A stretch of DNA of 36,335 nucleotides. It comes from Lachnospiraceae bacterium. Its GTDB lineage: Bacteria; Bacillota; Clostridia; Lachnospirales; Lachnospiraceae. Position 1 is the stretch's first letter. Each line of letters opens with the position of its first letter. The notes beneath the pieces were generated by a model. The model was not told the origin of the DNA. It saw nothing but the letters and a program-made list of their open reading frames with translations, and made no database searches. The stretch is taken from positions 1 to 36,335 of the forward strand of contig JAFYDI010000031.1 in the NCBI GenBank assembly GCA_017544835.1, given 5' to 3'. A program made the position numbers and the translations under genes. Shown one piece after another: positions 1-36,335 of this stretch.

Positions 1-375
1 AGGGAGCGCCCGATGTGTCATCATCACGGGGATTATCACACGGGGAATCTGATTATAGATTTAGGAAAAGTATGGGTTATCGACTGGCATACAATGGATT
101 TTGAGAGTTTCGGCGATCCGTGGTACGAGTTCAACCGGTTAGACACAAAGTATCCTGAATTCGCAAAAGGACAGATTGACGGATACTTTAATGAGAATAT
201 CCCCGAAGAGTTCTGGCGATTGTTTGCATTATATATTTCTGTGAGTGCTATAACATCAATAGTTTGGGCGAAGTATTTTGCGCCGGATGAATTGGATAAT
301 ATTTTGAGGCTCAACAAGAGTATTCTTACAATCTTTGATGATATGGAGAATCCGGTTCCCAAGTGGTATCGTTAG
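1..375 (+). CDS. Aminoglycoside phosphotransferase-like kinase, C-terminal part
   Basis: The reading frame is open from the first base, so this is the C-terminal part of a gene that begins upstream of the window. It contains the catalytic-loop motif of the APH/choline-kinase fold (HHGDYHTGN, catalytic Asp in GDY) followed by VIDWHTMD, where the Asp would bind metal. Members of this family phosphorylate small hydroxylated molecules such as aminoglycosides, macrolides or metabolites; the substrate cannot be read from this piece. The next gene starts about 115 bp downstream, so it need not share an operon. It is the first of three APH-fold genes in the window. Confidence 0.85.
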   Translation, partial: RERPMCHHHGDYHTGNLIIDLGKVWVIDWHTMDFESFGDPWYEFNRLDTKYPEFAKGQIDGYFNENIPEEFWRLFALYISVSAITSIVWAKYFAPDELDNILRLNKSILTIFDDMENPVPKWYR

Positions 376-489
376 AAGGTCAAATGAAATAGTAAATTCC
401 GCTTTGAGGCAAAATTGAGCTCATAAGGACCTATATAACAGGAATTTAAAAATTCATATTAGGATTAAATTGTAAAAGAAGGTGCCTAC

Positions 490-1062
490 ATGCCTATACT
501 TATGGAACTATTCTTAACCTTTGCCAAAATCGGATTATTTACCTTCGGCGGAGGGTATGCGATGCTCTCGATTATTGAGAACATCTGCGTGGAACAGAAA
601 AACTGGATTACACATGACGAAATGATGAATATAACAGTAATCGCCGAATCGACTCCCGGACCGATAGCGATTAACTGCGCTACATATGTAGGCTATAAGA
701 AAGGTAAGCTTCCCGGTGCAATTCTTGCGACTCTTGGGGTGGCGTTACCTTCTTTCGTTATCATCTTCGCCATATCCATGTTTCTGGAAGGATTTTTGGA
801 AATCACATGGATTGCGCACGCGTTTCAAGGTATCAAGATAGCGGTTGGCATACTGATTCTTGATGCGGCAATTAAGATGATTAAGAAGATGAAAAAGAAA
901 CCATTGCAGATAGGTATTCTTTTGGCTTCTTTTGCTGTGATAATGCTTATAAATGTGCTGAAACTGCATGTATCATCGATATTGGTGATGCTTACGGCAG
1001 CGCTTGTCAGTGTCGCTTTCTTTCTTGCGGAAAAAGGACGTAGAAAGGAGGGGCAGGCATGA
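490..1062 (+). CDS. chrA: Chromate transporter, first half (short-chain ChrA)
   Basis: This 190-residue membrane protein carries the ChrA signature FTFGGGYAML near the N-terminus and ESTPGPIAIN around residue 55, followed by several hydrophobic segments. It is about half the length of classical long-chain ChrA. Short-chain members act as pairs in which two homologous halves form the transporter. The next gene overlaps it by 4 bp and is the second half. The start ATG follows an AAGGTG-like ribosome binding site. The family expels chromate, but in a gut anaerobe the physiological anion is uncertain. Confidence 0.9.
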   Translation: MPILMELFLTFAKIGLFTFGGGYAMLSIIENICVEQKNWITHDEMMNITVIAESTPGPIAINCATYVGYKKGKLPGAILATLGVALPSFVIIFAISMFLEGFLEITWIAHAFQGIKIAVGILILDAAIKMIKKMKKKPLQIGILLASFAVIMLINVLKLHVSSILVMLTAALVSVAFFLAEKGRRKEGQA

Positions 1063-1622
1063 TATACTTAGACCTTTTGATAGGATTTTTGGAAGTCGGA
1101 CTGTTTTCTTTTGGCGGAGCATATGCTGCGATACCGCTTATCAGAGACGTGGTGTTAGCACACGGATGGCTGGATGATGAGATGCTTTCTTACATGATAG
1201 CTGTCAGTGAAAGCACGCCGGGCCCTATTATGGTGAATCTTGCCACTTATGTAGGCAGCAACAAGGGCGGCTTTCTCGGAGCAGTGATTGCCACGACGGC
1301 GGTTATGCTTCCTGCGTTTCTTATTATTCTTTTTATAATGATTCTTGCAAAGAGCCTCCTTAAGAACCCTTACGTGCAGGCGACATTGCGCGGACTTAAA
1401 CCTTGTGTAATCGGCGTAATTCTTGCGACGGGTATATATATGATTCTCGGCAATTGCTATGTAAAGGCCGAGAGTCGTGTGGATATTACCGCAATTCTCA
1501 TTACCTGTGGCCTTGCAGTAATATATTTTGGATCAAGGAAAGTAGTGAAAAAAGGCTTGTCACCTATCGGACTTATATGCCTCGCGGCTATAGTCGGCGT
1601 GGCGGTTTATGGAATACGATAA
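1059..1622 (+). CDS. chrA: Chromate transporter, second half (short-chain ChrA)
   Basis: This 187-residue protein is a homologue of the preceding gene, with matching signatures FSFGGAYAAIPLI and ESTPGPIMVNLATYVG. Its start overlaps the end of the first half in an ATGA junction, so the two halves are translationally coupled and probably form a heterodimer. An AGGAGG-type site (AAAGGAGGGG) lies just upstream, inside the previous gene. Hydrophobic segments run through the whole protein. No terminator is evident before the AraC-type gene. Confidence 0.9.
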   Translation: MIYLDLLIGFLEVGLFSFGGAYAAIPLIRDVVLAHGWLDDEMLSYMIAVSESTPGPIMVNLATYVGSNKGGFLGAVIATTAVMLPAFLIILFIMILAKSLLKNPYVQATLRGLKPCVIGVILATGIYMILGNCYVKAESRVDITAILITCGLAVIYFGSRKVVKKGLSPIGLICLAAIVGVAVYGIR

Positions 1623-1764
1623 GTCGGGCTTTGGGGAGACCTTCGGCAAGGGAAAAGAATTCTTCTTAGGCTAAATATACCCGGACAAAACAGAACATAA
1701 ATTGACAGGATTTATTTTACAGCTTTCCATAGAATAGAATCATCAAGAAGAAGGAGTATGGCGA

Positions 1765-2649
1765 ATGGAGTGGCTTACCTCAATTCGGAAGGCTATTGAT
1801 TACATGGAAGAACATCTCGAAGACAATATCAGTGCGCAGGATGTTGCTGATGAGGTGTTTATGTCCTCTTTCTTTTTTCAGAAGGGGTTTGCGGTGATGA
1901 CCGGGTACGGAATTGCTGAGTATATCAGAAACCGCAGATTGTACCGCGCGGCATCGGACCTTCAGGAAACGGATGATAAAATAATCGATATTGCGCTTCG
2001 TTATTGCTATGAAACACCCGAAAGCTTTACAAAAGCTTTTTCACGCTTTCATGGCGTGAGCCCTTCACAGGTGCGGGAAGGCGCACCGATAAAGCCATTT
2101 CTTCCTCTGACAATTGAAATTTCTGTTCACGGAGGTAATAAGATGGATTACAAGATAAAAAAGATGACCGGCTTTAAGGTAATTGGTTTTGCAAGGGTAT
2201 TTGACGGAGAAACGTCGTATATAGAGATTCCTAAGTTCTGGGATGAGATTAGAGATAAATATGCGGACAATGTCTGGAAGGGAAACGCACCTGCAAATGC
2301 CATTGAGAAAGCGATTGTAGATAACAACATCGGTGAATACGGTGTTTGTGTTGATGATGTCGGCGAAGGCAAGTTCAGCTATATTGTTGCAGGCGTTTAC
2401 AAGGGTGGCGAGGTACCTGAAGGGATGACCGTTTATGAGCTTCCTGATTTTGACTGGGCAATTTTTGATTGTTATGGTCCTTGTCCTAAAGCGCTCCAGG
2501 ATGTGAACACGAAGATCTTTAAGGAGTGGATGCCCGGCAATCCCGACTTTGAGTTCCCGGGCCGTGTGAACATTGAGTGGTACGGAGACGAAGACCCGAG
2601 CTCTTCTGATTATCACAGCGCTGTATGGATTCCTGTAAAGAAGAAGTAA
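1765..2649 (+). CDS. AraC-family regulator with GyrI-like effector domain
   Basis: This 294-residue protein has two domains. Residues about 8-105 form a double helix-turn-helix of AraC type (ISAQDVADEVFMSSFFFQKGF, then ETPESFTKAFSRFHGVSPSQVR). Residues about 127-294 form a GyrI-like/SOUL-type ligand-binding domain (KMTGFKVIGFARVFDGE through to SAVWIPVKKK). The combination is that of Rob- and BltR-like regulators that sense hydrophobic or cationic compounds. The start is the ATG nine bases after AAGGAG; an ATG seven bases earlier is too close to that site and out of frame. The next gene starts 17 bp downstream and probably belongs to the same operon. Confidence 0.92.
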   Translation: MEWLTSIRKAIDYMEEHLEDNISAQDVADEVFMSSFFFQKGFAVMTGYGIAEYIRNRRLYRAASDLQETDDKIIDIALRYCYETPESFTKAFSRFHGVSPSQVREGAPIKPFLPLTIEISVHGGNKMDYKIKKMTGFKVIGFARVFDGETSYIEIPKFWDEIRDKYADNVWKGNAPANAIEKAIVDNNIGEYGVCVDDVGEGKFSYIVAGVYKGGEVPEGMTVYELPDFDWAIFDCYGPCPKALQDVNTKIFKEWMPGNPDFEFPGRVNIEWYGDEDPSSSDYHSAVWIPVKKK

Positions 2650-2666
2650 TTTAGAGGGCGAAGCGT

Positions 2667-3536
2667 ATGGATCAAAGCATTTTAGATTGGCTCTTGGAAG
2701 AAATAAATCCCGAGGTAAAGCTCAGAACGTTGAAGGAGTTTGAAAAACTGTCGGATGACGATGAAAGAGTAATTGCTTGTAAAAAGGAACTGCTCGGTAG
2801 CAAAATATATGAGCGGGGTCTTAAGAAGTTAAAGAAAGATAAGCCGTGGGATAAGTATGATGCAATCATGGCTTTTGCCGAATGGGGACTCACAAGAGAC
2901 GATATCGGAAAAGATATCGACAGCGAAGTGTTCGCTCTTATTGAAAGCACAGGCTTCAAAATGCTGTGCGGCGAACCGCTTCTTCTCAGAAACCTTGTTA
3001 AGCTGGGGTATTATGATGAGGACATAGTTAAGAACGAGATTGACACAGTTCTTAAGCTCATCAAGGAAGACGGTGGCTTTGGGTGCATCAGCACCAACAA
3101 GAAGATTAATAATCCAAGGAAACCGCATAAGAGCTGTGCACGGTATACGGTGGAACATTTACTGCTGGTGGCAGAGCTGCATATACATGGATACAAAACG
3201 GAGTGTGAAGATGCATTGGTGCATTATTTTACCAAAAGAAACATCTTCTACCGAACAGACGATATGAAGACGCCCATGGTGGATGTAATGCTTAGCACGT
3301 TCTATCCGCCCGATCCCATCAAAATCGGGGCACATCAGATTGTTTATGCCCTACGCGTATTGGGGTGCGCGCCGGAATCGGAGGCTATGCAGGCCGGATA
3401 TAAGGTACTAAATCAGTATAGGCTGGCTAACGGCAGGTATGTGCTGTCAGCATCCAAAAGTGTGCAGGCATTTAAGGCCGGAAACGTCGGAGAAGAAAAC
3501 AAGTGGGTAACGCTATATGCTTATATGGCGCAATAA
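2667..3536 (+). CDS. Hypothetical alpha/alpha-toroid-like protein
   Basis: This 289-residue protein is soluble, helix-rich and without signal peptide or membrane segments. A DGGFGC element near residue 136 and repeated helical pairs resemble the prenyltransferase / squalene-cyclase type alpha-alpha toroid, but no catalytic DxDD motif is visible, so enzyme activity is not claimed. It lies between an AraC/GyrI regulator (17 bp gap) and an APH-like kinase (24 bp gap), which suggests one operon. The ribosome binding site (GAGGG) is modest. Confidence 0.6.
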   Translation: MDQSILDWLLEEINPEVKLRTLKEFEKLSDDDERVIACKKELLGSKIYERGLKKLKKDKPWDKYDAIMAFAEWGLTRDDIGKDIDSEVFALIESTGFKMLCGEPLLLRNLVKLGYYDEDIVKNEIDTVLKLIKEDGGFGCISTNKKINNPRKPHKSCARYTVEHLLLVAELHIHGYKTECEDALVHYFTKRNIFYRTDDMKTPMVDVMLSTFYPPDPIKIGAHQIVYALRVLGCAPESEAMQAGYKVLNQYRLANGRYVLSASKSVQAFKAGNVGEENKWVTLYAYMAQ

Positions 3537-3560
3537 TAAATGGTACAGGGGGAAATTTGA

Positions 3561-4556
3561 TTGAATCGAATTCTTGAACAAGCGAAGAAACTATATACTT
3601 TGGAAGGCTACACATTTATTCCGGTATCCGGCCATGAAGGTGGTCGGAACCGGATTGTGATTGTCAGCCTTGACGGGGAAAAGAAGTATGTACTTCGTAT
3701 ATCAGCGCTCGGAGACCGAGACGAGAACGATTATCTTGCAGAAACGGAATTTGTGCGCTTCCTTGCTGAAAATGATGCGCCTGTAGCGGATGTAATTTCG
3801 TCCGTTAACGGCAGATTGGTGGAATCTATAGAGGCAGACGGAAAAGAGGTTTTTGTCTGCCTGTTTTCTTTTGCCAAAGGAATGCTGCTCGCGGATAATG
3901 GCTATCGATACAGGGAAGGAGCGCCGCTCAGCGAGTATTTCTATAACACCGGCAAAGATTTGGGCGCAATTCACAGGCTGTCTAAAGAATACGTGCCGGT
4001 TCATTCCCGCCCGGATTACTTCGATAAGTACAATATGACGTATATAGACGGGCTGATTCCCAATGAATACAGTGAATTGAAGAAGGCTATGGCGGAGCGT
4101 TTGGAGAAATTCGATATGCTCCCGAAAGACAAAGGTTGCTATGGTCTGGTACATTTTGATTACAGCGATGGCAATTATCATATAGATATGGGTACGGGCG
4201 CGATTACGGTGTTTGACTTTGACAACTGCATGAACTGCTGGTATATGTTCGACCTTGCCAATCTCTGGATTCACAACGAAGGCTGGACTAGGCAGGAAAC
4301 AGACTCGGGCAAACGCTTTGCGCTCATGCAACAGTGCTTCGACCTTCAGCTGCAGGGCTACAAGACCGAAACGGATATTACCGAAGAGATGCTTAAGGAA
4401 CTGCCGCTGTTTATTGACATGGTATTGATTGAGAATATAGTTGATGAGTTTGAGTGCAGTGCGCGCGAGGGTGAAGAACTTGACTACGAAGATATCGAGG
4501 ATGCGGCAGAATGTCTCATCGAATCCATACCATATGCCGGGTTCGGAAAAAGCTAA
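3561..4556 (+). CDS. APH-fold phosphotransferase
   Basis: This 331-residue protein of the APH/homoserine-kinase-II/SrkA superfamily probably starts at TTG, preceded by a GGGGGAAA ribosome binding site. An N-terminal lobe contains KKYVLRIS, the likely ATP-binding lysine strand. The catalytic loop is HFDYSDGN around residue 197 and the metal-binding motif is FDFDN around residue 218. The protein is longer than typical aminoglycoside kinases and closer in length to SrkA/YihE-like protein or metabolite kinases. It is probably the last gene of the AraC-toroid-kinase operon. The substrate is unknown. Confidence 0.85.
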   Translation: MNRILEQAKKLYTLEGYTFIPVSGHEGGRNRIVIVSLDGEKKYVLRISALGDRDENDYLAETEFVRFLAENDAPVADVISSVNGRLVESIEADGKEVFVCLFSFAKGMLLADNGYRYREGAPLSEYFYNTGKDLGAIHRLSKEYVPVHSRPDYFDKYNMTYIDGLIPNEYSELKKAMAERLEKFDMLPKDKGCYGLVHFDYSDGNYHIDMGTGAITVFDFDNCMNCWYMFDLANLWIHNEGWTRQETDSGKRFALMQQCFDLQLQGYKTETDITEEMLKELPLFIDMVLIENIVDEFECSAREGEELDYEDIEDAAECLIESIPYAGFGKS

Positions 4557-4597
4557 AGCAATAACCGGCGCAACTTTGTTTATAACAGTTCTTGAGG

Positions 4598-4626
4598 TTG
4601 AAAGTCGCGGGTTGTTCGCATATAAT
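4598..4626 (+). promoter_or_regulatory. Sigma-A type promoter for the leader ORF and CD3324 gene
   Basis: TTGAAA at 4598-4603 and TATAAT at 4621-4626 are separated by 17 bp, a near-consensus vegetative promoter. Transcription would start near 4633, giving a leader of about 130 nt before the CD3324 gene. Confidence 0.7.
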
Positions 4627-4666
4627 CAAGTAAAATATGTTTTTGACAGTAAAGGAGCATAATCAT

Positions 4667-4696
4667 ATGACCATGAAATTAGTTAACGCTCAGTAG
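4667..4696 (+). CDS. 9-residue leader ORF
   Basis: A short ORF (MTMKLVNAQ, stop TAG) follows a strong AAAGGAG ribosome binding site at 4651-4657, nine bases before the ATG, and lies just downstream of a good promoter. Its last codons and stop are part of a hairpin stem, so translating it would change the folding of the leader. It could be a regulatory leader peptide or the decayed start of a longer gene. Confidence 0.45.
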   Translation: MTMKLVNAQ

Positions 4697-4727
4697 TCTG
4701 AGCTTAAATAAAAGAATCGTAAGCTCA
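4688..4727 (+). promoter_or_regulatory. Mutually exclusive leader hairpins
   Basis: GCTCAG (4688-4693) pairs with CTGAGC (4698-4703). The same CTGAGCTT (4698-4705) can instead pair perfectly with AAGCTCAG (4720-4727). Only one hairpin can form at a time. A ribosome at the stop of the 9-codon leader ORF (4694-4696) would cover the first. No T-run follows, so this is not a classical terminator. Confidence 0.5.
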
Positions 4728-4764
4728 GATGAATCCTAAAAGAAATAACATTAGGAGGAGCAAC

Positions 4765-5037
4765 ATGAGCTATATTAAGGCAGAGAACGTACTGCCACAG
4801 GAATTAATTAAAACGATTCAGCAATATGTAGATGGAACTATGATTTATATTCCATGCAAGGAAAAACAGGAGTGGGGCAGCACCACTTCCGCTAAGATAT
4901 TCTTTCGCGAACGTAATGAAAGAATCTATGAAACCTATAAAAGCGGAATGGGACCCAGAGAACTTGCTAAAAGGTTTTCTTTGTCCGAGAAAAGCATTCA
5001 GAGGATTCTCAGAGATTGCAGACTAGCAGGAATATAA
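4765..5037 (+). CDS. CD3324-family small HTH protein
   Basis: This protein of about 90 residues resembles the CD3324 family found in Clostridia. It starts with SYIKAENVLPQELIKTIQQY and ends with a helix-turn-helix of Mor/resolvase type (GMGPRELAKRFSLSEKSIQR). The start chosen is the ATG at 4765, six bases after AGGAGG at 4753-4758; an in-frame ATG 12 codons earlier has no ribosome binding site. It is probably a small DNA-binding regulator. Its target is unknown. The GNAT gene follows after 77 bp. Confidence 0.8.
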   Translation: MSYIKAENVLPQELIKTIQQYVDGTMIYIPCKEKQEWGSTTSAKIFFRERNERIYETYKSGMGPRELAKRFSLSEKSIQRILRDCRLAGI

Positions 5038-5114
5038 TTTTTCAAAAAGTAACGCTGAATTCAAATGATTATCGGCTGGGCTTATGTCCGGCCGATTGTA
5101 ATACGGAGACCAAA

Positions 5115-5564
5115 ATGGAATACAACTATTTTGAATTAAGAGAAAAGCCTGAATTAAAGGATATGGCCGCGGACTGGTTCCACAAAAAGTGGGGCGTTCC
5201 CAAGGAGGCATATCTTGAGTGTATGGATGCGTACCTTGGCAAAGAAACAGAAAACGGATGGTACCTGTGTATGCTCGGAAATCAGATTGTGGGCGGAATG
5301 GGTGTAATTGACAATGACTTTCACGACAGAAAGGATCTGGCTCCCAACGTTTGTGCGGTATATACCGAAGAGGCGCACCGCGGACAGGGCATAGCCGGTA
5401 AGCTTCTAAATCTTGTGGTGGATGACATGAAGAAAAAAGGGGTTTCGCCTCTTTATCTCGTGACAGACCATACAGGATTCTATGAGCGTTACGGATGGGA
5501 GTTTTTCTGCATGGCTCAGGGAGATGATGAGCCGGAGCAGACGAGATTGTATATTCATCGATGA
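5115..5564 (+). CDS. GNAT-family N-acetyltransferase
   Basis: This 149-residue protein has the GNAT acetyl-CoA pyrophosphate loop (HRGQGIAGKLL) and the C-terminal FYERYGWEF element typical of the fold. It would transfer an acetyl group from acetyl-CoA to an amine; the substrate is unknown. The ATG at 5115 fits the usual domain start. An upstream in-frame extension to 5016 overlaps the end of the CD3324 gene and lacks family-like sequence. A bidirectional terminator follows. Confidence 0.85.
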   Translation: MEYNYFELREKPELKDMAADWFHKKWGVPKEAYLECMDAYLGKETENGWYLCMLGNQIVGGMGVIDNDFHDRKDLAPNVCAVYTEEAHRGQGIAGKLLNLVVDDMKKKGVSPLYLVTDHTGFYERYGWEFFCMAQGDDEPEQTRLYIHR

Positions 5565-5580
5565 TACGTAGAGTTAATGA

Positions 5581-5617
5581 AGCACCCCAACCTTATCAGA
5601 CGTAAGATCGGGGTGCT
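5581..5617. terminator. Bidirectional intrinsic terminator
   Basis: AGCACCCC-type stem: arms 5581-5595 and 5603-5617 with a 7-nt loop and AT-rich flanks. It lies between the convergent GNAT and DinB-like genes and can serve both. Confidence 0.75.
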
Positions 5618-5623
5618 GTTATA

Positions 5624-6148
5624 TTATGCTGTAATCTGCTTTTTACGATATCGTCCAAAGAAGATACCATCATCAACATAGCTTTCTGTATCCGAAACCC
5701 ACATGGGGAATTTGCCGGTCGCTAAAGCTGTTTGAGCGTTCAGCATTCCTGTGTGGAAGGAGAGGTGTCTGTACTGACGAAGAACAAGCTCCATTCTCGT
5801 ATAGATGCATTTTTCGGGTTTTTCATACAGCATTTCATCTGTAAGAGAATCAAGATAATCCATAGTTTTTTTCTCTATGCGGTCAAGGTAAGCCAGAAGC
5901 TCTTCATCTGACAAAACAACGCTTGTGGGATTGTCGGGGTTATCCATTCCTTCCTCGTGAAAAGAAGGTTCTTCGTAAACAAAAGGATTGAAAAACCACT
6001 TGTCGGCCGAGTGAAGAGCGTGATACGCCCATCTCCAGCAGGGAGCTCCGCAGCAGAGTGCTTCTCTGTCATAGGTTTTAAGGGAAGTGCGGATATTCAG
6101 GAAGTTTGGTTTTACAGTGTCTTTAATAATCATACATAGTTCGTTCAT
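5624..6148 (-). CDS. DinB-like family protein
   Basis: This 174-residue protein resembles the DinB/YfiT putative metalloenzyme superfamily: a four-helix-bundle type sequence with conserved aromatic and His positions (WRWAYHALHSADKW; RQYRHLSFHTGMLN). The His residues H (in YHALH) and H (in FHTGM) are candidate metal ligands. The start chosen (MNELCMII) has GGAGG 8 bases upstream; the longer in-frame version lacks such a site. It is divergent from the LysR gene, which may control it through the 115-bp shared region. The function of most family members is unknown. Confidence 0.75.
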   Translation of the reverse strand: MNELCMIIKDTVKPNFLNIRTSLKTYDREALCCGAPCWRWAYHALHSADKWFFNPFVYEEPSFHEEGMDNPDNPTSVVLSDEELLAYLDRIEKKTMDYLDSLTDEMLYEKPEKCIYTRMELVLRQYRHLSFHTGMLNAQTALATGKFPMWVSDTESYVDDGIFFGRYRKKQITA

Positions 6149-6263
6149 GAGAGTTCCTCCTTGTTTTCTTTTGAACACAACTGTATAATATCATCAAAGA
6201 AGCTATCAGAATAATTGAAATAAATGAATATAATGTTCAGAAATATTGAATGTTGGTGATGGT

Positions 6264-7151
6264 ATGACAATTACTCAGTTAGGTACGTTCTTAAAGATTA
6301 CGGAATTGAACAGTTTTTCTGCGGCTGCCGACAGTCTGGGCTATGCGCAGTCTACTGTAACCACGCAGATTAAGCAGCTTGAGGATGAACTGGGATGCGT
6401 GTTGTTTGAGCGTCTCGGCAAGACGATTTCGCTCACTTCCTCCGGGGAACGACTGATAGATTATGCAGAGAAAATGCTCCAGCTTGAGAGGGAAATACGA
6501 CTTGATGTTACGGATGAAGACAATCCCGCCGGTGTTTTGAAATTGGGCGTATCCGAGTCGCTTTGCGTAAGCCGTTTTCCTCAGATTCTGATGGAGTACA
6601 ATAAAAATAACCCGAAGACTGAGATCAGAATACAGTTCGTCACGCACGAGAATATCCCCGAGCTTTTGCAAAAGGGTGAGCTTGATATGGTATATACACT
6701 TAATCCGTTAATCACGGATGAGAGGGTAAATATTCTATACAAGAAGCGGGAGGAGCTGGGATTCTATGCGGCCCCCGAGCATCCTTTGGCCGGTAAAAGC
6801 ATACGTGAAGAAGACTTGAAGGATGTGCCCCTTCTTTTGACGGGACATAACTGCAATTTCAGGCATATGTTAGTTGAGGATCTTGAGAAAAGCGGTATCT
6901 CCCCGAATATAGTGCTGGAAACGAGTAGTAAGGAGATTCTGAAACAATTTGCAGCGGGCGGGTTCGGAGTAGCATTTATACCGGCTATGACAGCGGAAAA
7001 AGAAATAAAAGAAAGTAAGCTGAAACGCCTTAACTGGAAGGGAACCGAGTTCCTTATATATTCCCAGGTGCTGATTCACAAGGATAAGCATCAGAATAAG
7101 GCAATAAATGGCTTGGCTGATATCATTAGGCGATATGGCGATAACAGATGA
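6264..7151 (+). CDS. LysR-family transcriptional regulator
   Basis: This 295-residue protein has the N-terminal LysR winged HTH (LGTFLKITELNSFSAAADSL, AQSTVTTQIKQLEDELG, then LFERLGKTISLTSSGERL) and a C-terminal periplasmic-binding-like effector domain from about residue 90. The ATG at 6264 is preferred because the family starts with MT(I/L)xQL; an in-frame TTG at 6246 would add an atypical tail. It is divergent from the DinB-like gene and is followed after 28 bp by a methyltransferase, so it may control either or both. Confidence 0.93.
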   Translation: MTITQLGTFLKITELNSFSAAADSLGYAQSTVTTQIKQLEDELGCVLFERLGKTISLTSSGERLIDYAEKMLQLEREIRLDVTDEDNPAGVLKLGVSESLCVSRFPQILMEYNKNNPKTEIRIQFVTHENIPELLQKGELDMVYTLNPLITDERVNILYKKREELGFYAAPEHPLAGKSIREEDLKDVPLLLTGHNCNFRHMLVEDLEKSGISPNIVLETSSKEILKQFAAGGFGVAFIPAMTAEKEIKESKLKRLNWKGTEFLIYSQVLIHKDKHQNKAINGLADIIRRYGDNR

Positions 7152-7179
7152 GTTTAAGTTTTATAGGAGATAAATAACA

Positions 7180-7830
7180 ATGTTAGAGAGAATGGACGAT
7201 TTTTTTACTGCCCGTGTGGACGGTTATGATGAACACATGAGGCTGTATGTTGAAGAAGATTCGGAGTTTTATGCTTACACGGCGTCGTTGCTTCCCAAGA
7301 CAGAGAATGCAACAGTTCTTGATCTTGGATGCGGAACGGGCTTGGAGCTTGAGGCGTTTTTTGACCTTAATCCGAATGCAAAGGTTACGGGAATTGACCT
7401 TACAGAAGCTATGTTGAATGCACTTAAAGAAAAGCTGCCCGGTAAAAACATCACTACTATCTGCGGTTCTTATTTTGAAGTACCGTTCGGTGAAGAGGCA
7501 TTTGATGCTGCGGTTTCTGTAGAATCGTTGCATCATTTTTCGGAAGAAGAAAAGCTTCCGCTGTATACCAAACTCTGTAAGGCATTAAGACCGGGAGGAT
7601 ACTTTGTTCTGACGGACTACTATTGCGACACAGATGATCAGGAAGCTTTCTTTCGCCGTGAACTTATAAGGCTCAGAAAAGAGCAGAATCTGCCTGAAGG
7701 CGTTTTCTATCACTACGATACGCCCATGACGGTGGAGCATGAGAAGAAAATACTTCTGGCAGCAGGTTTCTCGAAGGTGGAAGAAATCGGCACCTGGGGC
7801 ACAACCCATGCACTCAAGGCAGAAAAATAA
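7180..7830 (+). CDS. SAM-dependent methyltransferase, class I
   Basis: This 216-residue protein shows the class I motif I VLDLGCGTGLELEAF (about residues 46-60), the acidic strand-2 loop TGIDLTEAML and the motif IV/post region RPGGYFVLTDYY. It would methylate an unidentified small molecule or macromolecule. The ATG follows TAGGAGA. It sits 28 bp behind the LysR gene and ahead of a very short membrane-peptide ORF, so it is probably part of the same transcript. Confidence 0.88.
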   Translation: MLERMDDFFTARVDGYDEHMRLYVEEDSEFYAYTASLLPKTENATVLDLGCGTGLELEAFFDLNPNAKVTGIDLTEAMLNALKEKLPGKNITTICGSYFEVPFGEEAFDAAVSVESLHHFSEEEKLPLYTKLCKALRPGGYFVLTDYYCDTDDQEAFFRRELIRLRKEQNLPEGVFYHYDTPMTVEHEKKILLAAGFSKVEEIGTWGTTHALKAEK

Positions 7831-7866
7831 GAAGATGGACGGGGACACTTTTTGAAGGAAAACAGT

Positions 7867-8010
7867 ATGATTACCAAAAGAACAAGCATTATAAGACTAA
7901 TGGTCTGCCTTGCGGCGTTAATGTTTCTTTTTTCACTGGCAGTTTTAGCGGCGGCTGTTGTCTTCTTTTTAATCGAAATGTTAATCTATTGGTTTTACAG
8001 AAAGAAATAA
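7867..8010 (+). CDS. 47-residue single-span membrane peptide
   Basis: This small ORF (ATG 7867, TAA 8008-8010) encodes a basic N-terminus (MITKRTSIIR), a hydrophobic stretch of about 30 residues, and a basic tail (YWFYRKK). A GAAGGA site lies 7 bases before the ATG, and the ORF starts 36 bp after the methyltransferase. The composition is that of a genuine small membrane protein, not random ORF sequence. No family is recognised. An in-frame TTG five codons earlier is a less likely start. Confidence 0.6.
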   Translation: MITKRTSIIRLMVCLAALMFLFSLAVLAAAVVFFLIEMLIYWFYRKK

Positions 8011-8063
8011 ATAGGTTATCCTAAATATGTTGAACTTTAGTAATGCTTAGGAGGAAATGGAGT

Positions 8064-8432
8064 ATGACCAAGAAAATAATCGGATGGGTTCTTGTAGTAA
8101 TCGGACTGTTTATGTTGTTCAAGATGGTAAGGGTAACATCATTTGGCTTCTATCGAATCGGAAGAATGAGCACATCCGCTATCATTTTGGTGCTTCTTGT
8201 GCTGTCGGCAATTGCGGTAATCGTTAAAAAGAATAAGATTACATTCGGAGCCCTGATAATGTCTCTTGTACTTCTTGTTCTGTCGCTTATTCTCGGAACC
8301 GAGTTACATTTTATGTATGTAACACTTGTAGATATTTTACTTGTACTGATTCCCACGATAGTCGGAACGGCGCTCCTTATAAGATGTTCTTTTGAAGACA
8401 GAAAGAATAAAGACAGCGGGACTCCTGAATAG
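8064..8432 (+). CDS. Four-helix integral membrane protein, unknown function
   Basis: This 122-residue protein is almost entirely hydrophobic, with four predicted membrane helices (KIIGWVLVVIGLFMLF; TSAIILVLLVLSAIAVIV; FGALIMSLVLLVLSLIL; LVDILLVLIPTIVGTALL). The start is the ATG nine bases after AGGAGG at 8049-8054; an in-frame ATG at 8043 precedes that site. No catalytic motif is visible. It is 35 bp ahead of the racemase-like gene. Confidence 0.75.
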   Translation: MTKKIIGWVLVVIGLFMLFKMVRVTSFGFYRIGRMSTSAIILVLLVLSAIAVIVKKNKITFGALIMSLVLLVLSLILGTELHFMYVTLVDILLVLIPTIVGTALLIRCSFEDRKNKDSGTPE

Positions 8433-8467
8433 AGCATAAGAACTTATTGAGAGATGGGGAGAGTGGT

Positions 8468-9157
8468 ATGAAAAAGATAGGTTTGGTAGGCGGGACAGGA
8501 CCCGAGTCTACCCTTATGTATTACAAAGAATTAAACAGTAGAGTCGATACGATTACGGGCGGTAAGGCTATGCCCGACGTTGTAATCGACAGTGTCAATT
8601 TCAGAAGAGCCTGGGATTACGTATCAAACGGTAATTATGATGAGCTTACGGATTACCTTGCGGAGAAGGTTGAGAACCTTAAGAAATCCGGTGCTGAGAT
8701 AATCACCCTTACGGCAGGAACCATGCACATCGTATACGATGAAATTGTGGAGAAAACAGGCGTCAATCTTATCAGCATTCCCAAGGCCGTATGCGACGAA
8801 GTGGTTTCAAAAGGCATTAAGAAGGTTGGCCTTTTAGGCACAGTCTTTACCATGGAGAAGGACTACATGAAGAAGGACCTTCTTTTAGCCGGGGTTGAAG
8901 TGTTTGTGCCCAAGAAGGCTGAACGGGACCTTTTGGCCAAGAGACTTCTTGAGGAGCTTGAACTGGGAATCGTTACGGAAAGCACCTATCACGAGTATGT
9001 AGATGTTATTAATCGCATGAAGGATGAACACGGTATTGAGGCGGTAATCTTAGGCTGCACAGAGCTTCCGCTTTTACTGAATGCCGACAATTGTCCCGTA
9101 ACATGTCTCGACGCTGTCGAAATCCATATAAAGAAACTTATTGAATTAGCTTTATAA
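8468..9157 (+). CDS. Aspartate/glutamate racemase family protein, atypical active site
   Basis: This 229-residue protein starts MKKIGLVGGTGPEST, the N-terminal signature of the Asp/Glu/hydantoin racemase superfamily. The second catalytic Cys is present (C197 in GCTELP). The first catalytic position, Cys or Thr in studied members, reads TAGTMH here, with Ala83 aligned to it. In E. coli YgeA the pair is T83/C197, so the numbering matches but the first acid/base residue is missing. It may be a racemase with altered mechanism, a lyase-like variant or a non-racemase. It lies in a tight operon with the kinase and nucleotidyltransferase genes. Confidence 0.85.
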   Translation: MKKIGLVGGTGPESTLMYYKELNSRVDTITGGKAMPDVVIDSVNFRRAWDYVSNGNYDELTDYLAEKVENLKKSGAEIITLTAGTMHIVYDEIVEKTGVNLISIPKAVCDEVVSKGIKKVGLLGTVFTMEKDYMKKDLLLAGVEVFVPKKAERDLLAKRLLEELELGIVTESTYHEYVDVINRMKDEHGIEAVILGCTELPLLLNADNCPVTCLDAVEIHIKKLIELAL

Positions 9158-9176
9158 AGAGAGATTGGAGAATGGT

Positions 9177-9686
9177 ATGAAATTATTTATTATTACCGGC
9201 TGTTGTGGGTCCGGTAAATCAACTATGAAAGATGCTTTGGCTGCAGTACTCGACTCTGACAAGTACGCCTGCATCGACAATGACGAAGTCGGTTTAAACT
9301 GGTGGGATTATGTGGGAACCGACCACGAACATAAGTACAAAGATGACACCCTTGCAAAAGCCGTAGAAATGGCAGGCGGCAAGGATATGGTATTCGTATC
9401 CTGCATCAACCCTCAGGATTACTACACAATGGCCGAGGTCCCGGAGTGCGTTGAGAATACGTATTTTACCGTTCTTTGTCCTGCTGACGAAGAAATCGTG
9501 AGAAGACTTAAAGCAAGGCCCGCCGAGCGCGGATTTACTTCAGACGAAAAGATTGCGCCCCACGTAGAGTTTAACAAGTGGTTTAGAAGAAACAAAGGAA
9601 AGTTCCAGCTTTTTATCGACAACACTAACCAGACGGAAAAAGAAACCACTGAACTTATAGCAAATTTTGTCAAAGCCAACACCTGA
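9177..9686 (+). CDS. P-loop NTPase/kinase (AAA_33-like)
   Basis: This 169-residue protein starts with a Walker A motif (FIITGCCGSGKST, residues about 4-16). It is the size of a small nucleoside/shikimate-type kinase, with a lid-like Arg-rich segment (RRLKARPAERGF) near residue 110. It is likely to phosphorylate a small molecule; the substrate is unknown. The ATG at 9177 has GGAG six bases upstream and is preferred over an in-frame TTG at 9165. Gaps of 19 bp upstream and 25 bp downstream indicate co-transcription with the racemase-like and nucleotidyltransferase genes. Confidence 0.8.
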   Translation: MKLFIITGCCGSGKSTMKDALAAVLDSDKYACIDNDEVGLNWWDYVGTDHEHKYKDDTLAKAVEMAGGKDMVFVSCINPQDYYTMAEVPECVENTYFTVLCPADEEIVRRLKARPAERGFTSDEKIAPHVEFNKWFRRNKGKFQLFIDNTNQTEKETTELIANFVKANT

Positions 9687-9711
9687 TTCGGGAGATTTGA
9701 AGGGGTAAGGT

Positions 9712-11103
9712 ATGAAACACAAGCGTTTAAACCGCGATGGATGGGGATTTACTTACTATCCGTATTATCAGATGAGAATAGATGACGAGCTGTTCCACGG
9801 AACAGCTTGTCTTATTAAGATGACCGATGGAGAGGCAAATTATTGGGAGACCCCTAAGGCCGGAAGAATACAGGTAACGGGGGCAGGTATGAGCTGGCTT
9901 GAGCTTGTGCCTGATGATACTCACAGAGTAATTACAATCATGTACTTTCCCGAGGAAATGCACGATGCTGAGAGGCATAATTATCCGATTCCCGCAGATA
10001 AGAGGTATCAGCCGTCCATCTACTACGTGGATATCACCGAAGGAATCGAGTACGACGAGTACGGCATAACCACGTACATAGACAAGTATCTTGATGTAAT
10101 ATTCACGCCCGAAGGCGATGTCAAGATTGACGATCGAGACGAGCTTGACGCAGCATATGCTTCCGGAGAATTGACCCGGGATCAGTATGATGCCGCTTTG
10201 CAGGAATGCGACGACATTTTGAAGGACTATTGTGAGGACATTTCGAAGACCGATGCGTGGTGCGCCAAGATTAGGGAAATGGTTGAAGAAAGAATCTCTG
10301 CCGGTGAGCCGATTAAGCTTTGCAAAGAAGTGACAGAACTTCATAACAGTAAATTGTACAAGACGACCACCCGCTTTGTAGAGCAATCGCAAGATATCCT
10401 CGGCGACAGGCTGGTCGGAATCTACCTTCATGGTTCAGCCGTCATGGGATGTTTCAATCCCGACAAGAGTGACATTGACCTTATTGCCATTGTAGATTCT
10501 CCCATATCCGACGATGTCAAAAGAAAATGCATGGACATGGTCGTAGCTCTCAACGAAGACGCCCCCGCCAAGGGAATCGAGATGAGCATCGTAACCAAGG
10601 CAGTATGTAATCCTTTTGTATATCCTACACCTTTTGAGTTGCATTTCTCGGCTATGCACATAGGATGGTACAGAGACAATCCTGAGGACTATGTCAAAAA
10701 GATGAACGGAACCGATGAAGACCTCGCGGCGCATTTTACGATTATCAAGAAGCGCGGCAAGTGCTTGTGCGGCGCTCCCATAGATGAAGTCTTTGGGGAA
10801 GTGCCGAAAGCCGACTACATGGACTCTATCCGTAACGACATCGCCGATGCCGAAGAAGATATCATAGATAACCCTATGTATATTATTTTGAATCTTACGA
10901 GAGTACTTGCATACAAGAGGGAAGGCCTCATTCTTTCGAAAAAAGAAGGCGGCGAGTGGGCACTTAAAAATCTGCCCGAAGAATATTACGCACTTATACA
11001 AGAAGCTATGCGTGAGTATGCAGAGGGAACACCCGGCACATACGATGAAGAAAAAAGTAAAAAGTATGCCGGATACATGTTGGGTGAAATCGGCATAGAA
11101 TAA
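9712..11103 (+). CDS. DUF402 domain - aminoglycoside nucleotidyltransferase-like fusion
   Basis: This 463-residue protein has two recognisable parts. Residues about 1-195 resemble DUF402 (FAU-1/YgaC-like; studied members hydrolyse nucleoside di/triphosphates), with WLELVP, RVITIMYFPE and the acidic YVDITEGIEYDEYGITTYIDKYLDVIF. Residues about 205-463 resemble AadA/ANT(9)-type adenylyltransferases: GSAVMGCFNPDKSDIDLIAI near residue 240 has the GS-x-DxD nucleotidyl-transfer motif, followed by the helical C-terminal domain (NLTRVLAYKREGLILSKKEGGEWALKNLP). A resistance enzyme is possible but the substrate is unproven. The next gene is an APH-fold kinase 18 bp downstream. Confidence 0.85.
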   Translation: MKHKRLNRDGWGFTYYPYYQMRIDDELFHGTACLIKMTDGEANYWETPKAGRIQVTGAGMSWLELVPDDTHRVITIMYFPEEMHDAERHNYPIPADKRYQPSIYYVDITEGIEYDEYGITTYIDKYLDVIFTPEGDVKIDDRDELDAAYASGELTRDQYDAALQECDDILKDYCEDISKTDAWCAKIREMVEERISAGEPIKLCKEVTELHNSKLYKTTTRFVEQSQDILGDRLVGIYLHGSAVMGCFNPDKSDIDLIAIVDSPISDDVKRKCMDMVVALNEDAPAKGIEMSIVTKAVCNPFVYPTPFELHFSAMHIGWYRDNPEDYVKKMNGTDEDLAAHFTIIKKRGKCLCGAPIDEVFGEVPKADYMDSIRNDIADAEEDIIDNPMYIILNLTRVLAYKREGLILSKKEGGEWALKNLPEEYYALIQEAMREYAEGTPGTYDEEKSKKYAGYMLGEIGIE

Positions 11104-11121
11104 ACCGATATAAGGTAATCA

Positions 11122-12147
11122 ATGGAATCTTTTGAACTGATAAAAGACAAACTGAATAAACTGTTTAAAGAATGCGGGCTTGGAGATATTACTCACGACA
11201 TCACTCCCGTTTCAGGTGGTCTTATGCACAAGATGTACAGAGTCGAGACTGCCGAGGGTGCTTATGCCGTTAAATGCCTCAATCCCGAAATTATGAAGCG
11301 TCCGGGAGTTATGGATAATTATGCCAAGGCTGAGCACTTTGAGAGGATTCTTGAAGAGAATGGACTGCCTATAGTTCCCGCTATTTCTTTCAATGGCAAG
11401 AAAATGCTCGAGAGTGACGGGCAATACTATTATATTTTCAAGTGGCAGGAAGGAAGCATCACCGACTTTAACGATATCAAAAAGGAACAGTGCCTGCAGG
11501 CGGGCGAGTTACTGGGACGCATTCATGGCATAGATTCCATAAGCGTTGAAGCGGAAGAACCTGAGCTTAGCAACATCGATTTCAAGGCATATTTAAAGTC
11601 AGCGCAGGACAAGGAAAGCCATATCGCCGGGCTTTTGTCCGATAATTATGAACTGTTGAATACAGCACAGAATAAGCTCAATGCCGCTCGTAAGAATCTT
11701 CCGTCTATACGCGTTATAAGTAACGACGACATGGACCCCAAGAATATTATGTGGCATGAGGGCCGCCCGCATGTTATCGACCTTGAATGCCTGGATTACG
11801 GCAATCCTGTTTCGTCCGCTTTAAGTCTTGCACTCCAATGGGCGGGAACCGTCACCGAGAATTTTAATAAAGAAAACCTTGAGGCATTCTTTACAGGATA
11901 CCTCAAGGCTTATGATAATGGTTTCAGAGCTTATGATAAGCTTATAGGAATTTCGTACACTTGGGTTGAGTGGCTTGAGTACAACATCAGGCGAGCTCTC
12001 GGTATGGAAGGCTCCGCGCCCGAAGATATTAATCTTGGCGAAGAAGAAGTACGAAACACCATAGGAAGGATTAAGTACTTAAGTGAGATTGAGCAGGAAA
12101 TCTGTTCTGTTTTTAAGAACCTCCCTGCGACTGCCCCCAAGGTATAA
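11122..12147 (+). CDS. APH-fold phosphotransferase
   Basis: This 341-residue protein has the APH/choline kinase fold: an N-lobe with YAVKCLNPE (ATP-binding Lys), a catalytic loop SNDDMDPKNIMW around residue 200 (in place of the usual HGD, with NDD) and a metal motif VIDLECLDYGN near residue 218. The replacement of HGD by NDD resembles distant kinase members, so activity is likely but the substrate is unknown. It ends the five-gene run that begins at 8064. Its stop codon is only 3 bp from the stop of the convergent GH130 gene. Confidence 0.85.
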   Translation: MESFELIKDKLNKLFKECGLGDITHDITPVSGGLMHKMYRVETAEGAYAVKCLNPEIMKRPGVMDNYAKAEHFERILEENGLPIVPAISFNGKKMLESDGQYYYIFKWQEGSITDFNDIKKEQCLQAGELLGRIHGIDSISVEAEEPELSNIDFKAYLKSAQDKESHIAGLLSDNYELLNTAQNKLNAARKNLPSIRVISNDDMDPKNIMWHEGRPHVIDLECLDYGNPVSSALSLALQWAGTVTENFNKENLEAFFTGYLKAYDNGFRAYDKLIGISYTWVEWLEYNIRRALGMEGSAPEDINLGEEEVRNTIGRIKYLSEIEQEICSVFKNLPATAPKV

Positions 12148-12150
12148 GCC

Positions 12151-13332
12151 TCACGCTTTATTTTTCTTTAAATACTCAAGATTTTTATCAATCAGTTCAA
12201 TTCTCTGTGCCACACATTCAACAGAGCGAAGCGGATCGGAAGGAGTATTGAACACATAATCTATAAGTTTATCGATTGTCGTGGTGGCAACATGCATTCT
12301 TGTGTCGGAAGAAGCGTAGTAGATGAAGACTTCATTCTTGTCATTGACTATCGCACCGTTAGTGAAGCATACATTTGATACGTCGCCGACGCGCTCGTTC
12401 CCACGGGGCCCGATTAAGAGACCCGAAGGCTCTGCGATAACCTTTGAAGGGTCGTTTAAGTCAGTGGCAAAAGCATAAATTACATATCTTAAGCCGGCAG
12501 CAGTATTGCGAACTCCGTGTGCGATATGAATCCAGCCGCGGTCCGTTTTAATCGGTACAGCGCCGGCACCGTTTTTGACCTCTGTGATAGTGTGATACTT
12601 TCTGATAGAGGTCATTTTTTCTTCATCGATGACTGCATGAGTGATGTCGTCACATAAGCCAAAGCCTATACCGCTTCCCGAACCCGTATCGATAAAATCG
12701 TCCATGGGACGAGTGTAAAAAGCATACTTACCGTTCACAAATTCAGGGTGCAAGCACACGTTTCTCTGCTGGGGAGAGCGAAGTGTCACAAGGTTGGGGA
12801 GTCTTTCCCAATTGACTAAATCCTTGGTCCTGACAATTCCCGCCGAAGCAACCGCCGCAGACAAATCGGGGTTACTCTCATCCTTTCTCTCGGAGCAGAA
12901 CACGCCGTATATATATCCGTCTTCATGTTTGGTAAGACGCATGTCGTAGACGTTGGTTTCTTTTTTGTCCGTATCTTCAAAGAGAATAGGCTTCTCAAAG
13001 AACTCAAATCCATCGATACCGTTATCCGACTCAGCCACGCCAAAGAAAGATTTTCGGTCATCACCCTCTATTCTTGCCACGAGGTAATACTTGCCGTTAA
13101 GGTAAATAGCACCCGAGTTCATCACTGCATTTATACCGAGACGCTTCATAAAATAAGGATTGGTCTCGGGATTTAAATCATACTGCCAGAAAAGCGGAAC
13201 ATGATCCCTTGTCAGTACAGGGTTCACATATCTTTCGTAAATACCGTTATAGAAGCTTTCGTCCACATGATTCTTCTTATGAATCAGTTCTTCGTATTTC
13301 TTTAACTCTTTGTAGTAATTCTCATGAAACAT
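12151..13332 (-). CDS. GH130 4-O-beta-mannosyl-glucose phosphorylase-like
   Basis: This 393-residue protein matches glycoside hydrolase family 130, subfamily 1 in length and pattern: [47 protein letters not shown] with the likely catalytic Asp near residue 130, and [19 protein letters not shown]. Family members in gut and rumen bacteria phosphorolyse mannosyl-glucose to mannose-1-phosphate and glucose, in the cytoplasm, as part of mannan use. No signal peptide is present, as expected. No mannan transporter or epimerase gene lies beside it. It is divergent from a WYL regulator and has a GGAGG site ahead of its ATG. Confidence 0.9.
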
Positions 13333-13351
13333 AAAGTACCTCCAAACGGCT

Positions 13352-13383
13352 TAACATAGAATTATGTTATTCATATTATAGCA
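13352..13383 (-). promoter_or_regulatory. GH130 promoter with palindromic putative operator
   Basis: On the minus strand TGCTATAAT (plus-strand 13375-13383) is an extended -10 element for the GH130 gene. TAACATA (13352-13358) and TATGTTA (13363-13369) form an inverted repeat with a 4-bp centre around the expected transcription start. Its outer half-sites match the larger palindrome in front of the WYL gene. Confidence 0.55.
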
Positions 13384-13424
13384 CTCGTAAGACGCTCGCT
13401 GTAGGGCAAAAGAAGATTTTTGAG

Positions 13425-13454
13425 TAACATGTCACACATATGACATGTTATAAT
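13425..13454 (+). promoter_or_regulatory. WYL-gene promoter covered by a 26-bp palindrome
   Basis: TAACATGTCA (13425-13434) and TGACATGTTA (13441-13450) form a perfect 10-bp inverted repeat with a 6-bp centre. The right arm overlaps an extended -10 TGTTATAAT (13446-13454). A protein bound here would block the promoter, which points to autorepression by the WYL regulator. Confidence 0.7.
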
Positions 13455-13482
13455 AAGTATCATATATTTGGAGCTTACGAAT

Positions 13483-14394
13483 ATGAAAATCGATCGATTA
13501 ATAGGCATACTGTCCGTTCTTTTGCAAAAGGACCAAGTGACTGCGCCGGAGCTTGCCAAGCAGTTCGAGGTATCAAGAAGAACAATAAACAGAGATATAG
13601 AGGATTTGTGTAAAGCCGGTATTCCGATAGTGACCGCTCAAGGCTTTGGTGGCGGTATCAGCATTATGGATGGCTATCGCATGGACAAAACGCTTCTTAC
13701 ATCGCGAGATATGCAGATGATTCTTGCAGGCTTAAGGAGTCTTGACAGTGTAAGCGGCAGCGGATACTACGGGCAGCTTATGGAGAAGATTCAAGCGGGT
13801 TCTTCGGAATTTATAAACGGCAGGGATTCTGTCTTAATTGATCTTTCTTCGTGGTATAAAGATACATTGGCTCCGAAGATTGAACTAATTCAGGACGCTA
13901 TAGAACTGAACAGGAGGCTAAAGTTCCACTATTACTCGCCAAAAGGAGAGACGGAAAGAGAAATAGAGCCTTACTATCTGATATTTAAATGGTCCAGCTG
14001 GTATGTGTATGGTTTCTGTTTGTTACGCAAGGAATTCAGAACGTTTAAACTTAATAGAATGGACAAGATTATTCATGCAGATTCTTTTGACAGGAGGCAG
14101 GAAGTTCCGATGCCAAATCTTGAGAGTGATGAGATTTTTCCCGAGACAGGAATAGTAAAGGCTGTTTTTGAACCGGGCATGAAATGGAGAATTATCGAAG
14201 ACTATGGTGTTAACTCATACACGGAACTTCCGGATGGAAAACTCCTCTTTGAACGAGGCTACACGGATGATGAAAACCTGATATCCTGGCTGCTTACATT
14301 TGCCGACGAGGTAACAGTGACAGAACCTCAAAGCATAATAGACAAACTTACCGAAATCGCAACTAACATTTCAGACAAATATAGGAAGGTATAA
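13483..14394 (+). CDS. WYL-domain HTH transcriptional regulator (YafY-like)
   Basis: This 303-residue protein has an N-terminal HTH_11 domain (MKIDRLIGILSVLLQKDQVTAPELAKQFEVSRRTINRDIEDL) and a WYL ligand-binding domain from about residue 130 (KFHYYSPKGETEREIEPYYLIFKWSSWYVYGFC), then a WCX-type C-terminus. The ATG at 13483, with GGAG 9 bases upstream, is chosen because the HTH begins there. It is followed after 5 bp by a DinB-like gene and then an MmcQ-DUF3795 gene, so it heads an operon. The palindromes upstream are its likely targets and would link control of the GH130 gene and its own operon. Confidence 0.92.
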   Translation: MKIDRLIGILSVLLQKDQVTAPELAKQFEVSRRTINRDIEDLCKAGIPIVTAQGFGGGISIMDGYRMDKTLLTSRDMQMILAGLRSLDSVSGSGYYGQLMEKIQAGSSEFINGRDSVLIDLSSWYKDTLAPKIELIQDAIELNRRLKFHYYSPKGETEREIEPYYLIFKWSSWYVYGFCLLRKEFRTFKLNRMDKIIHADSFDRRQEVPMPNLESDEIFPETGIVKAVFEPGMKWRIIEDYGVNSYTELPDGKLLFERGYTDDENLISWLLTFADEVTVTEPQSIIDKLTEIATNISDKYRKV

Positions 14395-14399
14395 CCTAA

Positions 14400-15107
14400 A
14401 TGAACAAAGAAGCTATGTACAAAGAAATAAACGATAAATACGAGGAATTAAAATCAGCTCTTGAGGGCGATGACTTAGATAAAATCAGAGAACTTACTCT
14501 GGAACTTCATGCTATGGTTCACCCCGCGGAAGTATCGGGAAGAACTGATAAGACAGTTGCTGACATAGTACTCGATTACGTTCTGGAAGGACACCAAAAT
14601 GAACTTGTTCCGAGAGAAACCTGGGACACGGATTTACATTATGCGGGCACCAAGACCGTTCCTATCTGCTGGCAACTCTGGCATACATACAGAATAGAAG
14701 ATCTGGTCAGCAACATACTCATGGCGAACGGACACCAGATTTTCAACGATGAGTGGCTTAAGAAGATTAATTCTTCCATAACAGATACCGGCAACGCTTT
14801 AGAGCTTGATGAAGTGATTGCATGGGCCAAAGACATTAATGTTCAAGAACTCAAGAATTACATGATTGCAGTAGGCAAAAATACCAGACAGATTTTGTCA
14901 AAACTTACGCTTGAACAGATTAAGTCCATGGTTCCGGAGGAATGGGTCATGAGAATACTTGAGGAAGGCGGAGTAACAACGGATTTCCGCTCTGTATGGC
15001 TCCTGGTATTCTGGGGAAGACTGACAATCGGTGGGATGATTCTTACACCCATGACATCTCATCACATGATGCACCTTCCCACAAGCATAGATAAGATTTT
15101 GGGTTAA
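14400..15107 (+). CDS. DinB-like family protein
   Basis: This 235-residue protein has a charged N-terminal helical extension of about 45 residues followed by a DinB/YfiT-type domain (MVHPAEVSG; WQLWHTYRIEDLVSNILMANGHQIF; RLTIGGMILTPMTSHHMMHLPTSI). The His residues in WHTYR and SHHMMH are candidate metal ligands. It begins 5 bp after the WYL gene and is surely co-transcribed with it. Family enzymes include thiol-S-transferases and maleylpyruvate-isomerase-like proteins; the reaction here is unknown. Confidence 0.75.
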   Translation: MNKEAMYKEINDKYEELKSALEGDDLDKIRELTLELHAMVHPAEVSGRTDKTVADIVLDYVLEGHQNELVPRETWDTDLHYAGTKTVPICWQLWHTYRIEDLVSNILMANGHQIFNDEWLKKINSSITDTGNALELDEVIAWAKDINVQELKNYMIAVGKNTRQILSKLTLEQIKSMVPEEWVMRILEEGGVTTDFRSVWLLVFWGRLTIGGMILTPMTSHHMMHLPTSIDKILG

Positions 15108-15123
15108 ACAGGGAGACAAATTT

Positions 15124-15771
15124 ATGAAATATGAATGGATAGACGAATATCTGATGAGTAAGGCAGGTGTAATCCGAGACCTTCAGAAAGAATGGAACTG
15201 GGTACGTTACAAGCTCGGAAGCAAGATGTTTGCCGCAGTGTGTCGTGACGACAACACAAATGAGCCTTACTACATCACAATGAAACTTGAGCCTATGCAG
15301 GCAGAAGCGCTTCGCCGTGAATACGAAGACATAATTCCCGGATACTACATGAATAAGGTCAATTGGAATTCGGTGAAGGCTGATGGTAACGTTCCCGACG
15401 ACCTTCTTAAGAATATGCTCGATGATGCCTACACTATAGTGCTTGAGTCCTTCAGCAAGAAGAAACAGGCGGAAATTCTTGCATCCGAATCACTTATCAT
15501 TGATACCCGCTGCGGACTTCACTGCTACAACTGCGAATACAAAGAACCCTGTAACTGCGGCGGTTGTATCGAGACAAACGGTAATCCTTTCCACGGCGAA
15601 TGCCCTGTGGCAATCTGCTGTCAGGAGAAAAGGCACATGCACTGCGGAGAGTGTGCAACGTTTCCGTGCGAGCTTCTTTTGCAGTATACCAACGACCCTG
15701 AGCAAGGAGACAACCCGCCGGGACTCAGAATTGAACAATGTAAGATTTGGTGTGCAAGGAGTATTAAATAA
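15124..15771 (+). CDS. MmcQ/YjbR - DUF3795 fusion protein
   Basis: This 215-residue protein has two parts. Residues about 1-118 look like an MmcQ/YjbR (CyaY-like fold) domain (NWVRYKLGSKMFAAV; YYITMKLEPMQAEALRREY; NWNSVKADGNVPDDLLKNML). Residues about 125-210 look like a cysteine-rich DUF3795 domain (CGLHCYNCEYKEPCNCGGC; CPVAICCQEKRHMHCGECATFPCELL), with more than a dozen Cys, likely metal-binding. It is the third gene of the WYL operon, 16 bp after the DinB-like gene. The role is unknown. An intrinsic terminator follows. Confidence 0.82.
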   Translation: MKYEWIDEYLMSKAGVIRDLQKEWNWVRYKLGSKMFAAVCRDDNTNEPYYITMKLEPMQAEALRREYEDIIPGYYMNKVNWNSVKADGNVPDDLLKNMLDDAYTIVLESFSKKKQAEILASESLIIDTRCGLHCYNCEYKEPCNCGGCIETNGNPFHGECPVAICCQEKRHMHCGECATFPCELLLQYTNDPEQGDNPPGLRIEQCKIWCARSIK

Positions 15772-15784
15772 AAATGGTAATTGA

Positions 15785-15816
15785 GAGTGCTTTTGCAGAT
15801 GCAGAAGCACTCTTTT
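15785..15816 (+). terminator. Intrinsic terminator of the WYL operon
   Basis: GAGTGCTTTTGCA (15785-15797) pairs with TGCAGAAGCACTC (15800-15812), followed by TTTT. Confidence 0.75.
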
Positions 15817-15845
15817 GATGTTATAGTTTTGTGGGAGGGGTAATT

Positions 15846-16532
15846 ATGAAATCCATTAACCAAATTATTATCGTCGAAGACGACGCCGACTTAAACAGAG
15901 GTCTGTGTAAGGCGCTCAAGGAAGAAGACAGAAATATAGTATCTTGCGAGAACCTTAAAAGTGCAAGGGAGCAGATTGAACTCATGCCCCCGGCATTGGT
16001 GTTGCTTGATATTAACCTTCCCGATGGAAATGGACTTACGCTTCTTAAAGAGATTAAAGAAAACTATCCTGAGACCGCCGTTCTTATGTTGTCTGCCAAT
16101 GATACGGATGCGGATGTGGTGAAGGGTCTTGAGATGGGCGCGGATGATTATGTGACGAAGCCTTTTTCACTTAGCGTGCTTCGTGCAAGAGTCAATACGA
16201 GGCTCAGAAGCGTAGGCGGCAATGAGTCAAAAGATAGAATCGTCACGGGCATGTACGACTTTGACTTTGAAAAAATGATTTACAAAGTAAGGGGCACTGA
16301 AGTGTCTCTTAGTAAGATAGAGCAAAAGCTATTAAAGATTCTTGTGTCCAATAAAGGAATTACCCAGGAACGTGGCAAGCTGGTGGACAGACTCTGGACT
16401 GATGGCGCCGAGTATGTGGATGAGAATGCTCTTTCAGTTACCGTAAAACGTTTGAGAGACAAGCTTGATGACAAGGATCGTATCAAGACGGTTTACGGTA
16501 TCGGGTATGTGTGGGTGAAGGATGATGAATGA
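15846..16532 (+). CDS. OmpR/PhoB-family response regulator
   Basis: This 228-residue protein has an N-terminal receiver domain (acidic VEDDADLN, phospho-acceptor Asp55 in LLDINLPDGNG, conserved Lys in VTKPFS) and a C-terminal winged helix from about residue 130 (LSKIEQKLLKILVSNKG ... ENALSVTVKRLRDKL ... IKTVYGIGYVW). The ATG at 15846 follows GGGAGGGG. It overlaps the histidine kinase gene by 11 bp and lies upstream of an ABC transporter. The 11-bp direct repeats upstream of the ABC genes are its likely binding site. Confidence 0.95.
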   Translation: MKSINQIIIVEDDADLNRGLCKALKEEDRNIVSCENLKSAREQIELMPPALVLLDINLPDGNGLTLLKEIKENYPETAVLMLSANDTDADVVKGLEMGADDYVTKPFSLSVLRARVNTRLRSVGGNESKDRIVTGMYDFDFEKMIYKVRGTEVSLSKIEQKLLKILVSNKGITQERGKLVDRLWTDGAEYVDENALSVTVKRLRDKLDDKDRIKTVYGIGYVWVKDDE

Positions 16533-17430
16533 CATCGTATTATACATCGGTATAGCGGCAGCAGTGCTGGGAGTCGGCTCATTTCTATGGAGCCGTATCA
16601 GTACCAAGAAGACGCTTGACCGGGTTGAAGAACTTATAGATAAGGCCATAGATGGTGATACTTTTCAGGAAAGCTTTTCTGAAGAAAGGACTTCCCGCCT
16701 TGAGACTAAGCTCACCGAGTACCTGCGGGCTTCGGGCGTATCGGCACTTAACGTTAAGAATGAGCGCGACAAGATTAAGACACTCATTGCCGACATTTCT
16801 CACCAGACAAAGACACCTATCGCGAATCTTGTGCTTCACAGCGAGTTGTTAAAAGAATCCGACTTAAACCCCGAGCAGGAAGAATGCGTAGATGCAGTCT
16901 TAAGAGAGAGCGACAAGCTTCGATTTCTTATAGATGCGCTGGTTAAACTGTCACGCCTTGAGAACGGAATCTTAAGCCTTAACCCTGCCAAAGAAAGCGT
17001 TTCTTCAATTGTTACGGAAGTTGCTGCCGAAATGAATAGTAAGGCTGACAAAAAGGGACTTTATATTAAGACCGATTTGCCTGATGGGGACGTTTCGGCT
17101 TCTTTGGACAGAAAATGGACTGCTGAGGCTCTCATCAATATAGTGGATAACGCTGTCAAATATACTCAGACCGGCGGAATTACGCTAAGTGTCAAAGACT
17201 ATGAGATGTTTGCCTGCATCACGGTTAAAGACACGGGTATCGGAATTGCCGAGGAGGATATCCCTAAGATTTTCGGAAGATTCAATCGCCTTGAGTCTTC
17301 AAGAAACGAGGAGGGTGTCGGTATAGGACTTTACCTTGCAAGGGAAATAGTTAAGCTTGAGGGTGGCTACATGAAAGTGTCATCTAAGCTTGGAGAGGGC
17401 TCTGAATTTGCTGTTTTTCTTAAAAAATAG
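16522..17430 (+). CDS. Sensor histidine kinase with one membrane helix
   Basis: This 302-residue protein has one N-terminal membrane helix (about residues 4-21), a short linker and then a HisKA/HATPase_c kinase core: ISHQTKTPIANL with phospho-His94, N-box DNAVKYT, G1 DTGIGI and G2 GVGIGLYL. No extracellular sensor domain is present, which recalls kinases that sense through a partner transporter. The ABC permease downstream has large outside loops and could be that partner. The gene overlaps the response regulator, and a second ATG one codon later is also usable. Confidence 0.93.
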   Translation: MMNDIVLYIGIAAAVLGVGSFLWSRISTKKTLDRVEELIDKAIDGDTFQESFSEERTSRLETKLTEYLRASGVSALNVKNERDKIKTLIADISHQTKTPIANLVLHSELLKESDLNPEQEECVDAVLRESDKLRFLIDALVKLSRLENGILSLNPAKESVSSIVTEVAAEMNSKADKKGLYIKTDLPDGDVSASLDRKWTAEALINIVDNAVKYTQTGGITLSVKDYEMFACITVKDTGIGIAEEDIPKIFGRFNRLESSRNEEGVGIGLYLAREIVKLEGGYMKVSSKLGEGSEFAVFLKK

Positions 17431-17432
17431 CA

Positions 17433-17501
17433 GAATCTTTCAAAACTGACATAATTTAAATTTATTTTTGAAAGATTCTTGAAAGAATCGGGTGAGATAA
17501 T
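17433..17501 (+). promoter_or_regulatory. Direct-repeat regulator site and promoter for the ABC genes
   Basis: TTGAAAGATTC (17468-17478) is followed immediately by TTGAAAGAATC (17479-17489): two copies in tandem with an 11-bp period, the usual layout for OmpR-family sites. A third copy lies inverted at 17433-17443. A TGAGATAAT extended -10 (17493-17501) follows, so the tandem pair overlaps the -35 region. Confidence 0.7.
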
Positions 17502-17533
17502 CTGTATGTGGAAGGGAACTTCCCATGCAGATT
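17499..17533 (+). promoter_or_regulatory. Imperfect dyad between promoter and ABC ATPase
   Basis: AATCTGTATGTGGAAG pairs imperfectly with CTTCCCATGCAGATT (17519-17533), followed by an AT-rich run and then the AGGAGA ribosome binding site. The predicted start of transcription falls inside the left arm, so it may act as a DNA dyad instead of an RNA hairpin. Confidence 0.4.
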
Positions 17534-17555
17534 ATTTTAATTTAGGAGAAAACAC

Positions 17556-18236
17556 ATGAATATACTTGAGGCAAAAGGGTTAAAGAAAATATACGGAGAA
17601 GGAGAAAATAAGGTAAACGCTCTCAGAGGTGTTGACCTTGAAGTTAAGAAAGGCGAGTTTGTTGCCATCGTCGGAACTTCCGGAAGCGGCAAGTCAACGC
17701 TTCTTCATATGCTCGGCGGTCTCGACCGTCCTACGGAAGGCGAGGTAATCATAGAGCAAAAGGACATTTCCAAGCTCAAAGACGAAGAGGTGACAATCTT
17801 CAGAAGAAGAAAAATCGGTTTCATTTTTCAGGCATTTAATCTTGTACCGGTATTAAACGTATATGAGAACATAGTTCTTCCGATTGAACTTGACGGAGCC
17901 AAAATCGACAAGGACTTTGTGGAAGAAATCATCAATACACTTGGTCTTTCCGGCAAAAAGGAAGCGCTTCCGAATCAGTTGTCGGGTGGCCAGCAGCAGA
18001 GAGTTGCCATCGCAAGAGCGCTTGCTTTCAGACCTGCGATTATCCTTGCGGATGAGCCTACCGGTAACCTTGATTCCAAGACCGGTCAGGATGTTTTAAG
18101 CCTTTTAAAGGTCTCCGCCGAGAAATTCTCGCAGACCATCGTAATGATTACTCACAACGACGAAATAGCTCAGCTTGCAGACCGAATTATCAGAATCGAA
18201 GACGGTTGCATAGTATCCAAGGGTGAAGGGAGATAG
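17556..18236 (+). CDS. ABC transporter ATP-binding protein (MacB/BceA type)
   Basis: This 226-residue ATPase has Walker [10 protein letters not shown] (about residue 40), Q-loop [18 protein letters not shown], signature [15 protein letters not shown], Walker [12 protein letters not shown] and switch His ITHND. The sequence is typical of the MacB/LolD/BceA group whose partners are FtsX-like permeases. The permease gene begins 5 bp later. With the two-component system upstream, the set looks like an antimicrobial-peptide or envelope-stress module. Confidence 0.95.
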
Positions 18237-18241
18237 GAAAG

Positions 18242-20878
18242 ATGCGTGTAAATAACAGAAAATGCGTGCGCCGCATCGGAGTCAGAAGCCTCCTTACCAA
18301 CAAAAGAAGAAACATCATAGCCATCGCGGCAATTGCGCTCACAGCAATTCTTTTTACAACATTATTTACCATAATGATGTCCATCAGCTCTACATATGAG
18401 ACCAATAGTTTCAGACTGCTCGGCGGATATGCACATGCGACCTTTAAAGATGTTACCGATGAAGACATTGCCAAGCTTACATCCCATAAGCTGATTAAAG
18501 AATATGGTGAGAGAATTGTCCTCGGAGTATCGGCGGAGGCTCCCTTTACCAAGCGCTCAGCCGAAATCAGTTACATGAATGACAATGATACAAAATGGTC
18601 ATACATAAAGCTCAAAGAAGGTCATCTTCCCACTTCAGGCAAAGAAGTAATCATGGACACCGAAGCCTTAAGGCTTCTGGGTGTTGAGCCTAAGCTCGGC
18701 GAAGAGATAACTCTTTCTTTTAACATTCTCGGATTCGAAGACGAGAGCGCCATAGTATTGGATACTTTCACTCTTGTAGGTTACTGGGAGTTTGATCAGT
18801 TGTGTCCCGCTCACTTCATAAATGTTTCCAAAGAATACGCAGATGAGTTTGGAAAGATGATTACGGAAAAAGGCTACGAACCTTTAAGAGCCAATCTTGA
18901 TGTAATGTTTTCCTCTTCCGTAGACATAGAAGGCAAGATGTGCCGAGTTGCCGAGGAAAGCGGATTTACATTTTCGCAGCCCGAAGCAGATAACTATATA
19001 AGATTTGGTGTTAATCCGGGCTATACATTTGCAAAAGGCTCAGATATGTTCACACCCGCTACAATTGCTTGTATTCTTGCTTTTGCAGTGCTCGTTATCT
19101 TTACAGGTTACCTGATTATCTATAACATTTTCCAGATTTCGGTGGTGGGAGACATTCGTTTCTATGGACTTCTTAAGACCATCGGCACCACATCAAGACA
19201 GATAAAGAGAGTCATTAGGATTCAGGCGCTGGCTTTGTGTGTTATCGGAATTCCGCTGGGAATCTTACTCGGATACGGTCTCGGCGCAATCCTTATGCCT
19301 GTAGTCATTAGAATGAGCACCATGTCGGCCGATGCCATAACCATAAGCACATCCCCCGTAATATTTGTTGCTTCCGCATTATTTGAAATCCTTACGGTTA
19401 TAGTTTCAACTGCCAAGCCCGGCCGACTTGCCGCCAAGGTATCTCCCGTCGAGGCAGTCAGATATACCGAAGGTAGTGGTGTTAACGGAAAAAGAAAGAC
19501 TACCAAAGGCGCCAAAGTTATTTCAATGGCCATCGCCAACGTTGGCAGGAACAAGAAAAAGACCGTGCTTGTATTTATTTCTTTGGCCTTTGCACTGGTA
19601 ATACTTAATTCCGTGAATCTTTTCGTAGGCGGTTTTGACAGAGAAAGATGGATTGCAGCTACCGATGCAACCGACTTTTTGGTAGCCAATACTCAGTACT
19701 TCAAATTTAACGGCGCAAGTCGCAGTTCCATCAGCACAGAAGAGATTGAAGCCATCAAAGAAAACACAAATGCTTCATTATGGGGAGAAGCTTACGAAGT
19801 AACAGGATACACTGTATACAAGGCAAACGAAGCGCAGTACCGTGAATATGTCGATAGCGTACCGGGAGGACAGCCCTACCAAAAGCCGCAGGAAGATGGA
19901 GGATATTACTTAGGCTCATTTATTGAGGCAATTAATCCTGCTTTGACAGAATCGCTTAAGGTATATGAAGGTGATATAAGCCTTTTAAATGATAAAAGCG
20001 GAAGATATGTTGCGCTTTTATCTGATGATGAATCTTACAAGTACCTTAAGGACGATCCCAACGCCTTCAAGATAGGAGACAAAATCACATATGGCAGACC
20101 CGAGACGGTGCTGACACTGGATAAGAGAACCGGTGAGATTCCCGGCGAAGGCGTTATCTACGATGATAATATCGAAGAAGAATTTATCGATGTAACCGAG
20201 TGTGAGTTTACAGTATGTGCGTACGTAGGTGTTCCCATTTCTTTAAGCCTTCGCAAAGGTTCCTTCGGAAAAGACGGGGTTTTAGGCGCAGATACAGCCA
20301 AAGAAGTATTCGGTGACAGCGTAGTTCCTATGTTTGTAGCATTCAACACCGACAGCGAAGCCGATGAAGCCGCAGCTGAACAGTATTTAAGCAATCTCTC
20401 CAAGGAATCCGCAGGAGAATTGGAATACGAGAGCAAGGAGATAAAAAGAAAGGAATTTGAAGATTTCAAGAACATGTTCGCTATTTTCGGCGGCGTGCTT
20501 GTGGCAATTATCGGAATGGTAGGCGTGCTCAACTTTATAAATGCCATCATGGCAGGTATTATTGCACGAAAGAACGAAATAGCAGTGCTTCAGGCAATCG
20601 GAATGACCGGCAAGCAGGTTAAAGAGATGCTTGTCACGGAAGGCTTGATATATACAGTCGGAGCCGGAGTAATAGCACTTGTGCTGTCTGCGATGCTTAC
20701 ACCCCTTTTAAATGCGACTATTGAGAATATGTTCTGGTTCTATTCGGGTCATTTCTCAGTCACTCCCGTGCTCATTATGATTCCGATATTCGCACTTGTA
20801 GGCTTCCTCATTCCTGCAATTTCATACAAAGGACTTACTAAAGTAAGCGTGGTCGAAAGAATCAGAGAACTGGGTTAA
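18242..20878 (+). CDS. FtsX-like ABC transporter permease
   Basis: This 878-residue protein has about eight membrane helices: one near residue 24-48, three around 270-395, one around 438-458 and three around 745-862. Two large extracytoplasmic regions (about 50-270 and 460-740) lie between them. This is the duplicated MacB_PCD-FtsX layout of Gram-positive permeases. Conserved FtsX features are visible at GLLKTIGTTSRQIKRVIRIQ and AVLQAIGMTGKQVKEMLVTEGL. It lacks the ten-helix layout of BceB, so a specific Bce assignment is not made. A bidirectional terminator follows. Confidence 0.93.
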   Translation: MRVNNRKCVRRIGVRSLLTNKRRNIIAIAAIALTAILFTTLFTIMMSISSTYETNSFRLLGGYAHATFKDVTDEDIAKLTSHKLIKEYGERIVLGVSAEAPFTKRSAEISYMNDNDTKWSYIKLKEGHLPTSGKEVIMDTEALRLLGVEPKLGEEITLSFNILGFEDESAIVLDTFTLVGYWEFDQLCPAHFINVSKEYADEFGKMITEKGYEPLRANLDVMFSSSVDIEGKMCRVAEESGFTFSQPEADNYIRFGVNPGYTFAKGSDMFTPATIACILAFAVLVIFTGYLIIYNIFQISVVGDIRFYGLLKTIGTTSRQIKRVIRIQALALCVIGIPLGILLGYGLGAILMPVVIRMSTMSADAITISTSPVIFVASALFEILTVIVSTAKPGRLAAKVSPVEAVRYTEGSGVNGKRKTTKGAKVISMAIANVGRNKKKTVLVFISLAFALVILNSVNLFVGGFDRERWIAATDATDFLVANTQYFKFNGASRSSISTEEIEAIKENTNASLWGEAYEVTGYTVYKANEAQYREYVDSVPGGQPYQKPQEDGGYYLGSFIEAINPALTESLKVYEGDISLLNDKSGRYVALLSDDESYKYLKDDPNAFKIGDKITYGRPETVLTLDKRTGEIPGEGVIYDDNIEEEFIDVTECEFTVCAYVGVPISLSLRKGSFGKDGVLGADTAKEVFGDSVVPMFVAFNTDSEADEAAAEQYLSNLSKESAGELEYESKEIKRKEFEDFKNMFAIFGGVLVAIIGMVGVLNFINAIMAGIIARKNEIAVLQAIGMTGKQVKEMLVTEGLIYTVGAGVIALVLSAMLTPLLNATIENMFWFYSGHFSVTPVLIMIPIFALVGFLIPAISYKGLTKVSVVERIRELG

Positions 20879-20909
20879 AGACAACAAAATAGCGTAAAAC
20901 ATACCAAGA

Positions 20910-20956
20910 AAACTCCCGAAATGATACGAAACCGATATCGTCTCGGGAGTTTCTTT
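20910..20956. terminator. Intrinsic terminator after the ABC permease
   Basis: AAACTCCCGA (20910-20919) pairs with TCGGGAGTTT (20943-20952), followed by CTTTAATAATTTT. The A-rich left flank means it could also work on the minus strand. Confidence 0.75.
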
Positions 20957-21013
20957 AATAATTTTGTAGCAAGTGCCGTGGTAGAATAAAGCCCTAGGGG
21001 AAGGATTTATACT

Positions 21014-22738
21014 ATGAGACACAGGAGTATCAAAGGGGAGATTCCGACAGGGCTCCCGGGAGGTTTCTTTATATACGAAAACGGCGGAAATGACAAGATT
21101 CTTTTTGCCGATGAAAACGTAATTCGTCTGTATGGGTGCGAGACTCTGGATGAGTTTTTGGAGTTCACGAATCATTCTTTTGCCGGCATGGTGCATCCCG
21201 AAGATTACAATAAAATACAGAATCAGATTCAGGCGCAGACTATGTTCGGCGAGAAGCGTCATGACTATGTCAGATACAGGATTGTCACCAAGGATGGCTC
21301 TACCCGTTATATAGAGGATTTTGGACATTTGATGCACGGAGAAAACGGCAAGAGCTTTTTCTACGTGTTTATTGTGGATGTAGACAGAAACGAATATTTT
21401 AACCGAAGCAGGAATTCTTATGCCGAGGCTGAAATCCTTTCCATGAATAACGAGACCGATCCGTTAACGGGTCTTTATAATATGTCGTTCTTCTATCAAA
21501 GCGTTCAGCGGCTTCTTGTCTCACCCAAAGAACGCAGGAAGCAAATATCTATAATTCATTTCGATATTCCTAACTTTAAACTGTTTAATGAAAGAAACGG
21601 CTTCCGCCTGGGTGACGAGCTTTTGTGCGACCTTGCCAAGATAATAAAAGAAGAATTCAGGGATGAGATTTCCTCGCGATTTTCTGACGACCACTTTGTG
21701 GTATGCGCAAAACTTCCCAAAGAAGAGGTTATCGAAAAGACCGAAGCAGTTTATAAAAGGTTACTTCTTTTGGAAGACACCGCGAAACGTGTAAGAATCA
21801 AGGCGGGAATCTATTATATGGACTGGCGCGTTGCTGAGATTGGTCTTGCCTGCGATCATGCGCGACTTGCCTGTAACAGTATTAAGGGCAGGCACGATGT
21901 GTTTTATTGCGTATACGATGAAATGCTACGCGAGAAACTTCGTAAGCAGCAATATGTGTTGGATCATGTAGACGAAGCAATCGAGAATAACTATATTAAG
22001 GTGTATTATCAGCCTGTTATCAGGGTTAGGACCGGAGAAATATGCGGGTATGAGGCTCTTGTCAGATGGGTAGACCCGAAGTTCGGCCTTCTTTCGCCGG
22101 GAGATTTTATCGAGACGCTTGAACAGTTCCACCTGATTCATAAAATCGACCAGTGTGTGCTTGAACAGGTTTGCAAGGACTACAACAAGATAATCGAGAA
22201 CGGTGAACCCGTGGTGCCTGCGTCTATAAATATATCAAGGCTCGATTTTGAACTTTGCGACATTTCCACGATTATTGAGGAGACGCGAAAGAAATACAAA
22301 GTTCCGCGTGAGATGCTCGATATTGAGATTACCGAGAGCGCAATGAACGATAATGTCGGTCATATCAAGAGCGAGTGCATTAAGATGCGTAATCTTGGAT
22401 ATCAGATATGGCTTGATGATTTCGGAAGCGGGTATTCGTCGCTTAATTCCCTTGCGGAGTATTCTTTTGACGTTCTTAAGCTCGATATGGTCTTCTTAAG
22501 AAGTTACGACCACAACACCAAGACGGGAACGCTCATGAATTTTATTGTGGAGGGGGCTCGAGGAATGGGTATTATTCCTCTTTGCGAAGGTGTTGAGACA
22601 ATTGACCATTATAACTTCTTAAGAGAAATCGGTTGCGAAAAGGCGCAGGGATACTACTTCGGTAAGCCGATGCCTATGGAAGAAACCAGAAAGATGACCA
22701 AGGATAAAGGAATGAAGTACGAAAAGTATAAGTTGTAA
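21014..22738 (+). CDS. PAS-GGDEF-EAL protein, probable c-di-GMP phosphodiesterase
   Basis: This 574-residue soluble protein has a PAS domain (about residues 15-130; VHPEDYNKI, YRIVTKDGSTRYIEDFG), a GGDEF-like domain (about 150-300; DPLTGLYNMSFF) and an EAL domain (about 320-565). The GGDEF site reads SDDHF near residue 222, so cyclase activity is unlikely. The EAL site looks intact: GYEALVRW, NISRLDFE, DIEITESAM, LDDFGSGYSSL, LKLD and EGVET. It probably hydrolyses c-di-GMP under PAS control. It starts at an ATG after AGGGGAAGG and is flanked by terminators, so it is a single-gene unit. Confidence 0.93.
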   Translation: MRHRSIKGEIPTGLPGGFFIYENGGNDKILFADENVIRLYGCETLDEFLEFTNHSFAGMVHPEDYNKIQNQIQAQTMFGEKRHDYVRYRIVTKDGSTRYIEDFGHLMHGENGKSFFYVFIVDVDRNEYFNRSRNSYAEAEILSMNNETDPLTGLYNMSFFYQSVQRLLVSPKERRKQISIIHFDIPNFKLFNERNGFRLGDELLCDLAKIIKEEFRDEISSRFSDDHFVVCAKLPKEEVIEKTEAVYKRLLLLEDTAKRVRIKAGIYYMDWRVAEIGLACDHARLACNSIKGRHDVFYCVYDEMLREKLRKQQYVLDHVDEAIENNYIKVYYQPVIRVRTGEICGYEALVRWVDPKFGLLSPGDFIETLEQFHLIHKIDQCVLEQVCKDYNKIIENGEPVVPASINISRLDFELCDISTIIEETRKKYKVPREMLDIEITESAMNDNVGHIKSECIKMRNLGYQIWLDDFGSGYSSLNSLAEYSFDVLKLDMVFLRSYDHNTKTGTLMNFIVEGARGMGIIPLCEGVETIDHYNFLREIGCEKAQGYYFGKPMPMEETRKMTKDKGMKYEKYKL

Positions 22739-22762
22739 TAAACTGTTATAATGGAAACGCAA

Positions 22763-22794
22763 AAGAAGTTGCTCTTTCGTGGCGGCTTCTTTTT
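22763..22794 (+). terminator. Intrinsic terminator after the EAL gene
   Basis: AAGAAGTTGC (22763-22772) pairs, with two G-U pairs, with GCGGCTTCTT (22782-22791), running into TTTT. Confidence 0.65.
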
Positions 22795-22834
22795 CTGCAT
22801 TTTGGAGGTATTAAAATTTCATAAAGTTGTTCCT

Positions 22835-22858
22835 TATCACGTGGTTGTGTGATACAAT
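22835..22858 (+). promoter_or_regulatory. Probable degV promoter with small dyad
   Basis: TGATACAAT is an extended -10 (TACAAT at 22853-22858). TATCAC (22835-22840) and GTGATA (22849-22854) form an inverted repeat overlapping it, a possible operator. Confidence 0.45.
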
Positions 22859-22921
22859 ACACGCAGTATTGAAAACTACATTGGATAAAATTTAGTTTGA
22901 AGAGGAAGAAGGAACAGAGAA

Positions 22922-23752
22922 ATGGTTAAAATTATCGCAGATTCGGCATGCGATTTGAAGGATTATCCGGGTATTGTATTTGAGACGGTTCCGTTAACGT
23001 TGTCGACGGAGGAGCGTACTTACACAGATGATAAGGGTTTGAATCTTCATGAAATGCTGGATTATTTCTACGCTCATCATGGACGCTCATACACCGCATG
23101 TCCGTCTACACAAGCTTGGCTTGATGCTTTTGACGGGGCAGATGAGATTTATGTTGTGACTATCACAAGCGGTTTGTCGGGAACTTATAACAGCGCTTGC
23201 GTGGCAAGAGATCAGTATGTTGAATTGCATCCCGAAGCTAAGGTGTGCGTTGTGGATTCTTTGTCCACGGGCCCCGGTGAGGTGCTGATACTTGAAAAGA
23301 TTGTAGAGCTTAAGAATGCAGGTAAGACTTTTGAAGAAGTAAAAGCTGCCATTACAGGATACAGGGACAAGTTAAGATTGTTCTTCGGCCTGCGCTCCCT
23401 TCACAATCTTGCTCAAAACGGTCGTGTGAGCAAGATTGTGGCGTCGGCTGTAGGAATTATGAATATTCGCATTCTCGGTACCGCGAGCAAAGAAGGCACA
23501 ATTGAACCAGTTGCCAAGTGCCGTGGCGAGAAGAAGCTTATCGAGACGATTGTTTCGGAGTTTAAGAAGATTGGTTTTAAAGGTGGTAAAATCCGAATCT
23601 GCCATGTTGAAAACGAGGCGCTTTCTACCGCTATTGTGACCAAATTGAAGGAAGAATTCGGGAAAATTGATATAAAAAGTATTCTTTCAGGCGGCCTTTG
23701 CGGCTTCTATGCAGAGCGCGGCGGCATAATTATAGGTTGCGAGTGTTCGTAA
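22922..23752 (+). CDS. DegV-family fatty-acid-binding protein
   Basis: This 276-residue protein of the DegV family shows the start VKIIADSACDL, the loop ITSGLSGTYNSA, GRVSKIVASAVGIMNIRILG and the C-terminal GGLCGFYAERGGIIIG. Family members bind fatty acids in the cytoplasm and hand them to the FakA kinase for phospholipid synthesis (FakB role). No fakA gene is in the window. The ATG follows an AGGAAGAAGGA site. A strong terminator follows, so it is transcribed alone. Confidence 0.92.
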   Translation: MVKIIADSACDLKDYPGIVFETVPLTLSTEERTYTDDKGLNLHEMLDYFYAHHGRSYTACPSTQAWLDAFDGADEIYVVTITSGLSGTYNSACVARDQYVELHPEAKVCVVDSLSTGPGEVLILEKIVELKNAGKTFEEVKAAITGYRDKLRLFFGLRSLHNLAQNGRVSKIVASAVGIMNIRILGTASKEGTIEPVAKCRGEKKLIETIVSEFKKIGFKGGKIRICHVENEALSTAIVTKLKEEFGKIDIKSILSGGLCGFYAERGGIIIGCECS

Positions 23753-23779
23753 TTCGCACACACATGTACATGAGATAGG

Positions 23780-23820
23780 CACAGACTTTCGCATTTTTGC
23801 GAGGGTCTGTGTTATTTTTT
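23780..23820 (+). terminator. Strong intrinsic terminator after degV
   Basis: CACAGACTTTCGC (23780-23792) pairs over 13 bp with GCGAGGGTCTGTG (23799-23811), followed by TTATTTTTTT. Confidence 0.9.
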
Positions 23821-23918
23821 TGCAATTTTACAGATGACAAAGAAAGAAATTGTATTTTTAGTGTCGAAAATTGAGAAAATTCAGACCCAACAAGAGGAAA
23901 AATTGTCAAAAATGTAAA

Positions 23919-23947
23919 TTGTTAATTCATACGATATGGCATACTAT
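23919..23947 (+). promoter_or_regulatory. Promoter of the first acidic lipoprotein
   Basis: TTGTTA (23919-23924) and TACTAT (23942-23947) are separated by 17 bp. Transcription from near 23954 would give an 80-nt leader. Confidence 0.6.
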
Positions 23948-23968
23948 ATGTTTCGTTGCTGTCGGAGA

Positions 23969-24009
23969 TGCCTATACGGTTTCTAGAGCCCGGTAACTCC
24001 CCGGTGGCA
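23969..24009 (+). promoter_or_regulatory. Structured 5' leader of the first acidic lipoprotein
   Basis: Outer pairing TGCC (23969-23972) with GGCA (24006-24009) can enclose two small hairpins, GGTT/AGCC (23978-23990) and CCGG/CCGG (23990-24004). This GC-rich leader in an AT-rich region suggests a folded RNA. The CCCGGTAACTCC...GGCAAT part resembles the 3' end of ydaO-type leaders but is far too short for one. No known riboswitch is claimed. Confidence 0.35.
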
Positions 24010-24034
24010 ATGAAATACCTATTTAGGAGGATAA

Positions 24035-24361
24035 ATGATTATGAAGAATAATATTAAATTAGCAGCAATCGTACTTGCAACTATGATGGTAGCAGCTTGC
24101 GGTAAGACCGAAGCTTCCGTATCTGAGACTTCCGTAGAGGCTTCTGTTGAAGCATCTGTAGAAGCTTCCGTAGAAGAGACTGTTGAAGAAGCAGCAACTG
24201 AGGAAGAGACCGAAGCATCTGTTGAAGAAGCAGTAGCTGAAGAAGAGACAGAAGCATCTGTTGAAGAAGTAGCTGAAGAAGAAGCTACTGAAGAAGCTAC
24301 CGAAGAGGAAGCTCCTGTAGAAGTTTCTGAAGAAGAAGCTACCGAAGAAGACGCTGAATAA
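24035..24361 (+). CDS. Acidic-repeat lipoprotein, paralogue 1
   Basis: This 108-residue protein has a lipoprotein signal (KLAAIVLATMMVAACGK, lipid-modified Cys in VAAC). The rest is a low-complexity acidic tail of EASVE, EEAT and ETEASVEE repeats with no folded domain. The protein would be an acidic, disordered chain anchored outside the membrane. Two in-frame ATGs (24035 and 24041) follow AGGAGG; the gene at 27006 has the same M-x-M-K arrangement. It is a paralogue of that gene but lacks its C-terminal domain. Repeat number may vary between strains. Confidence 0.85.
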   Translation: MIMKNNIKLAAIVLATMMVAACGKTEASVSETSVEASVEASVEASVEETVEEAATEEETEASVEEAVAEEETEASVEEVAEEEATEEATEEEAPVEVSEEEATEEDAE

Positions 24362-24396
24362 TTTTCAGTCTTATTTAAGATAGTCAAACCCCTATG

Positions 24397-24434
24397 ACGC
24401 AGTCTTGAGATTTCTTGAGGCTGCGTTATTTTTT
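24397..24434 (+). terminator. Intrinsic terminator after lipoprotein 1
   Basis: ACGCAGTCTT (24397-24406) pairs with GAGGCTGCGT (24417-24426), followed by TATTTTTTT. Confidence 0.8.
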
Positions 24435-24453
24435 TATTGTTCAAAGAATTGTG

Positions 24454-24482
24454 TTGACAATTTCTTTTTCCGATAGTATTCT
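24454..24482 (+). promoter_or_regulatory. Promoter of the 28-codon leader ORF
   Basis: TTGACA (24454-24459) and TATTCT (24477-24482) are separated by 17 bp. Transcription would start about 24 nt before the short ORF. Confidence 0.7.
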
Positions 24483-24512
24483 AACTACAACCTTTAGAAA
24501 GGATTCAAGAAT

Positions 24513-24599
24513 ATGGCACGTTTTTCAGTCACTTACAGACATACCGCTCCAATGACCACTATTACTACCGATAATGGTCTTCTTTGCGTATATGTTTAG
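24513..24599 (+). CDS. 28-residue leader peptide, MxxFSVxxR family
   Basis: This short ORF begins MARFSVTYRHTAPM, continues with a Thr-rich TTITTDNG stretch and ends LLCVYV. AAAGGA (24498-24503) lies nine bases before the ATG and a consensus promoter lies upstream. The peptide start matches the second leader ORF at 31015 (F-S-V and R at the same positions, then Pro and Met). A competing-helix/terminator pair begins right after its stop codon. No known family is recognised; the TTITT run recalls threonine-type attenuator peptides but the peptide at 31015 lacks it. It is more likely a regulatory leader than a secreted peptide, since no signal sequence is present. Confidence 0.65.
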   Translation: MARFSVTYRHTAPMTTITTDNGLLCVYV

Positions 24600-24600
24600 T

Positions 24601-24647
24601 CGGACTGAATAGGTGATTGTAATACAGTAAGCTTAGCCACCTGTCCG
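24601..24647 (+). promoter_or_regulatory. Putative antiterminator helix of attenuator 1
   Basis: CGGAC (24601-24605) and AGGTG (24611-24615) can pair with the continuous stretch CACCTGTCCG (24638-24647), giving 10 bp with a 5-nt bulge. This uses the 5' arm of the terminator at 24637-24667, so the two folds exclude each other. The 5' strand begins two bases after the leader ORF's stop codon, within reach of a terminating ribosome. Confidence 0.55.
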
Positions 24648-24667
24648 TTGCAGACAGGTGGTTTTTT
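24637..24667 (+). terminator. Intrinsic terminator of attenuator 1
   Basis: CCACCTGTC (24637-24645) pairs with GACAGGTGG (24653-24661), followed by TTTTTT. It lies between the 28-codon leader ORF and the methyltransferase gene. Confidence 0.88.
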
Positions 24668-24670
24668 GTT

Positions 24671-24721
24671 AGGCGACGAGCCAAGCGGCTGATGTGCTTG
24701 CACAATCAGACATTTGGCGAC
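24671..24721 (+). repeat. 51-bp dispersed repeat, copy A
   Basis: This segment aligns without gaps to 27671-27721 at about 33 of 51 positions, with GACATTT-GCGAC nearly identical. Copy A contains an imperfect hairpin (CTGATGTGC / GCACAATCAG inside GCCAA / TTGGC). Both copies follow directly on an intrinsic terminator. Confidence 0.5.
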
Positions 24722-24810
24722 CGCATACAATCTCGGATTTCATCATTAAGAAATCCGATGATTATTTAATAGCCTTGGCCAAGGGCATGAGAAAAGAAAG
24801 GGACAAAACG

Positions 24811-25635
24811 ATGGATTTACATGACTACAAAGACGTAGCGGAGAATTACGACAGATACCTTGAGGTAATGTACACGGAAGGGCAGGACAATCATGAGGGC
24901 TTTCAGGAGTTTTACTATGAACTTGCCGAGAAATATGGTGCTGGCGGAGTGGTTGATATTGCCTGCGGTACGGGTGCGGTGCTGCTTTTCCTTGCCGAGA
25001 GAGGAATAGATGTTGACGGAACCGATTTATCCGAAGAAATGTGTAAGGTTGCGGATGCCAAGGCCAAAGAAAAAGGTCTTGACTTAAACATATATCCCGC
25101 GGATATGACGAAGTTTTCTTCGGGCAGAAAGTATTCTCTTGCGATTATAGCAAGAAGCGGATTTATGCACCTTCCTACGCAGCAGCTTCAAAAAGAAGCG
25201 CTTATGAATATTTCAAAGCAGCTTCTTCCGGGCGGAATTCTTACGTTTAATACGTTCGACCCCTGGCCGCCGATTCAGGCAGCGCAGATGAACGCGACGC
25301 CAGATGATTATTCTTTCAGGATTGAATATGTCAATAACAACGGCAATAAAGAAAAAATCTACAATGCGATTTCCTATAATCCATATACGCAGCAAATGTA
25401 TGGCAACTGGAAATTTGAGGAGTACAATGAAGCCGGAGAGATAATAGGCGAGCGAGTGAGACCGCTCCTTATGAGACAGACGTATCGCTATGAAATCTTC
25501 CTTCTTGCGGAACTCTGCGGATTTGAAGTTCTTGATATATACAGAGGCTACAAGGGCGATAAGGAGGATCTAAACGACCCTTCTTCCGCAAGCAAGTACC
25601 GCAGTAATTTGATATGGATACTTAAGAAAAAATAA
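24811..25635 (+). CDS. SAM-dependent methyltransferase, class I
   Basis: This 274-residue protein has motif I VVDIACGTGAVLLFLAERG, the strand-2 acidic loop VDGTDLSEEMC and the later LLPGGILTFNTFDPW. The start chosen (MDLHDYKDVAENYDRYL) fits the family; the frame stays open upstream to a GTG at 24694 but that start has no ribosome binding site. It may be controlled by the attenuator upstream. The next gene, a phosphodiesterase-like enzyme, is 24 bp downstream, so the two form an operon. The methyl acceptor is unknown. Confidence 0.88.
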   Translation: MDLHDYKDVAENYDRYLEVMYTEGQDNHEGFQEFYYELAEKYGAGGVVDIACGTGAVLLFLAERGIDVDGTDLSEEMCKVADAKAKEKGLDLNIYPADMTKFSSGRKYSLAIIARSGFMHLPTQQLQKEALMNISKQLLPGGILTFNTFDPWPPIQAAQMNATPDDYSFRIEYVNNNGNKEKIYNAISYNPYTQQMYGNWKFEEYNEAGEIIGERVRPLLMRQTYRYEIFLLAELCGFEVLDIYRGYKGDKEDLNDPSSASKYRSNLIWILKKK

Positions 25636-25659
25636 TAAGAATCATGGGGTGATATTTAT

Positions 25660-26763
25660 ATGAAGAAAAATTTGGTATGGCCCGACTACAAAAACTGTAT
25701 AGCCAATCTTCCCAACTCAATACTTAAGAAGTTTGGAGTTAAGCCGGTGGGCGACACCCTTCCGCTTTTTGATAAGTTTATGGACAAAGAATACAAAAAC
25801 GTGGTTGTTCTTTTACTCGACGGAATGGGTAAGGCGATTATTGAGAAGCACCTAAAAGAGGACGGTCCCTTCAGGACTCACCTTGAAGGAATATATAAGT
25901 CGGTCTTTCTTTCGACAACTGTTGCGGCGACTACTTCGGTTATGTCGGGACTTCAGCCTTGTGAGCACGGGTGGCTTGCCTGGGAGAACTATTATCCGAC
26001 GATAGATAAGAATGTAGTGGTGTTTCTCAACTATCTTCAGGGCACTGGGACGCCTGCGGCCGATTACAATCTGGCATGGACATATACGCCGTATGAGACT
26101 GTAATGGACAAAATCAATAAGGCCGGCGGTAAGGCATACGCTGTGGCGCCGTTTTTGAATCCCAAATGCAATTCTATAGAGAAAATATGCGCCAATATCA
26201 AAAAGTTATGCAAGGAACCCGGGCAGAAATATATCTACGCTTACTGGAATCAGCCCGACGGCCTGATGCACAACCTCGGTACGGATGCCAAGGCTGTTCA
26301 CAAGGCGCTGGTTCATATGGAAAAGAAAGTTTCGAGGCTTGCCCAAAAGCTTGACGACACTCTTATTATAATAACTGCAGATCACGGCCACATTGATAAC
26401 AGGACTGTTGTTTTGCAGGATTATCCCGCAATAATGGATTGCCTCGTACGTCTTCCCGCATTTGAGCCGAGAGTTATGAATTTCTTTGTCAAAGAAGGCA
26501 AAGAAAAGACTTTCGAGGAGGAATTTAATAAGGAGTTTAGCGAAGACTTCCTGCTGATGCCTATGAAAGAAGCGATTGAAAAGAAGCTGTTCGGACCGGG
26601 CACACCGCGTGAAGAGTTCGCGGGCATGCTTGGCAATTACCTGGCAATAGGTATAAGCGATTTGTCTGTTTTCTTTGCCGAGGAGCCTCTTGCGTCTATG
26701 CACGGAAGCATTACCGAAGATGAAATGCTGATACCGTTAATTGCTTTTGATACAAAAGGCTGA
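25660..26763 (+). CDS. Alkaline-phosphatase-superfamily phosphodiesterase (nucleotide pyrophosphatase-like)
   Basis: This 367-residue protein belongs to the type I phosphodiesterase/nucleotide pyrophosphatase group. Visible metal-site motifs are LLLDGMG (Asp), TTVAATTSVMSG (likely nucleophile Thr), IITADHGHID (Asp-His-His) and SMHGSIT (His). No signal peptide is present, so it acts inside the cell. Family members cleave phosphodiester or phosphonate substrates; the substrate here is unknown. It follows the methyltransferase by 24 bp. No clear terminator was found after it. Confidence 0.88.
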   Translation: MKKNLVWPDYKNCIANLPNSILKKFGVKPVGDTLPLFDKFMDKEYKNVVVLLLDGMGKAIIEKHLKEDGPFRTHLEGIYKSVFLSTTVAATTSVMSGLQPCEHGWLAWENYYPTIDKNVVVFLNYLQGTGTPAADYNLAWTYTPYETVMDKINKAGGKAYAVAPFLNPKCNSIEKICANIKKLCKEPGQKYIYAYWNQPDGLMHNLGTDAKAVHKALVHMEKKVSRLAQKLDDTLIIITADHGHIDNRTVVLQDYPAIMDCLVRLPAFEPRVMNFFVKEGKEKTFEEEFNKEFSEDFLLMPMKEAIEKKLFGPGTPREEFAGMLGNYLAIGISDLSVFFAEEPLASMHGSITEDEMLIPLIAFDTKG

Positions 26764-26928
26764 GCCTTGAGAATACTTGGCATTAATGTACATAATTTTC
26801 AGAAAAAAGAGACGTGGTTCTCAAAACTACATTTTTAGCAATAGTAAAAAATAACAAATTCATACTCCACACCGCCGAATTCTTGTGAATATTTTAACTT
26901 GTATAAAACATCGCAAAATAATAAGATA

Positions 26929-26977
26929 AACAACGTTGTTGTATCAAAATGTGAGTGATTTGCTTTATCGCACTCAC
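26929..26977 (+). promoter_or_regulatory. Palindrome and hairpin upstream of lipoprotein 2
   Basis: AACAACGTTGTT (26929-26940) is a perfect 12-bp palindrome beside a weak -10 candidate (TAAGAT). GTGAGTG (26951-26957) and CACTCAC (26971-26977) form a hairpin in the probable leader. Together they suggest a repressor site and a structured leader. The rest of 26764-27005 holds nothing recognised. Confidence 0.4.
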
Positions 26978-27005
26978 GAAGTAATTTACACCAGATTAGG
27001 AGAAT

Positions 27006-27602
27006 ATGAGTATGAAAAAGAATGTTAAACTTGCAGCAGTAGTACTTGCTTCTATGCTTGTTCTTGCAGCTTGTGGCAAGACTGAGTCTGTTGAAGCATC
27101 TGTATCAGAGACTTCCACCGAGGCTTCTGTTGAAGCATCTGTATCAGAGACTTCTGTAGAGGCATCTGTTGAAGAGCTTGTTGAAGAAGTTGTTGAGGAA
27201 GAAAAGGAAGAAGTAGCTTCCGTTGAGGAACAGCTTGAAGAAGTAGGCGAAATCGCTGAAGGAACTCTTGAAGAGTACCTTGCAAAGAACCCTTCTGAGT
27301 ACGAAGCTATGAAGGCTCAGGAGTCAGCTACCGAAGGTCTTACAATTGACGTTAAGGGCAACACTGTAGTATACACCTATTCACTTCCCATCGAAGTAAC
27401 CGAAGAAGTTGCTCCTACCTATGCAAACGCACTTGCAGACGCTCTTCAGGGCGATAGTCTTAAGCAGATGACAGACGCTGTTAAGCTTGTTGAGCAGGGC
27501 TGCGGTATCGACGGACTTCTTTTCACCATTACTTACGTTGATATGAACGATGTAGTTGTTTACACCTGCAATATTAACAATGCCGGTATTGTTGAAGAAT
27601 AA
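27006..27602 (+). CDS. Acidic-repeat lipoprotein with DUF4854-like domain, paralogue 2
   Basis: This 198-residue protein has a lipoprotein signal (VKLAAVVLASMLVLAACGK), an acidic repeat linker (SVEASVSETSTEASVEAS, then EELVEEVVEEEKEE) and, from about residue 75, a folded C-terminal domain (GTLEEYLAKNPSEYEAMKAQ ... VYTYSLPIEV ... FTITYVDMNDVVVYTCN) resembling DUF4854. The linker would hold the domain away from the membrane. It is a paralogue of the gene at 24035, which has the signal and repeats only. The function is unknown. A strong terminator follows. Confidence 0.85.
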   Translation: MSMKKNVKLAAVVLASMLVLAACGKTESVEASVSETSTEASVEASVSETSVEASVEELVEEVVEEEKEEVASVEEQLEEVGEIAEGTLEEYLAKNPSEYEAMKAQESATEGLTIDVKGNTVVYTYSLPIEVTEEVAPTYANALADALQGDSLKQMTDAVKLVEQGCGIDGLLFTITYVDMNDVVVYTCNINNAGIVEE

Positions 27603-27630
27603 TTTGTAACTAATACAGCAATTAATAAAG

Positions 27631-27666
27631 AGCGACTTTGAGGATAATCTCAAGGTCGCTTTTTTT
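27631..27666 (+). terminator. Intrinsic terminator after lipoprotein 2
   Basis: AGCGACTTTGAG (27631-27642) pairs with CTCAAGGTCGCT (27649-27660), followed by TTTTTT. Confidence 0.92.
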
Positions 27667-27670
27667 GTTA

Positions 27671-27721
27671 TTGCGTCGGGCAAAGTAGCTGTATATCTTG
27701 CTCGGGAAGACATTTAGCGAC
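27671..27721 (+). repeat. 51-bp dispersed repeat, copy B
   Basis: This is the partner of the segment at 24671-24721, about 65% identical without gaps and exactly 3,000 bp away. The hairpin seen in copy A is weaker here. Confidence 0.5.
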
Positions 27722-27891
27722 TACTAATCACCGAAGAAACCGACGGAATATGATTCATCTATGTTAAAAGGAATATGTGGTGTAACTATTTTATAACAAT
27801 TAAGGGATAAAATTTAATAGTATTGGTAAAATATCGTGCTTTCGAAGGTTGAGGTATGTTTTTCATTTGCTTACAAAAGAAGGAGACTTTT

Positions 27892-29883
27892 ATGGAAAAC
27901 ACTGTAAAGCAAAAACACACTAAAATTAAGAACAAGCTGTTGATTTTTCTTTTGCCGGCAGTAGTAGTGGCAATCCTGGTACTCGTAATCATTTCGGGCT
28001 ACTTATCAAGCAGAAGCCTTACAACAATGGCTACGTCTCAGTTGAATTCTTCTATTTCGAACCAGGCTGATAATATTGAGTCCTGGCTGAACGAAAATCT
28101 TCAGAATTTCAACACGGTTAAGCTTCTTATTGAGAAGACAGCTCCCACGGACGAAGAACTTCAGGCCATGATTGATGCAGGCTATGGCTTTAATGCATAC
28201 TGCAAAAACGGACCTTACGTTGCCACGGAAAAAGGACAGGTCTTCAAAGCAGAGGCTTCTACAAAGGTTACGGACAATGTAACCGGCCAGGAGTGGTTCA
28301 AGCAGGGTATTACCAGAGTTAACCTGGCATACGGCAGAACCTACAGAGATGCGGACGGAACAAACGTTATAAGTGCTTCCGGTATCTTAAATGACGGCAC
28401 CGGAGAAATAAAGGTTTTTGCAGCCGACCTGACCCTTGAACAGATCAGTATTATCGTTAACTCCCGGGTTAAGATGGATAACGCGGCTTCTTTCCTTGTG
28501 GACTTAATGGATGACACCATTCTTGCTCACAGAGATAATGCAAGAGTATCCACAAAGCTCAGTGAGAGCGACAGCAATAAGCTGATGGCCGACATAGCCA
28601 AAAAAGTTAAAAAGAGAAATTACATCTCAGCAACGATGGACGGTTATGTTGTTGCATTTAAGACTATAGCCGGTACCGACTGGGTACTCGTTTCCTATGT
28701 CGACCAGAAGACTATCATGAAGGACGTCAATAAGTTAACCCTTACCCTTGTAATTATCGGTGCGGTTGCAATCGCCTTTATAGTTTTGATTATTAACTTT
28801 GTGGTATCCAAGGTTATAGCTCCTATCAGCGGTATTACAAAGAATATTACGGATATGTCCATGGGTGACTTCACAATTGAAGTTAAACATGACAGCAATG
28901 ACGAAATCGGTCTCATGAGCAATAAGGTAAGTGAATTCGTGGCAAATATGCGCGGAATGCTTTCCTCTATTAACGATGAGTCCATAAAGTTAAGAGAACA
29001 GTCGGAAAGCTCCGACCAGGTATCCAAGAGCATGTACGAAGCTTCGCAGTCGCAGGCTGAAGCAATGCAGAACCTTAACAATACCGTTGACCAGCTGGCT
29101 GTTGCGGTTAATGAAATTGCAGAGAATGCAACAACACTTGCTATGGTTGTATCCGATACAAAGGACAACTCACAGCAGGCTGACGCAAGCATGAAAGAAA
29201 CCGTTGAAATCAGCAGAAACGGTCGTGCGGATATGGAACAGCTTGCTAAGGCAATGCAGGAAATTAAGACCGGAAATGATGAACTGGTAGATTCCATAAA
29301 CGAGGTAGGAAAGTCCTCCGAAGAAATCACCAAGATTGTCGGACTTATTGCAGAAATCGCAGAAGAAACCAATCTTCTTTCGCTTAATGCAAGTATTGAG
29401 GCTGCAAGAGCAGGTGAGTCCGGTAAGGGATTTGCGGTTGTTGCTACCGAGATCGGTAAACTGGCACAGAACTCCGCAGCAAGCGCAGACAACATTTCAC
29501 GACTTATCAATGAAGTCAGCGAAGCTATCAGCGCAGTAGTTAAACAGGCAGAAACCAGTGCCAAGAATATTGAAAAGAACAGTGCTCTTATCGACGAAGC
29601 GGTTGCTACCTTCGATCAGATTTACAACAACATTGAAAAGTCCAATGAACTAATCGATAGGATGATTCGGGATGTTCAGAAAGTTGACGATGTTGCTACA
29701 AACGTTGCGGCTATCTCCGAAGAGCAGGCTGCAAGTACTGATGAAATCCTTGAAACCAGTAAGCAGATGGTTGAACAGGCCAACAGTATCACGCAGCACA
29801 GCCACGAGGTGGCAGACAACTCACAAGAACTTGCAAAGACCTCTGAGATGCTTACATCTTACGTAAATCAGTTCAAGATTTGA
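27892..29883 (+). CDS. Methyl-accepting chemotaxis protein (Cache-type)
   Basis: This 663-residue receptor has membrane helix 1 (about residues 11-38), an extracytoplasmic Cache-like sensor domain ([30 protein letters not shown]), membrane helix 2 (about 282-308), a HAMP domain and a long cytoplasmic coiled coil. The signalling hairpin tip is intact near residue 486 ([22 protein letters not shown], then [15 protein letters not shown]). It would control CheA and so swimming. The ATG at 27892 follows AAGGAG; an in-frame ATG 12 codons upstream has no ribosome binding site. It is 22 bp from a binding-protein gene. No che genes are in the window. Confidence 0.94.
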
Positions 29884-29905
29884 GGCAGAAAGGAGGAAGT
29901 CTGAT

Positions 29906-30901
29906 ATGAAAAAAATAATTAAGAAATCAATTATGGTATTTGCAGTAGCGGCTCTTCTGATTGCTTCTTTGTCCGGATGCGGTAAGTCCGGCGGCTCAGG
30001 CGTAAGCGGCAGCGGCACAAGAATACTTATGACACTTCATGATGATGCAGATACATTCCTTAATACCCTGGTGGAAGGAATGAATCAAACGGCTTCGTCT
30101 ATGGGTGTAACCCTTGATATTGTGTATTGTTCGGGTGACCCCGCTATACAAAAGCAGCAGGTTGAAAAGGCAGTGTCTGACGGATACGATGCAATTATCT
30201 GCCGTCTTGCGGATGCTTCCACCATACTTCAGATGGAAATCGCAGCAGTTAACACTCCTATAGTGTTTATCAACAATGAACCCAGTTCCGATTACCTTAA
30301 GGGTGACAAGTTCATTTATGTAGGTTCCTATGAGCAAGATGCCGGAAGATTCCAGGCAGAATATATCTGGAACGGTCTCGGAAAGCCTTCATCACTTAAT
30401 GTAATTATCTTAAAGGGTATGGCAGGACATGCAGCTGTTCCTCAGCGAACCGATGCGGTTAAATACTTCTTTAAAGACAATAACGTTAATGTAAATTATG
30501 TATTTGTTGACCACGGTGACTGGTCCGATACAGTAGCTTACGACAGACTTGAGACCTTCAAACTGACAAAGCAGCCCTTCGATTGCATAATCGCCAATAA
30601 CGACCCCATGGCTCTCGGCGCCATCAACTGGCTCAAAGACAACGGTTACGACACTCACAAGATTCTTGTAGCCGGAATCGATGCAACCGCCGGCGGCTGC
30701 GACGCAATCAGAAGCGGCGACCTTTACATGACGGTTTTACAGGATACCGCCAAACAGGGTGAAGCGGCTCTTGTAAGCGCTGTAACACTTGCGAAAGGAA
30801 AATCCGTTTCAACTCTCGACGGAGCTACCGAAGACCTTAAGTATGTATGGGTTCCTTTCGTTCCCATCACACCTCAGAACATCGATCAGTATATCCATTA
30901 A
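29906..30901 (+). CDS. Sugar-type substrate-binding lipoprotein (Peripla_BP_4)
   Basis: This 331-residue protein has a lipoprotein signal (FAVAALLIASLSGCGK) and a type I periplasmic-binding fold of the RbsB/MglB class: GMNQTASSMGVTLDIVYCSGD, QVEKAVSDGYDAIICR, TPIVFINNEP, FDCIIANNDPMALGAI and VAGIDATAGGCDAIRSGDLYMTVLQD. These are the usual ligand-contact regions for sugars. No ABC permease or ATPase follows, and a terminator ends the unit. With a chemoreceptor 22 bp upstream, a role in presenting ligand to the receptor is likely. Confidence 0.92.
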   Translation: MKKIIKKSIMVFAVAALLIASLSGCGKSGGSGVSGSGTRILMTLHDDADTFLNTLVEGMNQTASSMGVTLDIVYCSGDPAIQKQQVEKAVSDGYDAIICRLADASTILQMEIAAVNTPIVFINNEPSSDYLKGDKFIYVGSYEQDAGRFQAEYIWNGLGKPSSLNVIILKGMAGHAAVPQRTDAVKYFFKDNNVNVNYVFVDHGDWSDTVAYDRLETFKLTKQPFDCIIANNDPMALGAINWLKDNGYDTHKILVAGIDATAGGCDAIRSGDLYMTVLQDTAKQGEAALVSAVTLAKGKSVSTLDGATEDLKYVWVPFVPITPQNIDQYIH

Positions 30902-30909
30902 AAAGAAAC

Positions 30910-30939
30910 TGCCGCATCGGTATTTCCGGTGCGGCATTC
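30910..30939 (+). terminator. Intrinsic terminator after the receptor/binding-protein unit
   Basis: TGCCGCATCGG (30910-30920) pairs with CCGGTGCGGCA (30926-30936), followed by a short T-rich stretch. Confidence 0.8.
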
Positions 30940-30956
30940 TTATGCTCAAAAATTGT

Positions 30957-30985
30957 TTGACAACTAAGCCTCATCCATGTATATT
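30957..30985 (+). promoter_or_regulatory. Strong promoter of the 34-codon leader ORF
   Basis: TTGACA (30957-30962), 17 bp, TATATT (30980-30985), with TG just before the -10. Transcription would start near 30992, about 23 nt before the short ORF. Confidence 0.8.
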
Positions 30986-31014
30986 GTTAACATCATCGAT
31001 GTAAGGATGAACTT

Positions 31015-31119
31015 ATGAAACACTTTTCTGTTGAAAACAGATATTACGAAGAACCCGCAATGTATATTATTATGCATTGTGCTTTTTCCATACCTGATTT
31101 TTCAACCGGACAGGAGTAA
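31015..31119 (+). CDS. 34-residue leader peptide, MxxFSVxxR family
   Basis: This short ORF begins MKHFSVENRYYEEPAM, continues YIIMHCAFSIPDF and ends in STGQE. AAGGA (31003-31007) lies seven bases before the ATG, and a near-consensus promoter lies upstream. The start matches the 28-residue leader at 24513: Phe4, Ser5, Val6 and Arg9 coincide, followed by Pro and Met near residue 14-16. An intrinsic terminator and a competing helix follow its stop codon, and the P-loop-GNAT gene begins 35 bp after the terminator. No known peptide family is recognised. No signal sequence is present. Confidence 0.68.
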   Translation: MKHFSVENRYYEEPAMYIIMHCAFSIPDFSTGQE

Positions 31120-31154
31120 TAAGTCATCAAAAACAGTTTTCTTTGACCGCTTAT
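31119..31154 (+). promoter_or_regulatory. Putative antiterminator helix of attenuator 2
   Basis: ATAAG (31119-31123) can pair with CTTAT (31150-31154), and TCA (31124-31126) with TGA (31144-31146), with AAAA/TTTT stacking inside and a 3-nt bulge. This uses the 5' arm of the terminator at 31146-31177. Its first base is the last base of the leader ORF's stop codon, so a ribosome finishing the ORF would melt it. Confidence 0.5.
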
Positions 31155-31177
31155 CTTCTCGGATAGGCGGTTTTTTT
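31146..31177 (+). terminator. Intrinsic terminator of attenuator 2
   Basis: ACCGCTTATC (31146-31155) pairs with GATAGGCGGT (31162-31171), running into TTTTTTT. It sits between the 34-codon leader ORF and the P-loop-GNAT gene. Confidence 0.88.
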
Positions 31178-31212
31178 ATTACCCGGGATATCAAAAAAAG
31201 GAGAAGTGCAAA

Positions 31213-32268
31213 ATGGATTTGGTAGTAATAATCGGAAGCGGAGCCGTGGGCAAGATGACCGTGGGCCAGGAACTCATGAAAATAACGGACTTCAGGCTTT
31301 TTCACAATCACATGGCCATTGAACCCGTTATTGAAATATTCGGGTACTATTACGGTGCTGCCGTAGCCAAAATAAGAGATGCGGTCTTTGACGAGTTTAT
31401 AAACAGTGACAATGTGGGCATGATTTTTACTTACATGTGGGCCTTTGATATGCAGGAGGACTGGGACTACATTAAACATGTAACCGACAAGTTCGAGGCA
31501 ACCGGCGGAACCGTATATTATGTGGAGCTTGTGGCCGACCGGGCAGTGCGCTTGGAAAGAAACAAGACAGAAAACCGCCTGAAAAATAAAGCTTCCAAGT
31601 GTGACCTGGAGATTTCCGAGCAAAGAATGCTGCGTGAAGAGTCCAAATACAGAATCGTCAGCAACGACGGAGAAATTCCCTTCATAAACTACATTAAAAT
31701 TGACAACACAAATCTCGAGCCGGCAGAAGTGGCAAGAAGAATTAAGGATTTCTTTAAACTGCCCGACAAAACCATAACCGACATATACAGAATGGTTAAG
31801 CTTGACCCCATCAAGCCGCATGAGGTAGAGATTCTTCATGAAATGCAGGTAAGAAGCTTCATGCCACTCTACGAGAAGTACCACGACGAAGGTTCTCCCG
31901 CCATAGAGACTGTTGACAGAATCCGCGCAAGGTCCGAAGCCGAAAACAGACAATACTACTTCATTACCTACAGCGGAGCAAGGGTCGGAGCCATCAACAT
32001 TGCCAAACGTCCTACTGAGGAAAAGGAAGACATTTTTTGGATATCGCCCATTTTTGTGGACCCGAAGTATCAGAACAAGGGTATTGCCCAAGCAGCGATT
32101 CACAAAGCCTTTAAGCTTCACCCCGAAGCCAAAGAATGGCGCCTTGACACAATTCTTCAGGAGCCCGGCAACTGTCATCTGTATGAAAAATGCGGATTTA
32201 AACGTATCGGTGAAGAAAAAGTCATAAATGATGTGATGACCTTGGTTGATTATGTAAAAGAAATGTAG
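31213..32268 (+). CDS. P-loop NTPase - GNAT acetyltransferase fusion
   Basis: This 351-residue protein has two parts. Residues about 1-180 are a small shikimate-kinase-like P-loop protein (VVIIGSGAVGKMTVGQELM, then FRLFHNHMAIEP); the GK is followed by Met-Thr, as in the related group of AAA-type kinases. Residues about 190-351 are a GNAT domain (VRSFMPLYEKYHDEG; FWISPIFVDPKYQNKGIAQAAIHKAF; YEKCGFKRIGEEKV), with QNKGIA as the acetyl-CoA loop. AAGGAG precedes the ATG. The gene may be controlled by the attenuator upstream. The double-domain layout would allow a substrate to be both phosphorylated and acetylated, but the substrate is unknown. Confidence 0.88.
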   Translation: MDLVVIIGSGAVGKMTVGQELMKITDFRLFHNHMAIEPVIEIFGYYYGAAVAKIRDAVFDEFINSDNVGMIFTYMWAFDMQEDWDYIKHVTDKFEATGGTVYYVELVADRAVRLERNKTENRLKNKASKCDLEISEQRMLREESKYRIVSNDGEIPFINYIKIDNTNLEPAEVARRIKDFFKLPDKTITDIYRMVKLDPIKPHEVEILHEMQVRSFMPLYEKYHDEGSPAIETVDRIRARSEAENRQYYFITYSGARVGAINIAKRPTEEKEDIFWISPIFVDPKYQNKGIAQAAIHKAFKLHPEAKEWRLDTILQEPGNCHLYEKCGFKRIGEEKVINDVMTLVDYVKEM

Positions 32269-32281
32269 AGTGTACTTAGGC

Positions 32282-32320
32282 AAAAAAGTCGGAGACCGAT
32301 GGTAGCCATCGTCCTCCGAC
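32282..32320. terminator. Bidirectional terminator
   Basis: GTCGGAG (32288-32294) pairs with CTCCGAC (32314-32320), with an inner CGATGG/CCATCG stem. An A-run (32282-32287) on the plus strand gives a T-run for the minus-strand gene. It serves the convergent P-loop-GNAT and DUF6033 genes. Confidence 0.85.
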
Positions 32321-32336
32321 CTTTGGTGCCTATTGT

Positions 32337-32966
32337 TTAAGCGATGTTACGAAGCTTCTGAAGGAAATCTTCCACAGATAGTGCTTCAATTTTGATGGGC
32401 TCGAAAGCCTTCTTTGCTTCGGCTTTTTCGCGTACGTCACGTTCATTTAAGGATTTCTTTTCGGGTTTATCAGTTTCTTTAGCCTGTTCGGCTTTTTCTT
32501 CGGCTGCTTTCTTTATATCTGCAAAAATCTTTATTTCTCCGTTATCCTTAACCGAGAAATTTATTGCGTCAGCAAAGAAATTGCCTTCTGCGGTCTCACC
32601 AAGAAGCGATGCAAAGCCTGCGTCCTTTGTAATCTTGTCGGACATCTTCACTATCGTATCTAAGTGATTAAGTTTCTCCTGGGCATAATTCTCGTCGTCA
32701 GCCATTTTCTCAAGCTCTTCGGCATCAAAGATTACCGAGTACTCTTTGTCGGTGTCGGTAGCAAGCGCTCTTAAGTCTTTGCCACCGGATACCTGAAAGT
32801 CGAAATCAGGTCTTTCTTCTCTTAACTTAGCCAGAAAATCTGCTGCTTTCTTAGAAAGTTTGCCTTCGCCGTTTTTTGCCTTTACGCCTCCTGCTCGCTT
32901 GGCGTTTTCGGTATGTACGGCGTCTAAATGCTTGTTGCTCTTGTTATAACCGTTTATACCTACCAT
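32337..32966 (-). CDS. DUF6033-family protein
   Basis: This 209-residue hydrophilic protein resembles DUF6033, a group seen in Lachnospiraceae. The pattern LSKKAADFLAKLREERPDFDFQVSGG, then YSVIFDAEELEKMADDENY, is followed by a highly charged, probably helical tail (KKAAEEKAEQAKETDKPEKKSLNERDVREKAEAKKA). No signal peptide or membrane helix is present, and the function is unknown. An AGGAGGAAC site lies just before the ATG. It is divergent from the small membrane-protein gene at 33144. Confidence 0.78.
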   Translation of the reverse strand: MVGINGYNKSNKHLDAVHTENAKRAGGVKAKNGEGKLSKKAADFLAKLREERPDFDFQVSGGKDLRALATDTDKEYSVIFDAEELEKMADDENYAQEKLNHLDTIVKMSDKITKDAGFASLLGETAEGNFFADAINFSVKDNGEIKIFADIKKAAEEKAEQAKETDKPEKKSLNERDVREKAEAKKAFEPIKIEALSVEDFLQKLRNIA

Positions 32967-33143
32967 GCTTGTTCCTCCTTGACAAATTCGAAATCCTTTT
33001 CAAACGGAAAGTATAGGCAAGTATCATACTACCAAAATAGAATTACCCGCTACTTAACAATTATTAATTATGTAACATACGGATTGACAAACTTGCCGTT
33101 GAATCCTCACAATAATATGTAGTGGCTGTATAGAGGGAATGCT

Positions 33144-33509
33144 ATGAATGATAAAAACAAATACGGAATAAAAATGCGTAAGTTCTGTAAGGAGCACGAG
33201 GAAGCCGTCTGCAGGGAACTCTCTGAACACGGAGCATCGCAGAAGCTTTTAGACAGGCACCTTGAGAAACTTAGATGGCTGCAGCATGAGAGGCTGATTC
33301 ATCTGATAGTTCTTTTGCTGACAACTATATGTGAGTTGCTCGCGTTATATCTGGCACTTGTGGCGCTTAAGACGGCCGTTTCACTTGCGGTGTCACTTTT
33401 GATTCTTGCGGTTTTGTTCTTTTATGTTCTGCACTATTTCTTTCTCGAGAATACCACGCAGCATTGGTATAGGATAGCAGAAGAAATAATGGACGAACTT
33501 GATAAATAG
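33144..33509 (+). CDS. Small two-helix membrane protein, unknown function
   Basis: This 121-residue protein has a charged N-terminal half (HEEAVCRELSEHGASQKLLDRHLEKL), two adjacent membrane helices (about residues 52-75 and 77-100) and a short charged tail. The ATG follows GAGGGA. The first MutS-like gene begins 32 bp downstream with its own site (AAGGGGGT), so the two may be co-transcribed. No family is recognised. Confidence 0.7.
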   Translation: MNDKNKYGIKMRKFCKEHEEAVCRELSEHGASQKLLDRHLEKLRWLQHERLIHLIVLLLTTICELLALYLALVALKTAVSLAVSLLILAVLFFYVLHYFFLENTTQHWYRIAEEIMDELDK

Positions 33510-33541
33510 TCTGGTGGGGATACAACAATAAGGGGGTTGCA

Positions 33542-35032
33542 ATGTTCAGCATATTAGTCAAAGACGATGAGAAATTATCCGTTAAAGTGCCCTATGCGCT
33601 TATTTCGGATTTAAACATCGACAGAATAATCCGGCTCGTGACGGCGGGGCTTAAGGACGAAGTAAAGAAGCTTTACGACACATTTCCCGCGGACGCTACA
33701 GAGGCGGAATATCGCAGGGAGATTTTTGCCGACATCAAGAAAGCAGGTGTGGCAGAAATCTTTTCGCGTTTTCAAGATATCCTTAATGAGTGGGCGGACT
33801 GCAAGGAGAAAAAGGAAAAGTTTGATTTAAGCCTTCAGCAGTGCGTGTGGTACATAAGGGAGGTCCACGCCTATCTCGCGGCGGTCGAATTGTTAAAAGA
33901 AAAACTACCTCCGCTCGGACTTGAATCGGAAGGAATGCGGGGATTGCTCACGTTTCTTGACGAATATACAGGTACCGAAGAGTACCAAAGCTTCAAGGAA
34001 ACCACATACGCTCTCTATGACGAGCTTATGGGCTTCAGGGTTAAGATTACCTACACAAGAGACAAGTTTGTGATATCCGAAGGCTCCGGTAAGGGCGCTT
34101 ACCAAGAGGCACTCGGCGAGAATTTCAATTGCAAAGATATGAATTTTAAAAACCCGTATTTAAATGGTGTCGAGACGGCAGACATAGAGTACGAGACCGC
34201 CAAGCTTCTTATGAAGAAGAATAAAGCTTTCGCAGAATGGGCCGAGGCGTTTCTTCTTAATGCCAAGGATTATGTCAGGGAAGAAATTCTTCTTTTGAAG
34301 AAAGAAGTAACGTACTATACCGCCTATTATCGCTTCATGGAACGTATGCAAAAGCAAGGATTGCGCTTTACATCCGGACAGACCGAAGGCGACAAGTTTT
34401 CGGTATATGGTCTCTACGATCTTGCTCTTGCGTGTGCTTACAGTGAAAGCGGCAACAATGTGGTGCCCAACGATGCTGAGTTAAAGTCGGGCGAAAGCTT
34501 CTTTGTGGTTACGGGTCCCAACCAGGGCGGTAAGACTACTTTTGCAAGAAGTCTCGGGCAGCTCGTGTTCTTTTACAAGATGGGACTTGATGTGCCGGCT
34601 GTTAAAGCTACGCTTCCTTTTTTTGGTACGCTTCTTACGCATTTCTCGGTAGAAGAGAGTAATGCTACGGGGCGAGGCAAGCTTGTGGATGAGCTTGAGA
34701 GGCTTAAGCCTATTATGGAGAAGCGCGAACACAACGCATTTATTGTAATCAACGAACTTTTCACCACCGCGGCGCACCTCGATGCATGCGTGATGGGCGA
34801 GAAGGTCTTAAAATACCTTATCGGTGAAGGCGCGAAGGGCGCATATGTAACGCATTTAAATGAACTGTCGGAGGCAGACGAGTCTGTGGTAAGCCTTACT
34901 GCAGAAGTGGATGAGAATCTTAACAGGACCTTCAAAATTGCCAGAAAACCGGCTCGCGAATATGTGGGCACCAACGCTTTGACGGTCAAATACGGACTAA
35001 CTTACGAGCAGATAAAGGAGAGACTGGCATGA
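33542..35032 (+). CDS. MutS-like ATPase, tandem copy 1
   Basis: This 496-residue protein is a MutS-superfamily ATPase without the N-terminal mismatch-binding and connector domains of MutS. Residues about 1-300 are helical (lever/clamp-like) and residues about 300-496 are the ABC-type ATPase: Walker A VVTGPNQGGKTTFARSLGQ near residue 325, then LLTHFSVEESNATGRGKLVDELERL and AFIVINELFTTAAHLDA. In the last motif the Walker B Asp is replaced by Asn, while the Glu is kept. It overlaps the next MutS-like gene by 4 bp, which suggests a heterodimer. The biological role is unknown. Confidence 0.88.
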   Translation: MFSILVKDDEKLSVKVPYALISDLNIDRIIRLVTAGLKDEVKKLYDTFPADATEAEYRREIFADIKKAGVAEIFSRFQDILNEWADCKEKKEKFDLSLQQCVWYIREVHAYLAAVELLKEKLPPLGLESEGMRGLLTFLDEYTGTEEYQSFKETTYALYDELMGFRVKITYTRDKFVISEGSGKGAYQEALGENFNCKDMNFKNPYLNGVETADIEYETAKLLMKKNKAFAEWAEAFLLNAKDYVREEILLLKKEVTYYTAYYRFMERMQKQGLRFTSGQTEGDKFSVYGLYDLALACAYSESGNNVVPNDAELKSGESFFVVTGPNQGGKTTFARSLGQLVFFYKMGLDVPAVKATLPFFGTLLTHFSVEESNATGRGKLVDELERLKPIMEKREHNAFIVINELFTTAAHLDACVMGEKVLKYLIGEGAKGAYVTHLNELSEADESVVSLTAEVDENLNRTFKIARKPAREYVGTNALTVKYGLTYEQIKERLA

Positions 35033-36335
35033 ATGTAAATTTACTTTATCAGAATCGTAACCACAGTGATTCCGAAGCGTATCTTGACTGGAACGAAATA
35101 GTTAAGGATTTGGGGCTCGACATATTATTCCGCGTCGCGAGAAAAGATTCGGTGTTAGGCATCGGAACCAATTATAACGCACACCGCGAATACGAGAACC
35201 TGTCGCTGATAGTTAAGCGAATAATGGCAGTTGCACTTACGGAAGAAGAAATTGCCTACAGGCACGAAATCATGAAAGACTGCCTAAAGCATGAGACCTT
35301 CATCGTGAAGCTCTTCGTAATCTGCCAGCAGACCATCTCCGAGTGGGAGAAAAAGGGTCGCAACAAAAAGCGCAGCGAATCCAAAGAATCCGGCGGCGGA
35401 CTGACAACAGATATAGAAGTGCTGAAGCTTTTATACGATGCGATGAAAGATATTAAGCAACTTTTTGCAGAGTACGAAGAGGGCTTAACGTCGCGAGGAT
35501 TAATTGAGCTTAACAAGCGCATTAATGAAGCGTTCTCAGAGGAGAACGCCGAGAATTTAAGACAGGTGCTCGACGACCTTTCTTTCTTTGCCGACACGAA
35601 GATTAAAGAGGTCAAGCGCGGTTATTATGAGCAGATTAATCCAACTATCGTCATTGACGTGGGCGTGGCCGACGGTCTTAAATTCACTGACATCAAGCTT
35701 GATGAGTTTAAGTGCAAGGTAGAAGCCTACAGAAATCCTTACGGCATCATGGCCAAGCTCCGCGGGCAGATAAGCAAGCTTAAGAAGTATACGATACCGA
35801 TTATCGGCAATCAGTCGCTTGAAGAAGACGCTCAGAAACTGGAAAAAGAATCCGTAGCTTTCGTAATGATCTGCCTTAAGAATACCATCAACGAATACGG
35901 CAGCTTTATAGACAGGCTACGTTTTGAAACCGGCTTTTATTTTGGCGCGATTAATATCAAGAACGAGATGAAACGGTTCAGAGTAGGATACTGCTTCCCC
36001 GAGGTCGGTTCTTTTACCACTTTGGAATTTGAGAACCTTAAGGAAGCCTCCATGGCCATGAGCCAGCATTGTAACACCATCGGTAACTCCGACAACCTCG
36101 ACGGTAAGACACTTGCGGTTATCACCGGTGCCAATCAGGGCGGTAAGTCTACGTTCCTTCGAAGCGTGGGCCTTGCGCAGATTATGATGCAGTGCGGTAT
36201 GTTTGTGGCCGCTGATTCTTTCAAAAGCGGACTATTTAAGAACATATTCACCCACTTCACCCGTCGCGAAGACAGTGCCATGAACAGCGGTAAACTCGAC
36301 GAGGAACTTAAGCGCATGGGCAAGATTGTGGAGAA
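35029..36335 (+). CDS. MutS-like ATPase, tandem copy 2 (partial, runs off the window)
   Basis: The reading frame starts at the ATG overlapping the previous stop (ATGA) and stays open for 435 codons to the window end, so the gene is incomplete at its 3' end. It begins MNVNLLYQNRNHSDSEAYLDW, is helical through the middle (IEVLKLLYDAMKDIKQLF) and has Walker A ITGANQGGKSTFLRSVGLAQ near residue 366, then FTHFTRREDSAMNSGKLDEEL. It is a diverged homologue of the preceding gene, and like it lacks the mismatch-recognition domain. The translational coupling suggests the two form one complex. Walker B lies beyond the window. Confidence 0.88.
   Translation, partial: MNVNLLYQNRNHSDSEAYLDWNEIVKDLGLDILFRVARKDSVLGIGTNYNAHREYENLSLIVKRIMAVALTEEEIAYRHEIMKDCLKHETFIVKLFVICQQTISEWEKKGRNKKRSESKESGGGLTTDIEVLKLLYDAMKDIKQLFAEYEEGLTSRGLIELNKRINEAFSEENAENLRQVLDDLSFFADTKIKEVKRGYYEQINPTIVIDVGVADGLKFTDIKLDEFKCKVEAYRNPYGIMAKLRGQISKLKKYTIPIIGNQSLEEDAQKLEKESVAFVMICLKNTINEYGSFIDRLRFETGFYFGAINIKNEMKRFRVGYCFPEVGSFTTLEFENLKEASMAMSQHCNTIGNSDNLDGKTLAVITGANQGGKSTFLRSVGLAQIMMQCGMFVAADSFKSGLFKNIFTHFTRREDSAMNSGKLDEELKRMGKIVE

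Follow-up and report, generated by a model that had tools for sequence, protein, structure and literature searches.

A probable ribosome-controlled attenuator with a long upstream open reading frame ahead of a P-loop-GNAT fusion gene in Lachnospiraceae

On contig JAFYDI010000031.1 of a Lachnospiraceae bacterium (the window, i.e. the whole analysed stretch of 36,335 nucleotides), a gene for a P-loop-GNAT fusion is preceded by a promoter, a short upstream open reading frame (uORF) and an intrinsic terminator, which raises the question of whether ribosomes on the uORF decide if the gene is transcribed.

The leader unit and its competing helices

The features of the leader and its gene are as follows:

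30957..30985, + strand: sigma-70-type promoter TTGACA-N17-TATATT, matching the consensus at 11/12 positions
31003..31007, + strand: Shine-Dalgarno (SD) sequence AAGGA of the uORF, read from the sequence
31006..31016, + strand: 5' strand of helix P0 in the SD/start spacer, base helix of the anti-antiterminator (AAT), partner 31119-31128 (centroid fold, duplex, arm swaps)
31015..31119, + strand: uORF of 34 codons (34 aa), MKHFSVENRYYEEPAMYIIMHCAFSIPDFSTGQE, an ORF with an SD sequence
31030..31107, + strand: long hairpin in which the uORF's 5' half pairs with its 3' half (fold and arm swaps)
31057-31082, + strand: apical hairpin inside the uORF rod (fold, arm swaps, RNAalifold compensatory pairs)
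31119..31131, + strand: stop region, with the 3' strand of P0 (31119-31128) and the 5' strands of AT1 (31119-31123) and AT2 (31127-31131)
31142..31154, + strand: 3' strands of AT2 (UUUGA, 31142-31146) and AT1 (CUUAU, 31150-31154), which share bases with the terminator 5' arm
31145..31177, + strand: intrinsic terminator, stem 31145-31172 (12 pairs), T-tract 31171-31177 (sequence, fold, arm swaps)
31213..32268, + strand: P-loop kinase-like domain fused to a GNAT acetyltransferase (PF00583, E 2.3e-12, and structure model)

The unit of promoter, 34-codon ORF with ribosome binding site and terminator that had been described from the sequence was confirmed by promoter scan, ORF list and sequence, the promoter being the sole 11/12 match among 15 promoter-like sites between 28000 and 36335 (shuffles 12.9 +/- 3.8). 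The 35 bp given between terminator and gene hold when measured from the T-tract end, since 40 nt separate the terminator stem, and 35 nt the T-tract, from the ATG at 31213. Folding of 30992-31213, proposed as a check, gave a leader more stable than its dinucleotide shuffles (z -4.55, 0/200). In the competing helix that had been proposed, pairing of AUAAG (31119-31123) with CUUAU (31150-31154) is possible, whereas its TCA/TGA part was replaced in the folds by UCAAA (31127-31131) with UUUGA (31142-31146). P0 comprises ten pairs and one bulge, is present in the centroid but not in the minimum-energy fold, and competes with the antiterminator for the same stop-region bases (31119-31128). This helix between the SD/start spacer and the stop region had been overlooked, as had a second copy of the unit at 24454-24663.

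We consider it probable that the leader is a transcription attenuator which reads the state of the ribosome on the short uORF, similar to those of VmlR and CplR and differing in the length of its uORF. With no ribosome, the uORF would fold into a single long hairpin (the AAT) whose base joins its start and stop regions, the stop region would be kept from the terminator and transcription would end early. With ribosomes running through, the one ending at the stop codon would cover the stop region and the terminator would still form. A ribosome held at or near the start, by an inhibitor of initiation or of the first step or by general failure of translation, would leave the AAT base open and the stop empty; because of these two states the free stop region could pair with the terminator 5' arm (the antiterminator, AT) as RNA polymerase passes, and the downstream enzyme genes would be transcribed. 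Translation of the uORF and the direction of this response are what we infer from the arrangement. The original prediction, a ribosome-controlled attenuator layout, is supported, including an antiterminator that overlaps the uORF stop.

Helix evidence and distribution of the leader family

Cognate helix arms were compared with arms swapped between 38 aligned leaders (20,000 permutations). The strongest helix was that between the 5' and 3' halves of the uORF (z -12.4), followed by the terminator stem (z -9.6), the apical hairpin (z -7.7), P0 (z -7.0) and the inner antiterminator helix AT2 (z -6.2), each at 0/20,000, while four control pairs lay between z -0.95 and +1.31. The pair of uORF halves had initially been listed as a control. 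In 13 untrained leaders P0 (28/20,000), AT2 (164/20,000) and the uORF halves (0/20,000) were replicated, with two control pairs at z -0.90 and +1.08; neither P0 nor AT2 is part of the covariance model's structure. An early arm-swap on 16 leaders by group had been weak, with mixed antiterminator z-scores, and the larger set was decisive.

The antiterminator and the terminator are mutually exclusive in geometry, and AT2 covaries whereas the outer helix AT1 does not (z -1.2 in the 38 leaders, -0.44 in the 13 untrained ones), so the AUAAG/CUUAU pairing gained no support from covariation; the leaders only show a preference for AT1 over alternative windows within them (Fisher p 5.6e-4), with AT1 ranking first in 18/38. 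RNAalifold found compensatory pairs in the apical hairpin, and the uORF rod was more stable than shuffles in 37/38 leaders (mean z -3.84). The AT hairpin barely beat its shuffles (mean z -0.93, negative in 27/38), and its energy in the window's leader is -5.9 kcal/mol vs -16.7 for the terminator. At equilibrium the terminator won in 7/7 leaders tested, and readthrough must therefore be kinetic. In several leaders, such as L107 and L134, P0 is negligible, and counting it by its longest run was less sharp than energies (at least 7 pairs in 15/38 cognate combinations vs 21% of swapped ones).

A covariance model of the 38 leaders matched 25/397 sampled Lachnospiraceae genomes (16 strongly, about 20 credibly), with at most three copies per matched genome; five of the 25 (G087, G325, G264, G039, G115) are supported solely by partial or short matches. 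Comparison with related upstream regions, which had also been suggested, thus found the unit elsewhere in the family, and the relatives L058/L059 retain it, L058 coming from the cultured Lachnospiraceae bacterium YSD2013. The conserved parts, the matched helices, the retained uORF and the placement before a limited set of enzymes can be read directly from these sequences. The 38 aligned leaders have an SD-uORF by selection. Among 26 untrained full-model matches examined, 19 have one (the 13 replication leaders; L203, L217; L089, L075, L106, L086) and seven do not, namely L062 and the 64-111-nt matches L202, L212, L213, L215, L216 and L118, which have no terminator and were taken as chance. Partial matches L200, L201, L204, L205, L209 and L214 resemble plain terminators and were rejected. 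Excluded before counts by judgement were L171, L112 and L174 (profile E 0.0088, 0.43, 0.62); duplicates were left out (L001, L031, L138, L153, L139, L140, L151, L152, L059, and in one count L115), and so was L141 from set A3, its leader being identical to that of L081. L106, an earlier profile match, is absent from A3. L102 and L135 run off contig ends, and L098 has a uORF and terminator, yet is unmatched by covariance model R1.

We hold it very improbable that the leader works by binding a ligand, as a riboswitch, or a protein, as a protein-controlled antiterminator, with an open frame that is incidental or a timing device. RNA structure is indeed conserved far better than the peptide, but 19/20 untrained matches of at least 170 nt keep an SD, a start codon and 27-44 codons of open frame, and 29/38 leaders have their stop codon in the switching region, at -6..+9 relative to the reference column (outside that range in 9/38, four of these with the stop 14-21 nt upstream, the window's second copy included). 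Mean column identity is a mere 51%, and Rfam gave no match at gathering score in the whole window, both leaders giving sub-threshold matches only.

Leader matches at E 5e-6 or better were found within the fetched flank at 40/80 fusion-gene loci, some loci being cut by contig ends. The loci without a match, together with the upstream gene's own terminator at 30910-30936, could be cited for coincidence, or for a plain terminator of the upstream gene beside a chance ORF. We give this virtually no credence, as 40/40 matches (30 training rows, 2 duplicates of such and 8 new) have the same orientation as the fusion gene, and helix covariation in the 38 leaders is replicated in 13 untrained ones; arm swaps, model matches elsewhere in the family and replication refute it. 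A first terminator scan flagged 20/103 upstream regions, among them F-type L038 and L042, L062 (with an ORF of another kind) and the duplicates L139/L059 and L032/L115. This is too low as a leader frequency for the fusion gene because the leader is often placed one to three kilobases upstream, at the head of an operon.

Detection of the family took an aligned-peptide profile and then the RNA model, single-sequence searches being insufficient. The window's uORF peptide found only itself in 150 family genomes (else E 0.045 or worse), a plasmid search with two leader peptides gave no match and a phage search with the leader peptide merely two records at E 0.9. The group-B peptide had no match in 397 genomes, an empty result that is uninformative without a genome known to match. 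No description of the leader family was found in the main texts of the mostly open-access papers within reach of the search.

Ribosome position, the uORF peptide and known attenuators

The 38 leaders were folded with a mock ribosome of assumed footprint. A finishing ribosome had been claimed to melt the antiterminator, and the folding supports this, as mean AT fell from 0.35 without a ribosome to 0.12 with one at the stop (lower in 30/38, higher in 2). The companion claim, that a ribosome stalled earlier lets the helix form, was not supported as worded: a ribosome on the start codon raised AT in 27 leaders and lowered it in 5 (p 4.6e-5), and the window's own leader rose from 0.44 without a ribosome to 0.79 at codon 1 and 0.71 at codon 12, but over the 38 leaders the change at codons 3 and 5 was not significant and codon 20 gave a minute fall. 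That only the start-codon ribosome raises AT over the 38 leaders follows from the start:stop helix P0, which decides if the stop region is free. In L071, AT was flat until late codons. Induction by drugs that stall initiation is accordingly a prediction of this folding model.

In a classical leader-peptide attenuator the peptide itself would be sensed, through stalling inside the uORF at given codons or nascent-peptide motifs on shortage of an amino acid or charged tRNA or on drug-specific arrest. We find this unlikely here. Tyrosine is over-represented (at least two in 48/51 uORFs), TAY makes up 10.6% of in-frame codons vs 4.7% in three fusion genes, unrelated F-type leaders are likewise Tyr-rich, and AT in the window's leader remains raised to codon 12. 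However, mean peptide identity in 13 untrained uORFs is 14%, the pN/pS of 0.87 (276 pairs of 50-90% identity) indicates that the peptide is under weak selection, the L210 uORF has no Tyr, and the conserved Y and V columns face one another across the uORF hairpin (by inspection). The 51 uORFs hold the arrest motifs RLR in 0/51, IFVI in 0/51 and [RK]X[RK] in 10/51, so they do not resemble macrolide-type arrest peptides (RLR / R-X-R or IFVI). The run of regulatory codons and matching biosynthetic genes of amino-acid attenuators (trp, ilv) was not found either, as the typed downstream genes are no biosynthetic set for one amino acid. The codon composition of the uORFs is frame-specific. NAY codons (Tyr/His/Asn/Asp) reach 24.4% in frame vs 18.1% in three fusion genes. 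By inspection, 38/38 leaders carry NAY in one column. NAY sensing as the main signal was rejected, since the corresponding position is CAG in 4/13 untrained leaders (by inspection) and these bases are part of the conserved hairpin or next to it.

The start-reading attenuator that we favour has precedents, compared here from the available parts of the cited reports. VmlR, CplR and toiL act via ribosomes that are halted on the uORF at its start or close to it (PMC9226507, PMC10201436, PMC12121999), and induction of Bacillus subtilis vmlR is ascribed to arrest during initiation on its uORF (PMC9226507). As in vmlR, an SD-driven uORF lies in a 5' anti-antiterminator hairpin followed by antiterminator and intrinsic terminator (PMC9226507); the leaders here carry an SD and uORF start, and the uORF hairpin base overlaps and excludes the antiterminator (P0 negligible in some). 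Unlike vmlR, whose uORF of three codons (MIN) lies in the SL-1 bulge, the uORFs here have 27-44 codons, as against the 3-4 of the VmlR/CplR type, and form the hairpin with their start and stop regions paired; the gene downstream is there an ARE-ABCF and here the P-loop-GNAT fusion, with acetyltransferases, phosphodiesterases, methyltransferases and RtcB in the wider family (PMC9226507). The cplR leader of Clostridioides difficile, tested in reporters with lincomycin and retapamulin, likewise sequesters its uORF in a 5' hairpin and has a terminator/antiterminator switch, but its uORF consensus is MR[I/M], its terminator also sequesters the SD of the gene, and the gene family is another (PMC10201436). 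In Escherichia coli toiL-topAI-yjhQ, toiL is a multipurpose uORF that similarly senses several classes of ribosome inhibitors, with tetracycline and retapamulin sensed at the start codon; unlike the present leader it acts on topAI translation and Rho rather than on an intrinsic terminator, in a Gram-negative, before a toxin-antitoxin pair (PMC12121999). Listeria hflXr / rli80 shares a uORF, antiterminator and anti-antiterminator regions and relief of premature termination by antibiotics, but its uORF of 14 aa has the RLR arrest motif that is absent here (PMC6310831).

Enzyme genes behind the leaders

The P-loop domain was modelled with mean pLDDT 89, its best PDB match being the tunicamycin-resistance protein 2vli. 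GNAT Pfam models pass for the fusion, unlike the named acetyltransferase resistance families of NCBIfam, where no model reached its cutoff (best 21 bits vs cutoffs of at least 86 in the four rows shown); PADLOC gave no match. Judged from the modelled fold nearest to a tunicamycin-resistance protein and from the GNAT domain, the controlled gene is plausibly a resistance gene.

By gene, the 20 strongest places divide into 8 acetyltransferases, 5 methyltransferases, 4 phosphodiesterases (two of them preceded by an unknown protein of 137 aa), 2 phosphorylases and 1 reductase; ABC transporters, not typed as ABCF or exporter, also occur behind leaders, and RtcB RNA ligase lies downstream of three weaker model matches. 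By raw count, the leader-head genes form a limited set. That these genes detoxify, or repair damage to translation, and which agents induce them, we infer from such resemblances. It is possible, if somewhat doubtful, that the leader is regulated as described and the genes, switched on by poor translation, serve against general stress or metabolite damage, in keeping with the reductase, the phosphorylases and RtcB and with a fusion below every NCBIfam cutoff and unmatched in PADLOC; the acetyltransferases, ABC transporters and tunicamycin-resistance-like P-loop fit detoxification instead, by resemblance alone.

More broadly, and tentatively, we propose that the attenuator is a start-stop comparator, a cis RNA that would read both ends of a uORF of ~35 codons and for which a start occupied and a stop empty would mean that ribosomes enter and fail to finish. 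Copied before many unrelated detoxification or repair operons, it could make up a translation-stress regulon of Lachnospiraceae resembling that of WhiB7 without a trans-acting regulator. As in the mycobacterial WhiB7 regulon, where ribosome-targeting antibiotics co-induce a broad gene set, many genes would respond together, but coordination would stem from copies of one cis RNA and not from a trans-acting activator (PMC10727445, available part). Tyr-rich uORFs and RtcB behind three weaker matches suggest that damaged or uncharged tRNAs, besides drugs, may be a trigger. The attenuators compared here have been described gene by gene, whereas the present leader marks a whole group of operons across gut and rumen bacteria. 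One recognisable RNA before many operons predicts that unannotated acetyltransferases, methyltransferases, phosphodiesterases and kinase-like proteins take part in a common response to translation trouble, which brings the substrates of these enzymes, and inducible resistance concealed in commensals, within reach of direct tests and makes the leader a potential ready-made sensor for ribosome stalling.

The window itself carries a second copy of the entire unit (24454-24663):

24454..24482, + strand: promoter TTGACA-N17-TATTCT, read from the sequence without promoter scan
24513..24599, + strand: uORF of the second leader, MARFSVTYRHTAPMTTITTDNGLLCVYV (profile match E 1.2e-8, the leader itself being among the 20 training rows)
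24635..24663, + strand: intrinsic terminator stem
24811..25635, + strand: SAM methyltransferase, first gene after the leader (PF13649, E 7.3e-16)
25660..26763, + strand: type I phosphodiesterase / alkaline-phosphatase superfamily protein, second gene (PF01663, E 1.5e-14)

R1, which was also trained on this leader, matched the element at 24491-24663 (E 1e-18). In mock-ribosome folding its AT was low in all ribosome states (0.08 without a ribosome, 0.26 with one on the start codon). The methyltransferase start at 24811 (MDLHDYK) was picked by homology within an ORF that opens at 24694. Homologs of the methyltransferase lie behind leaders L185 and L188, and those of the phosphodiesterase directly behind L154, L107 and L134.

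The leader in the window and the gene behind it

The DNA of the window is of Lachnospiraceae as judged by its relatives, and its genome comprises 2.87 Mb in 121 contigs. The leader of the original prediction was confirmed; it comprises a promoter, a 34-codon upstream ORF (uORF) with AAGGA, a terminator and a stop region able to pair with the terminator 5' arm. The features concerned are:

30957-31212, leader carrying these elements
31213-32268, fusion gene directly after the leader (N-terminal P-loop domain, GNAT domain)
24454-24663, second leader copy, preceding methyltransferase and type I phosphodiesterase genes

In AlphaFold models, the GNAT part lay near PaiA and further GNAT proteins, and the best 50 matches included SpeG, RimL, AAC(6')-Im and MccE. 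The P-loop part lay nearest to a tunicamycin-resistance protein, followed by sugar kinases, shikimate kinases and PFKFB (best E 7.6e-7, identity 14%), and this match to a predicted structure says small-molecule kinase-like fold and implies no substrate. Elsewhere in the window, the gene at 33542-35032 has a MutS domain V ATPase (PF00488) and scores far under the NCBIfam cutoffs of MutS, MutS2 and KamC.

The leader family and its upstream ORF

The starting set consisted of 80 loci encoding the fusion protein and further relatives, and a first upstream scan flagged a terminator in 20 of 103 regions. When 397 Lachnospiraceae genomes were searched with a profile built from 14 leader peptides, leaders ahead of other genes were found as well. 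A 20-leader profile searched against 2,828 small ORFs with ribosome binding sites (RBS) added 19 loci with leaders at E<1 (three further matches at this level were excluded), all on the same strand as the fusion gene and often at the head of multi-gene operons. The terminator rule was satisfied by 39 of 40 leaders inspected, the remaining one (L106) having a visible hairpin with a shorter T-run. From 38 aligned leaders we built a covariance model, R1, whose sole structural elements are the apical hairpin and the terminator. On the 80 fusion loci R1 recovered 40 leaders at E<=5e-6 (30 training rows, two duplicates of these and eight new), 40/40 on the coding strand; three weak minus-strand matches fell on terminators. 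The set was assembled in part via one gene, and many contigs are metagenome assemblies; one fusion gene (58% identity) lies on a Treponemataceae-labelled contig, by either transfer or binning error.

Among 20 matches of at least 170 nt outside R1 training, 19 had a Shine-Dalgarno (SD) sequence, a start codon and a reading frame that stays open over 27-44 codons. The sole exception, L062 (1411-1588), retains the stop region and terminator without an RBS-bearing uORF and looks decayed. In 29 of the 38 leaders the stop codon lay between -6 and +9 relative to the reference column; in five it was at -7 or -11, and in four (the second window copy, L058, L104 and L087) 14-21 nt upstream. The two alternative frames mostly close early. 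The peptides of 13 untrained leaders shared a mean ungapped identity of 14%, uORF pN/pS was 0.87 (276 pairs from the 38 leaders) and, in our reading, conserved Tyr and Val codons face each other in the RNA. As the uORF is retained though its peptide is poorly conserved, selection acts mainly on the RNA rod formed by its two halves, with the reading frame threaded through it.

Pairing and predicted switching of the leader

The original prediction included the antiterminator and the terminator and overlooked a helix, P0, that joins the SD/start spacer of the uORF with the stop region at the base of an anti-antiterminator (AAT). In the window, P0 connects 31006-31016 to 31119-31128 through ten pairs and a single bulge, its stop-region bases being common to the antiterminator. 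Of the two antiterminator helices, the inner (AT2) covaries and the outer (AT1) does not. As a helix test not relying on base-by-base column alignment, we compared duplex energies of cognate arms with those of arms exchanged among the 38 leaders in 20,000 permutations, where the set includes related leaders and the energies are model values. Cognate arms were favoured, each with 0/20,000, for P0 (z -7.0), AT2 (-6.2), the apical hairpin (-7.7), the terminator (-9.6) and the uORF 5' half against its 3' half (-12.4), and four control segment pairs gave z between -0.95 and +1.31. AT1 failed (z -1.2, 2,250/20,000), owing to little variation in both its strands, and was not replicated in 13 untrained leaders either, in which P0 (28/20,000), AT2 (164/20,000) and the uORF hairpin (0/20,000) were. 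What speaks for AT1 is limited to a preference of its arm for the stop region over other stretches within each leader (Fisher p 5.6e-4; stop region best in 18/38). Against shuffles, the uORF rod had a mean z of -3.84 (below zero in 37/38) and the antiterminator hairpin was only slightly stabler (mean z -0.93, below zero in 27/38).

Transcripts of the 38 leaders stopping short of the terminator 3' arm were folded with a mock ribosome covering the span from 14 nt upstream to 15 nt downstream of the first base of the P-site codon. Mean antiterminator pairing rose from 0.35 without a ribosome to 0.58 when the start codon was occupied (higher in 27 leaders, lower in 5; Wilcoxon p 4.6e-5), was 0.34-0.40 at codons 3-20, where the change was not significant at codons 3 and 5 and amounted to 0.01 lower at codon 20 (p 0.0027), and was 0.12 with the ribosome on the stop codon (lower in 30/38, higher in 2). 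For the window leader the values were 0.44 without a ribosome, 0.79 at the start, 0.55-0.79 at codons 3-12, 0.45 at codon 20 and 0.02 at the stop; in the second copy they were 0.08 (none), 0.26 (start) and 0.01 (stop). With a longer 5' flank, the window leader gave 0.20, 0.95 and 0.03, and another of the seven leaders in that run (L071) stayed constant at 0.77 from no ribosome through codon 19; effect sizes thus vary with the settings and from leader to leader. When this run folded full transcripts, the terminator prevailed in 7/7, so the decision must fall during RNA polymerase passage.

These folds suggest that the family is probably switched by the ribosome. Without a ribosome, the AAT would be closed and transcription would terminate; a finishing ribosome would cover the stop, again giving termination; and a ribosome detained at the start codon while the stop codon is unoccupied would allow antitermination. 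The proposed mechanism belongs with those of VmlR and CplR: an AAT and its opening through initiation arrest are reported for vmlR (PMC9226507), and cplR (PMC10201436) and toiL (PMC12121999) are reported to respond to the same kind of drugs. In contrast to VmlR/CplR, the uORF here is about ten-fold longer, the AAT is formed by the uORF joining its own two ends, the gene set is different and diverse, and several copies occur per genome. The leader had no match in Rfam, and no description of the family was found in the literature searched, which does not prove its absence from print.

Distribution and the genes behind the leaders

R1 matched 25 of the 397 Lachnospiraceae genomes at E<=1e-3. Matches at E<1e-6 fell at 20 places in 16 genomes, with three copies in G004 and two copies in both G393 and the genome from which the window comes; four additional genomes (G002, G252, G140 and G200) look real from uORF or gene content, and five rest on chance-like matches. 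A third copy in G393 (L217, C35:3109-3306, minus strand) heads a gene (MTHKDQALQLFSEHFHCSQAVLAAFAPECGL...) resembling, by eye, one in L076. In an order-level sample, 10 of 295 genomes matched, five of them outside Lachnospiraceae. As the matches in these five were weak (E 7.8e-7 to 7.7e-4) and all lacked an SD-uORF under our rule, the element looks confined to Lachnospiraceae within the two samples.

The genes at the 20 strong places were, as raw counts, acetyltransferases (8), methyltransferases (5, one at a contig end in G216 with first residues only), phosphodiesterases (4), nucleoside phosphorylases (2, one a GNAT-domain fusion preceded by a short ORF) and a pyrroline-carboxylate-reductase-like gene (1). 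The phosphodiesterase immediately follows the leader in G096, where it was typed by similarity, is fused to a protein of ~137 aa in G393, and lies downstream of that protein in G007 and G073. This protein (MKYYRVHTADIAYLTQQPRGIFTAVWKLVD...), in some cases fused to phosphodiesterase, recurs behind leaders (L076:1971-2381, L107, L134, L104, L113, L156, L193 and L206); it had no Pfam match, and the L076 copy no PADLOC match. An ABC transporter follows a weaker or other match (L211), and the L203 match precedes a gene resembling, by eye, the L194 methyltransferase. RtcB RNA ligase genes lie directly downstream of weaker matches in three genomes:

L199:1727-2956, RtcB; match E 2.6e-5, full length, uORF present
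L198:1635-2861, RtcB; match E 3.7e-6, partial
L197:1677-2279, RtcB; match E 3.0e-6, partial, without uORF under our rule

At L098, upstream of 3001, a fusion gene has another uORF and terminator unmatched by R1, either a divergent or an independent attenuator. Another Tyr-rich leader (MNQ..HSRRYMYMYYRRIAL), unrelated to this family, stands ahead of stand-alone GNAT homologs (L038/L146, L042, L041/L149, L147 and L150; also L148). It was found in 5 of 150 genomes, in four of the five upstream of a GNAT gene, and is followed by a terminator in the cases inspected.
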